From the NCBI RefSeq assembly GCF_003151135.1, contig NZ_QEQK01000003.1:1-64000 (forward strand): a stretch of DNA of 64,000 nt. The letters run 5' to 3'. Positions 1 to 64,000 of the stretch are shown one piece after another. The notes below the pieces were generated by a model, which had not been told where the DNA came from, did not search any database, and saw only the letters and a list, made by a program, of their open reading frames with translations. The position numbers and the translations under genes are program-made. Numbering within the stretch: the stretch's first letter is position 1; each line of letters starts with the position of its first letter. This DNA comes from Abyssibacter profundi (GTDB lineage Bacteria > Pseudomonadota > Gammaproteobacteria > Nevskiales > OUC007).

Positions 1-178
1 AGGTTCCGAGTCTCAATGCTCCGCCGAGGCTGGGAGCATCTACGAAAATCGAGTGCCCGGATACCCGCACCCGACCAAGCCCTCAGGCGACTCTGTTCGC
101 TTGCAAGCCAAGCAGTTGCAACGCCATGAGATGTGGGGAATCCTCAGGCTTTGACCCCTTTACCGCTGGAGGGATGCA
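1..178. other. No gene seen; flank with a TGACCCCTTTA motif
   Basis: Short flank before the first gene. Frames are open by chance but none has a start with a ribosome-binding site, and none translates to anything I recognise; the 3' end of a gene starting outside the window cannot be excluded. The motif CTTTGACCCCTTTA at 149-162 recurs almost exactly at 1762-1775 (CTCTGACCCCTTTA), so the two copies bracket the SDR and thioredoxin genes. Confidence 0.4.
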
Positions 179-955
179 CTAAAGCGAGCTACCTCCGTCG
201 ACGACAAAAATCTGCCCGGTGACATAGGCGCCGGCTCGACTGCACAGCATGATGCCCAGACCGGCGATGTCGTCTGCCGTCCCCCATCGGTGCAATGGAA
301 TCTCCGCACATTCGGCTTCATAGGTTGCTTGGTCTTGGCTGACTGATTCGGTCATTTTTGAGAAAAAACGCCCTGGCGCGATGGCGTTCACGCGAATGTG
401 ATGTTCGGCTAAATCATGTGCAAGATTGCGGGTCATCTGGTGCATGGCGGCTTTGCTGGGGCCGTAGCTGTAGGCACCGATTGGGTCGCCCACAATGCCC
501 GCGATCGAACCAATATTGACCACGCTGGCAGTGTTTTCGGGTGATTTCCCTTGCTTGAGCAAGGCATGGAGTGCCTGCGTCAGAAAGAACGGAGAACGCA
601 CGTTGAGGTCCATCACCTTGTCCCAGCCACTTTCTGGAAACTGACCAAACGGTGCACCCCAAGCGGTCCCGGCATTGTTGACCAGCACATCTAGCTGATC
701 GCATTGCTCGGCTACCGTATCTACCAACGCTTGAATGCTGGACATGTCGCTCATATCGCCCGGCAAAGCGATGCACTCGCCGTAGCGCGACAGCTCACGG
801 GCGGCTTGCTCACAAGGCTCTGGCTTTCGTGCGGTGATATACACCCGAGCGGCCCCCGCTTCGAGAAAGCCTTGCGCCAAGCTAAACCCCAAACCGCGCG
901 AACCACCTGTCACGAGGCAGATTTTTCCTTGCATGGAAAAGAGTCGTTCTAGCAT
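179..955 (-). CDS. Short-chain dehydrogenase/reductase, RhlG/FabG-like
   Basis: A 258-residue classical SDR that should use NADP(H) to reduce a keto group or oxidise an alcohol. The cofactor motif TGGSRGLG lies at residues 16-23, the NNAG motif near residue 93, and the catalytic Tyr and Lys in SYGPSKAA near residue 160; the end TGQIFVVDGG is typical of the FabG group. The N-terminus (MLERLFSMQGK) resembles RhlG-type 3-ketoacyl reductases, but the substrate cannot be read from sequence. I chose the ATG at 955 because a GGAG lies 9 nt upstream; a TTG at 973 would lie before that site. Lone gene, 157 bp downstream of the thioredoxin gene on the same strand. Confidence 0.85.
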   Translation of the reverse strand: MLERLFSMQGKICLVTGGSRGLGFSLAQGFLEAGAARVYITARKPEPCEQAARELSRYGECIALPGDMSDMSSIQALVDTVAEQCDQLDVLVNNAGTAWGAPFGQFPESGWDKVMDLNVRSPFFLTQALHALLKQGKSPENTASVVNIGSIAGIVGDPIGAYSYGPSKAAMHQMTRNLAHDLAEHHIRVNAIAPGRFFSKMTESVSQDQATYEAECAEIPLHRWGTADDIAGLGIMLCSRAGAYVTGQIFVVDGGSSL

Positions 956-1112
956 GCCTATTTGCTCCAACAATCGATTGTCTGGGGAACTGCCAGCCGC
1001 TGTGCGAATAATTCAAGTCGTGGCGCTAGGAACACACCAACCAAAAACCAGTGGGGTCGAGCCGAGGGCTGTTGCTTGTCGATTACCGCGGGGCGTGAGG
1101 TGGTCACACTTG

Positions 1113-1664
1113 TCACGAACTTGCATCCGGAGGCGCTTTCTGAAGCTCGGCGGAGATTTCAGCCAGCAGCCCATCAAGCGCTTTATCCGTATAACCCACA
1201 TGATGGCTGACGATTAGACCGTCACGACCGATGAGAAACATATTGGGAATTCGGTCAACGTCGTAGCGGGACGCGTTCGTGCCATCGCTGTCCTTAATTA
1301 AGCGCAAGGGAAGATCGGCCAGCGCCTTCGCGATCTTCTTGAACGTTCGGCTGTCTTCCTTGTAGTTGACGGACACAACCGAAAGATCAAGGCCACGCTC
1401 GTTTGCGACACCCTGCAACCGAGCGAGCATGCTCATCTCATTGAGACAGGGGCCACACCAAGATGCCCAGAATGTCAGCACCACCACATGGCCACGCAGT
1501 GCGCCTAGGTCAGCGATTCCACCGTGCTGATCGTTTCCATCCAAAGCCGGGGGGACATCGCCGGGCTGCGGAGACCCCGCCGCGGCACTGAAAGCAATCA
1601 ACAGACTGACGACGAGGCCGACAAGTCGATTGTTGGAACCGCGGGTTGCCTTCACGATAAACAA
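1113..1664 (-). CDS. TlpA/ResA-like thiol-disulfide thioredoxin
   Basis: A 183-residue secreted or membrane-anchored thioredoxin-fold protein. Residues 13-30 are hydrophobic (signal peptide or anchor); the redox motif WCGPC has its cysteines at 70 and 73, and the cis-proline is P140 in RIPNMF. This is the layout of the TlpA/ResA/AhpC-TSA family, which reduces cytochrome c or other periplasmic protein thiols. No cytochrome maturation genes are adjacent, so the partner is unknown. Family assignment is firm, substrate is not. Confidence 0.88.
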   Translation of the reverse strand: MFIVKATRGSNNRLVGLVVSLLIAFSAAAGSPQPGDVPPALDGNDQHGGIADLGALRGHVVVLTFWASWCGPCLNEMSMLARLQGVANERGLDLSVVSVNYKEDSRTFKKIAKALADLPLRLIKDSDGTNASRYDVDRIPNMFLIGRDGLIVSHHVGYTDKALDGLLAEISAELQKAPPDASS

Positions 1665-1761
1665 CTCACACAGGAGGGCAGCTTTGACGTTACTCGCATC
1701 AGGAGTGTGATGTCATCATCAGGCGAGTCAGCCGGTAGTTGGTACTACCAGCTTTCAAGGA

Positions 1762-1793
1762 CTCTGACCCCTTTAACTGCAGCGTGATCACGG
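1762..1793 (-). repeat. GGGGTCAGAG motif of the kind found near REP-type transposons
   Basis: Read on the minus strand this is AAAGGGGTCAGAGTCCTTG, directly downstream of the ParE-like toxin gene. A near-identical copy of the core lies at 149-162 in the same orientation. I recall this motif as common near IS200/REP-associated transposases in gammaproteobacteria; a RayT gene is 0.7 kb away. Function is not shown. Confidence 0.35.
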
Positions 1794-2111
1794 TTAGTAC
1801 CCTTCAAACCGCTCAACCAAACGGGCAACAAGGTCTTGCCGCTCGTGAAGCACCGCGAGTACGAGTGGTGGTTTACGTTCTGGCACCACGTAGAAAATGA
1901 AGTGGTGCTGACAACGCGCCACATAGACACCCGGCAGATTGTCGGAAACCACCCGCCGTGGCACTTCGCCATCGGCAATGGCGTTCAAGGTCTCCGTCAG
2001 TGCCTGACGGTAGCGTTCTAGCTGGGCTGAGCCCCACTCGCGCAGCGTGTAACGAAACACACCGCGCAGGTCCTGTTCGGCCTCTAACGTGAGTTGGTAG
2101 CGGGGCTTCAA
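1794..2111 (-). CDS. ParE/RelE-superfamily toxin
   Basis: A 105-residue protein with the ParE pattern: an N-terminal EAEQDL..V.RYT helix, a central RQAL helix, a PGVYVARCQHHFIFY strand pair and a C-terminal VLAVLHERQDL segment. ParE toxins poison DNA gyrase; RelE relatives cut mRNA, and the sequence alone does not settle which. It overlaps the upstream antitoxin gene by 4 nt (2108-2111), the normal antitoxin-first operon arrangement of parDE. Confidence 0.85.
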   Translation of the reverse strand: MKPRYQLTLEAEQDLRGVFRYTLREWGSAQLERYRQALTETLNAIADGEVPRRVVSDNLPGVYVARCQHHFIFYVVPERKPPLVLAVLHERQDLVARLVERFEGY

Positions 2112-2365
2112 GCGCGGTTTTCTTCCGCCTGCACCTCGTCAGCGATTTCCGCAACAGACTTGCTGGAGCGTGAGCCCTTGGCGGCCGCGTCCATACGCGC
2201 GCGCAAGACCTGCTCCAAGGCATGTAGATCGTCGGCCTGCCCACCGCTGCTCAGGTCGGACAAGGCACGCTCCAGTACAAAGGCTTTCAACGATTTGCCC
2301 TGCAAGGCAGCAGCGGCTTTCAAGCATTGGTGCTGCTCGGGTGTCACCTCAATTGATAAACGCAT
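2108..2365 (-). CDS. ParD-like (ribbon-helix-helix) antitoxin
   Basis: An 85-residue protein starting MRLSIEVTPEQHQCLKAAA, the short strand plus two helices of ribbon-helix-helix repressors, followed by a polar C-terminal tail that would wrap the toxin. It precedes the ParE-like gene with a 4-nt overlap, so the two are translationally coupled. Such antitoxins repress their own promoter; no clear operator palindrome was identified in the 100 bp upstream. Confidence 0.8.
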   Translation of the reverse strand: MRLSIEVTPEQHQCLKAAAALQGKSLKAFVLERALSDLSSGGQADDLHALEQVLRARMDAAAKGSRSSKSVAEIADEVQAEENRA

Positions 2366-2466
2366 GATGGCGTCGTCCTATGTTCGATCGTCGACGGAGA
2401 CCACGCTATCACGCAACACAACAAAACACACAAATGTTGTCTCGACTGACTGTAGTAAAGCTTGAG

Positions 2467-3159
2467 CTACTCCGTGAATTTAACCTGCCCCGCGTCTGGC
2501 TTTTCCTTGCGTGGCCGCCCACGTTTCCTCGGCCTCAACTGAATACCCATCGCCTTCTCCAGTGCTGCCAGCGTGTCGTCATCCACCAAGGGCCTTCCGA
2601 TGCTCTGCCCAGATGCCAAGTTTCTTTCCCGAACCTCATCTGCCGCAGCGCTGAAAAACACTTGCGGGTTTTCGATGCGATCGAGAAACGGTTTAACCGT
2701 GACCAGACTGTCGTCTCGACCAGCCAGATATGCGGGCGTACTTGACCAAGGCCAGGCTTCAGGTCGTTCAACCAGATTCGCCTTGACCGGATTCATGGCC
2801 ACATAACGAAATGCCGCATAGAGGTGTGCTTCGTCCATCGCGACAGAGCCAAACCGTCCCTGAAACAGATGCCCCGTCACCCGCAGCCGCGCATTGATGA
2901 AGCCGCTGTAGCGGCGATGCGTTTCCCCGACCGCACGGGACAACCCATCAGACGAAGATGGCGTCAGGATGAGGTGGACGTGGTTCGGCATGAAGCAATA
3001 ACTCCACACCTCCACACCATGCATTCGGCAATTCTCGGCGAGCATGTCCCGATAAACCGCATAGTCATCCTCGACCAGGAAAATACGTTGGCGACGATTC
3101 CCCCGATGCGTGACGTGGTCCGGGTAGTCAGGAACGATGATCCGGGGCAGGCGAGCCAT
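2467..3159 (-). CDS. REP-associated tyrosine transposase (RayT, IS200/IS605-like Y1 family)
   Basis: A 230-residue Y1 HUH-type nuclease. Metal-binding HVH is at residues 60-62 within MPNHVHL, and the catalytic tyrosine is most likely Y84 in THRRYSGF. The start MARLPRIIVPDYPDHVTHRG is typical of the family. The C-terminus carries a basic AT-hook-like GRPRK motif, which may help DNA binding. RayT proteins are single-copy domesticated transposases that mobilise palindromic REP sequences. The protein looks full length. Palindromic repeats occur elsewhere in this window (16699, 31612, 62325), but no link to this enzyme is shown. Confidence 0.9.
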   Translation of the reverse strand: MARLPRIIVPDYPDHVTHRGNRRQRIFLVEDDYAVYRDMLAENCRMHGVEVWSYCFMPNHVHLILTPSSSDGLSRAVGETHRRYSGFINARLRVTGHLFQGRFGSVAMDEAHLYAAFRYVAMNPVKANLVERPEAWPWSSTPAYLAGRDDSLVTVKPFLDRIENPQVFFSAAADEVRERNLASGQSIGRPLVDDDTLAALEKAMGIQLRPRKRGRPRKEKPDAGQVKFTE

Positions 3160-3211
3160 GCGGCCAACATAGCGTTAAATGGTGTAATTGGTAAGGTGTC
3201 ACCGTAATGCG

Positions 3212-3394
3212 CGGCAGTACTTCCCGAAGGGCACCGACCTATCTGGCTTGAGCCAGGGCCGCTTGAACGACGTCGCATGGCTGCTGAACAACCGGCCAAG
3301 AAAACGTTTTGACTTTCAGAGCCCGCAGGAGCATTTCGATCAGGCAACGGCAGATTATCTCAATCATGTTGCACTTGATCCTTGAATCTAAGCA
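3212..3394 (+). pseudogene. 3' fragment of an IS30-family element (transposase C-terminus)
   Basis: About 57 codons ending at the TGA of 3383-3385 encode the last part of an IS30 transposase (YFPKGTDLSG...NHVALDP). It matches the C-terminus of the IS30 gene at 5887-6669 almost residue for residue, but in the opposite orientation. Similarity starts abruptly near 3212 and runs to about 3394, where the shared terminal sequence CTTGAATCYAAGCA ends. The catalytic region is missing, so the copy is dead. Confidence 0.85.
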
Positions 3395-3395
3395 G

Positions 3396-3749
3396 TTAGC
3401 ACCCTCTACACGATCCGGCCGCACTGGGTAATATCGATAAGAATCGACCGAACGCCTCCGCGAATCCACTTGATGGACGCCTTTCCAGAAGGTCCACTCG
3501 GTCAATGGACGACCACAGCCAATTGCCATCGGTCGCGTACAGTCGCTCATTATCGTAAGCGGTCAGGTCAGCCTTCACCTTCGAGCCATCATTGAAATGA
3601 ATGATCGCTGTTTCAATAAATCTGTGTTCACCCTTGGATTCACTAGCCTCCGGTGGCGCCGACACGCTCGACACGACTCGATGAGTGGCGCATCCGTTGA
3701 TAATTCCAAAAGTCAAAATGACCAGAATTAAAGAAATGAACTTTTTCAT
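3396..3749 (-). CDS. Small lipoprotein, probably cut short by the IS30 fragment
   Basis: A 117-residue protein with a lipoprotein signal: positive MKK start, hydrophobic stretch and lipobox GIINGC with the cysteine at 20. The mature part (FIETAIIHFNDGSKVKADLTAYDNERLYA) looks like a small beta-rich domain; I do not recognise the family. The last residues (about 15) lie against the IS30 remnant that ends at 3394, so the original C-terminus may be lost and the stop borrowed from junction sequence. Base composition is clearly more AT-rich than the flanking core genes. Confidence 0.6.
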   Translation of the reverse strand: MKKFISLILVILTFGIINGCATHRVVSSVSAPPEASESKGEHRFIETAIIHFNDGSKVKADLTAYDNERLYATDGNWLWSSIDRVDLLERRPSSGFAEAFGRFLSILPSAAGSCRGC

Positions 3750-3885
3750 TGGTTATTCTCCTGGCTCCGAACCATGCGCTCCTTCACTGCACTCTGTCTC
3801 TGAGCGGCGCGGTGGGGGTCTGCAAGTGTCCCCGCCACGCGCTCAGCGCTGAACTCTCAGCTCAGGAATCTTAGCCGACGCACCG

Positions 3886-5496
3886 TCAGTGAGGCATGCA
3901 TTGAATGGTGCCGGCACTCAAGCGGCTACATTTCACGTCTTCACTAGGCATTGCTGAGGTTGCCGCTAAATTCAGCGGTGGTATGTAGTTATTATTAACC
4001 CGTCTAGCGGATACCCGTAGGTCGACAAAAAACGGAGGAATTTGAAAAAATACAGTTTCTATCGTGGCGTGGTACTCATGATCAATAATAATGTCGCTGG
4101 TAGATCTCTTCCCGTCGACCGCCACGCTACAGTCTGCGAGCGTAAGATCTCGATAAAAACGCAAAGAGTCTGCTGCAAGAAAAATAAAGTTTGGCTCGCC
4201 GGACTGAAGGTCAAGAAAACGGAATGTACTTGTAAGAACGCCTGTTCCGCGAGAGCCAGTGAATGTCGGTGTAGGGAATACATGGAACGAAGTGGAGCCA
4301 GAAACTGGGGGTAGTTGATAATTCGTTCCGTATTTGAATCCTGCAGACTCCAAAACCGACTGAGATTCAATAAATCCTGGGCGTGAGATGGGTGGCGTTC
4401 CAGGAACGACACCGCATTCAGATGCAAGCGATAGTGACAGGTCGCCACCGAAATTCACGCGGCCAGGAAAAACTGTTGACACAGCTTCGAAGCAGCTCGG
4501 TATGTCAACATCGTTACCCATGAGCACATTAGCTGCGACGCAAAATGAAACAGCTGTTTTGCAGCCGCCCACTCCAAAGCCGCAGACCACATATAGTGGT
4601 ACGACTCCCTGAATTAAGTCGACTGTGGTCAGCCCATATGAAAGTTTTGCTGTGAAGATCCCCTCTGCCAGGGATATTTTCTGTCCGTCCCAACAACGAA
4701 ACGGGGGTCCGTATAAACGCGCCGCCTGACCTGCACTGTCGGTAAATATTTTAAGTGTTTCGCGATTATCTTCGCTCAATCTCAGTTCGCGAGGGACCTC
4801 AATAGGGTTAAAATCGTTAACCCCTAAACGGCATAGGCTGGTCACATTTGGTGCGACAAGAAGCGCGGAAATACTTACGGGAAGTTCGATAGGTCCCGCT
4901 TGCGACCTCGCGATGAAATCTTCTGGCGGCGGTTCGGTGACTTCTGGTGTGCGATGATTAATGCTGAAGTGAACTGGATTCTTACTTGATGAGTCGCTAG
5001 TTCTCAACGTCCCATGCGCCGTTAAAGCTTCCGATCCACCAGTTGAGTTAATGCATGGCCCCTCAATTCGGGCGTCTTTATTCACGCAAACTCTCCCGGC
5101 TGGGTTGAATGCCGTCGCGACAGTCAAAAACTGAAGTGCCGACTTAACATCTGGAGTCACTTTCTCGCTTTTCTGCTCTGGATCAATTAAATGACGGGCT
5201 AGCGCGGCCATAGCTAGTTGATCCAGCGCTTCTAGTTGTGCATTGTTCCACCCAGTTTGAATAATTGGGTCGTTTTCAATTAGGCCGGTTAATTCATGTA
5301 TGTTAGTTACTTCAACGTTGCGTTGCTCCGCTAGCCGCTCGACTTCTTTCAACCAATCATTCAGGAGTGAATCATCAATCCCTTCAAGGTACTCCGCAAA
5401 ACGGGGGAAATTTTCGTGGATTTCAAAGCGATCAATCGGCGCAGCACTGGCTGCGGATAGCCAGATCATTAAGGAAAACGATATTAAGAATTTCAT
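3886..5496 (-). CDS. Orphan secreted protein, 536 residues
   Basis: Not recognised. It has a clean Sec signal peptide (MKFLISFSLMIWLSAASAA, cleavage after about residue 19), then a helical N-terminal third (residues 20-120) and a long beta-rich, cysteine-containing remainder with about a dozen cysteines, consistent with a disulfide-bonded exported protein. No enzyme motif is visible. Its codon use and base composition are markedly more AT-rich than the window average, it sits between two IS30 copies, and no neighbour suggests a pathway, so recent horizontal acquisition is likely. The upstream 5497-5707 stretch is AT-rich next to the start and could hold the promoter. Confidence 0.65.
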   Translation of the reverse strand: MKFLISFSLMIWLSAASAAPIDRFEIHENFPRFAEYLEGIDDSLLNDWLKEVERLAEQRNVEVTNIHELTGLIENDPIIQTGWNNAQLEALDQLAMAALARHLIDPEQKSEKVTPDVKSALQFLTVATAFNPAGRVCVNKDARIEGPCINSTGGSEALTAHGTLRTSDSSSKNPVHFSINHRTPEVTEPPPEDFIARSQAGPIELPVSISALLVAPNVTSLCRLGVNDFNPIEVPRELRLSEDNRETLKIFTDSAGQAARLYGPPFRCWDGQKISLAEGIFTAKLSYGLTTVDLIQGVVPLYVVCGFGVGGCKTAVSFCVAANVLMGNDVDIPSCFEAVSTVFPGRVNFGGDLSLSLASECGVVPGTPPISRPGFIESQSVLESAGFKYGTNYQLPPVSGSTSFHVFPTPTFTGSRGTGVLTSTFRFLDLQSGEPNFIFLAADSLRFYRDLTLADCSVAVDGKRSTSDIIIDHEYHATIETVFFQIPPFFVDLRVSARRVNNNYIPPLNLAATSAMPSEDVKCSRLSAGTIQCMPH

Positions 5497-5707
5497 GTTT
5501 TTTCCAAAGGTGTTTTATTTTAATGAAACTTGCGTCCACCGGTCGTGGTTTGATACGGCCGATCTCAGTTCATTAGTACGAGAACCTGCGCCTTAACCGG
5601 ACAGGGCTCCAATTCGCACGAGCTGTAGCCGCCGTGCCGCGGGCCTTGGGCGTTGGTAGTCTCAGTGCCTCAGAGGGACAGACAACGACAACATCAGGGA
5701 GAAACCC

Positions 5708-5877
5708 GTGCGAGCAGTGGTTTGCCAGAACACCGCGATGACGGTGGAGGGTTTACCAGAGCTGGTGCCTGCCGAGGGGCAGGTGTTGATTGAGGTGGCG
5801 CGCTGCGGGATTTGCGGCTCGGATCTGCATTTGCGGCATGCCTGCGATGAGATGAAGGCCTTTCTGGGTTGGGTGGG
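5708..5877 (+). pseudogene. 5' fragment of a zinc alcohol dehydrogenase, interrupted by IS30
   Basis: From a GTG at 5708 about 55 codons encode the start of a medium-chain zinc-dependent dehydrogenase: the GroES-like beginning and the zinc-ligand region RCGICGSDLHLRHACDE. Similarity stops within a few codons of the IS30 end at about 5878, after which the frame runs into IS sequence and terminates at 5908. The cofactor-binding domain is absent from the window, so the gene is broken by insertion or by an IS-mediated deletion. Confidence 0.75.
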
Positions 5878-6713
5878 TGCTTGGATTCAAGAATCAAGTG
5901 CAACATGATTGAGATAATCCGCCGTTGCCTGATCGAAAAGTTCCTGCGGGCTCTGAAAGTCAAAACGTTTTCTTGGTCGGGTGTTCAGCAACCATGCGAC
6001 GTCGTTCAAGCGTACCTGGCTTACACCTGACAGGTCGGTGCCTTTCGGGAAGTACTGCCGGAGCAAGCCGTTGATGTTCTCGTTGCTGCCTCGCTGCCAA
6101 GGGGCGTGCGGATCCGCAAAGTAGATGGCCATCTTCAGATGCTTGCTCATCAGCGGATGCTCAGCCATCTCGGAGCCCCGGTCGTAAGTCATCGACAGCC
6201 GTAGAAAGCTGTCGATCTTCTTCAGCTGCCGTTCAAAGCCCTCTCGGACGGCTGCAGCGCTCTTATTCTCCATCTTGCAGAGCACCAGAAAGCCGGTCTT
6301 ACGCTCAACCAGCGTGCCGATACAGGACTGGTTCAGCTGGCCGATGATCAGGTCGCCTTCCCAGTGGCCTGGAAATTCTCGACCCTCGATTTCGGCCGGT
6401 CGCTGATGAATCGTCTGGTGATCCGGAACCTGAATCGCCGAGCAGTTCGAAGCGCTGGCTCTGCGCCCACGTTTGGGCTTGCCCTGGCGCAGTTGGGACA
6501 CCAGCAGCCGCTTCAGGTGGTTTCTCGGCTGCGCGTAGACCCATGAGTAAATGGTCTCGTGGCTCACGTGCATGGAGGGATCGTCCGGGTGTTCCCGTTT
6601 CAGCTTTTCTGAAATTTGCTCTGGCGACCACTGGCGATGCTCAAGCATGCAGACGACCCGATCTGACAAGCGCGTACCGGCTTGCAGCTTAGACGGTCGG
6701 CCACAGCCGCTAT
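5878..6713 (-). mobile_element. IS30-family transposase gene, N-terminally truncated
   Basis: From 6669 down to 5887 an open frame of 260 codons encodes the IS30 core: WSPEQISEKL, then a DDE domain with GHWEGDLIIG, MTYDRGSEM and GSNENINGLL supplying the three acidic residues. Upstream the same frame continues as YSGCGRPSKLQAGTRLSD but meets a TGA at about 6715-6717, and the N-terminal helix-turn-helix domain expected from the family is not present. The element's terminal end, CTTGATTCTTGAATCCAAGCA on the minus strand, lies at about 5878. It is inverted relative to the remnant at 3212-3394. Probably inactive. Confidence 0.8.
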
Positions 6714-6823
6714 ATCATCGCGCTACGGTCCTCCGATTCGCGGCCGGTGCCAACGTCAGCAGATAGGCGTCTACGGCGAGTTCCGCCGTCTGTTTAACCA
6801 GTCGGTCAATTCGCAAGCGAACC

Positions 6824-7153
6824 TTATATTGCTGCTAGCCGTTCAATCGTATCGGGATAGCACTCGACCATGCGAATCAGTACGGTGGCTTGCGCGTTCG
6901 GTTTGGCGCGCCCCTGTTCCCAGTTTTCCAGTGTGCGGACGTTGGTTCGCAGATAAACCGCGAACACGGCGCGGGACATGTTGAGCTTTTCGCGTAGAGC
7001 GATCAGCTCGGGCGCGGACGGTGTGTCCAGCGGTTTGCTGGTTATCGCATGCGTACGCAGTGTCCGCTTGCCCTTGCGTTCGTCGGCCAGCGCGTCGAAG
7101 CCTTCCTGGAGCTCACCGAGAAGGTTTCGTTTCTGGGCTTGTTGCTCGCTCAT
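6824..7153 (-). CDS. Helix-turn-helix antitoxin, NadS/HigA-like
   Basis: A 109-residue protein with a helix-turn-helix at residues 60-95 (LREKLNMSRAVFAVYLRTNVRTLENWEQG), a form of HTH typical of NadS and HigA antitoxins. It follows the toxin gene with a 4-nt overlap (7150-7153), the toxin-first order typical of higBA. It should neutralise the RelE-type toxin and repress the shared promoter through the palindrome at 7507-7527. Confidence 0.85.
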   Translation of the reverse strand: MSEQQAQKRNLLGELQEGFDALADERKGKRTLRTHAITSKPLDTPSAPELIALREKLNMSRAVFAVYLRTNVRTLENWEQGRAKPNAQATVLIRMVECYPDTIERLAAI

Positions 7154-7494
7154 GTCCTGCTCCGTGCCGCGAGTTCACGCTTGATCAGCGTTTTCAGGCT
7201 GCGGCGTTGGTCCGGGGTGAGATCAACCATCTCATCCTTGTCGTAGACGGTGAACAGCCAGAACTGTGCACCGCCGGACCACCAGTAGTAGATGATCCGG
7301 AGGCCGCCACGTTTGCCCTTGCCGCGCCGGGGATCGGCGAACCGAAGCTTGCGCAGTCCGCCGGTCCCCTGAATTTCGTCCCCGGCGTTCGGGGACTTCA
7401 TCAATGCGTCTTGCAGCGATGTGAACGCCTTGTCGCTCAGATAGCTTGCGCGGTGGCGTTCAAACGCCGGTAGCTCAACGAAGACGGCCTTCAA
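7150..7494 (-). CDS. RelE/HigB-type toxin
   Basis: A 114-residue RelE-superfamily toxin: N-terminal FVELPAFERHRASYLSD, a GTGGLRKLRFA strand, RGGLRIIYYWW and YDKDEMVDLTPDQ at the C-terminus. Relatives cut mRNA on the ribosome. It is the first gene of the pair and directly follows its operator. It lies between the IS30 region and nrdB, so it may stabilise the accessory stretch or be a leftover of it. Confidence 0.87.
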   Translation of the reverse strand: MKAVFVELPAFERHRASYLSDKAFTSLQDALMKSPNAGDEIQGTGGLRKLRFADPRRGKGKRGGLRIIYYWWSGGAQFWLFTVYDKDEMVDLTPDQRRSLKTLIKRELAARSRT

Positions 7495-7506
7495 GCGAGT
7501 GTCAAA

Positions 7507-7527
7507 CTATACGCAAGTTACGTATAG
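7507..7527 (-). promoter_or_regulatory. Palindromic operator of the RelE/NadS-like pair
   Basis: CTATACG and CGTATAG form a perfect 7-bp inverted repeat separated by 7 nt, 13 bp upstream of the toxin start. Position and symmetry fit autoregulation by the antitoxin or the toxin-antitoxin complex. The same short interval also lies just past the nrdB stop codon. Confidence 0.7.
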
Positions 7528-7529
7528 AG

Positions 7530-8708
7530 TCAATCCCAGCTCAGCGTCCCACCCGCCTGATACTCAATCACCCGCGTCTCGAAGAAGTTCTTCTCCTTCT
7601 TCAGGTCCATCATTTCGCTCATCCACGGGAACGGGTTGGTGGCGCCCGGGAAGATGTCGGCGATACCGATCTGGTTGCAGCGCCGGTTGGCGATGAAGTG
7701 CAGGTAGTCGTGGAACATGTTGGCGTTCAGGCCCAGCACGCCGCGCGGCATGGTGTCGTGGGCGTACCGGATTTCCAGGTCGGTGGCCTCGCGGATCATG
7801 TCCTTGATCTCTTCCTGGAACTCGGCGGTCCACAGGTGCGGGTTTTCGATCTTGATCTGGTTGATGACGTCGATGCCGAAGTTCATGTGCATGGACTCAT
7901 CGCGCATGATGTACTGGATCTGCTCGGAGGCACCGGTCAGGCGGTTCTGGCGGCCAAAGGACAGCAGCTGCACAAAGCCGACGTAGAAGAAGATGCCTTC
8001 GAAGACCACGTAGAACGCGATGAGGTCACGCAGCAGGCGCTGGTCGTCTTCCGGTGTGCCGGTGTGGAACATCGGGTCGGCCAGTGACTGGGTGTAGGGC
8101 AGGGCCCAGGCGGCCTTGTCGTGCACCGAGGGCACTTCGCGGTACATGTTGAACACTTCGGCCTCGTCCATGCCGAGGGATTCGACGATGTACTGGTAGG
8201 CGTGGGTGTGCAGCGCTTCTTCGAAGGCCTGACGCAGCAGGTACTGGCGGCACTCCGGGTTGGTGATGTGGCGGTAGACGGCCAGCACCAGGTTGTTGGC
8301 GACCAGCGAGTCGGCGCTGGCGAAAAAGCCCAACGCGCGCTTGACGATCAGGCGCTCGTCGTCCGAAAACGCCGTGGGGTTCTTCCACTGGGCGATGTCG
8401 GCCGACATGTTGATCTCGTTCGGCATCCAGTGGTTGGCGCAGCCGGCGATGTACTTTTCCCAGGCCCAGCCGTACTTGAACGGCACGAGCTGGTTGAGGT
8501 CGGCCTTGCAGTTGATGATTTTCTTGTCGTCGACCTGGATACGACCGGCGCCCATGGCGATGGACTCGGCACCGGTGGCGCCTGCGCCTTCGGCGGCAGC
8601 CGCGTTCACGGCGAAGGGATCCGGGTGGTGGACGGCGGCCGCGGCGGCATCATCGGCGCGGGTGGTGGTGCTGAGCTGGGGCTTGTTGCTGTCTTCCCAA
8701 TCAAGCAT
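7530..8708 (-). CDS. nrdB: Ribonucleoside-diphosphate reductase, class Ia beta subunit
   Basis: The radical-bearing diiron subunit of aerobic ribonucleotide reductase, 392 residues. All metal ligands are present with E. coli NrdB spacing: D133, E164, H167, E237, E271 and H274, and the radical tyrosine is Y171 in HTHAY. Thus a normal tyrosyl-radical class Ia enzyme. The first 60 residues form an Ala-rich, probably disordered extension ([16 protein letters not shown]) not found in E. coli NrdB, where the core starts near residue 10. It lies 72 bp downstream of nrdA on the same strand and should be cotranscribed. Confidence 0.95.
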
Positions 8709-8780
8709 GTCTGACTCCTGACGAATTCGGGTGATGCGGCCGGCCGGAGCCGGCCGCAGGTCTGTCGGGTGGTGGCTGCC

Positions 8781-11780
8781 TTACTGGCAGGCCTCGCAGT
8801 CCGGGTCGAGGATCGAGCAGGCCGGTGGCGCCTCGGCGCTCGGGCTCGGGCTCGGTGACGGCGAGGGCGACGCATTGACCACCGGGCTGGGTGATGGGCT
8901 CGGCGACGGGCTGGCCGCAGGCGAGGCCGCTGCTGGTGATGCAGCTGGGGCACTGGCGCCCTTGCCGACCTGGTTCAGGCGATGGTCGGTAATCGTCGAC
9001 TTCTCGGCATGGGTCGCACCCATGGTGCGCAGGTAGTAGGTCGTTTTGAGGCCGGAGAGCCAGGCGTCCTTGTACAGCGCATCCAACTTCTTGCCGCTGG
9101 GCTCGGACATGTAGAGGTTCAGGCTCTGGGCCTGATCCAGCCACTTCTGACGACGGCTGCCGGCCTTGACCAGCCAGTGCGGGTTGACCTCGAAGGCGTT
9201 CTTGTAGATCGACTTGATGTCGTCCGGCACGCGGTCGATGGGCTGCACCGAGCCATCGAAGTACTTGAGGTCGTGGACCATCACCTGATCCCATAGGCCA
9301 CGCGCCTTGAGGTCGTCGACCAGGTAGGGGTTGGCCACGGTGAACTCGCCCGACAGGTTCGATTTGACGTACAGGTTCTGGTACGTCGGCTCGATGGACT
9401 GGCTCACGCCGGTGATGTTGGCAATGGTGGCCGTCGGCGCGATGGCCATGCAGTTGGAGTTGCGCATGCCCACGGTCTTGACGCGCTCGCGCAGGCTATC
9501 CCAGTCCAGGCGCTGGGTGCGGTCCTGCTCCAGGTACTGCCCACGGGCATCGGCCAGCTTTTCGATGGAGTCGATCGGCAGAATGCCCTGGCTCCAGAGG
9601 CTGCCGTCGAAGCTGGGGTAGGTGCCCCGCTCTTCGGCCAGGTCGCTGGATGCCTGGATGGCGTAGTAGCTGATCAGCTCCATGGAGGTGTCCGCAAACT
9701 CGACCGCTTCGTCGGATTCGTAGGACAGACGCAGCTTGTACAGCGCATCCTGGAAGCCCATCAGGCCCATGCCCACCGGACGGTGACGCAGGTTGGAGGC
9801 GCGTGCGGTCGGCACCGAGTAGTAGTTGTACTCGATCACGTTATCCAGCATGCGCATGGCCGTCTTAACGGTCTTGGCCAGCTTTTCGCGGTTGATGCCG
9901 ACGGTGCCGTCCGGCAGTTCCTCGACGTGCTGCGGCAGGTTGATGGAACCCAGGTTGCAGACGGCGATTTCCTTGCCCGGCGAGGTGTTCAGGGTGATTT
10001 CCGTGCACAGGTTAGAGCTATGCACAACGCCGACATGCTGCTGCGGGCTGCGCAGGTTGCAGGGGTCCTTAAACGTGATCCACGGATGACCGGTTTCGAA
10101 CAACAGGCCGAGCATCTTGCGCCACAGCTGCAGCGCCGGGATGCGCTTGAACACGGCGATCTCGCCGGCGTCGGCCTTGGCCTCATAGGCGGTGTAGGCC
10201 GCCTCGAACGCCTTGCCGGTCAGATCATGCAGGTCTGGCACGTCGTTCGGTGAGAACAGCGTCCACTGGCCTTCTTCCATGACCCGCTTCATGAACAGGT
10301 CGGGAATCCAGTTGGCCGAGTTCATGTCGTGGCAGCGGCGACGCTCGTCACCGGTGTTCTTGCGCAGTTCGATGAACTCCTCGATGTCCTTGTGCCAGGT
10401 TTCGAGATACGCGCAGACGGCGCCCTTGCGCTTGCCACCCTGATTAACCGCCACGGCCGTGTCGTTCACGACCTTGAGGAAGGGGACAACACCTTGCGAC
10501 TTGCCGTTGGTGCCCTTGATGTGGGCGCCCAGTGCACGCACGGGGGTCCAGTCGTTGCCCAGGCCGCCGGCAAACTTGGACAGCATGGCGTTGTCATGGA
10601 TGGCGCCGTAGATACCGCCCAGGTCGTCCGGCACCGTGGTTAGGTAGCAGGACGACAGCTGCGGACGCAGCGTGCCGGAGTTGAACAGCGTCGGCGTCGA
10701 CGACATGAAGTCGAAGGACGACAGCAGCTGGTAGAACTCGATGGCGCGGTCTTCGCGGTCGATCTCGTTGATCGCTAGGCCCATGGCCACACGCATGAAG
10801 AACGCCTGCGGCAGTTCAAAGCGCGTTTCGTCACTGTGGATGAAGTAGCGGTCGTAAAGCGTCTGCAGGCCCAGGAAGGTGAACTGGTTGTCCCGGTCGG
10901 GCAGCAGCGCATCGCCGATCTTGTCCAGGTCGTACTGGCACAGGGTGGGGTCCACCAGCTCCAGTTCGGCCGCGCGGTTCAGGTAGGCCTTGAAGTAGTC
11001 GCCGTACAGCCCACGCATTTCCCCGTGGGTGGGGTAGGCGTTGGGCATGTCGAGAAACGCCATGGCCTCGTGACGCAGGTTGTCCAGCAACAGACGCGCC
11101 GCCACCTGGGAGTAGTTCGGCTCGTTCTCGATCAGCGTGCGGGCGCAGAGCGTCAGCGCCGTGGCCAGCTCGTTTTCCTTGATGCCGTCGTAGGCATTCT
11201 TGAGCGTGTCTTCGATGACCTTTTCGCCGTCGACGTCCTCGATGCCCTCGCAGGCTTCGGTGACTACGCGACGCAGGCGCATCTCATCCAGCGGCACCAG
11301 CTGACCGGCCGCGTTGGTGACGCGCAGCGACGACTGGCCCAGTGGCAGATCGGCCGACTTGGCGACTTCGCGTTCGCGGGCACGCTCGGCACGGTAGATG
11401 ACGTAGGAGCGGGCAACCTTGTGCTCACCGGAGCGCATCAGGGCCAGTTCGACCTGGTCCTGGATGTCTTCGATATGCACGGTGCCGCCACCGGTCAGGT
11501 TGCGGGTCACGGCCTGGGCGACCTGCTTGGCCAGGCTGCGGACCTTTTCGTGCACGCGGGCACTGGCGGCGGCCCCGCCGCCTTCCACGGCCAGAAAGGC
11601 CTTGGTCATGGCCACTTCGATCTTGCTGGCGTCGAATGGCGTGACCTTGCCGTTACGACGAATGACCTTGTAACCGCCCGGTGCGGTGGCGGACAGTTCC
11701 GGCTGGTTGTGGTGGGTATCGCGCACAGCGGCAGGCGTGCGCGGCGTATCGTTCTGGAGGTTGCTGGCCTCTGTTTGCAT
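8781..11780 (-). CDS. nrdA: Ribonucleoside-diphosphate reductase, class Ia alpha subunit
   Basis: Catalytic subunit, 999 residues, larger than E. coli NrdA (761) because it has two N-terminal ATP-cone regions (about residues 28-120 and 125-225), as in Pseudomonas. Active-site landmarks are present: SSCYLTT, the NLCTEI trio (Asn, Cys, Glu), VCNLGSIN with the second redox cysteine, and the YY pair in LKTTYYLRTMG for radical transfer. The C-terminal tail is unusual: an Ala/Ser/Pro stretch with two (SP)n runs separates the core from the final redox cysteines in DCEAC. I chose the ATG at 11780 with an AGAGGGA-like site upstream; a TTG further up at 11870 would overlap an NrdR box. Confidence 0.95.
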   Translation of the reverse strand: MQTEASNLQNDTPRTPAAVRDTHHNQPELSATAPGGYKVIRRNGKVTPFDASKIEVAMTKAFLAVEGGGAAASARVHEKVRSLAKQVAQAVTRNLTGGGTVHIEDIQDQVELALMRSGEHKVARSYVIYRAERAREREVAKSADLPLGQSSLRVTNAAGQLVPLDEMRLRRVVTEACEGIEDVDGEKVIEDTLKNAYDGIKENELATALTLCARTLIENEPNYSQVAARLLLDNLRHEAMAFLDMPNAYPTHGEMRGLYGDYFKAYLNRAAELELVDPTLCQYDLDKIGDALLPDRDNQFTFLGLQTLYDRYFIHSDETRFELPQAFFMRVAMGLAINEIDREDRAIEFYQLLSSFDFMSSTPTLFNSGTLRPQLSSCYLTTVPDDLGGIYGAIHDNAMLSKFAGGLGNDWTPVRALGAHIKGTNGKSQGVVPFLKVVNDTAVAVNQGGKRKGAVCAYLETWHKDIEEFIELRKNTGDERRRCHDMNSANWIPDLFMKRVMEEGQWTLFSPNDVPDLHDLTGKAFEAAYTAYEAKADAGEIAVFKRIPALQLWRKMLGLLFETGHPWITFKDPCNLRSPQQHVGVVHSSNLCTEITLNTSPGKEIAVCNLGSINLPQHVEELPDGTVGINREKLAKTVKTAMRMLDNVIEYNYYSVPTARASNLRHRPVGMGLMGFQDALYKLRLSYESDEAVEFADTSMELISYYAIQASSDLAEERGTYPSFDGSLWSQGILPIDSIEKLADARGQYLEQDRTQRLDWDSLRERVKTVGMRNSNCMAIAPTATIANITGVSQSIEPTYQNLYVKSNLSGEFTVANPYLVDDLKARGLWDQVMVHDLKYFDGSVQPIDRVPDDIKSIYKNAFEVNPHWLVKAGSRRQKWLDQAQSLNLYMSEPSGKKLDALYKDAWLSGLKTTYYLRTMGATHAEKSTITDHRLNQVGKGASAPAASPAAASPAASPSPSPSPSPVVNASPSPSPSPSPSAEAPPACSILDPDCEACQ

Positions 11781-11863
11781 GCGGAGTCCCTCTGGAGCTT
11801 CAGCGAGGACCGACCCGTGGTCCTGCGACGCGGCCGACGTTAATTCATCTGTAAATGGCGTCA

Positions 11864-11879
11864 ACCCCAAATATTGTGG
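11864..11879 (-). promoter_or_regulatory. NrdR box 1 (nrdA-proximal)
   Basis: ACCCCAAATATTGTGG matches 12 of 16 positions of the published NrdR consensus acaCwAtATaTwGtgt. NrdR represses ribonucleotide reductase genes when dATP/ATP is high and binds paired boxes. This one lies 84 bp upstream of the nrdA ATG. Confidence 0.75.
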
Positions 11880-11895
11880 TTGACAGCGCCGCAGA

Positions 11896-11911
11896 CCACT
11901 AGATGTAGTGT
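11896..11911 (-). promoter_or_regulatory. NrdR box 2 (nrdA-distal)
   Basis: CCACTAGATGTAGTGT matches 13 of 16 consensus positions and is nearly palindromic. It begins exactly 32 bp from box 1, about three helical turns, which is the usual spacing of NrdR pairs. The pair therefore supports repression of nrdAB by NrdR. Confidence 0.85.
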
Positions 11912-11928
11912 CGGCCTGATAACAAGCC

Positions 11929-11937
11929 TGTGGATAA
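11929..11937. promoter_or_regulatory. DnaA box upstream of nrdAB
   Basis: TGTGGATAA is the reverse complement of the perfect DnaA box TTATCCACA, 18 bp upstream of NrdR box 2. The E. coli nrdAB promoter is also controlled by DnaA boxes, coupling nucleotide supply to replication start, so this site may act the same way. A single 9-mer could occur by chance. Confidence 0.6.
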
Positions 11938-12272
11938 GCCGTGGGTGAGCGGCGTCAAATCCTTGGCGCACAAGCGTTTGCTGCGGGTGTGGATTTCGGT
12001 GCATAACCGCACTGACCGGTCGTCGGCCGGGGGGTGATTTGCGCAATGCTGTACAGGGTTAATCGGGCTTATCGCAGCGCAACATGCGCAGCCCGATTTC
12101 ACCCGCGCTTCACGTGGTCAGCCAGCACTGAAACCGGGCCTGGATCACGACAATCCGTTCGCGGCTGCCCCGGCCCCCTGCAACAGGGGGCGCGACCCGG
12201 GCTATGATCGTCGTCCTGTTCATGGCGACCGGCGTCGCCAGACCTCCTCTATAGCGCGCTCAAGGAAGAAGA

Positions 12273-13685
12273 ATGATTGTTCCCGTCCTGCTTGCCGGTG
12301 GTTCCGGCACCCGTTTGTGGCCCATGTCTCGAGGCCTGTTCCCCAAGCAGTTCCTCAAGCTGGTGGGCGATCAGACCATGCTGCAGGCGACGGTGGCCCG
12401 GAGCGAATCGCTGAAAGGCGTGCAGCCTCCGATGGTCATCTGCGGGGACGATCACCGCTTTATTGTTGCCGAGCAGCTTCAGCAAATGGGGCAGCAGGAC
12501 GCGACCATTGTGCTGGAGCCCATGGGGCGCAACACCGCGCCTGCGGCCGCCGTGGCGGCCACGCTGGTGGCCGAGCAGCACGGGCGTGATGCCGTGCTCA
12601 TGCTGATGGCGGCCGACCATGTAATCACCGACGCCGAAGGTTTTGCGCGCACCGCCGAGGCGGCGGCCGAGTTGGCGGCCCAGGGTCATCTGGTGACCTT
12701 TGGCGTGACACCCACCCGCGCCGAGACCGGCTACGGCTACATCCAAACCGGCGATGCCGTGGGCACCGGCTTCAGGGTCAAGACCTTCCGGGAAAAGCCG
12801 GACGCCAAGACCGCGGAGCAGTACATCGCCAGTGGTGATTTCCTGTGGAACAGCGGCATGTTTGTGTTCCAGGCCGGCACCTTGCTGGATGAACTGCGTG
12901 AGCATGCGCCCGAGATTCTCGATGCCGCGATGGCGGCTGTCAGCCAGGGCCAGGAAGATCTCGACTTCCTGCGATTGGACAAGGACGCATTCGCCAAGTC
13001 CCCGGAGGATTCCATCGACTATGCGGTCATGGAAAAAACCGCCCGTGCGGCCGTCGTGCCGCTCAGCGTCGGCTGGGATGATGTCGGCTCCTGGACCTTC
13101 CTCGGCACGGTGAACGAGGCAGATGCCGATGGCAACGTGCTGCAGGGCGATGTGCTGACCCACGACACCACCAATACCTTTGTCCGATCCAACGATGGTC
13201 GGCTGGTGGCGACGGTCGGCCTGGACAATGCCGTGGTTGTCGACACCACCGATGCCGTGCTGGTGGCCAGCCGTGACCGGGTGCAGGACGTCAAGGCCAT
13301 CGTCAAGCAACTCAAGGCGGCCGACCGCCAAGAGGCCAAGCACCACGCCGTGGTCTATCGCCCCTGGGGCAGCTACGAAACCATCGCCCTGGGGGATCGC
13401 TTCCAGGTCAAGCGCATCGTGGTCAAGCCCAAGTGCAAGCTGTCGCTGCAAATGCATCATCACCGCGCCGAGCACTGGATTGTGGTCCAGGGCACGGCCA
13501 TCGTGACCAAGGGTGACGAGACCCTGACGCTGACCGAGGACCAATCCACCTATATTCCGCTGGGCACGACGCATCGGCTGGACAACCCCGGCGTCATTCC
13601 GCTGGTGCTGATCGAGGTGCAATCCGGCAGTTACCTGGGCGAGGACGACATCGTCCGCTTCCAGGACGATTACAACCGCGCCTGA
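12273..13685 (+). CDS. manC: Mannose-1-phosphate guanylyltransferase / mannose-6-phosphate isomerase
   Basis: A 470-residue bifunctional type II enzyme (ManC/AlgA type) that makes GDP-mannose for polysaccharides. The N-terminal nucleotidyltransferase carries LLAGGSGTRLWP at residues 6-17 and FPKQF just after; the C-terminal third is a cupin-type isomerase domain with RPWGSYE and HHHRAEHW. Length is normal. No other sugar-nucleotide or alginate genes are adjacent; the polyphosphate kinase gene follows after 50 bp on the same strand and may be cotranscribed. Confidence 0.93.
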   Translation: MIVPVLLAGGSGTRLWPMSRGLFPKQFLKLVGDQTMLQATVARSESLKGVQPPMVICGDDHRFIVAEQLQQMGQQDATIVLEPMGRNTAPAAAVAATLVAEQHGRDAVLMLMAADHVITDAEGFARTAEAAAELAAQGHLVTFGVTPTRAETGYGYIQTGDAVGTGFRVKTFREKPDAKTAEQYIASGDFLWNSGMFVFQAGTLLDELREHAPEILDAAMAAVSQGQEDLDFLRLDKDAFAKSPEDSIDYAVMEKTARAAVVPLSVGWDDVGSWTFLGTVNEADADGNVLQGDVLTHDTTNTFVRSNDGRLVATVGLDNAVVVDTTDAVLVASRDRVQDVKAIVKQLKAADRQEAKHHAVVYRPWGSYETIALGDRFQVKRIVVKPKCKLSLQMHHHRAEHWIVVQGTAIVTKGDETLTLTEDQSTYIPLGTTHRLDNPGVIPLVLIEVQSGSYLGEDDIVRFQDDYNRA

Positions 13686-13735
13686 TTGGTCGAGTGTGGC
13701 GGCACGCGCCGCCACGCCGCCTGCGCGTCACCCTC

Positions 13736-14605
13736 ATGCCCTGGCCGTTTACAGACTTTCCCGACACGCCGCAGCGCGTGCAGGAGCCCGCGCAGTTTCG
13801 CCCGGCTGACTGGCCGACCCGGCCGGCGCAGGGCGGCCCGGACAAGGCGCAGCTCAAGGCGGCACTAGGCGAAGAGGTGGAGGCGCTGCATGATCTGCAG
13901 CGCCGTTTCCATGCCGACGCCCGACAGGCCTTGCTGGTGGTGTTCCAGGCCATGGATGCCGGCGGCAAGGACAGCACCATTCGTGCGGTGTTCTCCGGGG
14001 TGAACCCCAGCGGGGTGCGTGTCACCTCGTTCAAGGCGCCGTCGCATCTCGAGCGCTCGCATGACTTTCTCTGGCGCACGGTTCAGGCGCTGCCGGCCAG
14101 GGGGCAGATCGGCGTCTTCAATCGCAGCTACTACGAAGACGTGCTCATCGCCCGTGTCCATCCGGAGCTGGCCGGTGACGGCGCCGATGCGCCGGGGTTT
14201 TGGGATGAGCGGCTGCGCTCCATCACCGCCCATGAGCGCCATCTGGCACATAACGGCACGGTGGTGCTCAAGTTCTGGTTGCACCTGTCCCCCGAACAGC
14301 AGCGGGAGCGGTTTCTACGGCGGTTGCGCAAGCCGGACAAGCACTGGAAGTTCGATGAGTCGGATGTGCGTGAGCGAGCGCATTGGGACGACTACATCGC
14401 TGCCTACGAGGCGGCCATCGCCACGACCCATATGGACTGGGCACCTTGGTATGTGATCCCCGCGGATGACAAGCCGGCGATGCGGCTGATGGTGGCCCAG
14501 GTCATTCGGGGCACGCTGGAGGCCATGGGGCCACAGTTTCCGACAGTGAGCGATGAACGTGCAGCACGGCTGCAGCGTTTGGCGCAGGAACTCGACCCGG
14601 ACTGA
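13736..14605 (+). CDS. Polyphosphate kinase 2 family protein
   Basis: A 289-residue PPK2 that moves phosphate between polyphosphate and nucleotides. Walker A is AMDAGGKDST near residue 80, the lid and Walker B region shows NRSYYEDVL, and the C-terminal FDESDVRERAHWDDY is typical of class I PPK2 proteins, most of which phosphorylate AMP or NDPs with polyP. Substrate class is not certain. The ATG at 13736 is used; an upstream in-frame start would add an unconserved Arg-rich leader. Confidence 0.88.
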   Translation: MPWPFTDFPDTPQRVQEPAQFRPADWPTRPAQGGPDKAQLKAALGEEVEALHDLQRRFHADARQALLVVFQAMDAGGKDSTIRAVFSGVNPSGVRVTSFKAPSHLERSHDFLWRTVQALPARGQIGVFNRSYYEDVLIARVHPELAGDGADAPGFWDERLRSITAHERHLAHNGTVVLKFWLHLSPEQQRERFLRRLRKPDKHWKFDESDVRERAHWDDYIAAYEAAIATTHMDWAPWYVIPADDKPAMRLMVAQVIRGTLEAMGPQFPTVSDERAARLQRLAQELDPD

Positions 14606-14675
14606 CCCCAGCCGCTGTACTCGCCTGGTCGCGCGACCTCGTTTACGCTGAGGCCACTATTGCAAGGAGCGCAAG

Positions 14676-14885
14676 ATGCATCCGATACGGATTATCGGTC
14701 TGGTGGCGTTGGTGGTTGGCGTCATCCTGATCATCATGGGTTACAACGCCTCGCAGTCCTTCACCGAAGAACTCTCGGAGTCGCTGACGGGCCGCTATTC
14801 TGACGAAACTACCTGGTACTTCATTATCGGCGCGGCCAGCGCGACGCTGGGTCTGTTGCTCGCCGTGTTTGGGCAGCGGCGCTAA
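14676..14885 (+). CDS. DUF3185 family small membrane protein
   Basis: A 69-residue protein with two transmembrane helices (residues 4-24 and 47-65) around a polar loop with ESLTGRYSDE. The layout and the GYNASQSFTEELS segment match the DUF3185 family, of unknown function. RBS AAGGAG precedes the ATG. It is followed after 21 bp by a second tiny hydrophobic gene, so the two form a probable pair. Confidence 0.75.
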   Translation: MHPIRIIGLVALVVGVILIIMGYNASQSFTEELSESLTGRYSDETTWYFIIGAASATLGLLLAVFGQRR

Positions 14886-14906
14886 TCGCCTCCGCAAGGA
14901 CCTGAC

Positions 14907-15044
14907 ATGACCATCCACATCGAACTGATTCCGCTGATTTCCATTGCCGCCGGCGTGGCCATTCTGGTCGTGCCGCGACTGTTGAACTACATCGTGGCCA
15001 TCTACCTCATCGCCGTTGGCGTGCTGGATATGCTCGGCATGTAG
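14907..15044 (+). CDS. DUF3096 family 45-residue hydrophobic protein
   Basis: Starts MTIHIELIPLISIAAGVAIL and continues with a LNYIVAIYLI segment: two short hydrophobic helices with almost no soluble part, which is the DUF3096 pattern. An AAGGA site lies ahead of the ATG. Function unknown; a structural or stress-related membrane peptide is possible. Ends 21 bp before the convergent channel gene. Confidence 0.7.
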   Translation: MTIHIELIPLISIAAGVAILVVPRLLNYIVAIYLIAVGVLDMLGM

Positions 15045-15065
15045 TCTCGGCGGCCGCCGGGCGGG

Positions 15066-16184
15066 CTACCGGCCGATGTAACGCGCCTGCAGCCCGGCCC
15101 AGTCCTCGCCCTGGATGACCTCCAGCAGGGCGGGGTTGAGTTGCTCCCGCAGCGGTGAGCCCTGGGCGACCACGAAGGCATAGTCCTCCGGGCGCAGCAG
15201 CGGGTCGAGCACCACGAGGTTGTGGTGGCCACCTTCGGCCAGGGTCGCCCGGAGTATCGGCGCATCGTGCACCACGGCATCGATATCGCCGCCGCCCAAC
15301 GCCTGCACGGCCGCCTCCAGGGTCGCAAAGCGGCGGGGGCGCACACCCAGTTCAGGCAGATACGCCACGGCGGCGGCCTCGGCCAGTGCGCCCACCCGCA
15401 CCGTGGGCAGGTCAGCCGGGCCTTGAATGCGGCTGGATAACTGGTCAACGGTAAACGAGGACGCGATGGCCGCCGTGAAGCCGGATACGGTGATGACGCT
15501 GACGAACATCCAGACCAGCGCAACAAGGCGACCCGCCGGCGTGACCGGCGCCTTGTCGCCATAACCCACCGTGGTCATGGTGACGGCCGACCACCAGAAC
15601 CCGTTGCCAATGCCCTGGCTGGCGCGCCCCCCGAACTGCTCGGCGTTGCGGCGGCGCTCCAGCGCCCAGATCAGCACGCCGACAGCCAGCAGGACCAGCA
15701 CCAGCACGGCCACGGCAGACAGAAACTGCCAGGACAGCAGCCGTTTCAGCGTGGTCAGAACGCCGCGGTCGGCGCGCGCGGTGGCAATGCCCAGCCCGGC
15801 GTTGAAGTAGGGCAGCGTGAAGTCGATGCTGCGTTCCCGTTCCGGCGTGACCGACAGCGCGCCGACACCCACGTCGATGCGGCCGGCGCTGACGGCCTCG
15901 ATGATGGCGCCCGGAGAGGGCTGCTCCACCAAAACATAGGGCGTTTGCGTGCGTGCGGCCGTGCGTCGCCACAGCTCGACTGCCAGGCCCGACCATTGGC
16001 CGTCTTCGCCTTTGATGACGAACGGCGGCGCCTGTTTGATGCCCACCCGCAACTCGGCATTGTCCAGCGGCAAGGTCTGCGGACCGGTAGGGGGTTGCGC
16101 CCAGGCCGGCGTGACCAGCAGGGCCAGTAGAGTGGCGAGTAGACCGATGAGCGGGCGGGCGGGTTGGCGAGCGGTGAGCGTCAT
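15066..16184 (-). CDS. GluR0-like ligand-gated potassium channel
   Basis: A 372-residue protein that joins a periplasmic amino-acid-binding fold to a potassium pore. Order: signal peptide (1-29), first binding lobe with LRVGIKQAPPF and GRIDVGVGALSVTPERE, a transmembrane helix (about 145-172), a pore loop with the potassium filter TTVGYGD, a second helix (LVALVWMFVSVITVSGF), then the second lobe with GGDIDAVVHDAP. This is the architecture of Synechocystis GluR0, a prokaryotic relative of ionotropic glutamate receptors. Ligand unknown. The ATG at 16184 gives an ideal signal peptide; starting earlier would overlap the sufE promoter. Confidence 0.9.
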   Translation of the reverse strand: MTLTARQPARPLIGLLATLLALLVTPAWAQPPTGPQTLPLDNAELRVGIKQAPPFVIKGEDGQWSGLAVELWRRTAARTQTPYVLVEQPSPGAIIEAVSAGRIDVGVGALSVTPERERSIDFTLPYFNAGLGIATARADRGVLTTLKRLLSWQFLSAVAVLVLVLLAVGVLIWALERRRNAEQFGGRASQGIGNGFWWSAVTMTTVGYGDKAPVTPAGRLVALVWMFVSVITVSGFTAAIASSFTVDQLSSRIQGPADLPTVRVGALAEAAAVAYLPELGVRPRRFATLEAAVQALGGGDIDAVVHDAPILRATLAEGGHHNLVVLDPLLRPEDYAFVVAQGSPLREQLNPALLEVIQGEDWAGLQARYIGR

Positions 16185-16277
16185 GCGTCCGGACCTTGGT
16201 GCGGGTTTCGGCAGGTTTGCCGGCAAATTAGCACGCCCGTTCACGGCCAGCAGGCGTGAAACAGTTAAAATCACGCC

Positions 16278-16694
16278 ATGGATATCGAAACCCTCGCCGA
16301 CAATTTTGAACTCCTGGGCCCCTGGGAAGAGCGCTACCGCTACCTGATCGACCTGGGCCGCCAGTTAGACGCGATGCCCGAGTCGGAGAAGACCGAGCAG
16401 ACGCGGGTGCGTGGCTGCATGAGCCAGGTCTGGCTGACCCACGAGGTGACCGACGATGAGCCACCACGCTTTCGTTTTCGCGGCGACTCGGATGCGCACA
16501 TCGTCAAGGGGCTGATCGCCCTGCTGTTCATGGCTTATTCCGGCAAGACGGCCGAAGAGATCCGGGAGACCGATATCAAGGCGTTGTTCGGCCGCCTCGG
16601 TCTGGAGAGCCACCTGTCGATGAATCGACGCAATGGCTTCTACGCCATGGTGGAACGGATTCGCAGCCTGGCGGGCGCATCCACGCCCGCCTGA
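16278..16694 (+). CDS. sufE: SufE-family sulfur acceptor protein
   Basis: A 138-residue SufE/CsdE protein that takes persulfide sulfur from a cysteine desulfurase for iron-sulfur cluster assembly. The acceptor cysteine is C47 in RVRGCMSQVWL, and MNRRNGFYAMVERI near the end is conserved in the family. No sufBCDS genes are adjacent. Divergent from the channel gene; followed 4 bp after its stop by the long palindromic repeat. SufE versus CsdE cannot be separated here. Confidence 0.9.
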   Translation: MDIETLADNFELLGPWEERYRYLIDLGRQLDAMPESEKTEQTRVRGCMSQVWLTHEVTDDEPPRFRFRGDSDAHIVKGLIALLFMAYSGKTAEEIRETDIKALFGRLGLESHLSMNRRNGFYAMVERIRSLAGASTPA

Positions 16695-16698
16695 GTTC

Positions 16699-16882
16699 TA
16701 GGGAAGCACTGACTCATTCGCGCCGCCAAGTTGCAGGTGCAATCCAGACGGAACGGGCCGGTTTTCCCGCGATCCTGCGTCCTCGTTCGCTGACTTGGAC
16801 TAACCAAGAGGCACTCACTCCACCTGGGCTCGCGGGAAAACCGGCTCCGTCTTGGTGGTGCGAATGAGTTAGTGCTTCCCTA
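16699..16882. repeat. 184-bp palindromic repeat (long copy of the GGGAAGCACTGA family)
   Basis: The ends are inverted copies, TAGGGAAGCACTGACTCATT and its complement, matching 22 of 23 positions. A second, inner inverted pair (AGACGGA..GCCGGTTTTCCCGCGA) makes most of the element foldable into a long interrupted hairpin. Related copies are at 31612-31714 and 62325-62384, and a single arm at 21607. It has no coding capacity, so it is a MITE- or REP-like non-autonomous element. It sits just after the sufE stop and may also end transcription. Confidence 0.8.
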
Positions 16883-16890
16883 AGGCTTCC

Positions 16891-17553
16891 CTAAACATCC
16901 AAGCGACGCGAGCGTCGGCCACCTAGCGGGAGCTCGTGCAGCCAGACTCCCGGTGTCGAGGGGCCGGACAGCTGGATCAGCGCCTTGGCCACGGCATCGA
17001 CCGATATGGCTCGGTACTGCATGGGTAGGAGCGGATTGAGCAGTGGTGCCAGCCGCTGCCCCACGGCCTCGGCCGTGCGGTGTTCATCCCGGTCACCCAG
17101 CAGCAGCGATGGTCGGACGATATGGACCGTGTCCAGGCGAATCCGGCGCAGGCCCGCCTCCATCTCGCCTTTGACCCGGCTGTAGAAGCTGGGCGAGCGT
17201 CGACTGGCGCCCATGGCCGAGACGACGGTAAAAACCTCAACCCCGGCCCGCGAAGCCCGTTCGGCGCAGTGCAGAACCAGATCGCAGTCCACGGCACGCA
17301 GGCCATCGCGGCCCGCCTTGCTCTGTGTGGTCCCCAGGCAGCAAATCACCGCACGGGCACGGACCGCGTCCGTTAGCTCCGGTGCTCGGTCGAAGTCGAC
17401 CACCCGCGCCGGCAAGCCTTCGACGGCAGTCGTATGGCTGCGCACGATGGCATGGCCTGGCGTCTGGGCGGCGGCCAGTTGTCGGCAGACCGCGCGGCCG
17501 ACAGCGCCCGTGGCGCCGAGCACAGCGACGTCGGCTGCATGCTGTTTGGTCAA
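16891..17553 (-). CDS. NAD(P)-binding Rossmann protein (NmrA/HTATIP2-like)
   Basis: A 220-residue atypical SDR. The cofactor motif GATGAVGR is near residues 14-21 and the segment FTVVSAMGASRRSPSFYSRVKGEME gives a Tyr-x-x-x-Lys pair, followed by the HIVRPSLLLGDR segment typical of HTATIP2-like and YwnB-like proteins. The reaction is unknown. Lone gene, convergent with the repeat at 16699-16882. Confidence 0.75.
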   Translation of the reverse strand: MTKQHAADVAVLGATGAVGRAVCRQLAAAQTPGHAIVRSHTTAVEGLPARVVDFDRAPELTDAVRARAVICCLGTTQSKAGRDGLRAVDCDLVLHCAERASRAGVEVFTVVSAMGASRRSPSFYSRVKGEMEAGLRRIRLDTVHIVRPSLLLGDRDEHRTAEAVGQRLAPLLNPLLPMQYRAISVDAVAKALIQLSGPSTPGVWLHELPLGGRRSRRLDV

Positions 17554-17802
17554 TGCGGTGTCTCCCTCGCAGTGAATCCGGAGGCGCGTCAGCAGAATTC
17601 GGACTCAGGCCCGGCCCTACGACGGGTCGCCATCCACGCCGGTGCACCCTAGCACGGCATCACCTTGCTACGGCCGGCTGTCGGCATGGCGGGTCTGTCA
17701 TGGAACTGTTGGCCGAGTGCGTTGATAATCCCCACGACTGTTCTGGCCGCAGGATTGCGGCTCATCAAAGAATCGGACTGACCGACAAGGAGACAGGACG
17801 CA

Positions 17803-19803
17803 ATGGATTATCTGGTCACGGGGGCTACCGGCTTCATCGGACGTTTTCTGGTGGAGGCGCTTGCGAAGAGAGGAACGGTACACGTGCTCGTGCGCCCGCA
17901 ATCGGCCGATAAGTTCGAGGGGCTGCAACAGCGGCTGGGCGACCTGGCCGATCAGCTCAAGCCGGTCTGGGGTGACATTGCCGAGTCACCGGTGATTACC
18001 GACGCCAAGGCGCGCAAGGCACTGGTCGGAAAGATCGACCATGTGTTCCATCTGGCGGCCGTCTATGACATGAACATGGACGATGAGGTTGCCGACCGGA
18101 TCAACAACGAGGGCACGCGTAATGTCGTGGCCATGGTCAATGCGCTGGCCTCTAAAGAGCGCACGCCGATTCTGCACCACGTGAGTTCCGTGGCCGTGGC
18201 TGGCGGCGACTTCAGCGGCACCTTCACCGAAGACATGTTCGACGAGGGGCAGTCGCTCAACCACCCTTATTTCCGGACCAAGTACCAATCAGAAGGCATC
18301 GTGCGCGACGAGGCCACGGTACCGATTCGCATCCATCGGCCGGGCATGGTGCTGGGCCATTCGGAAACCGGCGAGATCGACAAGGTCGACGGCCCGTACT
18401 ACTTCTTCAAGGCCATCCAGCAGATTCGCGACCACATCCCGAAGTGGATTCCGCTGCTGGGTGTCGATGGCGGCAAGATGCCGCTGGCGCCGGTGGATTA
18501 TGTGGTCGACGCCATGGTCTATCTGGCGCATCAGGAAGGGCTGGATGGCCGGACCTTCCACCTGGTCGAAACCCCGGCGCCCAGCGTGGCCGAGGTGATG
18601 TCGGCCTTTTTCAGCGCTGCCCACGGCCCGGAGATGGCCTTCACCTTCGATGCCCAGGGCCTGCCGACACTACCCGGTGCACTGCGCGGCCGAATCGGCC
18701 AGCTGCCGGGGCTGGATCTGGCCAAGCGTGGGTTGTCCAAGACGCTGGGAATTCCGATCTCCGTATTCGGCTACATCCGCAGCCAGGCCGAGTTTGACGA
18801 TGCGCAGACCCGCCATGCGCTGGCCAACTCGGGCATTAGCTGCCCGCCGCTGTCCAGCTATGCCGAGGTCTTGTGGCGCTTCTGGGAAACCCATTTGGAT
18901 ACCCACGTCTCGGTGAGCAAGTCGCTGCTCAAGCGTGTGAGTGGCAAGACGGTGCTGATCACCGGTGCGTCTTCGGGGATCGGCTTCACCACCGCCAAGA
19001 AGCTGGGTAAGGCGGGCGCCAAGGTCTTGCTGGTGGCCCGCACCCGCGAAAAACTGGAAGAGACCCAGCAGGTCATCGAGCGGCTGGGTGGACAGGCCTG
19101 GGTTTATCCCTGCGACCTCAACGACATGGAGGCCATCGACGAGATGGCCAAGCAGGTGATCGCCGAGCATGAGCACGTCGATATCCTGATCAATAACGCC
19201 GGCCGCTCGATCCGCCGCAGCGTGGCCGAATCGCTGGACCGTTTCCATGACTTTGAGCGCACCATGCAGCTGAACTACTTCGGCAGCGTGCGGCTGATCC
19301 TGGCGCTGTTGCCGTCCATGACCAAGCGCAAGAAGGGACAGATCATCAACGTCTCCTCGATCGGGGTGCTGACGAACGTGCCGCGATTCTCCGCCTATGT
19401 GGCCTCCAAGGCGGCTCTGGATGCGTTCGGTCGCTGTCTGTCGGCGGAGATCAAGCACACGGGGATCGAGATCACCACGATTTACATGCCGCTGGTGCGC
19501 ACACCGATGATCGCGCCGACCAAGTTGTATGACTATGTGCCGACCTATACGCCGGACCAGGCGGCCGATCTGCTGGTCAAGGCCATTGTCGAACGGCCCA
19601 AGCGCATCAAGACCGCGCTGGGGCAGGCGGGCGAGCTGTCCTACGCCTTGTGGCCCAAGGTCAACGATTTCATCCTGTCGCAGGGCTATGCGCTGTTCCC
19701 GTCGTCGTCGGCGGCGCGCGGAGGCGAGCCCAAGAACGTGGATGATCGACTCACACCCAAGGGTGTGATCTTTGCAAATCTGTTCCGCGGTACTTATTGG
19801 TAG
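17803..19803 (+). CDS. Fusion-type fatty acyl-CoA reductase (alcohol-forming), Marinobacter FAR-like
   Basis: A 666-residue two-domain enzyme. The N-terminal reductase domain starts with MDYLVTGATGFIG and contains YDMNMDDEV and HRPGMVLGHSETGE; the C-terminal SDR domain (from about 378) has TGASSGIGF, NNAGRSIRRS and catalytic YVASK. Length, domain order and long stretches such as RFHDFERTMQLNYFGSVRLI match, from memory, the Marinobacter enzyme Maqu_2220, which reduces acyl-CoA or acyl-ACP to fatty alcohol in two steps for wax esters. No wax synthase gene is in the window. RBS AAGGAGA is close to the ATG. A terminator follows. Confidence 0.88.
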   Translation: MDYLVTGATGFIGRFLVEALAKRGTVHVLVRPQSADKFEGLQQRLGDLADQLKPVWGDIAESPVITDAKARKALVGKIDHVFHLAAVYDMNMDDEVADRINNEGTRNVVAMVNALASKERTPILHHVSSVAVAGGDFSGTFTEDMFDEGQSLNHPYFRTKYQSEGIVRDEATVPIRIHRPGMVLGHSETGEIDKVDGPYYFFKAIQQIRDHIPKWIPLLGVDGGKMPLAPVDYVVDAMVYLAHQEGLDGRTFHLVETPAPSVAEVMSAFFSAAHGPEMAFTFDAQGLPTLPGALRGRIGQLPGLDLAKRGLSKTLGIPISVFGYIRSQAEFDDAQTRHALANSGISCPPLSSYAEVLWRFWETHLDTHVSVSKSLLKRVSGKTVLITGASSGIGFTTAKKLGKAGAKVLLVARTREKLEETQQVIERLGGQAWVYPCDLNDMEAIDEMAKQVIAEHEHVDILINNAGRSIRRSVAESLDRFHDFERTMQLNYFGSVRLILALLPSMTKRKKGQIINVSSIGVLTNVPRFSAYVASKAALDAFGRCLSAEIKHTGIEITTIYMPLVRTPMIAPTKLYDYVPTYTPDQAADLLVKAIVERPKRIKTALGQAGELSYALWPKVNDFILSQGYALFPSSSAARGGEPKNVDDRLTPKGVIFANLFRGTYW

Positions 19804-19832
19804 GCCTTCGGCCCACTGCATCTTGCAGGACG

Positions 19833-19870
19833 AACCCCGATCCGGCGCCGGCCGGGTCGGGGTTCTTCGT
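19833..19870 (+). terminator. Rho-independent terminator after the acyl-CoA reductase gene
   Basis: AACCCCGATCCGG pairs with CCGGGTCGGGGTT around a short GC loop, and the downstream side runs into TTCTTCGTT. It starts 29 bp after the stop codon, so transcription of the reductase gene should end here. Confidence 0.75.
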
Positions 19871-19902
19871 TCATTGACAGCAAAATTCTGTAGCCTTTTG
19901 CC

Positions 19903-21609
19903 ATGAGTCTCGGTTGGCGACATTGGAGCGTTGCGTTTGCGGTGGCCGTGCTACTGCATGCGAGCTTGCTCGCCTTGCGCTGGGGCTGGAACGAGCGCCA
20001 GGTTCAGCGCAGCGTGGTTACGCTGGATTTGCAGACCCCCGATAATCTGCCCGATCCCGTGCCGGTATCGCTGCCCAGCTCGCTGGCCTTTGCCTGGCAG
20101 TTGGGGGCCGAGCCGGACACCACCCGACCACTGCCCGATACACCGCCTCCTGCGACCGGGCGCGGCGGCGCGCTGTCGGCCACGTTGGGTGGCCAGTCGC
20201 TGGGCCTGGAGGCGCTCACCGGGCCGGCGGTGGCCGCGGCGGCTGATCTCGCCGCCAGCGCGCCGGCCTCGCAGCCGGCGGCCACACCAGCGCCGCCCCC
20301 GCCCGCGCCCCGGCCAGCGACCCCCTCCGGCGGTGTGTCTGCCGGGCTGGCTCGCAGCGAACCGCCCCCGGCGACGGCTGTCGCGGAATCGGAAGAACCC
20401 GCTGAGCCGACCGCGCCCGTCGAGCCGGCGACGACAGCTGCCGTCGTGCCCGGTCCTGCGCCACCGGATCAGGTGCGTCTGGTGCGGGCACCGGATGCCG
20501 ATGAGGAAGAGGACGAGGAGGATGCGCGCGACGAGCCCTTGCCGGAGCCGGCGACCGCCCCGGTGGAGACGCCGGAGGATGCTGTTGCCCAACAGGCGTC
20601 GGTCGCGCCTGCACTGGGGTTGTCGGATTCGCTGGGTCTGCCCAGCGCCAGCGAAGTTTCCACGCCGGAGCAAGCCCCGACGGAGGCGGATTCCGCACCG
20701 CCGACCGCCGAGCCTGCGCAGTCGCAGTCGCAGTCGCAGTCGCAGCCGGACCGGCCGTCGCGTGTGGCCGAGCTGGATCAGGCCATCGATCAGGCCTTGG
20801 CGCAGACGGTGCAACCGATCGAGCCCCTGGATTTCCCGCCGCCATCCACGCCGACGCCACCACCGGCGACCCGCGCGGCACCGGCCAGTGGCGACGTGGA
20901 CCGGGCATTGAGCGAGACGCTGGATCAGCTCGCGCGCGTGCGGCCGGAAAGCCGGTCACCGCCCGTGGACTATCGGCTGCCGCCACCGTCCTTCGAGCCT
21001 GATCCGGCGGATCAAACTCCGCAGCGTCGCGCACCCAACCGCAATGCGGAGATCTCCCGTGCGCTCACGGGGGTGCAGTCGCAGTTCGGACGTGACGAGC
21101 GCGTGCCGAACCTGCCGCCGCCGGCCGCCGCGCCGAGCCCTGAGGCTCGCTCGGGTCACTCGGGTCGCTCGTCGGTGCCCGCTCCACCGCAACCGCCAGC
21201 GGCGGCTACCCCCAATCCTGGCGCGACGCCCGGCCTGGCCGGTGGCCCGGCAGGCACCGTGTCGGGACGCCGCGCCGACCCACGTTACGACCCCAACGGG
21301 CGGCCCGGTGCCTACTCGGTCGATGCCAATGATTTCTTCTCTCGCATCGCCGACCACATCTTCCGGGCCAACGATCGCTTTATCGGGCGACTGCCACCCG
21401 ATGCGCCGCGGGTATTCCTCGACGTGCGCTTTACCATTGACCGGGCCGGTCGGGTCATGACCGTGGACCTGTTGCGTAGCTCCGGGGATGCCCGCCTGGA
21501 TCAGGCGGCGCGTGAAGTGATCTGGCGGGCGTCGCCCATGCCGGCACTGGCGCAGGACATGGTGAGCGAAACACTGGAGTTGACCTTTCCGGTCGTGGTG
21601 GCCCGCTAG
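19903..21609 (+). CDS. TonB-like energy-transducer protein with a very long Pro/Ala-rich spacer
   Basis: A 568-residue protein: N-terminal membrane anchor (residues 8-25), a Pro/Ala/Glu-rich periplasmic spacer of over 400 residues, and a C-terminal TonB-type domain (from about 475: DVRFTIDRAGRVMTVDLLRSSG to the end). The spacer holds an acidic block (DEEEDEEDARDE), an (SQ)n run and three related helices, AELDQAIDQAL, DVDRALSETLDQL and AEISRALTGVQSQF, each followed by a proline triplet. TonB proteins move energy to outer-membrane receptors, but no exbBD or receptor is nearby, so this could be a TolA- or TonB-like envelope linker of other use. The stop codon is part of a repeat remnant. Confidence 0.75.
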   Translation: MSLGWRHWSVAFAVAVLLHASLLALRWGWNERQVQRSVVTLDLQTPDNLPDPVPVSLPSSLAFAWQLGAEPDTTRPLPDTPPPATGRGGALSATLGGQSLGLEALTGPAVAAAADLAASAPASQPAATPAPPPPAPRPATPSGGVSAGLARSEPPPATAVAESEEPAEPTAPVEPATTAAVVPGPAPPDQVRLVRAPDADEEEDEEDARDEPLPEPATAPVETPEDAVAQQASVAPALGLSDSLGLPSASEVSTPEQAPTEADSAPPTAEPAQSQSQSQSQPDRPSRVAELDQAIDQALAQTVQPIEPLDFPPPSTPTPPPATRAAPASGDVDRALSETLDQLARVRPESRSPPVDYRLPPPSFEPDPADQTPQRRAPNRNAEISRALTGVQSQFGRDERVPNLPPPAAAPSPEARSGHSGRSSVPAPPQPPAAATPNPGATPGLAGGPAGTVSGRRADPRYDPNGRPGAYSVDANDFFSRIADHIFRANDRFIGRLPPDAPRVFLDVRFTIDRAGRVMTVDLLRSSGDARLDQAAREVIWRASPMPALAQDMVSETLELTFPVVVAR

Positions 21610-21633
21610 GGAAACACTGATGGAGCGCAACTA
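21607..21633. repeat. Solo arm of the GGGAAGCACTGA repeat family
   Basis: TAGGGAAACACTGATGGAGC resembles one end of the palindromic elements at 16699, 31612 and 62325. Its first three bases are the stop codon of the TonB-like gene. The other arm is not present, so it is a decayed copy. Confidence 0.5.
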
Positions 21634-21636
21634 GCC

Positions 21637-22023
21637 GTGCAGATTGACGACAGATTACGACGTGCGGCCCTGGCCGAAGCCCTGGCGGCGGTCGGGGCAC
21701 GGCGGCGCCGGCCGGTGCGCTACGCCTGTGTGGCTGAGCGCTGGGCAAAAACCGGCTTGCGTCGATCGGACCTGGACCACTGTGTCGATCGCCTGGTCCA
21801 GCGCCGAGGTGCCTGTCTGCGTTTTGCTGCGGGGCAGGGCGACTGGCTGCTTTCACTCACGCCTGCAGGCGCCAGTCAGCTGCGCAAGCAGCGAGCGTTG
21901 TGGTCGCCGGCGGGCCTGCGCAATGCGCTGAGTTTGCGGCGGCGGCGCTTGCGCCAGCGCGCCCGTCAGGTCTGCGCTGGGACCGTGGTGAGGCCCTCAG
22001 TGGAGCGCCGCCAACCGGCTTAG
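21637..22023 (+). CDS. Hypothetical small basic protein
   Basis: A 128-residue Arg-rich protein from a GTG start 27 bp after the TonB-like gene. Residues 5-75 (AALAEALAAVGARRRRPVR...LTPAGASQL) could form a winged-helix-like fold, but no family is recognised. The C-terminal third is low-complexity and Arg-rich (LRRRRLRQRARQ). Codon use is compatible with a gene, yet there is no strong RBS, so it may also be a spurious frame. Confidence 0.4.
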   Translation: MQIDDRLRRAALAEALAAVGARRRRPVRYACVAERWAKTGLRRSDLDHCVDRLVQRRGACLRFAAGQGDWLLSLTPAGASQLRKQRALWSPAGLRNALSLRRRRLRQRARQVCAGTVVRPSVERRQPA

Positions 22024-22058
22024 CCGCTTGGGGGCGCCGCTCCCTTTGCAGGGCAAGG

Positions 22059-22090
22059 CCCACAACCGGTGCGCAGGCACCGGCTGTGGG
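22059..22090. terminator. Strong hairpin between convergent genes
   Basis: CCCACAACCGGTGC pairs with GCACCGGCTGTGGG (13 of 14 positions) around the loop GCAG. It lies between the ends of the 128-residue ORF and the DUF885 gene. No T-run follows on either side, so it could be a bidirectional terminator, an RNA-stabilising hairpin or a repeat. Confidence 0.5.
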
Positions 22091-22117
22091 TCTGAAGCAG
22101 CCTCGCCCGCAGGGCTA

Positions 22118-23941
22118 CTAGTCTTGCTGCGCTTGCACCCAGTCATTGACGCGGCCTTCGAGCAGGTCCAGCGGCATGGCGCCGGCGCCCAGCACGGTGT
22201 CGTGGAAGCCGCGGATGTCGAATGCATCGCCCAGTGTGGCTTCGGCCTCTTCGCGCAGTTGCTTGATGCGTAGCTGTCCGATCTTGTAGGCGAGCGCCTG
22301 GCCCGGCCAGACGATGTAGCGGTCGACTTCCACCGTAATGTCGTGTTCGGTCTTGCCGGCATTCGCCTTGAAGAAGTCGATGGCCTGTTGGCGCGACCAG
22401 CCCAGCGCGTGCATACCGGTATCCACCACCAGGCGGATGGCCCGCCACATTTCATAGGTCAGTGCACCGAATTCGGAGTAGGGGTCGGTGTAAAAGCCCA
22501 TCTCCTTGCCCAGGCTTTCGGCATAAAGCCCCCAGCCTTCGACGAACGCGGTGTGCCCCCAGCCATAGCGGCGGTACCAGGGCAGATCGCCCAGCTCCTG
22601 CTGAATGGCGATTTGCAGGTGATGGCCCGGCACCGCCTCATGCAGCGTCAGCGCTTCCATCTCCCACTTGGGGCGGGTGTCCAGTGCGTAGGTATTGGCG
22701 AAGAAATTGCCCGGCCGGCCGGCTTCCAGCGAACCGGGCTGGTAGTAGGCCGTCGTCTGGGATTTTTCGGCATAGGCCGGCACCGGCACCACACCGTAGG
22801 GCGTGCGGGGCAGATGCCCGAACAGTTTGACCAGCTCGGGGTCGGCGCGCTTGGCGATGTCGCGGTAGGCGCTTAGCAGGGCCTCGGGCGTGTCGAAGTA
22901 GAACGCTGGGTCACTGCGCAGTTTGTCGAAGAACGACGCCAGGTCACCGGCATGGCCTGTCTTGCGCATCACGGCGATCATGGCCTGGCGGATGCGGCGG
23001 ACTTCGGCCAGGCCGATGTCGTGAATCTGCTGCGGTGTCAGATCTGTTGTGGTCCGAACCTTGACGTTATGCGCGTACCAGGCCTCGCCATCGGGCAGAT
23101 CGGTCATGGCGATGGACTCGCGCGCGCGCGGCAGGTAGACCGTGGTGAAGAACTCATGCAGACGCATGAAGGCCGGACGCAGCTCGGTGCGGTACAGGGC
23201 TTCGGCGCGCTGCTTCAACAATGCCTGCTGGTCGGCGGATATCGACTCGGGCATGCGCTGGAACGGAGCCAGCAGCGGGCTGTCGGCCGGCGTTTCAGGA
23301 ATCTGATTGAGGATTTGCTGCGGGACTTCACGCAGCGTGATCCGCGGCGGGGTGGCCCCCACTTCCAGGCCGCGTTGCAGCCAGATCAAGGTGTTGTCGA
23401 CCAGTGACTCAATGCCATCCATACGGCTGAGTAGCGTCTGGTAATCATCGACGCTGCGGGTTGGCATGATCGAGAGAATCTGGGCCAGGTTCTGATGAAT
23501 GCCGGAGAGCTGGTTGATCGGCATCTCATCATTGAAGAACCGCTGCGAGGCGACGTCCATGCGCAGTTGGCTGACGATCAGGTCGTAGTTGAAGCGCGTT
23601 TCGGCATCCAGAGCCCGGCGATCAATCGATTCCAGAATCTGCAGCGACCGCCGCGTGTCTGCCTCGCGGCGGCGCGTGGCCACGCGGGAATTGTCGGTCC
23701 AGCGATCCTGGTAGCGGTCGATACCGAAGTAGGTCCCGAACTCCGGTTGCTCCAGCAGCACCCAGTCGAAGTACAGATCCGTCAGGGCTTTAAAACGGGC
23801 GGCCTCGCTCTCTGCACTGCCGGGCTCGGCCAGCGCCGCTTCGCGTTCCAATAGCGCCTGTCGCTCGCTGGTGTAATCGGCCCAGGCCACGGGTGCGGCC
23901 AGCAGGCAAAACGCGGTTAGCCATCCAAATCGTCTCAACAT
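22118..23941 (-). CDS. DUF885 family secreted protein (putative metallopeptidase-like)
   Basis: A 607-residue exported protein with signal peptide MLRRFGWLTAFCLLAAPVAWA. The family hallmark HEAVPGHHLQ near residue 440 resembles an HExxxGH metal site, and the surrounding ETWGW/WGLYAESLGKEMG region (VEGWGLYAESL) is also conserved; DUF885 proteins are often annotated as uncharacterised zinc peptidases, with little direct evidence. Start at 23941 gives the clean signal peptide; a start 18 nt upstream would spoil it. Followed by nothing on this strand; aroF lies 32 bp upstream on the same strand. Confidence 0.85.
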   Translation of the reverse strand: MLRRFGWLTAFCLLAAPVAWADYTSERQALLEREAALAEPGSAESEAARFKALTDLYFDWVLLEQPEFGTYFGIDRYQDRWTDNSRVATRRREADTRRSLQILESIDRRALDAETRFNYDLIVSQLRMDVASQRFFNDEMPINQLSGIHQNLAQILSIMPTRSVDDYQTLLSRMDGIESLVDNTLIWLQRGLEVGATPPRITLREVPQQILNQIPETPADSPLLAPFQRMPESISADQQALLKQRAEALYRTELRPAFMRLHEFFTTVYLPRARESIAMTDLPDGEAWYAHNVKVRTTTDLTPQQIHDIGLAEVRRIRQAMIAVMRKTGHAGDLASFFDKLRSDPAFYFDTPEALLSAYRDIAKRADPELVKLFGHLPRTPYGVVPVPAYAEKSQTTAYYQPGSLEAGRPGNFFANTYALDTRPKWEMEALTLHEAVPGHHLQIAIQQELGDLPWYRRYGWGHTAFVEGWGLYAESLGKEMGFYTDPYSEFGALTYEMWRAIRLVVDTGMHALGWSRQQAIDFFKANAGKTEHDITVEVDRYIVWPGQALAYKIGQLRIKQLREEAEATLGDAFDIRGFHDTVLGAGAMPLDLLEGRVNDWVQAQQD

Positions 23942-23973
23942 TTTGTCTCCCCTCCCCAAGCAATCCGTGCGGG

Positions 23974-25047
23974 TCAGGCGCTGGCGCGCTGAGCCCGTGA
24001 GCGACGCGCATGGACCGCGCCGGCCAGCTCCCGCAGCAAGCCGTCGGAATCCTCCCAGCCGAGGCAGGCATCGGTAATGCTTTGACCGTAGGTCAGCGAC
24101 TCGCGCGGGCCGATCTTCTGATTGCCTTCGACGAGATGGCTTTCGATCATCACGCCCATGATGCGGGCATCACCACCGGCGATCTGCCGGCCCACGTCTC
24201 GGCCCACATCCATTTGCAGCCGATGTTGCTTGCGGCTATTGGCGTGGCTGAAGTCGATCATGATGCGCGGCGGCAGATCAGCCGCCTCGATCAGTTTGGC
24301 TGCGGCATCGACACTGTCGGCGTCGTAGTTTGGCCCTGAGGCCCCGCCGCGCAGGATGACATGCGTGTTCGGGTTGCCCGTGGTGTTGAAGATGCCGGTC
24401 ATCCCTTCCTTGGTCATGGACAGGAAGTGATGCGGATGCTGTGCGGACATCACGGCGTCGGCCGCGATTTTCACGCTGCCATCCGTGCCGTTCTTAAAGC
24501 CCACCGGGCAGGACAGGCCCGACACCATCTCGCGGTGAACCTGGGATTCCGTCGTGCGGGCGCCGATGGCGCCCCAGCTGACCAGATCCGCCACGTACTG
24601 CGGCGTGAGGATGTCCAGGAACTCCACACCCGCGGGCACCCCCATGTCATTGAGGTCGATGAGTAGTTGTCGCGCCGTGCGCAGGCCCTTGTTGATGCGG
24701 TAGCTCTCGTCGAGGTCCGGGTCGTTGATCAGCCCCTTCCAGCCCACGGTGGTCCGGGGCTTTTCGAAGTACACCCGCATCAAAATGAGCAGGTCTTCGC
24801 CCAGGGCTTCGCGCAGTGGCTGCAGCCGCCGGGCGTAATCAATGGCGGCCTCGGGGTCATGAATCGAGCAGGGGCCCACCACGACCAGTAGCCGATCATC
24901 GTCGCCGGTGAGCACTCGCTGGACTTCGGTCCGCGTGCGCGACACCAGGTCGCTGGCGGCTTCGGTCAGCGGGTGCTCGGCCTGGATCAGAGCCGGCGTG
25001 GCGACCGGGCGGATGGAGTCGATGCGCAGATTTTCGGTGGGTTGCAT
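23974..25047 (-). CDS. 3-deoxy-7-phosphoheptulonate synthase, AroF/G/H type
   Basis: First enzyme of the shikimate pathway, joining phosphoenolpyruvate and erythrose-4-phosphate; 357 residues, normal for the type I-alpha family. Metal ligands are recognisable in GPCSIHDP, DFSHANS, IESHLVEG and TDACLGWED. The N-terminal region carries the feedback-inhibition segment, but which amino acid inhibits it cannot be read, so the F/G/H letter is left open. The ATG at 25047 fits the family start; an earlier TTG would add ten unconserved residues. Confidence 0.93.
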   Translation of the reverse strand: MQPTENLRIDSIRPVATPALIQAEHPLTEAASDLVSRTRTEVQRVLTGDDDRLLVVVGPCSIHDPEAAIDYARRLQPLREALGEDLLILMRVYFEKPRTTVGWKGLINDPDLDESYRINKGLRTARQLLIDLNDMGVPAGVEFLDILTPQYVADLVSWGAIGARTTESQVHREMVSGLSCPVGFKNGTDGSVKIAADAVMSAQHPHHFLSMTKEGMTGIFNTTGNPNTHVILRGGASGPNYDADSVDAAAKLIEAADLPPRIMIDFSHANSRKQHRLQMDVGRDVGRQIAGGDARIMGVMIESHLVEGNQKIGPRESLTYGQSITDACLGWEDSDGLLRELAGAVHARRSRAQRASA

Positions 25048-25263
25048 GGTGAGGCTGCCAGAACTGTCGGATCGCAAAGGGTCGCCATGCTAGCAAAGTG
25101 GCTCGCTATACTTCAGACCTTCAAAGCCCGTCGAGACGAACGGGATCACGCAGACGGCCCGTCGATCTGGGTCGGGGCGAGCGGGCCGGATGCCATGCGG
25201 GTGGATGGCCTGCCCATACCCTTGCCGGCAGACGGCCGGTGAGCGACAGAAGGTTGCGAAGGA

Positions 25264-26244
25264 ATGCGATATTCACTCTGGCCGGCATTGGCCACTCTGC
25301 TTTGCGCGCCCACAACCACGCTGGCCTACGAGCCGGTGGGGTTTGCTCACAGCAATCAGCACGTGCTGATGCAGGTCCAAGGCCTGCCCGAATTGGGGCG
25401 CGCATTGGCTCCCGAGGAAGGGCAAGCCGGCTGGGCGCTAGATCTGGATTGGACCAGCGAGTACACCGCCGATAGCAGCGGCGCTGCCGGCATGCCTGGC
25501 AGCGAGGCCATCGTGCTCGACGCGGAGACCGTCAACCTGGGCCTACGCGGTTCGGTTCGCTTGGGTGGCTGGCTGCTGGAGGCCGATGTCCCCTACATCA
25601 CGCATAGCGGCGGTGGTCTCGATGGCTTCATCGACGACTGGCATGACTTCACCGGCCTACCCACCGGTGGGCGTGAGCAGGCGCCAAGAGACCGGCTGCT
25701 GATCCGCTACGAGCGTGATGGCCAGGCGGTCATCGATCTGCAGCAGGCCACGGGCGGGCTGGGTGATATCCAGCTGGGTGTCGCAAGGCCGGTCGGGCAG
25801 ACCGTGGTGCGCATGGCGGTCAAACTGCCGACGGGGGATGCCGACAAGCTGACGGGCAGTGGCGGGCTGGGCGGCAGCATGACCGTCGATTTCCGGGGTC
25901 CGGCCGGGGACTGGTGGGGCACCTGGGGCGGCGTGGGGGCATTGGTCATGAGCGACGGTGATTTGCTGCCGCGGCAGCAACGGCGCTGGGCGGGAGTCGG
26001 CGCACTGGGGCTGGGTTTGCGCCTGCACGAGCGGTTGGAGGCCAAAGTGGAGCTTTACGGCCATACGCCGTTGTATCAAGATTCCGCGCTTGGCCAGCTT
26101 GCCCGGGGCGCGCTGGTCATCACGACCGGGGGTGCCATTCGCCTCTCGGACAAGACATCGCTGGATTTTGCCGTCGCCGAAAACCCGGTCGCCAAGAGTT
26201 CGCCGGATGTGAGTTTCCACTTCGCGCTGCGGCATGCCATCTAA
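25264..26244 (+). CDS. DUF3187 family outer-membrane-like protein
   Basis: A 326-residue exported protein with signal peptide (1-21). After PVGFAHSNQHVLMQVQGLP it consists of alternating polar/apolar strands ending in VSFHFALRHAI, which looks like an outer-membrane beta-barrel or barrel-like protein. The family (DUF3187) has no known function. Divergent from aroF across 216 bp and 48 bp upstream of speD. Confidence 0.75.
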   Translation: MRYSLWPALATLLCAPTTTLAYEPVGFAHSNQHVLMQVQGLPELGRALAPEEGQAGWALDLDWTSEYTADSSGAAGMPGSEAIVLDAETVNLGLRGSVRLGGWLLEADVPYITHSGGGLDGFIDDWHDFTGLPTGGREQAPRDRLLIRYERDGQAVIDLQQATGGLGDIQLGVARPVGQTVVRMAVKLPTGDADKLTGSGGLGGSMTVDFRGPAGDWWGTWGGVGALVMSDGDLLPRQQRRWAGVGALGLGLRLHERLEAKVELYGHTPLYQDSALGQLARGALVITTGGAIRLSDKTSLDFAVAENPVAKSSPDVSFHFALRHAI

Positions 26245-26292
26245 AACGTCACCGCCTCCCCGGCTGGCGCCATTTCTTCAATCGGGTTCGCC

Positions 26293-27063
26293 ATGTCCCC
26301 AAGCAGCAAGCTGAAGCTCCACGGTTTCAACAATCTGACCAAGAGCCTGTCGTTCAATATTTACGACGTCAGCTATGCGCGCACTGCGCAGCAGCAGAAG
26401 GAATACATCGAGTACATCGATGAGGCCTATAACGCCGAGCGGCTGACCGGGATTCTGACCGAGGTCGCGCATATCATCGGCGCCAACATCCTCAACGTGG
26501 CCCGTCAGGACTACGAGCCGCAGGGTGCCAGCGTCACCATGCTGATTTCCGAAGAGCCCGTCGATGGGCCTGAGAAGGAATCGGTGGTCGCGCATTTGGA
26601 CAAGAGCCACATCACGGTCCACACCTACCCCGAAACGCATCCCGATCACGGCATCTCCACCTTCCGGGCCGATATTGACGTGTCGACCTGTGGCGTGATC
26701 TCGCCGCTCAAGGCCCTGAACTATCTGATTCACAGCTTCGAGTCCGACATCGTCATCATGGACTACCGGGTGCGCGGCTTTACGCGCAACGTGCGCGGTC
26801 GCAAGCACTTCATCGATCACAAGATCGACTCCATCCAGAACTTCCTGGACCGGGGAACCAAGGAGCGCTACCAGATGGTGGACGTCAACGTGTACCAGGA
26901 GAACCTGTTTCACACGAAAATGCGGGTCAAGGAGTTCGATCTCGACGACTACCTGTTTGGCGAGGGCGTGAAGGACTTGGACGAGAAGACCCAGCGGCGG
27001 ATTCGCCGGCAGGTTCACCACGAGTTCGAAGAGATTTTCTACGGGCGCAACATGCCCAAGTGA
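26293..27063 (+). CDS. speD: S-adenosylmethionine decarboxylase proenzyme
   Basis: Makes decarboxylated S-adenosylmethionine for spermidine synthesis. The 256-residue proenzyme is of the E. coli SpeD class. The expected self-cleavage is between K104 and S105 in [10 protein letters not shown], giving the pyruvoyl group; C133 in STCGVISP corresponds to the catalytic cysteine C140 of E. coli, with the same 28-residue spacing. The spermidine synthase speE is not in the window. Followed by a small membrane gene and, convergently, coq7, an arrangement also seen in Pseudomonas. Confidence 0.95.
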
Positions 27064-27108
27064 TGCCCGCGCGGCGCATCCGCGTCGCCCCAGCATCCAC
27101 ATGCACCC

Positions 27109-27630
27109 ATGACCACCACCACTCGTATCGCTCTGGCACCCACCGGCTGGCTGACCGATGTTTGGCTGGTCGGCCTGGGCGTGCTGCTGCCGCTGGGCTA
27201 CTGGTTGCTGAGCAGTGCCCTGGGGTTGCCTGTGGCGGGCCTAGCCATTGCCGCGGGTGTGGGGCTGCTTTGGGTGGTGCTGGGCATGTGGATGACCCGC
27301 GCCAGTCGGCTGGACATCCACGACGGCCGGCTAATCCTGAATGCGGGGGGGCTGTTCCGTCACGAACTGGCACTGGACAGCCTGCGCCTGGATCAGGTGC
27401 AGATTCACTACCCGCCGCGTCATCTGGGACAGATGCTGGGCCCGCGCGCACGCGGGGTGTCACTGCCCGGGGTGCACCTGGGCTGGTTCGCCATGCCGTA
27501 CGGCCGGGTGTTCGTCGTGGGACCCGCCCTGACGCCTGTGCTGGAAATCCGCACCACAGACGGCGGGCTGTTGCTGACGGTGGATAACCCACAGGACGCC
27601 CTGACGCGCTTGCACGCGGCGCGGCGCTAG
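27109..27630 (+). CDS. Small membrane protein with a PH-like domain
   Basis: A 173-residue protein with two transmembrane helices (about residues 18-36 and 44-62) followed by a beta-rich cytosolic domain beginning SRLDIHDGRLILNAGGLFRHELALD. This is the pattern of bacterial PH-like membrane proteins; no specific role is known. It follows speD by 45 bp and might be cotranscribed. Confidence 0.6.
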   Translation: MTTTTRIALAPTGWLTDVWLVGLGVLLPLGYWLLSSALGLPVAGLAIAAGVGLLWVVLGMWMTRASRLDIHDGRLILNAGGLFRHELALDSLRLDQVQIHYPPRHLGQMLGPRARGVSLPGVHLGWFAMPYGRVFVVGPALTPVLEIRTTDGGLLLTVDNPQDALTRLHAARR

Positions 27631-27760
27631 GCCAGCAGCCGTCCGGGCGCGCCGTCTGTTTCGGCGCGCCGGGCCGCAGCAGCCCTCTGAAGCAACGCGT
27701 GGCCGGGCCAGCGCCCACGCCACAGCCCGGCGGCCGAGGGGCCGCCTCAGAAACGGACGA

Positions 27761-28411
27761 TCAGACCCAGTAGGCCAGCGAGGTCATCAGCTTGGCCACG
27801 CCGCGCATGGCCAGGCGCACGGGGCCGGGGAGTTCGATGCCGCCGGCCGCGCGGGCCGCCGCGCCGTGGGCGGCTTCGTCGGCGCTCATCTGGGCGACGA
27901 TCGCCCGGCTGCGGGCATCCTCGGCGGGCAGGCGATCCATGTGGCTGTGCAGATGCTCCTCCACCTGGCGTTCGGTCTCGGACACAAAGCCCAGGCTGAC
28001 CCGGTCGCCGACACGGCCGGCCATGGCCCCAATGGCGTAGGAACCGGCGTACCACAGCGGGCCCAGCCGGCTCGGGCGGCTATCCAGTTCGCGCAGCCGC
28101 TCGGCGCACCAGGCCAGATGGTCTTGTTCCTCGACCGCGGCCTCGAGCAAATGCTTGCGCAGCGATGGGTCGCGGGTGACCGATGCCTGCCCGTGGTACA
28201 GCGCCTGGGCCGCAACCTCGCCGGCGTGGTTGACGCGCATCAGCCCCGCAGCATGCGCCCGGGCCACGCCCTCCAGCGGCGCGCCCATGGCGTCATCCGC
28301 AGGCTTTGGGCTGGGCCGCGCGCCCTTTGGGTCCGGCGCTAGCGCCACTTCGAGGCCGCGTTGGGCGGCCACCATCCATCGGTCAAAACTCGTCAACTGG
28401 CGCGTGCTCAT
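27761..28411 (-). CDS. coq7: Demethoxyubiquinone hydroxylase (Coq7/UbiF-type diiron)
   Basis: A 216-residue diiron monooxygenase for a late step of ubiquinone synthesis. The ligand pattern is complete: [32 protein letters not shown] and ADEAAHGA. Many gammaproteobacteria use the flavoenzyme UbiF; Coq7 is the alternative found in Pseudomonas. The ATG at 28411 ([12 protein letters not shown]) is the family start. Convergent with the PH-like gene. Confidence 0.93.
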
Positions 28412-28589
28412 GGGTATGATCTGGGCGATTCGTGGAGCAGAAGTTGAAATACTGTGCCTGTCACGATGCCGCCACGCCGGCGGGCGCGGCAAGCCGTGAG
28501 GAACGGGCAATCATGCGTGTTTTAGCAGCTGATGGCATTGCCCGCTGCCCTGGCTTCCTCCTGTGCCATAACCTCCAGATGATCCCTGA

Positions 28590-29639
28590 ATGAATCTCAG
28601 TCCAGACCGACTCGAAGACGCCCTGTCGCGCGGACTCGCGCCGCTTTATGTGGTCGCCGGTGAAGAACCTCTGTTGGTGACCGAATCCGCTGATGCGATC
28701 CGCGCCGCGGCCAAGGCAGACGGGTACACCGATCGGCGCGTGCTGCATGCCGAGTCAGGCTTCGACTGGTCCGAGCTGCGGGCGGCGGGGCAGGCCCTGT
28801 CGCTGTTTGCGGAAAAGACGCTCATCGAGGTGCATTTGCCGACCGGGTCGCCGGGGCGTGACGGCGGCGCGGCGATCAAGGCCGCTGCCGAGCAGCCGCC
28901 ACCGGACACGGTCATCCTGATCATCTGCGCCGAGCTGGACAGCCGCAGCCGCAATAGCGCCTGGTTCAAGGCGGTCGACAAGCGCGGGGTCACTCTCTAC
29001 GCATGGACGCCCAAGGGCCGCGAGCTGACACGCTGGCTGGAGCAACGACTGCGCCGCGAGGGCCTGAGCGCCGAACCGGATGCCCTCAATCTGCTGGCCG
29101 AGCGTGTCGAGGGCAACCTGCTGGCCGGATCACAGGACATCGCCAAGCTGGCGCTTCTGCACCCCGGCGCACGTGTCACCGCCGAGCATATGGCCGATGC
29201 CGTCGCCGACCATGCCCGGTTTGCGGTGTTCGACCTGCTGGACAAGGCCCTGGCCGGCCCGCCTGAAGCGGCGCTGCGCACGCTGGACCGACTGCGGGAA
29301 GAGGGCGTGGAACCGTTTCCGATTGTGGCCCTGCTGGCGGCCGAGCTGCGCAAGCTGGCACGGGTGGTCAGCGCCCGGGATGCCGAGGCCGTCTGCGCGC
29401 AGATTGGTGTGTTCCGCCGCCGGATACCCCTGATGGTGCAGGCCGCGCGTCGACACTCGCCGGCATCTGTACGTTGGATGATGGCCGTCGCCGGCCGTGC
29501 GGACCGAGGCGCCAAAGGCGTGGATCGACATGATCCCTGGGACGACTTGGTAACATTGGTCTGGGTTTTGTCCGCTGGCCGCGAGGCGCGGGGCTGGATG
29601 GCGGCTTCTGCCGCGCAGCTGGAACCCAGAATTGCCTGA
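28590..29639 (+). CDS. holA: DNA polymerase III delta subunit
   Basis: Clamp-loader subunit that opens the beta clamp, 349 residues. The start MNLSPDRLEDALSRGLAPLYVVAGEEPLLVTE and the segment VEGNLLAGSQDIAKLALL are typical of HolA. It heads a run of housekeeping genes (holA, proA, nadD, rsfS, rlmH); the usual upstream lptE and leuS are not in the window, since coq7 lies upstream on the other strand. Confidence 0.92.
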   Translation: MNLSPDRLEDALSRGLAPLYVVAGEEPLLVTESADAIRAAAKADGYTDRRVLHAESGFDWSELRAAGQALSLFAEKTLIEVHLPTGSPGRDGGAAIKAAAEQPPPDTVILIICAELDSRSRNSAWFKAVDKRGVTLYAWTPKGRELTRWLEQRLRREGLSAEPDALNLLAERVEGNLLAGSQDIAKLALLHPGARVTAEHMADAVADHARFAVFDLLDKALAGPPEAALRTLDRLREEGVEPFPIVALLAAELRKLARVVSARDAEAVCAQIGVFRRRIPLMVQAARRHSPASVRWMMAVAGRADRGAKGVDRHDPWDDLVTLVWVLSAGREARGWMAASAAQLEPRIA

Positions 29640-29693
29640 TGCCCGTCGGCTTCCGCGTGATCCGCGGACCGAAGCTAGCGAGACGCGAAGACC

Positions 29694-30980
29694 ATGAGCG
29701 ACACCCTGACCGCCGTCGAAATTGAAGATGTTGCGCAGTACATGCGCGACGTGGGCGGGCGTGCGCGCGCGGCTGCGCGACGCATCGCCGTGGCTGAACC
29801 TGGCGCCAAGAACGCGGCGCTGCTGGAATTGGCCGAGCGCATTGTCTCGCAGCGCGAGCGCATCATCGCCGCGAATCAGCGGGACATGACCGCAGGCCGA
29901 GCGGCCGGACTGGATGCGGCACTGCTGGACCGTCTGGAACTCACCGACGCCCGCATCGAGGCCATGGCCGATGGCGTGCGCCAGATTGCCGGCCTGGCCG
30001 ACCCGGTCGGGGCGATCTCCGATCTGGCTGCCCGGCCGTCGGGTATTCAGGTTGGGCGCATGCGTGTGCCGCTGGGGGTCATCGGCATCATTTATGAATC
30101 ACGCCCGAACGTCACGGCCGACGCCGCGGCGCTTTGTCTCAAGGCCGGGAATGCGGTGATTCTGCGTGGGGGGTCGGAGGCGATTCACTCCAACCAGGCC
30201 ATTGCCGCGCTGATCGGGGAATCACTGGAGGCGGCAGGCTTGCCGGCGACGGCCGTGCAGGTGGTGGAAACCACCGACCGGACCGCCGTGCGTCATTTGC
30301 TGACGATGCCCGAATTCGTCGATGTCATCGTGCCGCGGGGCGGCAAGGGACTGGTCGCATTCGTCGCCGAGCATGCACGTGTACCGGTCATCAAGCATCT
30401 CGACGGTATCTGCCACGTGTACATCGATGCAGCCGCCGATGCCGATAAGGCCGTCGCGGTCGCAGTGAACGCCAAGACCCAGCGTCTGGGGACCTGCAAT
30501 ACCTTGGAGACGCTGCTGATTGCGCGCTCCCGAGCGGCCGAGTTGCTACCCAGACTCGCCCAGGCCTACCGCGATGCGGGCATTGAACTGCGTGGCTGCG
30601 AGGCGGCTCGGGCTATTGTCGATGACATGCTGCCCGCAACCGATGAGGACTGGGCCACCGAGTATCTGGATGCCATCTTGTCGATTCGTGTGGTGGACGA
30701 TGTCGATGCCGCCATGGATCACATCGCCCGTTACAGCTCCGGCCATACCGAGAGCATCCTCACGGAAGATCTGGGCACCGCGCGTCGTTTTATCCGCGAG
30801 GTCGATTCCAGCTCGGTGATGGTCAATGCCTCGACCCGCTTTGCCGATGGGTTCGAGTATGGGCTCGGGGCCGAGATCGGCATTTCCACCGACAAGATTC
30901 ATGCCCGTGGCCCGGTGGGGCTGGAAGGGCTGACCTCGCAGAAATACGTGGTGTATGGCGATGGCCATTGCCGGTATTAA
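29694..30980 (+). CDS. proA: Gamma-glutamyl phosphate reductase
   Basis: Second enzyme of proline synthesis, reducing gamma-glutamyl phosphate with NADPH; 428 residues. The catalytic cysteine is in [11 protein letters not shown], with conserved [11 protein letters not shown] and [11 protein letters not shown] upstream. Stop at 30978-30980, 30 nt before the proposed nadD start, in the same reading frame. Confidence 0.95.
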
Positions 30981-31010
30981 ACGCCGCAGGGCCATGACCG
31001 GAGCGGCCCG

Positions 31011-31625
31011 CTGAGCGCGCCCATCGGCATTCTCGGTGGCACGTTCGACCCCGTGCACCTGGGCCATTTGCGGATCTGCGTGGAACTGCGCGAGCGGCTG
31101 GGGTTGGATCATGTCCGCCTGGTGCCGAATCGCGTGCCACCGCATCGTGATGCGCCGCGTGCCAGTGACCAGGTTCGCGCCCGCTGGATTGCCGACGCGA
31201 TCGCCGACGAGCCCGGCCTGGTGCTGGACACGCTGGAGCTGGAGCGCGAGGGGCCGTCCTACACCGCCGATACCCTGGCCAGCCTGCGCGCCCGATTCCC
31301 GGACCGGCCGCTGGTTTGCGTGCTGGGCCAGGACGCCTTTGATGGCCTGGTCACCTGGCACCGCTGGGAAGACATCGGTTCGTTGGCACATGTCGTGGTC
31401 GTGCCTCGCCCAGGGACGCCGCGTTCGCCGGTGGAGTCGCTGCCGGGACTGACGCGCACCGACCGCGTTGAAGATTTGCATGACCGCCTGCAGGGATGCC
31501 TGCTGGCGGCGGACGTGACCCCGTTGGCCGTGTCCTCCACCCAAGTGCGTCGGCTGCTGGTGCAGGGACGCAGTGTTCGCTATCTCGTGCCAGACCCGGT
31601 CTGGCGCGCGCTAAGGGCGCGCTGA
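31011..31625 (+). CDS. nadD: Nicotinate-nucleotide adenylyltransferase with an apparent CTG start
   Basis: Makes deamido-NAD in NAD synthesis; about 204 residues. The essential nucleotidyltransferase signature is ILGGTFDPVHLGH at the N-terminus, and SSTQVRRLL lies near the C-terminus. In this frame there is no ATG, GTG or TTG between the proA stop (30978-30980) and the signature; the first GTG, at 31053, would remove GGTFDP. CTG at 31011 has GGAG 7 nt upstream and yields L(M)SAPIGILGG, so it is the best start. The last codons and stop lie inside the repeat at 31612-31714. Confidence 0.88.
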   Translation: MSAPIGILGGTFDPVHLGHLRICVELRERLGLDHVRLVPNRVPPHRDAPRASDQVRARWIADAIADEPGLVLDTLELEREGPSYTADTLASLRARFPDRPLVCVLGQDAFDGLVTWHRWEDIGSLAHVVVVPRPGTPRSPVESLPGLTRTDRVEDLHDRLQGCLLAADVTPLAVSSTQVRRLLVQGRSVRYLVPDPVWRALRAR

Positions 31626-31714
31626 TTGAATCGCGCCGCCCGGACGGAGCCGGTTTCCCGCAAGCCTTGGAGCAGGCGGCCACTGGGCGGTGCGAATGAA
31701 ACAGCGTTTCCTTT
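31612..31714. repeat. Degenerate 103-bp palindromic repeat overlapping the nadD end
   Basis: The left arm TAAGGGCGCGCTGATTGAAT matches the perfect copy at 62325 in 21 of 26 positions, and the right arm is the inverted equivalent in about 18 of 26. The interior GACGGAGCCGGTTTCCCGC is shared with the long copy at 16699-16882. The nadD stop codon TGA at 31623-31625 lies inside the left arm. Confidence 0.65.
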
Positions 31715-31744
31715 ACTCAAACCCGGAGCAATCCCCACAAGTCT

Positions 31745-32125
31745 ATGACGCTTGACGAACTGACCCACCTGGCCGCCGAGGCCATCGACGATCTCAAAGG
31801 GCGCGATCTGCGTCAGCTTGAGGTTGCCGATCTGACATCCGTGACCGACCGCATGCTGCTGGTCACCGGCACTTCCAACCGCCACGTCAAGTCCATCGCC
31901 AACGCGGTGATCATGGCCTCCAAGCAATCGGGCCGAAGGCCGCTGGGCATCGAAGGGCTGGACCAGGCCGAGTGGGTGCTCGTGGACCTGGGCGATGTGG
32001 TGGTGCACGTCATGACCGCGCAAAGCCGCGCTTTCTACCAGCTGGAGAAGCTCTGGAGTGCGCCCGGCGAGGGGGACATCAGCGAGCCTGAAGCCGGCAG
32101 TGAGGATCTCGGCGCCGGATCCTGA
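31745..32125 (+). CDS. rsfS: Ribosomal silencing factor
   Basis: A 126-residue RsfS/RsfA protein that binds ribosomal protein uL14 and blocks subunit joining under poor growth. Recognised by the family core LEVADLTSVTDRMLLVTGTSNRHVKSIA and VLVDLGDVVVHVMT. The stop overlaps the start of rlmH by one base (TGATG), so the two are translationally coupled. Confidence 0.95.
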   Translation: MTLDELTHLAAEAIDDLKGRDLRQLEVADLTSVTDRMLLVTGTSNRHVKSIANAVIMASKQSGRRPLGIEGLDQAEWVLVDLGDVVVHVMTAQSRAFYQLEKLWSAPGEGDISEPEAGSEDLGAGS

Positions 32126-32589
32126 TGCGGATTCGCCTGATCGCCGTGGGTCGGCGCATGCCCAAATGGGTGGTCGCCGGCTATGAAGAATTTGCCAAAC
32201 GCCTGCCACGCGAGTGTCGGCTGGAGCTGGTCGAACTCAATCCTGGTGACCGGAGCGGCGGCGATGTGCAGCGGGCCCGGCAGACCGAGGCCGACCGGAT
32301 TCTGGACAAACTGGGCGAGCGCGACCATGTGATAGCCCTGGATGAACTGGGCCGGGAGGCGACGAGTGCCGGCTGGGCGGACGCCTTCGAGTCCTGGTTG
32401 CACAGTGGCCGTGATGTGGCCTTCATCATCGGAGGTCCCGACGGGCTGGATGAGCGTGTGCTTCAACGTGCCGATCACACATGGGCGTTGGCGAAGATGA
32501 CTTTGCCGCACGCGCTGGTTCGCGTCGTCGTGGCCGAGCAGGTCTACCGGGCGTGGAGCATCGTCTCCGGTCACCCGTACCATCGCTAG
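32125..32589 (+). CDS. rlmH: 23S rRNA pseudouridine-1915 N3-methyltransferase
   Basis: A 154-residue SPOUT methyltransferase acting on helix 69 of 23S rRNA. Conserved signatures: FIIGGPDGLDERV for the SAM site and the C-terminal AEQVYRAWSIVSGHPYHR. Normal length (E. coli 155). The stop overlaps the end of the opposite-strand acetyltransferase gene by 4 bp. Confidence 0.96.
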   Translation: MRIRLIAVGRRMPKWVVAGYEEFAKRLPRECRLELVELNPGDRSGGDVQRARQTEADRILDKLGERDHVIALDELGREATSAGWADAFESWLHSGRDVAFIIGGPDGLDERVLQRADHTWALAKMTLPHALVRVVVAEQVYRAWSIVSGHPYHR

Positions 32590-33125
32590 TCCGGCGTCGG
32601 GCTGCCGGCCGCGGGTAGCTCGCAGCGCATGTAGCAGCTATGCGGGTCGAGCCGGTAGCCAGCAAATGGCGGGCAGGGTGTGAACCCGTGTCGCGCGTAG
32701 AGCCGCCGCGCGGGTGCATAGGCGGCTGCGGTGCCGGTTTCCAGGCTGAGCCTACGCAAACCGGAGGCGACTGCGGTCGCGAGCAGATGCGCCATCATGG
32801 CATCGCCCACACCGCGGCGGCGCCAGGTCGCGACCGTGCGCATGGATTTGATCTCCGCGTGTTCGTCGTCCAGCGACTTCAGCGCGCACATCCCCACCAG
32901 GTCGGTCTTGGCCCAGACGGACCAGAACTGCATGTCCGGCGCTCGGAGGCCGTCGAGGTCCAGCGCATGGATGCTGTCGGCCGGCGAATGTTCGGTCGCC
33001 GAGTGCAGATGGGTTCGCAGCAAGGCCAGGACATCGGGCTGGTTCAGCCCGCCGGCGCGAAAGTCCAGGCGTGGCAGCGAGTCCGAGCCGGGTGCCCGGG
33101 GTTCTGGGTCGGTCGAATGCAACAT
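32586..33125 (-). CDS. GNAT family N-acetyltransferase
   Basis: A 179-residue acetyl-CoA-dependent acetyltransferase. The acetyl-CoA motif is the RRRGVGDAM segment after SMRTVATW, followed by LETGTAAAYAPARRLYARHGF and YRLDPHSCYMRCEL, which resembles the PhnO/ElaA-like small-molecule group. Substrate unknown. The ATG at 33125 is preferred; upstream in-frame starts would add a poorly conserved leader. Convergent with rlmH and divergent from maf. Confidence 0.8.
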   Translation of the reverse strand: MLHSTDPEPRAPGSDSLPRLDFRAGGLNQPDVLALLRTHLHSATEHSPADSIHALDLDGLRAPDMQFWSVWAKTDLVGMCALKSLDDEHAEIKSMRTVATWRRRGVGDAMMAHLLATAVASGLRRLSLETGTAAAYAPARRLYARHGFTPCPPFAGYRLDPHSCYMRCELPAAGSPTPD

Positions 33126-33218
33126 CACGCCAAGCGGTCCGGAAGTGGTCTGCCCCCAGCTTAGCCGCTTGCGGGTGCAAAGGGCCGGTGACAGGGCGAC
33201 CATGCGATAATTTCTTGC

Positions 33219-33824
33219 ATGAACAGTCGCTTGCTTTCTTCGACCGAATTACCCGACATCGACTTCTACCTGGCCTCGGGGTCGCCACGGCGGCGCGAGT
33301 TGCTGGCGCAGGCGGGGTATCGCTTTGCTGTTGAGGTGTCCAACGTGGATGAAACGGCCGACATCCCCGAGGCCGATGTGCTCGTGGTGGCACTGGCCGA
33401 GCGCAAGGCGGCAGCCGTGGCCGAGCGTGTGGAGGGGCTGGTCCTGGCCGCTGACACCGTGGTGGAAATCGATGGCGATGTGCTGGGCAAGCCCCGGGAT
33501 GCAGCCGACGCGGCCGCCATGCTGCGGCGCATGTCGGGTCGGTCACATCGCGTGTTGTCCGGTGTGGCGCTGGCGCATGCTGACGGCATCGACAGCCTAT
33601 TCACGGTCACGGCTGTGGAAATGGACGTTTGGAGCGAAGCTGACATCGAAGCCTATTGGCGATCCGGCGAACCGGATGGCAAGGCTGGTGCGTACGCCAT
33701 TCAGGGCATTGCAGGCGGCTGGGTCAAGGCGATCGAAGGCAGTTATACCGGCGTGGTCGGCCTGCCCATGGCCGAAACCCGGCAATTGCTGGCGGCCCAC
33801 GGGGTGACGGCGGTTTGCGCATGA
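33219..33824 (+). CDS. maf: Maf-like nucleotide pyrophosphatase
   Basis: A 201-residue Maf/YhdE protein that hydrolyses non-canonical or m5UTP/dTTP-type nucleotides. It has the YLASGSPRRRELLAQAG start, ADTVVEIDG, GKPRDAADAAAMLRRMSGR and YAIQGIAGGWV. First gene of a long operon; its stop overlaps the rng ATG (ATGA, 33821-33824). Confidence 0.94.
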   Translation: MNSRLLSSTELPDIDFYLASGSPRRRELLAQAGYRFAVEVSNVDETADIPEADVLVVALAERKAAAVAERVEGLVLAADTVVEIDGDVLGKPRDAADAAAMLRRMSGRSHRVLSGVALAHADGIDSLFTVTAVEMDVWSEADIEAYWRSGEPDGKAGAYAIQGIAGGWVKAIEGSYTGVVGLPMAETRQLLAAHGVTAVCA

Positions 33825-35281
33825 GTACCGAAATTCTGGTCAACGTCACCACCCAGGAAACCCGCGTCGCGCTGGTTGAAAGCGGGCTGGTCCAGGAGGT
33901 CTTCGTCCAGCGTGAATCCCGGTACAGCGTCGTCGGCAATCTCTACAAGGGCGTGGTGCGGCGCGTGCTGCCCGGTATGCAGGCAGCGTTTGTCGATGTG
34001 GGCCTGGAGCGCACGGCGTTTCTGCATGCCCACGACATCATCCCCAGCGACGAAGCCTCGGTGGGTGAGGAGCCGGCGATTAATGAGCTGGTTCATGAAG
34101 GTCAGGATGTGCTGGTCCAGGTGGTCAAGGACCCGCTGGGGACCAAGGGCGCACGCCTGACCACCCAGCTGAGCATTCCGTCCCGGTACCTGGTGTTGCT
34201 GCCGTACTCGGACCATGTCGGCATCTCCGCGCGTATCGAAGACGATGGCGAGCGGGGCCGGCTGAAGACGGCCCTGGAGCAGGTGCTGGCCGAGGAGCAA
34301 ACCACCACGGGCTTCATCGTGCGCACGGCCGGCGAGGGTGCTTCGCTGGAAGCGCTGCGCTCGGATGTCCAGTTTCTGACCAAGCTGTGGGATTCGATTC
34401 GCCGCAGCGCCAAGGATGCACCTAAGGCCTCCATGGTTTACGGCGATCTGCCGATGGTGATGCGGATTCTGCGCGACCTGTTGGGCACGGACGTCGACCG
34501 GGTGCGTATCGACGCCCCGGAGAGTTACGAGCAGGTCGTGCGTTTTGCGCGCCGGTTCATTCCCGAGGCTTCCGATCGCATCGAACTATTCGATGGCGAG
34601 GGGCCGATTTTCGATCTCTACAGCGTTGAGGACGAGATCAACCGGGCGCTGGATCGCAAGGTCATGCTCAAATCCGGTGGTTATCTCATCATCGACCAGA
34701 CCGAGGCGATGACCACGGTGGATGTGAACACCGGTTCGTTTGTCGGCCATCGCAATCTGGAAGAGACGATCTTCAAGACCAACCTGGAGGCCGCACAGTC
34801 ATTGGCGCGCCAGCTCAGGCTGCGCAACCTCGGCGGCATCATCATTGTCGATTTCATCGACATGCAGGACGAAGAGCACCGCAAGCAGGTGTTGCGCGTG
34901 CTGGAGCGGGCCATGGCCCGCGACCCTGCCCGCAACGCCATTTCGGGTGTTTCGCCGCTGGGACTGGTGGAGATGACGCGTAAGCGGACCCGCGAATCGC
35001 TGGAACATATTCTCTGCGATGCCTGTCCCACCTGTGGTGGCCGCGGCTCGGTCAAGACCGTCGAAACGGTGTGCCACGAGATCTTCCGGGAGATCATGCG
35101 CAGCGCCCGTCAATTCGAGGCCAGGGAAATGTTGGTCATGGCCTCGGCGGAGGTCATTACCCGCCTGCTGGAAGAGCAGTCCACGGCCCTGGCCGAGCTG
35201 GAGGATGCCGTCAGTTTGCCGGTGCGTCTGCAGGCCGACCCCGTGTATACCCAGGAGCAGTTTGATGTGGTGCTGGTCTAG
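33821..35281 (+). CDS. rng: Ribonuclease G
   Basis: Endoribonuclease of the RNase E/G family, 486 residues, acting in 16S rRNA 5' processing and mRNA decay. S1-like domain in VVGNLYKGVVRRVLPGMQ; catalytic aspartates in TTVDVNTGSFVG and IIIVDFIDM; zinc-link cysteines in CDACPTCGG. It lacks the long C-terminal scaffold of RNase E. The ATG overlapping the maf stop is used; an earlier in-frame start would read through maf. Confidence 0.95.
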   Translation: MSTEILVNVTTQETRVALVESGLVQEVFVQRESRYSVVGNLYKGVVRRVLPGMQAAFVDVGLERTAFLHAHDIIPSDEASVGEEPAINELVHEGQDVLVQVVKDPLGTKGARLTTQLSIPSRYLVLLPYSDHVGISARIEDDGERGRLKTALEQVLAEEQTTTGFIVRTAGEGASLEALRSDVQFLTKLWDSIRRSAKDAPKASMVYGDLPMVMRILRDLLGTDVDRVRIDAPESYEQVVRFARRFIPEASDRIELFDGEGPIFDLYSVEDEINRALDRKVMLKSGGYLIIDQTEAMTTVDVNTGSFVGHRNLEETIFKTNLEAAQSLARQLRLRNLGGIIIVDFIDMQDEEHRKQVLRVLERAMARDPARNAISGVSPLGLVEMTRKRTRESLEHILCDACPTCGGRGSVKTVETVCHEIFREIMRSARQFEAREMLVMASAEVITRLLEEQSTALAELEDAVSLPVRLQADPVYTQEQFDVVLV

Positions 35282-35322
35282 TCCAGCCGCCGCCGCTGCC
35301 CCGCGTTAGGAGTTCGTATTGC

Positions 35323-38300
35323 ATGTTGCGTAGCCGTCGCCGGCTCTGGACTTGGACCGTCACAACCGTGGCCAGCGCCCTGGTGCTGGCCGCGTTGGTT
35401 GTGGGTGTGTTCCGGTTGTCCGTGCTTGTGGCGCCCAGCTACAAGCAGGAGATCGAGCACTGGGTCGCCGAGGTCATGAACCGGCCCGTCGACATCGGCA
35501 ACATGGACCTGACCTGGCGTGCGCTGCGACCCACGCTCAAATTCAGCGATGTGGCACTGCAGGGCGTGAGTCCTGCGACGCCGGCCCTTGAGGTCGCCGA
35601 ACTGGAGCTGGGCTTTTCGCTGGCCGATCTGGCGCGCGGACAAGTCATGCCGGTGGCGATCAACGTCGTCGGTGCGGTGGTCGAGATTGTTCGCGATCCG
35701 GCCGGCACGCTGCGCATCCGCGGCATTAGCGCCCGCCCCGTTGGCCAGACCCAGCGCCCGATCGCCCGGCAACTGGCCAGCCTGGTCAGCGTCGATATGC
35801 GAGACGCCAGCGTGCTGTGGCACGACCAGTACCGGGGCCGCCCCCCCTTGTGGCTGCGGGGGGTTGAAATGGACATCGACCGTGTCGGTCCGCACCTGGA
35901 TGTGGAGGTCAGCGGTGTCTCCCAGCTGGGCAACGGACTGATCAATGCCGGGTTTCGCATCGCCCAGTCCACGGACGGCGAGTTGCTCGAGATCGGTGGC
36001 CGGGCACAGGTGGAGCGGTTGGCGCCGGGTCCGTGGATAGACGCCTGGTTGCCCAAGCCATTGAACCTGGTGGGAGAGCCGGTGGACATCGACAGCCGAT
36101 TCCGCTGGACGGCGGGCGGCGGCCTGGATCTGGAAGGGCAGTTCGAAACCGGCCAGCTCCGACAGTTCCAAGGGCCGGGCTCTCTGCAGCAGGTGGCCGG
36201 CCGGTTCGAGGCCGAACTCGCCGCTAGCGGCCAGACCGTGACCTTGCAGGACCTGCGGGTTCGCGACCGTGATTCCGAGTGGACCGCCGAGCGCGTGGCT
36301 GTGGAGCATCGTCAGACCGGGGCTCGGCATTGGTTGGCGGTCCAGGCGTCGACGCTGCGATTGCAAAGTCTGCTGCCCTGGGTGCCGGCCGAGTCCGAAA
36401 CGGCCCCGTGGCACCGGGCCACCGGCACCGTTCGCGATTTGCTGGCCGAACTGGAGTGGTCGACCAACGACCCGATGCCGGCCATCTCGTTGACTGCACA
36501 GCTGGACGACGCGGGTCTGTTGCCGGGTGATGAGCAGCCCGCAGTCTACGGGCTGTCGGGATCGCTCAGCCTGACCGAGGCCCGGGGGGCGATCGAACTG
36601 GCCAGTGAAGCCGTCACGGTGGAGCTGCCGGCCATCTTGTCCGAGCAGGCTCGGATCGATCAGTTGACCGGTGCGGTGCAATGGGCCCGCCAGGGAGACC
36701 GCTGGACCGTAGAGGCCACCGGTTTGTCGGCCCGGGGGCACGGCGCGGATATCAACGGCGCGGTCGCGCTGGTCTTCGGGCCGGAGCCGGTGCAGCTGGA
36801 TATCGACCTGGCCATGGCCAGCGAGGACGTCACGGCGCTCAAGCCATTGGTGCCGACGTTTTGGCACCCCAAGCTGCGGGCCTGGCTGGATCAAGCCATT
36901 GTCAGCGGACGTGTGGGCAGCGGCCGGCTCCGGATTGCCGGCGCCGCTGACGCATTCCCGTATCGCGAGGACAACGGCATCTTCCGGCTCGAGCTCAACC
37001 TGAACCCGGCCAGTCTGAGCATCGGGCAGGGCTGGCCCAGCATTGACGATGCGGTGGCGCAGCTGGTGATCGACAGCGATCGCCTGACCGTCGATGCGGT
37101 GTCTGGCCGCATGCTGGGTGTCGCGCTGACGCCGGCCAGCGTCGAGATTGCCGATTTGCGTGAGCCGCTGCTGCAGGTCGAAGGCGGTGCCAACGGTCCG
37201 GTGGATCGCATGCTGAGCTTTTTATCCGAATCGCCGTTATCGACGCGCGTCGGATTTCTCGACGAGCTGCTGGATCCGCGCGGGTACGGCCACCTGGATC
37301 TGACGCTGGGCATTCCGCTCAAGAACATCCATGCGACCGAGTGGTCGGGATCGGTCACGCTAACCGGCGTGGAATTGACCACCCAGGGTCTTGAAGATCC
37401 GTTTCGCGACGTGCAGGGCACGATTGGCTTTAGCCACGCGGGCTTGAGTTCCACGGGCCTTAAGGGGGTGTTCCGTGATGCACCCGTGCGGGTGGATTTG
37501 TCGACGGTCGGTGGCCCGGACGCCCCGGTGACACGGCTGGCGCTGGAGTCGCCCATTCGGTTCGACACGCCGGATGACCCCTGGGCGCGGCTGCTGCCCG
37601 ACGCCGTGCGGAGCGGGCTGGATGGCCACAGCCTGTTGCACGCCGAGGTCCTGCTGGATGGTGCGGTGCCCGATGTGCTGACCATACGATCCGACATGGT
37701 GGACGTGGTCTCACAGCTGCCCGCACCGCTGGACAAGCCGGACCCGGCGACCGCCATGCCGCTGACGCTTGAGTTGCCGATCCACAAGCGGTGGCCGCGT
37801 GACACGCGCGTCGTGCTGGGTGACCGGCTGACCGCAACGGTGCGTAGCGTGCCCGAGCGGTGGCTGGACCGCGCCGCCCTGTCGTTTGGCGGCAGCCAGG
37901 AGCCCGCGATTCCGGACCGGGGCATGACGGTTGTCGGGACCGCGCCTGCCGTCGATGTCCTGCAGTGGGCGCAATGGTTGCCCAAGCTGGCTGAATCCGA
38001 TGAGGGCGCGTCCGGGCAGCCGGCCACCCTGCCACCGATGCTGCTCGACCTGACGGCCGGTCGCTTGCGTGTGGGCGCCATGCGTCTGGGGCGGCAGTCC
38101 CTACGCGGAACATTGGATGCGCAGGGTGCGCAGTTCACGCTGGCCGGTGCGGCTGATGGCGAGCTGCGCTGGGATCGCAGCGGCCGCGGGCGCTGGTATG
38201 CCCGATTGGAGCGGCTGTTCATGGAGCGCCTGGCGCGTGTCGAGAGCGATCCCGCCAAGCAGGCCCCGACGCATGTGCCTCAGCACTGGCCCGAGATCGA

Positions 38301-39126
38301 CGTCGAGATCGGGCATTTGCAGGTCGCCGATCTCAATGCCGGTCGTCTAACCCTGCGTGCCGTGCCCCGGCCATCGGGCATTTCGCTGGAGACTGCGCGC
38401 ATGCAGGGTGGCGAAATCGATTTAGAGTTGGGGGGCTACGCCGCCCGGCCGGATGAGATGACCCGGGCCGGGCTGACGGGCATTCTCGAGACACCTCGCA
38501 TCGACAAGGTGATGTTCGCGGCCGGTTTCGTGCCCAATGTCCGGGCGGAAGCCGCACGGATCGCCTTGAATATCGGCTGGCCGGACTCGCCCGAAGGCTT
38601 GCATCTGGAGACCGCGACCGGCGCGTTGGATATCAGTTTTCGGGACGGCGCGCTGGCGGCCGTGGACCCCGGGGCCGGGCGTGTGCTGGGACTGTTCTCG
38701 TTTTACGCCCTGCCGCGTCGGCTGCTCCTGGATTTCAGGGACATGACGGAAACAGGCCTGACCTTCGACGGTATTGATGGGCACTTCCGCATTAGCGGCG
38801 GACGTGCGCAAACCGAGGATTTCGTCGTGTCGGCACCGTCGGTTTCGATTGATGTCGAAGGCGAGGTCGGCCTGAGCACGCGCACCTACGATCAGGTCAT
38901 TACCGTGTACCCGGATGTGTCATCTGGCGTCACGCTGGCCGGCGCATTGTTCGGCGGCCCGGCCATGGGAGCGATTCTTATGATCGCGCAGGAACTCCTG
39001 GACCGTCCGCTTAATCAGGCGACCCAGCTGTCCTACCATCTGGGCGGGACCTGGGATGATCCGGTGATCACCCGTAAGGGGGCCGAAACGCCGACGCCCG
39101 CGCCCGACAAAGGACCACGATCATGA
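35323..39126 (+). CDS. yhdP: YhdP family AsmA-like envelope protein
   Basis: A 1267-residue protein with one N-terminal transmembrane helix (residues 8-30) and a very long periplasmic beta-rich AsmA-like region ending with FQISG-like repeats (SGGRAQTEDFVVSAPSVSID) and the conserved tail VSSGVTLAGALFGGPAMGAI. YhdP-type proteins help move phospholipids between inner and outer membranes. Position between rng and tldD matches E. coli. Its stop overlaps the nitrilase start (ATGA). Confidence 0.93.
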   Translation: MLRSRRRLWTWTVTTVASALVLAALVVGVFRLSVLVAPSYKQEIEHWVAEVMNRPVDIGNMDLTWRALRPTLKFSDVALQGVSPATPALEVAELELGFSLADLARGQVMPVAINVVGAVVEIVRDPAGTLRIRGISARPVGQTQRPIARQLASLVSVDMRDASVLWHDQYRGRPPLWLRGVEMDIDRVGPHLDVEVSGVSQLGNGLINAGFRIAQSTDGELLEIGGRAQVERLAPGPWIDAWLPKPLNLVGEPVDIDSRFRWTAGGGLDLEGQFETGQLRQFQGPGSLQQVAGRFEAELAASGQTVTLQDLRVRDRDSEWTAERVAVEHRQTGARHWLAVQASTLRLQSLLPWVPAESETAPWHRATGTVRDLLAELEWSTNDPMPAISLTAQLDDAGLLPGDEQPAVYGLSGSLSLTEARGAIELASEAVTVELPAILSEQARIDQLTGAVQWARQGDRWTVEATGLSARGHGADINGAVALVFGPEPVQLDIDLAMASEDVTALKPLVPTFWHPKLRAWLDQAIVSGRVGSGRLRIAGAADAFPYREDNGIFRLELNLNPASLSIGQGWPSIDDAVAQLVIDSDRLTVDAVSGRMLGVALTPASVEIADLREPLLQVEGGANGPVDRMLSFLSESPLSTRVGFLDELLDPRGYGHLDLTLGIPLKNIHATEWSGSVTLTGVELTTQGLEDPFRDVQGTIGFSHAGLSSTGLKGVFRDAPVRVDLSTVGGPDAPVTRLALESPIRFDTPDDPWARLLPDAVRSGLDGHSLLHAEVLLDGAVPDVLTIRSDMVDVVSQLPAPLDKPDPATAMPLTLELPIHKRWPRDTRVVLGDRLTATVRSVPERWLDRAALSFGGSQEPAIPDRGMTVVGTAPAVDVLQWAQWLPKLAESDEGASGQPATLPPMLLDLTAGRLRVGAMRLGRQSLRGTLDAQGAQFTLAGAADGELRWDRSGRGRWYARLERLFMERLARVESDPAKQAPTHVPQHWPEIDVEIGHLQVADLNAGRLTLRAVPRPSGISLETARMQGGEIDLELGGYAARPDEMTRAGLTGILETPRIDKVMFAAGFVPNVRAEAARIALNIGWPDSPEGLHLETATGALDISFRDGALAAVDPGAGRVLGLFSFYALPRRLLLDFRDMTETGLTFDGIDGHFRISGGRAQTEDFVVSAPSVSIDVEGEVGLSTRTYDQVITVYPDVSSGVTLAGALFGGPAMGAILMIAQELLDRPLNQATQLSYHLGGTWDDPVITRKGAETPTPAPDKGPRS

Positions 39127-39962
39127 TGCGAGTTGCAGCGATCCAGATGAATTCGGGGCCGGAGGTGCCGGCCAACCTCGCCCGTATGCGCGAGCTGGTC
39201 GGCCAGGCCGCCGATGCCGGCGCCCGGCTGGTCGTGCTGCCAGAGAACATGGCCTTGATGCCCAGCTCGCAGGAGAGTCGGGTCCACGCCGCGGAAGCAC
39301 AGGGGCAGGGGCCGATTCAGGACGCGCTGGCCGAGGCTGCGGTCCGGCATCAGGTCTGGCTGGTGGGCGGCACGATTCCGCTGCGTGTCGACGGTGAGCC
39401 AGACCGCGTGGCGCCGGCATTGCTGGTGTACAGCCCCCGCGGCGAGATGGTGGCCCGCTACGACAAGATCCACTTGTTCGACGTGGAAGTGCCGGGGGAC
39501 AGCCGCCGGCAGTACCGCGAGTCGGATGACTTCGTGCCCGGACAGGCCTTGCGCTGGGTGCAGATGGACGATGTCTGTGTCGGGCTGTCCGTTTGTTACG
39601 ATCTGCGCTTTCCCGAGCTATACCGGGCGTTGGTTGACCACGGGGCTCAGGTGTTGGTCGCGCCGTCGGCGTTCACGGCCCAGACCGGTCGGGCACACTG
39701 GGAGTTGCTGCTACGGGCACGGGCGGTCGAAAACCTGGCGTTCATGATTGGCGCCAACCAGACCGGCGTGCACCCGCGAGGACACCAGACCTGGGGGCAT
39801 TCGCAGATTGTCGATCCCTGGGGCCGCGTGCTGGCGGCCGCCGAAACCCTGCCGGGCTTTGTGCTCGCCGACCTGGATCTGGAGCAGCAGCGTGCGACGC
39901 GCACCCGCTTTCCCGCATTGACTCACCGGCGCCTGTCCGCCGACCGCATTGAGGACGCATGA
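39123..39962 (+). CDS. Carbon-nitrogen hydrolase (Nit-like)
   Basis: A 279-residue nitrilase-superfamily amidase. The catalytic triad is E41 in VLPENM, K115 in YDKIHLFD and C158 in [13 protein letters not shown]. The sequence is close to the Nit1/NitA group that removes deaminated glutathione; this metabolite-repair role is inferred from family. It lies between yhdP and tldD, a common gammaproteobacterial position, with 4-nt overlaps at both ends. Confidence 0.9.
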
Positions 39963-41407
39963 GCGATCAGACCATAGACCAGGCGCGTAGCGCCTTGCTG
40001 GAGCCCACCGGGTTGCGGGACCACGATCTCGACGACCTGCTCGGGGCCATGATGCGGCCAGGCGTGGACTACGCCGACCTGTATTTTCAGCGCAGCCGGT
40101 CCGAGTCCTGGATGATCGAGGACGGAATGGTGCGCAGCGGAAGCTTCGATCTGGAGCAGGGCATGGGGGCACGCGCGCTGTCGGGTGAGAAGACCGGCTT
40201 TGCGTACTCCGATGAATTGCATCTGCCCGCGCTGGAGGCGGCATCATCGGCGGCGGGCGCCATTGCCCGGTCCGGTGGCGTGATGACCGCGATTCGCGGC
40301 GAGCAGGCCCAGGCGCCAGCCCGTTACGGGCCGGTGGATCCGCTGACCTCATTGCCCACCCCGGACAAGTTAAGCCTGCTGGAGCGCGCGGATAAGGCGG
40401 CGCGGGCGGCCGATGCACGCGTGATTCAGGTCATCGCCAATGTCGTGGGTGTCCACGAGGAGATCCTGGTCGCGGCCTCCGACGGCACCCTGGCCGGTGA
40501 CATCCGCCCGCTGGTGCGGTTTGGTGTGCAGGTGACCGTGGAGCAGGATGGCCGTCGTGAGCGGGCGCATGCCGGTGGCGGTGGCCGATTCGGTTATGGG
40601 CAGATGGCCGATGGGGACCGCATCGAGGCCATGGCCCGCGAGGCCGTGCGTATCGCGCTGGTCAAGCTGGAGGCGCGTCCCGCCCCGGCGGGGACCATGC
40701 CGGTGGTGCTGGGGCCGGGCTGGCCCGGTGTGCTGCTGCATGAGGCGGTGGGTCACGGCCTGGAGGGCGACTTCAATCGCAAAGGCAGCTCCACCTACAG
40801 CGGCCGCGTTGGCGAGCAGGTTGCCGCCAAGGGCGTGACCGTGGTCGATGACGGCACCATGGCCGACCGGCGTGGGTCGCTGACCATCGACGACGAGGGC
40901 ACCCCATCCGGTCGCAACGTACTGATCGAAGACGGGGTTCTTCGGGGGTATATGCAGGACAAGCAAAATGCTCGGCTCATGGGGGTGGACCCCACGGGCA
41001 ACGGGCGCCGCGAGAGCTATGCCCATCTGCCGATGCCGCGTATGACCAATACCTTCATGCTGGCCGGTCAGGCAGATCCCGCATCGATTATCGCGTCGGT
41101 GGATCGCGGTATTTATGCCGTGAACTTCGACGGTGGTCAGGTTGATATCACCTCCGGGAATTTCACGTTCACCACCTCCGAGGCCTATCTCATCGAGCAG
41201 GGCCAGGTCACCGCGCCGATCAAGGGCGCCACGCTAATCGGCAATGGACCGGATGCGCTGGCACGCATCTCTATGATTGGGAACGATCTCGCGCTGGACG
41301 ATGGCATTGGTGTCTGCGGCAAGGACGGCCAGTCGTTGCCCGTGGGTGTCGGCCAACCCACCATCAAGGTTGACGAGCTGACCGTTGGCGGCACGCAGGC
41401 CGGCTAG
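39959..41407 (+). CDS. tldD: Metalloprotease TldD
   Basis: A 482-residue zinc protease that acts with TldE/PmbA in cleaving unfolded peptides and modified-peptide precursors. The metal motif is [11 protein letters not shown] near residue 260, followed by [21 protein letters not shown]. Length is normal (E. coli 481). pmbA is not in the window. The end overlaps the proposed rsmD start. Confidence 0.95.
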
Positions 41408-41996
41408 GCGGCGGCCGACCCGGCCGCAGCAGGTTCGGATCATCGGCGGGGATTGGCGACGGCGGCAGATTCCCGTCCCCGACGCACCGGGTCTGCGACC
41501 GACGGCTGACCGGGTTCGGGAAACCCTGTTCAACTGGCTGGCGCCGCGGCTACCGGGTGCCCGCTGCCTGGACATGTTTGCCGGAACCGGCGTGTTAGGC
41601 CTGGAGGCCTTGTCGCGTGGTGCGGCCCATTGCTGCTTTGTTGAATCGGAACCGGCCATCGCCACGGCGCTGCAAGATCAACTGGCGCAGCTAGGCGGAC
41701 GTGAGCGGGCGACGGTCGTCAATGGCGCAGCCCCCCAGATGCTGAGTCGCTGCCCCGGGCCGTTCGACTGCGTGTTTTTGGATCCGCCCTTCGGGGCCGG
41801 CCTGCTACAGCCCACACTGGATCAGCTGGTTCCGTATCTGGCGCCGGGACATCGCGTCTATATCGAGTACGGCACATCGGACACGGTGCGCTGGTCGAGC
41901 GGCTGGCAAAGTCTGCGCGACGGGCGGGCCGGGCAGGTCCGTTATCATTTGCTGGAGTTTCAACCCAGCACCGACAGCCCCAAGGAGACGCCATGA
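41385..41996 (+). CDS. rsmD: 16S rRNA guanine-966 N2-methyltransferase
   Basis: A SAM-dependent methyltransferase of the 30S subunit; about 203 residues from a TTG at 41385. The conserved start is [35 protein letters not shown], the SAM motif [15 protein letters not shown] and the catalytic VFLDPPFG. No ATG or GTG precedes the family start, so the TTG inside the last codons of tldD (23-nt overlap) is the best choice, giving a short Arg/Pro leader. The stop overlaps the coaD ATG. Confidence 0.9.
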
Positions 41997-42487
41997 CTGG
42001 CGACGGCGTGATTGCGGCCTATAGCGGAACATTCGATCCGATGACCTACGGCCACACCGACATCATCCATCGCGCAGCCGCGATGTTTCCCAAATTGATT
42101 GTCGCCGTTGGCGAAAACCTGCCCAAGGGGCCGGTGTTTTCGCTGGATGAGCGCGTGGCATTGGCCCGTCAGGCATTGCAGGATCTACCCAATGTCGACG
42201 TCGTGCCCTTCACCGGCTTGGTCGTGGACTTCGCTTCCGAGCACGGGGTGACCGTGCTGGTCCGTGGCGTGCGCAGCGTTTCCGATTTCGACTATGAAAA
42301 GCAGATGGCGGTCATGAATCGCTATCTGTCGGCGTCGGTGGACACGGTCATGCTGGCGCCGTCCAAGGAGTACGCCCATCTGTCCTCCAGCCTGGTTCGC
42401 GAGCTGGCCCGCCTGGGCGGCAATGTCGAGGGCGTGGTGCCGGAGCCGATTGCCCAGGCCCTGCACGACCACTACGGCACGTCATGA
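41993..42487 (+). CDS. coaD: Phosphopantetheine adenylyltransferase
   Basis: Penultimate step of coenzyme A synthesis, 164 residues. The nucleotidyltransferase signature YSGTFDPMTYGHTDII contains the TxGH motif, and EYAHLSSSLVREL is the second conserved block. Overlaps rsmD (4 nt) and ggt (4 nt). rsmD-coaD adjacency is widespread. Confidence 0.96.
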   Translation: MTGDGVIAAYSGTFDPMTYGHTDIIHRAAAMFPKLIVAVGENLPKGPVFSLDERVALARQALQDLPNVDVVPFTGLVVDFASEHGVTVLVRGVRSVSDFDYEKQMAVMNRYLSASVDTVMLAPSKEYAHLSSSLVRELARLGGNVEGVVPEPIAQALHDHYGTS

Positions 42488-44187
42488 TGCGTCGGCTTGC
42501 CCAGCTGTGCCTGCTGACAGGCGCGCTGTGGGCGGGTCTGGCACTGGCCGCGGCGGACACACCGCCTGGCTTTGCGCTGTCCAGCGCCCACCCGGATGCC
42601 ACCGCTGCGGGTGTTGAGATTCTGGAGGCCGGCGGCAATGCCTTTGATGCGGCGGTGGCGGTCTCGGCGGCGCTGGCCGTGGTCGAGCCCACGGGATCGG
42701 GCATGGGCGGTGGCGGGTTCTGGTTGCTGCATCTGGCCGACACCGGCCGCCAGGTCATGGTCGATGGCCGTGAGGAAGCCCCGTCGGCCGCCACGGCCAC
42801 GCTTTATCAGAATGACGCCGGCGAAGTTGTCCCGCAGTTGTCGCGCGATGGCGCCCTGGCAGCGGCGATTCCCGGTCAGCCCGCGGCGTTGGTCCACCTG
42901 GCCAAGGAATATGGTCGGCTGCCGCTGGCCCGGTCGCTGGCACCTGCCATCCGGTTGGCCCGGGACGGTTTCCCGGTCGACGGGCCGCTACTGGCGCGGT
43001 TGGCGTACCGTTTTCAGGCCCTGGCGAAGTCGCCTGCTGCCGCACGGGTCTTCCTGCCCGACGGCGGCTTGCCGGCACCCGACAGCCTGATCAGGCAGCC
43101 CGATCTGGCCGACATGTTGGAGCGTCTGGCCCGTGAGGGGCGGGACGGCTTCTACACGGGTGAGTACGCACGCCGTCTGGTCGATGGGGTCCGCGCAGCC
43201 GGAGGGATCTGGCGCATGGAAGACCTCGCCCGGTATCAAGTTCGTGAGCGCGAGCCCATCACGCTCGAACTCGACGGCCTGCGGCTGGTCAGTGCCTCGC
43301 CGCCATCCTCTGGTGGCGTTGTGCTAAGCCAGGTCATGCAGGTGTTGTCGCTGACCGAGGCCTTGTCGCGGCCGCCGGTGGATCGTAAGCATCTGGTCAT
43401 CGAGGCGCTGCGCACCGCCTACCGGGACCGTGCGGCCTGGCTGGGCGATCCCGATCACGTGGACATGCCCATCACGCGGCTGACCAGCGCGGAGTACGCG
43501 GCCGAGATTGCAGCCGAGATCGACCTGGAACAGGCACGCCGCAGCGCTGACCTGGCGCCCCCACAGCAGCTTTATGCGGACCGGCCCAACACCACACATT
43601 TTTCGATCATCGACGCCGAGGGCAATCGCGTGGCGGCGACGCTGTCGATCAACCTGTCCTTTGGTTCGGCGTATATGGTGCCGGGCACCGGCATTTTGCT
43701 GAATGACGAAATGGACGACTTCTCGGCCAAGCCGGGTGTGCCCAATGCCTACGGGTTGGTCGGCACGCAGGCCAATGCCGTGGGTCCGGGGCGTCGACCG
43801 CTGTCCTCGATGACCCCAACCTTCGTGGAAACCGGTGATCGCGTCGCCGTGCTGGGAACACCCGGCGGCAGCCGGATCATCACCATGGTGTTGCTGGGCG
43901 TGCTGGCCACGCTGGATGGCGCAGATGCCCAGACCATCGTGTCTGCGCCGCGTTACCACCATCAGTATCTGCCGGATGCCGTGTATTACGAGCCGGGCGC
44001 GTTCACCGAGGCCGAACAGGCGGAACTGGAGGCGCGCGGGTTCACGCTGCGCAGCGCGGGCCGCGAGTACGGCAACTTCCACGCGGTGTTGTGGAATACC
44101 GCAGACCATCAGCTGGATGCTGCCGCTGATCCGCGTGGAATCGGAACGGCGGCCGTGCGTCTGGCACCGGCCGCCGAGTCGCCCTAG
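42484..44187 (+). CDS. ggt: Gamma-glutamyltranspeptidase
   Basis: A 567-residue periplasmic enzyme that splits glutathione and other gamma-glutamyl compounds; it self-cleaves into two chains. Signal peptide 1-23; the large subunit begins SSAHPDATAAG and the nucleophile is T370 in NTTHFSIID, the start of the small subunit. GPGRRPLSSMTP and LGTPGGSRI are conserved binding-site segments. It ends the maf-to-ggt operon, so it may be coupled to it, although a role link with coaD is not obvious. Confidence 0.94.
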   Translation: MMRRLAQLCLLTGALWAGLALAAADTPPGFALSSAHPDATAAGVEILEAGGNAFDAAVAVSAALAVVEPTGSGMGGGGFWLLHLADTGRQVMVDGREEAPSAATATLYQNDAGEVVPQLSRDGALAAAIPGQPAALVHLAKEYGRLPLARSLAPAIRLARDGFPVDGPLLARLAYRFQALAKSPAAARVFLPDGGLPAPDSLIRQPDLADMLERLAREGRDGFYTGEYARRLVDGVRAAGGIWRMEDLARYQVREREPITLELDGLRLVSASPPSSGGVVLSQVMQVLSLTEALSRPPVDRKHLVIEALRTAYRDRAAWLGDPDHVDMPITRLTSAEYAAEIAAEIDLEQARRSADLAPPQQLYADRPNTTHFSIIDAEGNRVAATLSINLSFGSAYMVPGTGILLNDEMDDFSAKPGVPNAYGLVGTQANAVGPGRRPLSSMTPTFVETGDRVAVLGTPGGSRIITMVLLGVLATLDGADAQTIVSAPRYHHQYLPDAVYYEPGAFTEAEQAELEARGFTLRSAGREYGNFHAVLWNTADHQLDAAADPRGIGTAAVRLAPAAESP

Positions 44188-44191
44188 GCGG

Positions 44192-45031
44192 TTAGCTGAA
44201 CAGCCGGCGGGTGCCGCGGGCCACCAACGTCTGATAGCCCGTCGGGGCCAGACGCGAGATCCAGTCGATGGCGTGGGCATCGGGGCCGATCAGCACGCGG
44301 CGGGCATTGCGTCGTACGCCCTTGAGGATGGTGGCTGCAGCCTTGTCCGGGGTGGTGATGAACATCTTCTCGAAGCGCGCCTTGCCGCTGTCCTCGTCCA
44401 TGTCCGTGACCCCCTCCATGCCGCTGAACCGCGCCGAGCGGGCGATATTGGTCTTGATGCCGCCCGGATGCACGCTGGTCGCCGAGACCGGTGCCCCTTC
44501 GATCTCAAGCTCCTGACGCAGCGCTTCGGTCCAGCCGCGGACCGCGAATTTGGTCGCGTTGTAGGCGCCTTGTGACGGCACGCCGATCAGGCCGAAGACG
44601 CTGGAAATATTGATGATGTGGCCTTCGCCCGAGGCTTTCAGATGCGGTAGGAACGCCTTGGTCCCGTAGATCACACCCCAGAGATTGATGTTGATGATCC
44701 ACTCCAGGTCCTCGTAACTGGCCGCCTCGATCGTCGACCCCAGGGCGACGCCCGCATTGTTGAAAATGAGGTTCACGCCGCCGTGTTTGTCCACGGTTTC
44801 GTCGGCCCAGGCATGCACGGCCTCGCGATCCGCCACATCCAGGCGTGTCGTGGTCACGCGGCCTGCTGGCGCCTTTTGTCGAATCGTTTCAGCGGTCTGC
44901 TCCAGGCCCTTGGCGTCGACATCCGACAGCGCCAGGTGACAGCCGTCAGCGGCTAGGCGCATGGCCAGGGCAGCCCCGATACCGGAGCCGGCGCCGGTGA
45001 TGGCGGCGGTCTTGTTTCCGAATGTTTTCAT
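44192..45031 (-). CDS. Short-chain dehydrogenase/reductase
   Basis: A 279-residue classical SDR: TGAGSGIGAAL near residue 11, NNAGVALGS around 90, and YNATKFAVRGWTEAL as the catalytic Tyr/Lys. It resembles SDRs found with acyl-CoA or wax metabolism genes (for example next to alcohol-forming reductases), but the substrate is unknown. The ATG at 45031 has AAGGGAGA 7 nt upstream, and an earlier start would add a 60-residue unconserved leader. Ends 4 bp from ggt, on the opposite strand. Confidence 0.85.
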   Translation of the reverse strand: MKTFGNKTAAITGAGSGIGAALAMRLAADGCHLALSDVDAKGLEQTAETIRQKAPAGRVTTTRLDVADREAVHAWADETVDKHGGVNLIFNNAGVALGSTIEAASYEDLEWIININLWGVIYGTKAFLPHLKASGEGHIINISSVFGLIGVPSQGAYNATKFAVRGWTEALRQELEIEGAPVSATSVHPGGIKTNIARSARFSGMEGVTDMDEDSGKARFEKMFITTPDKAAATILKGVRRNARRVLIGPDAHAIDWISRLAPTGYQTLVARGTRRLFS

Positions 45032-45209
45032 GCAAGCGTCTCCCTTCGCGAGTTCATGTAAGCCCTGAGTATTACCGACTGGCCCGGGTGCGCCATTGAC
45101 CCCGGCGCCGCGACCAGTCAGCAAGGCTGGGTAGCGGTGTACCATGGGCGAAAAATGCGGTTCGGGCGTCCTCGGGGCCAGCCCGCGACCATCACAAGGA
45201 CGCGTTCTC

Positions 45210-46487
45210 ATGCTTGCATCAGCCTGGGCGGATTTTCAGGCCAATCTTTGGCTGTATCTGTCGATGCCCATCACCAGCGGTCTGGTTGGCTACGCCACCA
45301 ATGTGCTGGCGATCAAAATGATGTTCTACCCCAAGGATTTCATCGGCAAGCCGCCGCTGTTCGGCTGGCAGGGCGTGGTGCCGCGCAAGGCCGAGAAAAT
45401 GGCCGGTATTGCCTGTGACACGCTCGTGCCCAATCTGGTCACCGAGCGCGAGGTGTTCGAGCGCCTGGACCCGGACCGGGTGGCCGAGGAGCTGGAAGGC
45501 CCGGTGCTGGAGCTGGTCGATCAGTTGATTGACGAGATCATGTCGGAGTTCGAGCCGACGATCTGGGAGACCATCCCTCTGCGCATCCGCGACATGATGG
45601 TCCGGCGTGCCCAGCAGGACTCCCCGGAGGTCGTGGCCGAGATCATGGATCAGATCAAGGACAGTATTGATCAGGTCTTCGATCTCAAGCGCATGGTCAC
45701 CAGCACGCTGACCGAAGACAAATCGCTGATCAATAAAGTGTTTCTCGAGACCGGGCGCGACGAGTTCGTGTTCATCGGGCGCTCGGGTTTCTACTTTGGC
45801 TGCATCTTCGGCCTGTTCCAGATGATTGGCTGGACCTTCTACAAGGGCGATTTTCAGCTGCCGCTATTCGGCTTGTTGGTTGGCTACCTGACCAACTTCA
45901 TCGCCTTGCGGATGATCTTCCGGCCCCAATTGCCGAAGAAGTTCGGCCCGTTGACCATCCAGGGTCTATTCCACAAGCGTCAGAAGGAAGTGGCGCGGGA
46001 CTATGCGCGACTCATCGCCGATGAGATCGTCACCCCCCGCAAGATTCTCGAGGCCGTGCTGACGGGCGTGCATTCTGATCGGGTCTTCACGTTGATCGCC
46101 CGCAATGTGCAGCGGGCCATTGATGAGCAGGCCGGCTTCGCGCGGCCCTTCGTGGCCCTGGCCGTCGGGTCGCGCAAGTACATCCAGATGAAGCAGACCG
46201 CCGTGGACCGGCTGGTCAAGCGGCTGCCCGAGACCCTGCATGTGGTCGACAACTACGCCAAAGAGGCCATGGATATCGCCTCCATCCTGTCATCCAGACT
46301 CGAGCGCCTGTCGCCGCCAGCCTTCGAAAAAATGCTGCGGCCGGCCTTTCAGGAGGACGAGTGGATGCTGATCGCGGTCGGCGCGGCGCTGGGTTTCTGC
46401 GTGGGTGTTGGCCAGCTCATCGTCTTCAAGGCCATTGCCGTCACGCCCGCTATGACCGGTGCAGCCGCTGTACTGGGGCTGGGCTGA
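45210..46487 (+). CDS. DUF445 family membrane protein
   Basis: A 425-residue protein with a transmembrane helix near each end and a long helical, charged middle. Landmarks: MPITSGLVGYATNVLAIKMMF near the start and a second similar repeat, LFGLLVGYLTNFIALRMIFRPQ, in the middle, indicating internal duplication typical of DUF445. Function unknown. Divergent from the SDR gene (178 bp), and nearly end to end with mutM on the opposite strand. Confidence 0.85.
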   Translation: MLASAWADFQANLWLYLSMPITSGLVGYATNVLAIKMMFYPKDFIGKPPLFGWQGVVPRKAEKMAGIACDTLVPNLVTEREVFERLDPDRVAEELEGPVLELVDQLIDEIMSEFEPTIWETIPLRIRDMMVRRAQQDSPEVVAEIMDQIKDSIDQVFDLKRMVTSTLTEDKSLINKVFLETGRDEFVFIGRSGFYFGCIFGLFQMIGWTFYKGDFQLPLFGLLVGYLTNFIALRMIFRPQLPKKFGPLTIQGLFHKRQKEVARDYARLIADEIVTPRKILEAVLTGVHSDRVFTLIARNVQRAIDEQAGFARPFVALAVGSRKYIQMKQTAVDRLVKRLPETLHVVDNYAKEAMDIASILSSRLERLSPPAFEKMLRPAFQEDEWMLIAVGAALGFCVGVGQLIVFKAIAVTPAMTGAAAVLGLG

Positions 46488-46495
46488 CAGAGCGG

Positions 46496-47317
46496 CTAGC
46501 GTTGGCAGCTGGGGCACCAGAAAGTCGCCCGTTGTCCGATCACCATGCGCCGAATAGGCGTCTGACAACGTCGGCAGGGCTGGCCGTCGCGCTGGTAGAC
46601 CGAGACCACCAGCTGAAAATAACCCGGTGAACCATCTGCACCACTGAAGTCGCGCAGCGTGGTGCCACCTTGGGCGATGGCGGCGTCCAGCACTTCGATC
46701 GCGGCGGCATGCAGGCGGCGTAGCCGCGCCGGGCTGATGCGGCCGGCCGCGCGTTTGGGGTGGATGCCCGCCTGGAAAAGGGCTTCATTGGCGTAGATGT
46801 TGCCCACACCGACCACCACGCGTTGATCCATCAACACCGACTTGATGGGCGCGGTGCGTCCCTGACACGCCTGGATGAGCGCATCGGCCGGCCAGTCTGC
46901 CTGCGTCGGTTCCGGGCCCAGCGAGCGCAACAGCTTGTGCTGCTCGACGGGGCGGGTGGCCCAGAGGGCCATGCCAAAGCGGCGGGGGTCGGTCAGACGC
47001 AGCACCGTGCCGTCATCCAGACGAAGGTCCAGGTGGGCATGGGCGCCGGGTGGCGGAATGTCCTCGGCGGGGAGCACATGGAGCCGCCCCGACATGCCGA
47101 GGTGCAATAGCAGGGCGCCATCAGGGGTTTCGAACACCAGGTACTTCGCCCGCCGCCACAGCGCGGTAATGGGCTGACCTTCGAGGCGTTGTTCCAGATC
47201 TTCCGGGATGCCGAAACGTAGTCGGCGATCGCGCACCGTTACGTGCTCGATGCTGCGCGACGCCACATGGGGCGCCACGCCGCGGCGGATGGTCTCGACC
47301 TCAGGCAGTTCTGGCAT
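46496..47317 (-). CDS. mutM: Formamidopyrimidine-DNA glycosylase
   Basis: Removes oxidised purines such as 8-oxoguanine; 273 residues. Catalytic N-terminal MPELPEVETIRRG (Pro1/Glu2 after Met removal), H2TH region VGNIYANEALFQAGIHP, and the C-terminal zinc finger CRRCQTPIRRMVIGQRATFWCPSC. It is downstream of rpmB-rpmG on the same strand, separated by a terminator, as in the E. coli radC-rpmBG-mutM cluster. Confidence 0.96.
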   Translation of the reverse strand: MPELPEVETIRRGVAPHVASRSIEHVTVRDRRLRFGIPEDLEQRLEGQPITALWRRAKYLVFETPDGALLLHLGMSGRLHVLPAEDIPPPGAHAHLDLRLDDGTVLRLTDPRRFGMALWATRPVEQHKLLRSLGPEPTQADWPADALIQACQGRTAPIKSVLMDQRVVVGVGNIYANEALFQAGIHPKRAAGRISPARLRRLHAAAIEVLDAAIAQGGTTLRDFSGADGSPGYFQLVVSVYQRDGQPCRRCQTPIRRMVIGQRATFWCPSCQR

Positions 47318-47342
47318 CGGCTGCGTCGCTGGGCTGGGGGCA

Positions 47343-47368
47343 CAAAAAAGCCCGCGCGCAGCGGGCTC
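47343..47368 (-). terminator. Rho-independent terminator after rpmG
   Basis: On the minus strand AGCCCGC-TGCGC-GCGGGCT is followed directly by TTTTTTGTG. It lies 32 bp past the rpmG stop and just before mutM, so mutM expression must come from read-through or its own promoter. Confidence 0.85.
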
Positions 47369-47399
47369 TTTCGTCGGAGCAGGATCGGGTAGGCGGTGC

Positions 47400-47570
47400 C
47401 TACTTGATCTTGGCTTCCTTGAACATCACGTGCTTCCGAACGACGGGATCGAATTTCTTGATCTCCATCTTGCCGGGGGTGTTCCGCTTGTTCTTCATCG
47501 TGGTGTAGAAGAACCCGGTATCAGCGGTGGACACCAACTTGATCTTGTCGCGTACGCCTTTCTTCGCCAT
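47400..47570 (-). CDS. rpmG: 50S ribosomal protein bL33
   Basis: A 56-residue ribosomal protein starting [20 protein letters not shown] and ending MFKEAKIK. It lacks the zinc-binding CxxC pairs, so it is the zinc-free (C-minus) form. Its ATG overlaps the rpmB stop region (47570), so the pair is translationally coupled. Confidence 0.97.
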
Positions 47571-47806
47571 TAGACCTTCTCCCCGCGCTTGCGGATGTCA
47601 GCAAGAACGGTGTCGATGCCGTTCTTGTCGATGATGCGCATGCCCTTGCTGGAGACACGCAGCTTCACGAAACGCTTCTCGGATTCAACCCAGAAACGAT
47701 GTTCCCGCAGGTTCGGCAGAAAACGCCGCTTGGTGCGGTTGTTGGCGTGCGACACGTTGAAACCGGCCATCGGACGCTTGCCGGTGACTTGACACACTCT
47801 GGACAT
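47570..47806 (-). CDS. rpmB: 50S ribosomal protein bL28
   Basis: A 78-residue ribosomal protein: [20 protein letters not shown], then the [23 protein letters not shown] core. The ATG at 47806 has the site GAGGAAG 4-10 nt upstream; an in-frame start 30 nt further up is not needed. First of the rpmB-rpmG pair. In E. coli, radC lies directly upstream; here radC is about 5 kb away. Confidence 0.97.
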
Positions 47807-47951
47807 GATTGCTTCCTCGGGGACGGGCCAAAACAAAGAGGCCCCGCTAGCGAAAGGCCGCGGATTTTAACGATCAGACCGGTTTCCCACAAGCCCTGAT
47901 GCGTAATCGGTGAATCGGGCCGACGAACGTCGCGTTCCGGGGGGAAGTCGA

Positions 47952-49436
47952 CTATCCGCCGCTGGCCAGTGGCTGCGACAGAATCCAGAGCCCGCCGATC
48001 GTCAGGGCGATCATCAGCAACAGCATGGGCAGCTGGCTGATGGCGGCCTGGCGGCGCGACGGAAAGTACAGCAAAGCGACGCGATGGGCCAGGTACACGC
48101 TGATCACATGGCCCAGCACGATGAGCACCACCTGCACATGCCACACCGTTCCGGGATTGGGAATGATGGTCCGTTGCAACCAGTCGGCGGTGCCGAACAG
48201 GTCCCAGCCGTGACCGAAGGGGTCGGACATCAACGGCAGAATCTTCACGCCCTGGGTTTGGAGCAGGGTGTAGTAGTGCGTGAAGTGGTAGGCCAGGGCA
48301 ATCGGGAGCAGGGTGGGGGCAAAGGCCAGGGCCAGCGTTCGCGTGTTGTGGCCCGAGCGAGTCAGGCGCCGGGTGAGGGCAATGACGGCGAGGTAAACCA
48401 CCAGATAAAGCCAGGGCGAGGCGAGTAGCCAGACGCTGCGCCAGACCCGGTCGATTTGCTGCATCTGCGGGAAAGCCGCCAGCGGGTTCGTGCCAACCCA
48501 GTGCTTAAGCCCGGCGTTGTACAGATCGGCCCAAAGCCAGCGGCGCCAGGCCAGCGTGTCGCTCAGCCCGTCAAACGCCGTCGACGACAGCATGAACAGA
48601 ATAAAGACCAGCACCGACAGGCTTTCGGCCGGACGCTGGGCGACCGCCAGCATGGGCCAGTAGAGCCGCAGCCCGCCCGGTCGATCCGGGTCAGGCTGCA
48701 GCGGGGCTAGCCGGGCAACCTGTCGGAAGAACACGGCGAAGACGTCGGCCTGGCGAAACCAGGCTTGCCGACCGAATAACAGGCAGCCGCCCAGCGTCAG
48801 GGCGGTATACACCAGCAACACCTCGGCCAGTGCTTGCGGCGTGTGGCGGGCATTGAGCTCGATCCAGATGAACGCCATGTACTGCGCGACGGCAGGCCAG
48901 TGTCCCAGCCATGCGGGGTAGCGCAGCCAGGGGGACGGTGCACGGTCCGCGCGCAGCACGGCGATTGCGGCCACACCGAGATCAGTCAGGCTCCGCCAGG
49001 GGTTGATCCAGGCATAAAGGTTGCCGGTGAGTGCCACCACGTAGGTCAACCCCAGCACAAAGACAATCCAGAATGCGGTGAGGTTGAAATTGCCGTAGGG
49101 GCTGTTGACGCCCCAGAGCCCGGTGGCGATGCACAGCAGCATCAGCCCCAGCGCAATGGCCTGTGCTGATCGGTGGGTCAGGCGCAGCAGGGCACGGGTT
49201 CGCGAACCCGCCGGTGCCCAGGCCAGATAGGCCGGCGCTTGGGTGGCGCGTGCGCTGGTGAGTGCGACGGCCACCATGACAAACGAGGCGAGCAGCGCCC
49301 CGGTTGCACCCCAGGCGTACAGCCAGAAGGGCACGGGCAGGTTGTAGACCTGGCCGAAGGAATGCGCGAGCGCCGCGCTGGGGCAGACCCAGAACAGCCA
49401 GAAGCCGCCGAGGCGGGCGAACCAGGTGGAGGTCAC
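47952..49436 (-). CDS. Polytopic membrane protein (of the kind often annotated fenitrothion hydrolase)
   Basis: A 494-residue protein with a signal-like start and about 11-12 hydrophobic helices. The first exported segment AHSFGQVYNLPVPFWLYAWG and the late HFTHYYTLLQTQG...DPFGHGWDLFG region match, from memory, a family of membrane proteins named after one report of fenitrothion hydrolase; that function is doubtful. Several conserved histidines (HFTHYY, HVQVVLIVLGHV) could bind heme or metal. It overlaps the upstream cupredoxin-like gene by 4 nt, so the two are translationally coupled and probably function together, perhaps in copper handling or electron transfer. Confidence 0.65.
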   Translation of the reverse strand: MTSTWFARLGGFWLFWVCPSAALAHSFGQVYNLPVPFWLYAWGATGALLASFVMVAVALTSARATQAPAYLAWAPAGSRTRALLRLTHRSAQAIALGLMLLCIATGLWGVNSPYGNFNLTAFWIVFVLGLTYVVALTGNLYAWINPWRSLTDLGVAAIAVLRADRAPSPWLRYPAWLGHWPAVAQYMAFIWIELNARHTPQALAEVLLVYTALTLGGCLLFGRQAWFRQADVFAVFFRQVARLAPLQPDPDRPGGLRLYWPMLAVAQRPAESLSVLVFILFMLSSTAFDGLSDTLAWRRWLWADLYNAGLKHWVGTNPLAAFPQMQQIDRVWRSVWLLASPWLYLVVYLAVIALTRRLTRSGHNTRTLALAFAPTLLPIALAYHFTHYYTLLQTQGVKILPLMSDPFGHGWDLFGTADWLQRTIIPNPGTVWHVQVVLIVLGHVISVYLAHRVALLYFPSRRQAAISQLPMLLLMIALTIGGLWILSQPLASGG

Positions 49437-49924
49437 TGCGTGGCCGGGTAGACCTCGATCACGCCCAGCGCGCCATGGGCACCGCTGCCATGCAGCTCGT
49501 GTTCGAAGCGCCCGGCATGCTCGGCTTTGAGTGTCACCCGCGTCGGGGCCTGCGCACGGAGCTCAGCGTGGATGTCATAGCCATGCAGGTGCCATTCGCC
49601 CTCAGAATCGCTGGCCAGTTCGAGCGTGATCTCCGCGCCCTGCGCGACCTGGACGGTTGCAGGGCCTTCCACCAGATGCCCGTCGCGGATGACGAGCCGG
49701 ATCGGTGTGGCGGCCTGGCGCTGGGCTGGCGGCTCCTCTGTGCTCGGCGGTGCCGGCGGTTCGGGTGATCGGGCCGCGGGGGGCGGGGCGGCGGCGCCAC
49801 CGGTCTGGGGGCCCGCCGGTGCCGAGGGTCTGAGCAGCACAAACAATGCGGACAACAGGACGACGCCGATGATGGCCAGGGCCAGAGATAGTTTGTTCAC
49901 GGAACTCCTCGAGTCATTGTTCAC
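49433..49924 (-). CDS. Membrane-anchored cupredoxin-like protein
   Basis: A 163-residue protein: transmembrane anchor (residues 12-31), a Pro-rich linker (APPPAARSPEPPAPP) and a C-terminal domain starting near residue 73 with cupredoxin character. Its motifs EWHLHGYDI and FEHELHGSGAH give several histidines, but no cysteine, so it is not a classical type 1 copper site; EfeO-like and similar cupredoxin-like proteins share the HLHGYD motif. First gene of the pair with the polytopic membrane protein. Metal binding is inferred. Confidence 0.65.
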   Translation of the reverse strand: MNNDSRSSVNKLSLALAIIGVVLLSALFVLLRPSAPAGPQTGGAAAPPPAARSPEPPAPPSTEEPPAQRQAATPIRLVIRDGHLVEGPATVQVAQGAEITLELASDSEGEWHLHGYDIHAELRAQAPTRVTLKAEHAGRFEHELHGSGAHGALGVIEVYPATQ

Positions 49925-50066
49925 GCGGTCTTCGCCGCGCTGAGGGCATATTTACGATAGGCGATTCAATGCCGGCCGCGATACTGTCGCGACCGATAAC
50001 GACAACACCGGCCGTCGGCGGCGCGGGATTCTCCGTGCGAATAGGTTGGTTTAGCGAGGAGAGATC

Positions 50067-52745
50067 ATGCGTGCATCGACCTGTATAGTGAGCCTGTCGG
50101 CGATCTGGCTGATGGCCGCCTGCAGCGGCTCGGAATCATTGGACGACAGCGCCGGCACGCCGGGCGGTCCGGACCCGGTGCTTGCGGCCTGTGCCGACGG
50201 GCAGGACAACGATGCCGATGGCCTGGTGGATTTTCCCGATGATCCCGGCTGTGACAGTGCCGACGACGACAGCGAGGACAACCTCGCATCTGCCGACACC
50301 AAGACCCGTTATGCCATGGCCAGCCAATGCTGGGCGCTGCGCTCGGTGGCCACGGGCCAGTATGTCGCGCGCAGCGGTAGCGATTACAGCGCCTCGGCCG
50401 ACGCGATCGCAGAGGCCGAACCGCTGTTCTTCAAGGCCACAGCTCTGGGTAAGTACGTGTTGTATGACAGCCAGCGCGAACTGATCACGGTCGACACGCC
50501 ACCCGCGTTGACGCAAACCGCCAGCGCAGACGCCACCGATGCTGCCGAGTTCACGGTATTGGGTGTCGGTGACACGACGGCCTATCCGGCAACACCGGCG
50601 TATCACACCGAACCCACACCGGAGTACGTGGCCGAATACCACGGCTTTGAAGACCCCAACCTGCTGTTCGAGGCCTTCACTCTGGCATCGGACACCACCG
50701 CCACCCGGCTGGGCGTCGATGGTGACGGACAGCTGGTCGCTGTGGCCGCCGCCGATGAGGATGCCCAGGCCTTTGCGATCGAACCGACCACGGGCTGTGC
50801 GGCTTACCCGGAGGCCTCGAGCAACTTCACGGGCACGCCGTTTTCCGGCACCCAGCCCGACGGTACGGTTCTGGGTCACGCCGATGTCCATGTCCATATC
50901 AGCGCCAGCGAGTTTCTCGGTGGCGCGCAATGGGGGCGCCCGTACCACAAGTTCGGCGTGGAGCATGCGCTGGGCAATTGCTCGGTGGATCATGGAGAAA
51001 CCGGTCAGATGGACTTGGTCGGCGGATTGTTTACCAATGATCCGGATGGCCATGCGACGGATGGCTATCCGACATTCTCCGAGTGGCCGGCACGCGGCAT
51101 GCTGACCCACGAGGCGATTTACTGGAAATGGCTGGAACGCTCCTGGGCGGCCGGCCTGCGTGTGGCTGTCAACGATCTGGTCGACAACGAAACGCTATGT
51201 GAATTGCAGCGTAATGCCGCTGGCAATGTCACCGAAGACTGCAATTCCATGAACAATGCGGGTCGTCAGGCCGGCACGATGTACGGCATGCAGGACTACA
51301 TCGACGCCCAGTATGGCGGGCGCGGCGAGGGCTTCTTCCAGATCGTCCACGACCCGGCCGAGGCGCGTGCGGTGATCGAAGACGGCAAGATGGCCGTGGT
51401 GCTGGGCATCGAGATCTCCAACCTCTTTGACTGCAAGCTGACGTACCAGCCCACACGGACCCAGACGCCCGAAGTCGAGGACGGGTCCGGCGGCATCGAA
51501 AACAGCTATGGCTGCACCATCGAGGAAGGCCAGCCCAATTCCATTCTGACGCAGATGGAGCGCATTCACGCCTGGGGTGTGCGCCAGATCATCTCGATCC
51601 ACGAATTCGACAACGCCTTTGGCGGCAACGGTATTTTCGACGGGCTGGTGCTCAATGTCGGTAACCGTGAGAACTCCGGCGGTATCCCCTCGGGTGACGT
51701 GGCCGAGATCACCGGCCTGCTCAGTGGCAGTCTCGACCCGGCGCAGGTCACCGAGCTGGCGGAGAACCTGCAAACTACAGAAACGCCGACCGGTGAGTTC
51801 TGGACCACCTACGACTGCCCCATCGAGGGCGAGACGGAAAACTTCACGGGGTACTTGTGGAGTAGCACCGGTGGCAGCACCCAGAGCTTCCTGAGTCCGC
51901 CGCTGTGCGTGCCGACCGGTCAGGGTGGCCGCTCGGGTGGGACCACCCCCTGCTATCCGGCCGACGTTCGACAGTGCAACGCCCGCTGGATGACCCCGGC
52001 CGGTCTCTACACCTACGGCAAGATGATGGAGCTGGGCTTCATCTTCGACTTCGACCACATGGAAATGGGCATGAAAACCCAGGCCCTGGAACTGGCCGAG
52101 GCCCAGACGCCGGTGTATCCCCTGGTGTCCACACACGGCACGTTCGGCGGGACGACCATTGACCAGGCGGCGCGCGTGCTGCGTGGCGGCGGACATCTGT
52201 ACCCCAGCAATGGCTCCAGCCGAGGATTCCGGTCCGATATGGACGAAACCTTCGCGATTTATCAGGCTGCGGTGGCCGACCTACCCGCCGAGTCCCGCCC
52301 GTTGTTCGGGTTCGGGTACGGCACGGATACCAATGGGCTGTCCTCCCAGACAGGACCCCGCGGCAATTTCGAGCCAGAGGACGCCGTGGTGTATCCCTAC
52401 ACGCTGTACACCGGTGAGGTGTTTGACGAGTTGCCCGAGTTCGCCGCGGTTGACCCGGTGGTGTTCCACCAGCCCAGCTCGGTGGACGCCGATGGCGTGG
52501 TCCAGCGGACCTGGCACGAGGATATTGACGGCAACGCCCACCACGGGATGCTCAGCGGATTCGTCGAGGAAATTCGCCTTGAGGGCACGCCTGAGCAGAT
52601 GCGGCACCTGTTCAATTCCGCCGAGGTTTACCTCCAGACCTGGGAGCGCACCGAGGCGTCCAAAGCCGCCATCCAGGCCAACGGTCTGCAAGTGCCGGAT
52701 GGCGTGCTGCGGCCTGCACCGCCCGAGGGCGAGATCGCGCCCTAG
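50067..52745 (+). CDS. Large lipoprotein with a membrane-dipeptidase-like (M19) metal hydrolase domain
   Basis: An 892-residue exported lipoprotein, lipobox LMAAC with the cysteine at 19. Then an Asp-rich calcium-binding-type motif (DGQDNDADGLVDFPDDPGCD), a beta-rich domain to about residue 260, and a hydrolase domain. Potential metal ligands appear in the order of renal-dipeptidase-like M19 enzymes: DVHVHI (about 273), GIEISN (about 447), FDFDHM (about 661), STHGTF (about 689) and GYGTDTNG (about 750). This order is my own reading, not a database match. Substrate unknown. It is divergent from the cupredoxin pair, with 142 bp between them. Confidence 0.6.
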   Translation: MRASTCIVSLSAIWLMAACSGSESLDDSAGTPGGPDPVLAACADGQDNDADGLVDFPDDPGCDSADDDSEDNLASADTKTRYAMASQCWALRSVATGQYVARSGSDYSASADAIAEAEPLFFKATALGKYVLYDSQRELITVDTPPALTQTASADATDAAEFTVLGVGDTTAYPATPAYHTEPTPEYVAEYHGFEDPNLLFEAFTLASDTTATRLGVDGDGQLVAVAAADEDAQAFAIEPTTGCAAYPEASSNFTGTPFSGTQPDGTVLGHADVHVHISASEFLGGAQWGRPYHKFGVEHALGNCSVDHGETGQMDLVGGLFTNDPDGHATDGYPTFSEWPARGMLTHEAIYWKWLERSWAAGLRVAVNDLVDNETLCELQRNAAGNVTEDCNSMNNAGRQAGTMYGMQDYIDAQYGGRGEGFFQIVHDPAEARAVIEDGKMAVVLGIEISNLFDCKLTYQPTRTQTPEVEDGSGGIENSYGCTIEEGQPNSILTQMERIHAWGVRQIISIHEFDNAFGGNGIFDGLVLNVGNRENSGGIPSGDVAEITGLLSGSLDPAQVTELAENLQTTETPTGEFWTTYDCPIEGETENFTGYLWSSTGGSTQSFLSPPLCVPTGQGGRSGGTTPCYPADVRQCNARWMTPAGLYTYGKMMELGFIFDFDHMEMGMKTQALELAEAQTPVYPLVSTHGTFGGTTIDQAARVLRGGGHLYPSNGSSRGFRSDMDETFAIYQAAVADLPAESRPLFGFGYGTDTNGLSSQTGPRGNFEPEDAVVYPYTLYTGEVFDELPEFAAVDPVVFHQPSSVDADGVVQRTWHEDIDGNAHHGMLSGFVEEIRLEGTPEQMRHLFNSAEVYLQTWERTEASKAAIQANGLQVPDGVLRPAPPEGEIAP

Positions 52746-52789
52746 GCGGGCCGATCCGTGTCACCGCACCGGATGCACCGGCGCGGTGC

Positions 52790-53464
52790 TCATAGCCAAC
52801 CGCGTTCGGCAAAGCTGACGGTGTCGCCGTGACCGACGACCAGGTGGTCGAGTACACGGATATCCACCAGCCCCAGGGCCTGGACCAGTCGCTCGGTCAG
52901 TCGGCGATCGGCCGAGCTGGGTTCGGCGACGCCGGAGGGGTGGTTATGCGCCAGAATCACCGCAGCGGCGTGATGCGCCAGCGCGGTCTTGACGACCTCC
53001 CGCGGGTACACGCTCGCTCCGTCTATGGTGCCGCGGAACAACTCTTCGAATCCCAGGACCTGATGGCGGGTATCCAGCAATAGCAAGGCGAAGACCTCGT
53101 AGGGGCGGTGGGCCAGCTGCGCCTGCAGATACCGCTCGGCACTGCGGGCATCGGTGATCCGCGGTGTCTCGCGTAATTCGGCATCCAGATACCGGCGGGC
53201 CATCTCCAGCACCGCCTGCAACTGGACATACTTGGCATCGCCCAAACCACGGCCGGCGCAGAAGCTGCGTCGGTCGGCCGCCAGCAGAGGCCTCAACCCG
53301 CCGAAGTCCTGGAGCAGTTGGCGGGCCAGGTCCACCGCCGTGCTGCCCGTGACGCCCGTGCGCAGGAAGATCGCCAGCAACTCCGCATCGGACAAAGCAG
53401 CCGCGCCGCGGGCCAGCAGTTTTTCGCGTGGACGTTCGGCGGCAGGCCAGTCGCGTATGGCCAT
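52790..53464 (-). CDS. radC: RadC family JAMM/MPN protein
   Basis: A 224-residue RadC/YicR protein with an N-terminal helix-hairpin-helix region ([19 protein letters not shown]) and a C-terminal JAMM metal motif, [18 protein letters not shown] plus [14 protein letters not shown]. Despite the name, a repair role is doubtful. In E. coli radC is next to rpmB; here five kb of unrelated genes intervene. The start at 53464 is preferred. Confidence 0.93.
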
Positions 53465-53536
53465 GGACAACACCGGGTCAGAAGCCTGTCAGGCAATACG
53501 CAATCTCGCAGTTAAGGCGGACATGGCTACGCGGGC

Positions 53537-54322
53537 TTAGGCGGCGGCCGGGTTCGGGTCATCCTGAGAGGGCTGACGGGATGCACATTCAACCCGGTTG
53601 CGGCCACGGTGCTTGGCTGCGTACATCGCTGCGTCGGCGGCCTCGTATAGCGTTTGTGCGAGGTCGTCCGACCAAGTGGAGCGTGCCGCGCAGCCCAGCG
53701 AGGCCGTCACATGATGACGCTGGTCATCGACCTCGCAGTACACGGTGTCTGCGATCACCCGGCGCAGGCGCTCGGCCGCCTGACAGGCCTCGTCTTCCGT
53801 GGCGCCGTGCATGAGCAGGGCGAATTCCTCCCCGCCAATGCGTGCGGCCACCTCGTCACGACGCGCCACGCGCTGGACGACGGTGCCAAGGCGGCGAAGC
53901 ACGGTGTCTCCGACGCGATGCCCGAACTGGTCGTTCACGCGCTTGAAGTGGTCGAGATCAAAGATGATCAGCGCAAGGGGTTCACCATCGCGCTGGAGCC
54001 GCCGTGCCGCCTTGGCCAGCGCCGCCTGGAAATACTCGGCGTTGTAGAGCCCGGTCAGCCCATCGTGGAGTCCGTGCTCGCGCTCTTCTTCTTCGCGTCG
54101 GCCCAGAGTCCAGCCAAAGGCCGCGAATACGCTGCAGGTGCCGAAGAACATGTAGGCAAACAGTCCCGGTTGATCGGCCAGCGCGGACAAGGGGGATACC
54201 CCGTCAATGGCGAGAATGAGCAGCCAGCCCAGCGGGGCACCCGTGCCGAGACAGGCGCCCTGCAACGCACGGGTCAGGGCCAGTCGCCGTTGGAGCCAGT
54301 GCTCCATCTGTTCCACGTGCAT
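53537..54322 (-). CDS. Diguanylate cyclase (GGDEF protein, membrane-bound)
   Basis: A 261-residue protein making cyclic di-GMP. Two N-terminal transmembrane helices (about 22-42 and 50-70), a short charged linker, then a GGDEF domain: [19 protein letters not shown] and the active-site signature GGEEF. The RxxD inhibitory site preceding GGEEF is not obvious ([14 protein letters not shown]). It is divergent from the cbb3 operon, 153 bp away, so the two may share the control region with the Anr box. Confidence 0.9.
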
Positions 54323-54400
54323 GTCGGGGTGTCCTTGGGTCGTGACTCGGCGGCGTTGGCCGGGGTCGAGTCAGTGTCTGCGCAATCCACCGGCAGGTTG

Positions 54401-54414
54401 TTGATCCATGTCAA
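54401..54414 (+). promoter_or_regulatory. Anr/FNR box upstream of ccoN
   Basis: TTGATCCATGTCAA matches 9 of the 10 specified bases of TTGATnnnnATCAA. Its centre is about 68 bp upstream of the ccoN ATG, suitable for a class II activated promoter (box at -41.5) with a start near 54449. cbb3 operons are well known Anr/FNR targets, induced at low oxygen. Confidence 0.85.
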
Positions 54415-54475
54415 CACGGTGCGTGGGCCACTGCAACAGACTGGCCGGCGTCTGCTTCCCCTTCGAGACCCGACC

Positions 54476-55915
54476 ATGACCGACTCAGCGCAATCGACCG
54501 TCGTCTACAACGACAAGGTCATTCAGCAGTTCGCGGTGATGACGCTTGTCTGGGGCATTGTTGGCATGACGGTGGGTGTGTTGATCGCCGCCCAGCTCAT
54601 GTGGCCTGCCCTGAACTTCGACGTCCCGTGGCTCACCTATAGCCGGCTGCGGCCGTTGCACACCAATGCGGTGATTTTCGCCTTTGGTGGCTCCGCCCTG
54701 TTCACGACCTCGTACTGGGTGGTGCAGCGGACCTGCGGGGCGCGGCTGATCAGCGACAAGCTGGCGGCGTTCACATTCTGGGGCTGGCAGGCGGTGATCG
54801 TCGCAGCCGCCATCACCCTGCCGATGGGCCTGACCCAGGGCAAGGAATACGCCGAGCTCGAATGGCCCATCGATCTGCTGATCGCCGTGGTCTGGGTGGT
54901 TTACGCCATTGTGTTCTTCGGCACGATCATGAAGCGCCGGGTCCAACATATTTACGTGGCCAACTGGTTTTACGGGGCGTTCATCCTGACGGTGGCCGTA
55001 CTTCACATCGTCAATAACATCTCGATTCCCTATGGCCCGATGCGTTCGTACTCGGCCTATCCGGGCGCCGTGGATGCCATGGTGCAGTGGTGGTACGGCC
55101 ACAACGCCGTCGGCTTTTTCCTGACCGCCGGATTCCTGGGGATGATGTATTACTTCGTGCCCAAGCAGGCGGGCCGGCCGATCTACTCGTATCGGCTGTC
55201 CATCGTCCACTTCTGGGCGCTGATCTCGATTTACATGTGGGCCGGCCCGCATCATCTGCACTACACCGCGATTCCGGACTGGGTGCAGTCGCTGGGCATG
55301 GTGTTCTCACTGATTCTGCTGGCGCCTAGCTGGGGCGGCATGATCAACGGGATCATGACGCTGTCCGGGGCGTGGCATAAGCTGCGTGAGGATCCGATCA
55401 TCAAGTTCCTGATTGTGTCTCTGTCGTTCTACGGCATGAGCACCTTCGAAGGGCCGATGATGTCGATCAAGACGGTTAACGCCCTGTCGCATTACACGGA
55501 TTGGACCATCGGCCATGTCCACTCGGGCGCCCTTGGCTGGGTGGCGATGATCTCCATCGGATCCCTGTACGTGCTGATCCCGCGTCTGGTCGGCAAGACC
55601 GAGATGCACAGCGTGCCGGCCATCAATCTGCACTTCTGGCTGTCGACCATCGGCACGGTGCTGTACATCGCTGCGATGTGGGTGGCCGGTGTCATGCAGG
55701 GGCTGATGTGGCGGGCGGTCGATGAAGACGGCGCGCTGGTCTACACCTTCATCGAGTCCCTGAAGGCGACGTATCCCTTCTACTTCATCCGCCTGCTCGG
55801 GGGCGTGGTGTTCCTGTCGGGCATGTTCGTCATGGCCTGGAATACCTGGAAGACCATGCGCACGCCGGTCGAGCAGCCGGTCGCCGAAACGGCCACCGTG
55901 CCGGCGGGAGCCTGA
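54476..55915 (+). CDS. ccoN: cbb3-type cytochrome c oxidase subunit I
   Basis: Catalytic subunit of the high-affinity terminal oxidase; 479 residues, about 12 membrane helices. Heme and copper ligands: RPLHTNAV for the low-spin heme, and [18 protein letters not shown] and GHVHSGALG for the active site and copper; [14 protein letters not shown] is a cbb3 hallmark. No copper-A site, as expected for cbb3. First gene of the operon; the ATG at 54476 gives [16 protein letters not shown]. Confidence 0.97.
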
Positions 55916-55918
55916 GTC

Positions 55919-56530
55919 ATGAATCACGAAAAGATTGAAAAGCACATCGGCCTGATGGCGATCCTGATCGCCGTGGTGATCAGCGTCGGCGGCATCATCG
56001 AGATCGTCCCGCTGATGATCAGCAAATCGGCCACCCAGCCGGCCCCGGGTATCGAGCCGCTGGGTCCTTTGGAGGTGGCCGGACGTGACGTGTACATCCG
56101 CGAGGGTTGCTACAACTGCCATTCGCAGCAGGTGCGCTACCTGGCCGAGGAAGTGCTGCGCTACGGCCCCGCCGCCAAGGCCGGGGAGTCGGTGTACGAG
56201 CACCCCTTCCAGTGGGGCAGCAAGCGCACAGGGCCGGATCTGTCGCGGGTTGGCGGGCGTTACAACGACGAGTGGCATGAGCTGCACCTGATGGACCCGC
56301 GTGCTGTCGTGCCCGAGTCGAACATGCCTGGTTATCCCTGGCTGATCCGGCAGCGGGTCTCGCCCGACGAGGTCCGCCGGATGATGCAGGCCCTGCGGAC
56401 GGCCGGCGTGCCCTACACCGACGCCGATTTCGCCGCCATCGCCGAGGCGGTGACCGGCCAGACCCAGCTCGATGCCTTGGTGGCCTATCTGCAGTCGCTC
56501 AAGGCCAGTGATCAGGAGGTGACGCAATGA
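55919..56530 (+). CDS. ccoO: cbb3-type cytochrome c oxidase subunit II (monoheme cytochrome c)
   Basis: A 203-residue membrane-anchored cytochrome c: one N-terminal helix (residues 10-30) and a single heme motif in EGCYNCHSQQVRYLAEEVLRYG, with the methionine ligand likely in VVPESNMPGYPWL. It transfers electrons from CcoP to CcoN. It begins 3 bp after ccoN and overlaps ccoQ by 4 nt. Confidence 0.96.
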   Translation: MNHEKIEKHIGLMAILIAVVISVGGIIEIVPLMISKSATQPAPGIEPLGPLEVAGRDVYIREGCYNCHSQQVRYLAEEVLRYGPAAKAGESVYEHPFQWGSKRTGPDLSRVGGRYNDEWHELHLMDPRAVVPESNMPGYPWLIRQRVSPDEVRRMMQALRTAGVPYTDADFAAIAEAVTGQTQLDALVAYLQSLKASDQEVTQ

Positions 56531-56688
56531 CCAGCGGAATCATCACCGTGCTCGCCATGCTCGGCTTCGCTGCCGTGGTGTGGTGGGCCTATGGACCGAA
56601 CAGCCGCGAGCGGTTCAAGCAGGCCGAGCAACTGCCTCTGCAGGACGAGGCCCCGGCCACCCAGGGACAGGTGGAGGTGCAATCATGA
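56527..56688 (+). CDS. ccoQ: cbb3-type oxidase subunit IV
   Basis: A 53-residue single-pass protein that stabilises the oxidase: membrane helix in TVLAMLGFAAVVWWAYGPNS followed by an acidic/Pro-rich cytosolic tail, the usual CcoQ/FixQ layout. The ATG overlaps the ccoO stop (ATGA), and the stop overlaps the ccoP start. Recognised mainly by position and topology. Confidence 0.85.
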   Translation: MTSGIITVLAMLGFAAVVWWAYGPNSRERFKQAEQLPLQDEAPATQGQVEVQS

Positions 56689-57569
56689 CGGCGGCGACAG
56701 GCTGGCTGGTCGCCGGCGTTACGTTGCTCAATATCGTGGCCTGTCTCTGGCTGATCTGGGCCACGAGCCGCAACAACCCCAACGATGTGGCCGAGGGTGA
56801 AATCAAGGCCGATGTCTGGGATGACGACCTGCGCGAGCTCAACAATCCGCTGCCGCGGTGGTGGCTGAACCTGTTCATCATCACCATCGTATTTGCTGTC
56901 GGATACATGGTGGTCTTTCCCGGTCTCGGGCATTACACCGGCGTGCTGGACTGGTCCACGCGTGGTGAAATGGAGCAACAGCTGGCCGAGCTCACCGAGC
57001 GTCGCACCCGCAAACTCGATGCGCTGACCGCCGCGCCCATCGCCGATATCGCCACCAATCCGGATGCCCGCAGGCTGGGTCAGGAGCTGTTCGGCAGCTA
57101 CTGCGCCGGCTGCCACGGCGCGAATGCCGAAGGGGCTCGGGGCTATCCCAACCTCGCTGATGACGATTGGCTCTACGGCGGTGACCCCGAAGCCGTGGTG
57201 GCCTCGATCACCCGCGGGCGGCAGGGTGTGATGACGCCATTTTTATCGCAGCTGTCCGAGGCGCAGGTGGCCCAGCTTATCGCCCTGGTGGGGGATTGGC
57301 CCGAGGGGGCGCCGCGTGGCCAGCAGGCAGAGGGGCTGTCCGTCTTCGCCCAACGCTGTGCGGCCTGTCACGGTCAGGACGGACGGGGTAACCAGGCGCT
57401 GGGTGCACCCGATCTCACCGACGACACCTGGCTATATGGCGGTGACGACGCCAGCATCCGCGAGACCATTCTGTTCGGTCGCCAGGGCAAGATGCCCGCG
57501 CATGCCGACCTGCTTAGTGAGCAGGAGATCAAGCTGTTGGCCGGCTACGTGCTGGGACTGGCGCCGTGA
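56685..57569 (+). CDS. ccoP: cbb3-type cytochrome c oxidase subunit III (diheme cytochrome c)
   Basis: A 294-residue diheme cytochrome c receiving electrons from soluble cytochromes. N-terminal helices (4-24 and about 55-75), then two class I heme domains: CAGCHGANAEG (near residue 140) and CAACHGQDGRG (near residue 225), each with an HG and a methionine ligand (VMTPF, KMPAH). The stop overlaps the GTG start of the next gene. Confidence 0.97.
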   Translation: MTAATGWLVAGVTLLNIVACLWLIWATSRNNPNDVAEGEIKADVWDDDLRELNNPLPRWWLNLFIITIVFAVGYMVVFPGLGHYTGVLDWSTRGEMEQQLAELTERRTRKLDALTAAPIADIATNPDARRLGQELFGSYCAGCHGANAEGARGYPNLADDDWLYGGDPEAVVASITRGRQGVMTPFLSQLSEAQVAQLIALVGDWPEGAPRGQQAEGLSVFAQRCAACHGQDGRGNQALGAPDLTDDTWLYGGDDASIRETILFGRQGKMPAHADLLSEQEIKLLAGYVLGLAP

Positions 57570-57859
57570 GTGCTCCCCAGGCCGACCGGGAGGCGTTCTA
57601 CACCCCGCAACCGCCGCTGTCACCGCGTGTTCGCGCGATGGCAGCGGTGGGCTGGTCCTCCTTTCTGGGTGCGGTCGTGGCCACGCCGGTGTATCTCTAC
57701 GCCAGCGCCATGCCCGGTCAGGGCCTGGGGCAACTGTCGGTGGTGTTCCTCGCGGCCTGGGCGGCCGCCGTCGTGCCGGCCGGCATGAGCTGGTTGCTGT
57801 CGGGGCGTGCGCCCCGGCGTGCTCCGTTGCATCGATCTGAAGACTTTACCGACGCATGA
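57566..57859 (+). CDS. Unrecognised two-helix membrane protein between ccoP and ccoG
   Basis: A 97-residue protein from a GTG start overlapping the ccoP stop by 4 nt, ending in a 4-nt overlap with ccoG. It has two hydrophobic segments (about residues 27-48 and 57-79) and Pro-rich ends (YTPQPPLSPRV; GRAPRRAPLH). I do not recognise a family. Its place inside the cbb3 operon and the tight overlaps suggest a role in oxidase assembly or stability, by inference. Confidence 0.6.
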   Translation: MSAPQADREAFYTPQPPLSPRVRAMAAVGWSSFLGAVVATPVYLYASAMPGQGLGQLSVVFLAAWAAAVVPAGMSWLLSGRAPRRAPLHRSEDFTDA

Positions 57860-59211
57860 GCCAGACACCACAAAGCCTGTACGAGTCCGCACCGCGCATT
57901 CATCCACGCGCGGTCTGGGGCCGCTTCGCCCAGTGGCGGGTGATTGCGATGCTCGCGCTGCTGGGGCTGTTCTATGTCGTGCCGTGGATTCGCGTCGGTG
58001 GCGAGCACATCGTGTTGTTCGACCTGGCCGCGCGTCGGTTCCATGTCTTCGGCCTGACACTGGTCCCACAGGACCTGTTCCTGCTGACCTGGCTGCTGAT
58101 TCTGGCCGCCATGACCCTGTTCCTGTTCACCACGCTGGCCGGACGTCTCTGGTGTGGCTATGCCTGTCCGCAAACGGTGTGGACCGAGGCCTTCCTGTGG
58201 ATCGAGCATCACATTGAGGGCGACCGTCACAAGCGCATGAAATTGGATCGTGCGCCCTGGACATCGCAGAAGATCCTGCGGCGGGGCGGCAAGCACCTGG
58301 CCTGGATGCTCTTCGCATTGTTCACCGGCGTCAGTTTTGTCGGCTACTTCGTGCCGGTGGAGCAGGTGGCCGCCAATCTGGTGACGCTGGAGCTGGGAGG
58401 CTGGCCGCTGTTCTGGACACTGTTTTATGCCTTTGCGACCTGGGGCAACGCCGGCTTTATGCGTGAGCAGGTTTGCAAGTACATGTGTCCCTACGCCCGG
58501 TTCCAAAGCGCGATGTTCGACAAGGACACGCTAATCATTGCCTACGACGAGCAGCGGGGCGAGCCGCGCAAGTCCAAGGCACGCAAGCTCTCGGATGTGC
58601 TGGCGGGCGACTGTGTGGATGACCAGATGTGCGTGCAGGTCTGTCCCACCGGGATCGATATACGTGACGGCCTGCAGTACGAGTGCATTGCCTGCGCAGC
58701 CTGTATCGATGCCTGCAACCATGTGATGGATGCCGTGGGCAAGCCACGCAACCTGATTCGCTACACCACCGTGAATCACGACGCTGGCGGCCGTTACCGG
58801 CTGCTGCGCGGGCGTTCGATCGGCTATGGCGTGATCTGGGCCGGACTGCTGCTGGGCTTTGTCGCGTTGGTCTTGCTGCGCAGTTCGGTGGAACTGGATG
58901 TCATCCGTGACCGCAAGAATCTGTATCGCGTCATCGATACCCAGCACATCGAAAACGTCTACACGCTCAAGGTCACCAACAAACAGGACGGCCCGGTGCG
59001 TTACCGCATCAGCGTGACCGGCGAGCAGTCCCTCGCCACGATCAGCCCGGACGCCATCGAACTGGCCCCTGGGGAAACCCGCGGTCTGGTGGTGGGTGTT
59101 CGCGCACCGCTGCTTGGCTATCGGGTCGAGACCATGACCATCGAGCTTCAGGACGCGACCGGCGAGGTCGTGGCCGATCGGAGCACCAACTTTTTCAGGC
59201 CGAAACAATGA
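57856..59211 (+). CDS. ccoG: cbb3 oxidase maturation ferredoxin-like protein
   Basis: A 451-residue inner-membrane protein with about five helices and two Fe-S cluster regions: CGYACPQTVWTE and CKYMCPYARFQ, followed by C..DQMCVQVCPTGIDIR and CIACAACIDACN. A C-terminal periplasmic Ig-like domain ends the protein. CcoG reduces copper for insertion into CcoN. Its stop overlaps the start of the 39-residue gene. Confidence 0.95.
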   Translation: MSQTPQSLYESAPRIHPRAVWGRFAQWRVIAMLALLGLFYVVPWIRVGGEHIVLFDLAARRFHVFGLTLVPQDLFLLTWLLILAAMTLFLFTTLAGRLWCGYACPQTVWTEAFLWIEHHIEGDRHKRMKLDRAPWTSQKILRRGGKHLAWMLFALFTGVSFVGYFVPVEQVAANLVTLELGGWPLFWTLFYAFATWGNAGFMREQVCKYMCPYARFQSAMFDKDTLIIAYDEQRGEPRKSKARKLSDVLAGDCVDDQMCVQVCPTGIDIRDGLQYECIACAACIDACNHVMDAVGKPRNLIRYTTVNHDAGGRYRLLRGRSIGYGVIWAGLLLGFVALVLLRSSVELDVIRDRKNLYRVIDTQHIENVYTLKVTNKQDGPVRYRISVTGEQSLATISPDAIELAPGETRGLVVGVRAPLLGYRVETMTIELQDATGEVVADRSTNFFRPKQ

Positions 59212-59327
59212 AACGCATACCGCCTGCCGGCTGGGTGATTATTGGCGTGCTGGTGTTCACGTTGGTGGCATCGACCTATCTGGTGGTCACGGCGACGACC
59301 ACCGGCTTCTCCGCCCCGACCCCATGA
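59208..59327 (+). CDS. 39-residue single-pass membrane peptide between ccoG and ccoI
   Basis: MKRIPPAGWVIIGVLVFTLV starts the peptide, one membrane helix with a short tail ending FSAPTP. It is too short for ordinary searches and lies where ccoH (FixH) usually lies, overlapping ccoG and ccoI by 4 nt each. It is not a normal CcoH, which is much longer and has a periplasmic domain; it could be a shrunken CcoH or an unrelated helper. The overlaps make translation likely. Confidence 0.6.
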   Translation: MKRIPPAGWVIIGVLVFTLVASTYLVVTATTTGFSAPTP

Positions 59328-61546
59328 CCCCGGTCTCGACAGCCACAGTGGAGCCGCCGGTTGCCACCGACCTGCCAGGCGTGCCGGTGGCCGGTGGTCG
59401 GCGCTCCGTCATTCTTGCTGTTCCTGGCATGCACTGCGGGGCTTGTGTCCGCCGCATCGAGGCGGCGCTTGGCGTCCATCGGGTGGTGATGCGACCGTCC
59501 CTGGCGACCCGGACGGTTGAGCTGGAATTCGACCCCAGGCGCAGCCCACTGACGGCGCTGGTCGATGCCCTGGAGCAAGCCGGGTTTCCAGGTCGGCCGG
59601 TGGCGGCCCCTGCCGCGGCCGATCTCAGCCGGCAAAGCTATGCTCGCAGCGTTCGACGGGTCGTGCTGGCCGCATTCCTGACCATGCAGGTCATGATGCT
59701 GGCCTGGCCTTCTTACCTGTCCGGCGGGACGCTGGAACCCGGCGTGGATCGGCTGTTGACCTTCGCGCAGTGGCTGCTGGCCACACCGGTGGTGTTCTAC
59801 GCCGGCTGGCCGTTTCTATCCGGTGCTTGGCGGGATGTCCGCAACGCCACGCCGTCCATGGATTTGCCGGTGGGCCTGGCCCTGATCACGGCCTATGGCT
59901 TCAGCGCCTGGCACACGGTGAGTGGCGCCGGCACCGTGTACTTCGACTCGGCCGTCATGTTTGTGCTGTTTCTGTCGCTGGGCCGTCTGCTGGAGGCGCG
60001 GGGCCGGCTGCAGGCGGCCGAGCGGGTGCGGCATGTGCTGGCCGACCAGCCCACGATGGCGCGGGTTCGAGACGGGGACGGCTGGACAGAACAGGCTGTC
60101 GCCACCGTTGTTCCCGGCATGCAGGTGCAGGTCAGGCCGGGCGAAACCGTGCCGGTGGACGGACGCCTGGTGGGCCGCGGTGCACACCTCAGCCAGGCCG
60201 TGCTGACCGGCGAGCCGGCTCCGCGCTGGTTTGACGTCGATGCCAGCGTGCTGGCCGGGTCTGTGCTGGTCGATGAGGCCCCCGTGACCTTGACGGCAAC
60301 CGCTGCCGGAACCGACACCACCCTGGCCGCCATCGGGCGGGCCATGCACCGGGCCTTGTCGGAGCGGCCGCCCGCCCAGGTGCTGGCCGATCGCATTGCC
60401 GGTGTGTTCATTCTGGCCGTACTCGTGGGGGCTGCCGCGGCCGGCTGGGCCTGGTGGTCTGCCGGGCCGGACCGCGCCGTGGAAATCATGCTGGCCGTGC
60501 TGGTGGCCAGCTGCCCCTGTGCATTGTCACTGGCCGTGCCTGCGGTGTTGGCCGCAGCCATCGGCCGGCTCTCGCGGCTGGGCGTGCTGCCAGCCCGGGC
60601 GCGTGCCTTGCTGGCGGCTGGCCGCATCGACACCGTGGTGTTCGACAAGACCGGAACGCTCACCGAGGACGGGCTGGTCCGGCAGGTCGTCCGGGTGCGG
60701 CCCGGCTGCCATGCCGAACAGGCGCTGCAGCTCGCCGCGGCCGTTGAGCGAGCCAGCACCCACCCCATTGCCCGGGCATTCGACGACATCGAAGCCGCGC
60801 CAGCCCATGCAGCTTGCGTCGATCGCGGGTCGGTGTCCGGCGAGGTGGCGGGGTTGCAGGTCGTGCTGAGCACCGCCGGGTCGGAGGATTTGAGGCAGCT
60901 CGATGTCGAGCCCAGTCCGGAGCTGACCTGGATCGCCCTGCGCGTGGATGGCGTGCTCGAGGCGGTGTTTGGTCTGGCCGCGACGCGGCGTTCCGATGCC
61001 CTGCAAACCGTCCAGCAGCTCCAGGCCATGGGCTGTCATGTCCATCTGCTCAGTGGCGATACGCCGGCCGCCGCAAACCATTTCGCGGCCTCACTGGGCA
61101 TGGACGCAGCCACCGGAGGCTGTACCCCTGCCGACAAGCTCGCCTACCTGCAGTCGCTGCGGGCACGCGGCCACCGCGTTGCCATGGTTGGTGATGGCAT
61201 TAACGACTCGCCAACGCTCGCGGCCGCCGATGTGGGTATTGCGCTGGGCTCGGGGACCGGTTTGGCGCAATCCAGTGCCGATGCCATCTTGATGGACGGG
61301 CGGCTGGGTGGCGTTGTTGACCTGCTGCGCGCAGCCCGCACGGTGCGTCGCCGTATCACCCAGAACGTTGTCTGGGCGCTGGGTTATAACGCGGCGGTTT
61401 ATCCGCTGGCTGCGCTGGGATATCTACCTCCCTGGGGTGCGGCTATCGGCATGGCGACCAGCTCGGCCTGGGTCGTGGCCAACGCGATTCGTCGCGTCCC
61501 TGACCGGACACGGCCGGCCACCCACCCAAGCGCGGTGGCGGCATGA
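59324..61546 (+). CDS. ccoI: Copper-translocating P-type ATPase for cbb3 assembly
   Basis: A 740-residue P1B-type ATPase. The N-terminal metal-binding domain has GMHCGACVRRIEAAL; then eight membrane helices with SCPCALSLAVP (CPC metal site), the phosphorylation site DKTGTLTEDG and the hinge GDGINDSPTLAAADVGIALGSGT. CcoI supplies copper to the CcoN active site and exports copper to the periplasm. Overlaps neighbours by 4 nt. General CopA is the alternative, but the operon position decides. Confidence 0.95.
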   Translation: MTPVSTATVEPPVATDLPGVPVAGGRRSVILAVPGMHCGACVRRIEAALGVHRVVMRPSLATRTVELEFDPRRSPLTALVDALEQAGFPGRPVAAPAAADLSRQSYARSVRRVVLAAFLTMQVMMLAWPSYLSGGTLEPGVDRLLTFAQWLLATPVVFYAGWPFLSGAWRDVRNATPSMDLPVGLALITAYGFSAWHTVSGAGTVYFDSAVMFVLFLSLGRLLEARGRLQAAERVRHVLADQPTMARVRDGDGWTEQAVATVVPGMQVQVRPGETVPVDGRLVGRGAHLSQAVLTGEPAPRWFDVDASVLAGSVLVDEAPVTLTATAAGTDTTLAAIGRAMHRALSERPPAQVLADRIAGVFILAVLVGAAAAGWAWWSAGPDRAVEIMLAVLVASCPCALSLAVPAVLAAAIGRLSRLGVLPARARALLAAGRIDTVVFDKTGTLTEDGLVRQVVRVRPGCHAEQALQLAAAVERASTHPIARAFDDIEAAPAHAACVDRGSVSGEVAGLQVVLSTAGSEDLRQLDVEPSPELTWIALRVDGVLEAVFGLAATRRSDALQTVQQLQAMGCHVHLLSGDTPAAANHFAASLGMDAATGGCTPADKLAYLQSLRARGHRVAMVGDGINDSPTLAAADVGIALGSGTGLAQSSADAILMDGRLGGVVDLLRAARTVRRRITQNVVWALGYNAAVYPLAALGYLPPWGAAIGMATSSAWVVANAIRRVPDRTRPATHPSAVAA

Positions 61547-61710
61547 GCAGTCTGCTGCTGCTGATTCCGATCAGCCTGGTGCTGGTTGCCGCTGCCATCG
61601 CCGTGCTGATGTGGGCGCTGAACTCCGGGCAGTACGACCGCCTGGATAATCGCATGCCGGATGTGGAGCAGGGCGACGGCGTCGACGAGCCACCGGAACC
61701 CCGACCGTGA
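61543..61710 (+). CDS. ccoS: cbb3 oxidase assembly protein
   Basis: A 55-residue single-pass protein, MSSLLLLIPISLVLVAAAIA followed by LMWALNSGQYDRLDNRMPD and an acidic tail. The segment W.NSGQYDRLD is the CcoS signature. Needed for cofactor insertion into CcoN. Overlaps ccoI (ATGA) and shares its TGATG junction with the next gene. Confidence 0.92.
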   Translation: MSSLLLLIPISLVLVAAAIAVLMWALNSGQYDRLDNRMPDVEQGDGVDEPPEPRP

Positions 61711-62327
61711 TGACGCCGACAGCACTCACCGCGGGGGGCTTTCTTGCGCTGGGGCTGATGGCCGCACCGCATTATGCGATGACCTGCGGGCTGGTCTTCT
61801 CGGGCACTCAACCCCATGCCCGACAGCCGGCACCGGCTTGTGGGCGCTGCGTCGCGGTGGCGCTGTCGGCCCGGCAGCTGGTCCTGGTGGCTCTGGGCAT
61901 GTTGACAGCCGGGGTGGGAGCCACAGCTGGTGCCTGGCTGCCGATTGTGATGATGTCGCTGGCCGCCGGCCTGGGTTTATGGGTGGCACTGGACCGTTTG
62001 CGTTCGCGATCGGCAGCGACGACCCGATCCATCGCCGGGCTGGGCGCGGCCATGGCGTTGTTGCCCTGCCCGGTGTTCTACGGGGTGCTCGGCTACGTGG
62101 TGCTCACCGGGGATGTGCTGCAGGGCGGCTTGCTAGCCGGCTCGTTTGCCTTGGGCTCGGCCGTCGGTGTGGCCCTGGTGATGATCGCCGCCTCCTGGGT
62201 CGCGCCTCGCCTTTCTGGCCGTGTCTGGCCTCGGCTTCGGGCCGGGATGACGGCTGCGGGCCTGTTGTTGGCGCTGGGGCTGGCCTGGGGCTGCGACTGG
62301 GGGCGTTGGCTTTGCCAGCTGGGCTAG
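61710..62327 (+). CDS. TauE/SafE-like membrane protein linked to ccoS
   Basis: A 205-residue protein with six hydrophobic helices, of the TauE/SafE-like family often encoded after ccoS. The N-terminal region has HYAMTCG where relatives carry an HCxGMCG copper-type motif, so the first cysteine is replaced by Tyr. Probably involved in copper or sulfur handling for oxidase assembly. The ATG at 61710 gives TGATG coupling to ccoS; a GTG at 61707 is an alternative. The TAG stop is the first three bases of the palindromic repeat. Confidence 0.75.
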   Translation: MTPTALTAGGFLALGLMAAPHYAMTCGLVFSGTQPHARQPAPACGRCVAVALSARQLVLVALGMLTAGVGATAGAWLPIVMMSLAAGLGLWVALDRLRSRSAATTRSIAGLGAAMALLPCPVFYGVLGYVVLTGDVLQGGLLAGSFALGSAVGVALVMIAASWVAPRLSGRVWPRLRAGMTAAGLLLALGLAWGCDWGRWLCQLG

Positions 62328-62384
62328 GGAAGCACTGATTGATTCGCGCCAGCAAGACGGCGCGAATCAATCAGTGCTTCCCGA
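62325..62384. repeat. 56-bp perfect palindromic repeat, short copy of the GGGAAGCACTGA family
   Basis: A perfect 24-bp inverted repeat (62327-62350 and 62359-62382) starting GGGAAGCACTGATTGATTCG, with the 8-nt loop AGCAAGAC. TAG plus the outer arm gives the stop of the preceding gene. It should fold into a strong hairpin in RNA or DNA and may terminate the cbb3 operon, though there is no T-run. Longer relatives are at 16699 and 31612. Confidence 0.85.
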
Positions 62385-62410
62385 GTGAGTGAACGAAACT
62401 GGCTGAGCCG

Positions 62411-62424
62411 TTGATGCAGGTCAA
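62411..62424 (+). promoter_or_regulatory. Anr/FNR box upstream of the universal stress gene
   Basis: TTGATGCAGGTCAA matches 9 of the 10 specified bases of TTGATnnnnATCAA, with the same GTCAA variant as the ccoN box. Its centre is 63 bp upstream of the ATG at 62481. Anr-controlled universal stress genes are known in Pseudomonas, where they help survival without oxygen. Confidence 0.8.
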
Positions 62425-62480
62425 TCGTGTCGGCGCATGGCCGCGCCATCATGGGCACTCGTTCAGCAGGAGTGGCCGTC

Positions 62481-63335
62481 ATGAGCAACTCGATTCAACA
62501 GATTCTGGTCGGCACGGATTTTTCGGAACCGTCCATTAACGCGGTGCTACATGCCGATGCCCTGGCGCAGCTGTGCCAGGCCAACCTGACAGCGCTGTTC
62601 GCACAGGTGCTACATGACGACTTGTCAGCCGGTGTGCTGGACGCCCAGTGGGATCAATTCCGCGACCGTGTCGGCGAGCGTTTCGCGGCCCTAAAGTCCG
62701 AGTATCAGGTCGACTTCGAATCCCGGGTGGAGCGGGATGTCTCGGCTCGTAATGCACTGCTGCGAACGGCCGAGTCGGTGGACGCCGATCTCATCATCGT
62801 GGGGACCCACGGGCGCACCGGCATGGGCCGATTGGCGCTGGGCAGCGTGGCCGAGGGGGTGGTGCGAGATGCCCCCGTATCCGTGCTCTCGGTGCACTAC
62901 ACCACGCCGCATGCGCCGTACCGGCGGATACTGGTGCCCGTCGACCTGTCGGATCGGTCGGGCGCGACGCTGCGGTACGCGGCCAGCCTGGCCGAGGATT
63001 TCGGCGCGGAGCTGGCGGTGGTGCATGTGGTCGAACCACTGACCGTGCCGCCTTATTTCCCGCTGGATTACTGCGCCCCGGCGCCTGACGAGGTGCGCGG
63101 CGCCGTGGTCGAGTTCGTCCGCAAGCAGCTCCCGGATCAGGATGTGCCGGTGCACGTGCTGAGCAGCCGGGTGGCCGAAGGCGTTTGTCGCCTGGCCGAA
63201 GACCAGGATTTCGACCTGATCGTCACCGGCACCCGAGGGCTGCATGGGCTGATGCGCTTGGCGCTGGGCAGCGTGGCCGAGAAAATCCTGCGCCTGTCCG
63301 GTGTGCCGGTGTGGATTTACAAGCCGGCGGGTTGA
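62481..63335 (+). CDS. Universal stress protein with two Usp domains
   Basis: A 284-residue tandem Usp protein. Both halves keep the ATP-binding signature: GTHGRTGMGRLALGSVAEGV (about residue 112) and GTRGLHGLMRLALGSVAEKI (about residue 253), with IVG and IVTG before them. Such proteins support low-oxygen, starvation and stress survival. The ATG at 62481 has AGGAG 8-12 nt upstream; earlier in-frame starts overlap the Anr box. Own promoter with an Anr box, so coinduction with the cbb3 operon is expected. Confidence 0.9.
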   Translation: MSNSIQQILVGTDFSEPSINAVLHADALAQLCQANLTALFAQVLHDDLSAGVLDAQWDQFRDRVGERFAALKSEYQVDFESRVERDVSARNALLRTAESVDADLIIVGTHGRTGMGRLALGSVAEGVVRDAPVSVLSVHYTTPHAPYRRILVPVDLSDRSGATLRYAASLAEDFGAELAVVHVVEPLTVPPYFPLDYCAPAPDEVRGAVVEFVRKQLPDQDVPVHVLSSRVAEGVCRLAEDQDFDLIVTGTRGLHGLMRLALGSVAEKILRLSGVPVWIYKPAG

Positions 63336-64000
63336 TTACAGGTAAGGCGAGAACAGCCAGCAGGCTGCGTCGCGGACCCGTTCCAGGGCGCCCCGTTGGT
63401 TGAGCGTCTCCCGCGTTAGGCGCTGACTGTCGTCGATCGAGCGATTGAATAATGTGTGGAGACTGGCCGCGAAGGCCTCGTCGTATACCTCGACGGCCAG
63501 TTCAAAGTTCAGCCGCAGGCTGCGAGCGTCAAGATTGGCCGAACCGATGAGCGCGTAGTCGTCATCGATGACAAACAGCTTGTTGTGTCGGAATGGCGGC
63601 GGCTGGTACCAGATGTTCAGCCCCGACTCCATCATCCGGGCGAGCTTGTGGCGGCTGGCGTAATGCACGGCGCGAACATCGTTCTTCGCCGGCAGCAGCA
63701 CGTCGACCTGTACGCCTCGCAGCGCGGCCCCGGTCAGGGTGGCTTCCAGCTCGGGTGGCGGCAGGAAGTAGGGCGTCATGATGCGGATGCGCTCACGCGC
63801 CGACCCGATGGCGGCCTGCATCACCAGGCGCAGGTGATCGAGGTCTTCGTTGGGGCCATCGGTAATGACGCGACAAATCGACTCGCCCTGAGCCGGCTGG
63901 TCTGTGTCCCAGCAAGTCGGCGCCCAGGTCTCGCCCGTCGCCAGATACCAGTCGGCCGAGAAAACGGTGGCCAGCTGGCTGAGAATCGGGCCGGTCATTT
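63336..64000 (-). CDS. Cardiolipin synthase-like phospholipase D family protein (partial)
   Basis: The last 220 codons or more of a PLD-family enzyme that runs off the window end, so the start is missing. The second HKD motif is present: HNKLFVIDDDYALIGSANLD, with IMTPYFLPPPELEATL upstream. This region matches the C-terminal half of ClsA-type cardiolipin synthases. It starts directly after the Usp stop (63336) on the opposite strand. Length beyond 64000 is unknown. Confidence 0.85.
   Translation of the reverse strand, partial: MTGPILSQLATVFSADWYLATGETWAPTCWDTDQPAQGESICRVITDGPNEDLDHLRLVMQAAIGSARERIRIMTPYFLPPPELEATLTGAALRGVQVDVLLPAKNDVRAVHYASRHKLARMMESGLNIWYQPPPFRHNKLFVIDDDYALIGSANLDARSLRLNFELAVEVYDEAFAASLHTLFNRSIDDSQRLTRETLNQRGALERVRDAACWLFSPYL

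Follow-up and report, generated by a model that had tools for sequence, protein, structure and literature searches.

An overlapping cupredoxin and polytopic membrane protein gene pair as a putative envelope metal module linked to an M19-like lipoprotein in Abyssibacter profundi

N-terminal histidines chelate metals naturally, as in LPMOs and CopC (PMC10952591) and in the anglerases, where domains that start with such a His and are joined to a permease have a Kd for Cu of ~60-75 nM (PMC12537917). In CopC-CopD and YcnI-YcnJ a periplasmic β-sandwich metal binder is combined with a polytopic inner-membrane protein, in the anglerases Ang-1 and Ang-2 an Ig-like domain is fused to a HupE/UreJ-2 permease, and in P19-associated iron uptake (FtrABCD, FetMP) a cupredoxin-like periplasmic protein such as FtrB is found together with a permease. 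The stretch of Abyssibacter profundi DNA analysed here (64,000 nucleotides, referred to as the window) holds two overlapping genes (Table 1). An initial annotation had described them as coupled genes for a polytopic membrane protein and an anchored cupredoxin-like protein, and had proposed a metal or electron path across the membrane.

The two reading frames share four nucleotides, as the initial annotation had stated, and this overlap likely couples their translation. Comparison with relatives suggests that translation of the 163-aa protein may really begin at a GTG eight codons further in (VNKLSL...). For comparison, 80 related loci from other genomes were drawn from a set holding one genome for each of 84,980 species. 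The conserved pairing on which the initial proposal depended was found, with a cupredoxin match in 37 of the 80 loci, directly upstream of the membrane gene in 34, and no such match in the remaining 43. The exact 4-nt NTGA overlap occurs in 14 of the 34 upstream cupredoxins, and most others lie within a few bases. Pairing spans Betaproteobacteria, Actinobacteria and CPR bacteria, and the pair is also present in Variovorax, Mycobacterium and Pseudonocardia. On two Candidatus Daviesbacteria (CPR) contigs (L128 and L162) the complete pair was observed, which is unusual for such reduced genomes. The partner cupredoxin is scattered over many branches of the membrane protein tree, with 16 changes of which seven are forced by supported branches, a distribution that would be expected if the pair is ancient and was lost or gained repeatedly. 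In haloarchaea, the place of the cupredoxin is taken by a short zinc-finger-like protein that carries a TM helix at its C-terminus and whose gene overlaps the membrane gene from upstream. The gene pair is conserved and coupled beyond chance.

Table 1. Coordinates and residues of the gene pair, its neighbours and related features; positions without a prefix are those of the window
Feature	Position	Strand	Remarks
Uncharacterised polytopic membrane protein	47952..49436	-	494 aa, GTG start; predicted cleavable signal peptide, then ~10 TM helices
Invariant or nearly invariant residues of the membrane protein			H387, H443, H451, M475, Q468, E193, D289
Stop/start overlap of cupredoxin and membrane protein genes	49433..49436	-	4 nt
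Membrane-anchored, cysteine-less cupredoxin-like protein	49433..49924	-	163 aa, GTG start; N-terminal TM helix, then Pro/Ala-rich linker, then cupredoxin domain
Candidate metal ligands of the cupredoxin			H112, H114 (HLHGYD), E143, H145 (ELH), E110
Divergent intergenic region, M19-like gene and pair	49925..50066		142 bp
Predicted lipoprotein, distant relative of peptidase M19 (membrane dipeptidase)	50067..52745	+	892 aa, divergent neighbour
Acidic double-disulfide repeat of the M19-like lipoprotein	50182..50300		CADGQDNDADGLVDFPDDPGCDSADD
cbb3 oxidase region	53654..61546		ccoN, O, P, then ccoG and heavy-metal P-type ATPase (ccoI-like)
Second membrane protein copy	G000:C13:12371-13786		same genome
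M19-like gene adjacent to second copy	C13:13907-16033		same genome
Haloarchaeal zinc-finger-like protein	L022:7621-7878
Haloarchaeal zinc-finger-like protein	L084:6316-6582
Haloarchaeal zinc-finger-like protein	L213:5615-5878
Alphaproteobacterial membrane protein relative	L025:7941-9344

The membrane partner had been placed outside the named systems by the initial annotation, and no named family was matched by it in Pfam, NCBIfam or PHROGs. Its AlphaFold2 model (pLDDT 90.4, pTM 0.89) contains ~10 long TM helices, in agreement with the polytopic architecture proposed beforehand. Sequence and profile searches of the PDB returned nothing significant, and the best Foldseek match of the model to a PDB fold had an E of 0.22, where absence from the match lists does not exclude a family. 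The best VIA alignment (Z 6.3, 136 residues, 10 Å) lies within the background for helical proteins. Homology to CopD (PF05425) was rejected given no Pfam match in 79 members and an hhalign probability of 0.2 in comparison with ten proteins from relatives that carry the CopD domain, and homology to HupE/UreJ_2 (PF13795) was rejected likewise (no Pfam match; hhalign probability 0.1). The family nevertheless spans CPR bacteria to haloarchaea, without an entry in these family databases or a recognised fold. Members occur in 23 of 41 related genomes and, in a phylum-wide sample of 299 genomes, in 44; plasmids of haloarchaea, mycobacteria, rhodococci, rhizobia and roseobacters carry the family as well. 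A second copy in the same genome, without a cupredoxin match, has its own adjacent M19-like gene. Alphaproteobacterial relatives (L025, L080, L082 and L024) are found within catabolic clusters for nicotinate/6-hydroxynicotinate or of the tannase type. The name 'fenitrothion hydrolase' for some actinobacterial relatives found no support in the available papers or annotations and is not treated as evidence.

The conserved histidines of the membrane protein are H387, H443, H451 and the terminal H25. Across 20 diverse members from bacteria and archaea, H387, H443 and M475 are invariant, and H451 and Q468 are each retained in 19. The helices of the model and the positive-inside rule suggest that both mature ends lie outside, with H387, H443, H451, M475 and Q468 placed within the membrane. 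Two features extend beyond the initial annotation, a third conserved gene, that of the M19-like lipoprotein, and a predicted N-terminal histidine on the mature membrane protein. In nearly every proteobacterial member, a signal peptide ending in A-x-A is followed directly by H[SG]FG..Y.LPVP. Residue -1 before this His is A, G or S in 72 of 73 automatically parsed sequences, the exception (L086) being mis-parsed, and His at +1 occurs in only four of 133 control proteins from these loci that also start like a signal peptide. The mature protein is therefore predicted to start with H25 after signal-peptide cleavage. A predicted signal peptide with N-terminal His is also present in a haloarchaeal member (L083). 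Actinobacterial members keep 'AHG' without a signal peptide, and so their His is not N-terminal. For a histidine-brace layout, in which the N-terminal His acts with a second His, the second candidate would be H433, a position close to where its helix ends on the periplasmic side, which is His in 66 of the 79 members and in only eight of the 20 diverse members.

The smaller protein contains the motifs HLHGYD and HELHGSGAH and no cysteine, all as first read from its translation. Its AlphaFold2 model (pLDDT 88.5) has a single N-terminal helix (residues 11-30) and a Greek-key β-sandwich of the cupredoxin type (residues 75-159; Cupredoxin_1 clan), consistent with the anchored cupredoxin-like protein of the initial annotation. 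Pfam Cupredoxin_1 (PF13473) is matched at E 1.4e-4, below the curated cut-off, and is matched by 14 of the 37 relatives. A profile of these 37 relatives matches nitrosocyanin (E 6e-6), the CuA subunit of ba3 oxidase and copper nitrite reductases. Nitrosocyanin is also first in VIA-align (Z 12.2, 85 residues, 1.8 Å), followed by copper-bound Cupredoxin_1, FtrB, the CupA chaperone and CuA domains, with EfeO also listed, and Foldseek returned 212 matches at E<=1e-3 with FtrB at the top. Conservation among the relatives is highest at H114 (37/37), E143 (36/37) and H112 (35/37), then H145 (32/37) and E110 (27/37). The C-terminal-loop Cys ligand of type 1, CuA and nitrosocyanin sites is absent from the window protein, and a Cys occupies the copper-ligand position in one of 37 relatives (L094), just before ELH. 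From the alignment and established knowledge, the ELH His is taken to correspond to nitrosocyanin His98, with Cys95 missing. Because this His is kept and Cys95 is missing, the protein is best described as a cupredoxin without the electron-transfer Cys, whose His/Glu cluster could hold a type-2-like metal. A literature search for Cys-less nitrosocyanin-like cupredoxins found nothing relevant.

The best explanation, held tentatively and at somewhat less than an even chance, is that the pair forms an envelope metal capture or transport module, most likely for copper. The N-terminal His of the membrane protein would capture the metal, the anchored cupredoxin would capture or exchange it, and the His/Met cluster of the last three long helices (H387, H443, H451 and M475) would conduct it across or along the inner membrane. 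Movement might be in the direction of uptake or of delivery. The metal may serve envelope metalloenzymes, among which the M19-like lipoprotein and copper respiratory enzymes are the conceivable recipients in this lineage. This reading is favoured by the cupredoxin fold with its copper-protein relatives, the conserved pairing, the predicted N-terminal His, the conserved His and Met of the membrane protein, the metal genes near relatives and the Cu affinity of the anglerase domains. Against it stand the variation at H112 and H145, the loci without a cupredoxin match, the haloarchaeal zinc-finger-like substitute, the actinobacterial His that is not N-terminal, and the gammaproteobacterial neighbours described below.

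The pair is strongly linked to the M19-like lipoprotein, a predicted secreted metallohydrolase. Its gene adjoins the membrane gene in 51 of the 80 loci, and all 23 related genomes with the membrane protein carry M19-like genes, with four of the 41 having the M19-like gene only and 14 neither (Fisher p 9e-8). The divergent arrangement is the same in two further loci (L086 and L087), and the intergenic region is a probable shared control region for the M19-like gene and the pair. No match to the window protein was found in Pfam, nor anything significant in PDB sequence and profile searches, but hhalign of the family against nine M19 membrane dipeptidases gave a probability of 96.9 (E 1.9e-10). 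Seven residues, H275, H277, E449, H512, H664, H690 and D754, do not vary among 31 sequences. From what is established for M19 peptidases, these are presumed to be the binuclear-site positions of M19, with metal and catalytic residues in the same order (HxD, E, H, H, H, D in M19); unlike M19, the first ligand pair is HxH and a large extra N-terminal region is present. An acidic double-disulfide repeat lies near the N-terminus and occurs in several copies in some relatives.

Given this association, the pair could instead serve to mature, metallate or anchor secreted hydrolases without transmembrane transport, loading or holding the M19-like lipoprotein here and LVIVD, FG-GAP or tannase-like proteins elsewhere. 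Besides the adjacency and co-occurrence, this agrees with two genomes (G009 and G018) in which the cupredoxin adjoins an M19-like gene on contigs without an adjoining membrane gene, the membrane genes lying elsewhere, and with Sagittula, where tannase-family genes abut the membrane gene. However, the secreted neighbours have folds unrelated to one another and change from clade to clade, LVIVD or FG-GAP/UnbV proteins taking the place of the M19-like gene in some, and they are absent from the haloarchaeal and mycobacterial loci examined. The 10-TM core also far exceeds the needs of an anchor, and this explanation is considered unlikely.

The genes near relatives bear on the identity of the metal. 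Metal-handling genes are found near eight of ten annotated haloarchaeal loci, a count made without a random control, and comprise heavy-metal P-type ATPase, P19-like, CDF, ZIP, COX15 and SCO genes. SCO-TlpA-CcdA genes also lie near membrane protein relatives, mycobacterial relatives adjoin either CuMMO pmoCAB-type monooxygenase genes or a multicopper oxidase and P-type ATPase, and a roseobacter relative adjoins a PCu(A)C gene. In gammaproteobacterial loci, including the window, the recurrent neighbours are M19-like or LVIVD/FG-GAP proteins and not copper genes. A CuMMO link in this lineage was considered and rejected; PmoB is present in three of the 41 related genomes but not in the genome studied here, to which the setting of the mycobacterial genes can thus not be extended. 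The cbb3 oxidase operon of the window, followed by ccoG and a gene for a ccoI-like ATPase, is 5-12 kb distant from the pair and the ATPase 9 kb; the nearness of the ATPase is probably incidental, and that of the oxidase operon may be so.

An improbable alternative is that the metal is iron, the cupredoxin acting like FtrB of FtrABCD/FetMP-type systems and the membrane protein being an unrelated iron permease. The top rank of FtrB in Foldseek and the presence of EfeO in the VIA list are in keeping with iron, as is the haloarchaeal membrane gene that adjoins proteins with a weak match to Pfam Iron_transport (P19). Against this, no FTR1-type permease was matched in Pfam and P19-like proteins do not recur beside the bacterial pairs. 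Copper is favoured over iron because the copper-specific SCO, CuMMO and PCuAC genes are also neighbours, and the metal is probably copper.

Of the path first proposed, the metal part is supported as plausible while the electron part fared poorly: transfer between quinone and cupredoxin through b-type haem bound by the membrane histidines would suit the invariant His on two adjacent long helices and the CuA-domain similarity of the partner, but it is very improbable because the type-1/CuA Cys of electron-transfer sites is absent and no cytochrome or haem family match or recurring redox partner was found.

Returning to an envelope metal module, a more specific form of it is doubtful, namely that the membrane protein represents a new metal permease family with its own N-terminal-His site, fed by a tethered Cys-less cupredoxin and supplying secreted metalloenzymes, or even a membrane copper enzyme with a layout reminiscent of particulate methane monooxygenase. 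A copper or iron permease of this kind would add one more design to those of CopCD and anglerase-HupE, and would offer a handle on metal supply to secreted enzymes and copper monooxygenases. An unnamed gene pair is in this way turned into a testable three-gene system.

When set against the described systems, the small protein has its best sequence-profile and structural relatives in nitrosocyanin and CuA-type cupredoxins, from which it differs in that the copper Cys is absent and an N-terminal TM anchor is present. The combination of a cupredoxin-like periplasmic protein with a permease recalls FtrB in P19-associated iron uptake, and P19-like genes do adjoin haloarchaeal members, but the membrane protein is not FTR1 and P19 is absent among the recurrent bacterial neighbours. 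With CopC-CopD and YcnI-YcnJ the pair shares the overall pairing of parts, and with CopC N-terminal histidine chemistry; here, however, the predicted N-terminal His is on the membrane protein and not on the soluble partner, and the membrane protein is without profile similarity to CopD. A search of 21 related genomes found CopC in only one, and none in the present genome. The anglerase permeases likewise have a signal peptide followed directly by a near-invariant His (PMC12537917), a feature predicted for the membrane protein, and join a polytopic membrane protein to a β-sandwich metal binder. Unlike the anglerases, the membrane part is unrelated to PF13795 by profile comparison, and the β-sandwich is a separate anchored cupredoxin instead of an Ig-like domain fused to the permease. 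While appearing to belong to neither, the pair would resemble CopC-CopD and anglerase-HupE in its working, through a putative movement of metal.
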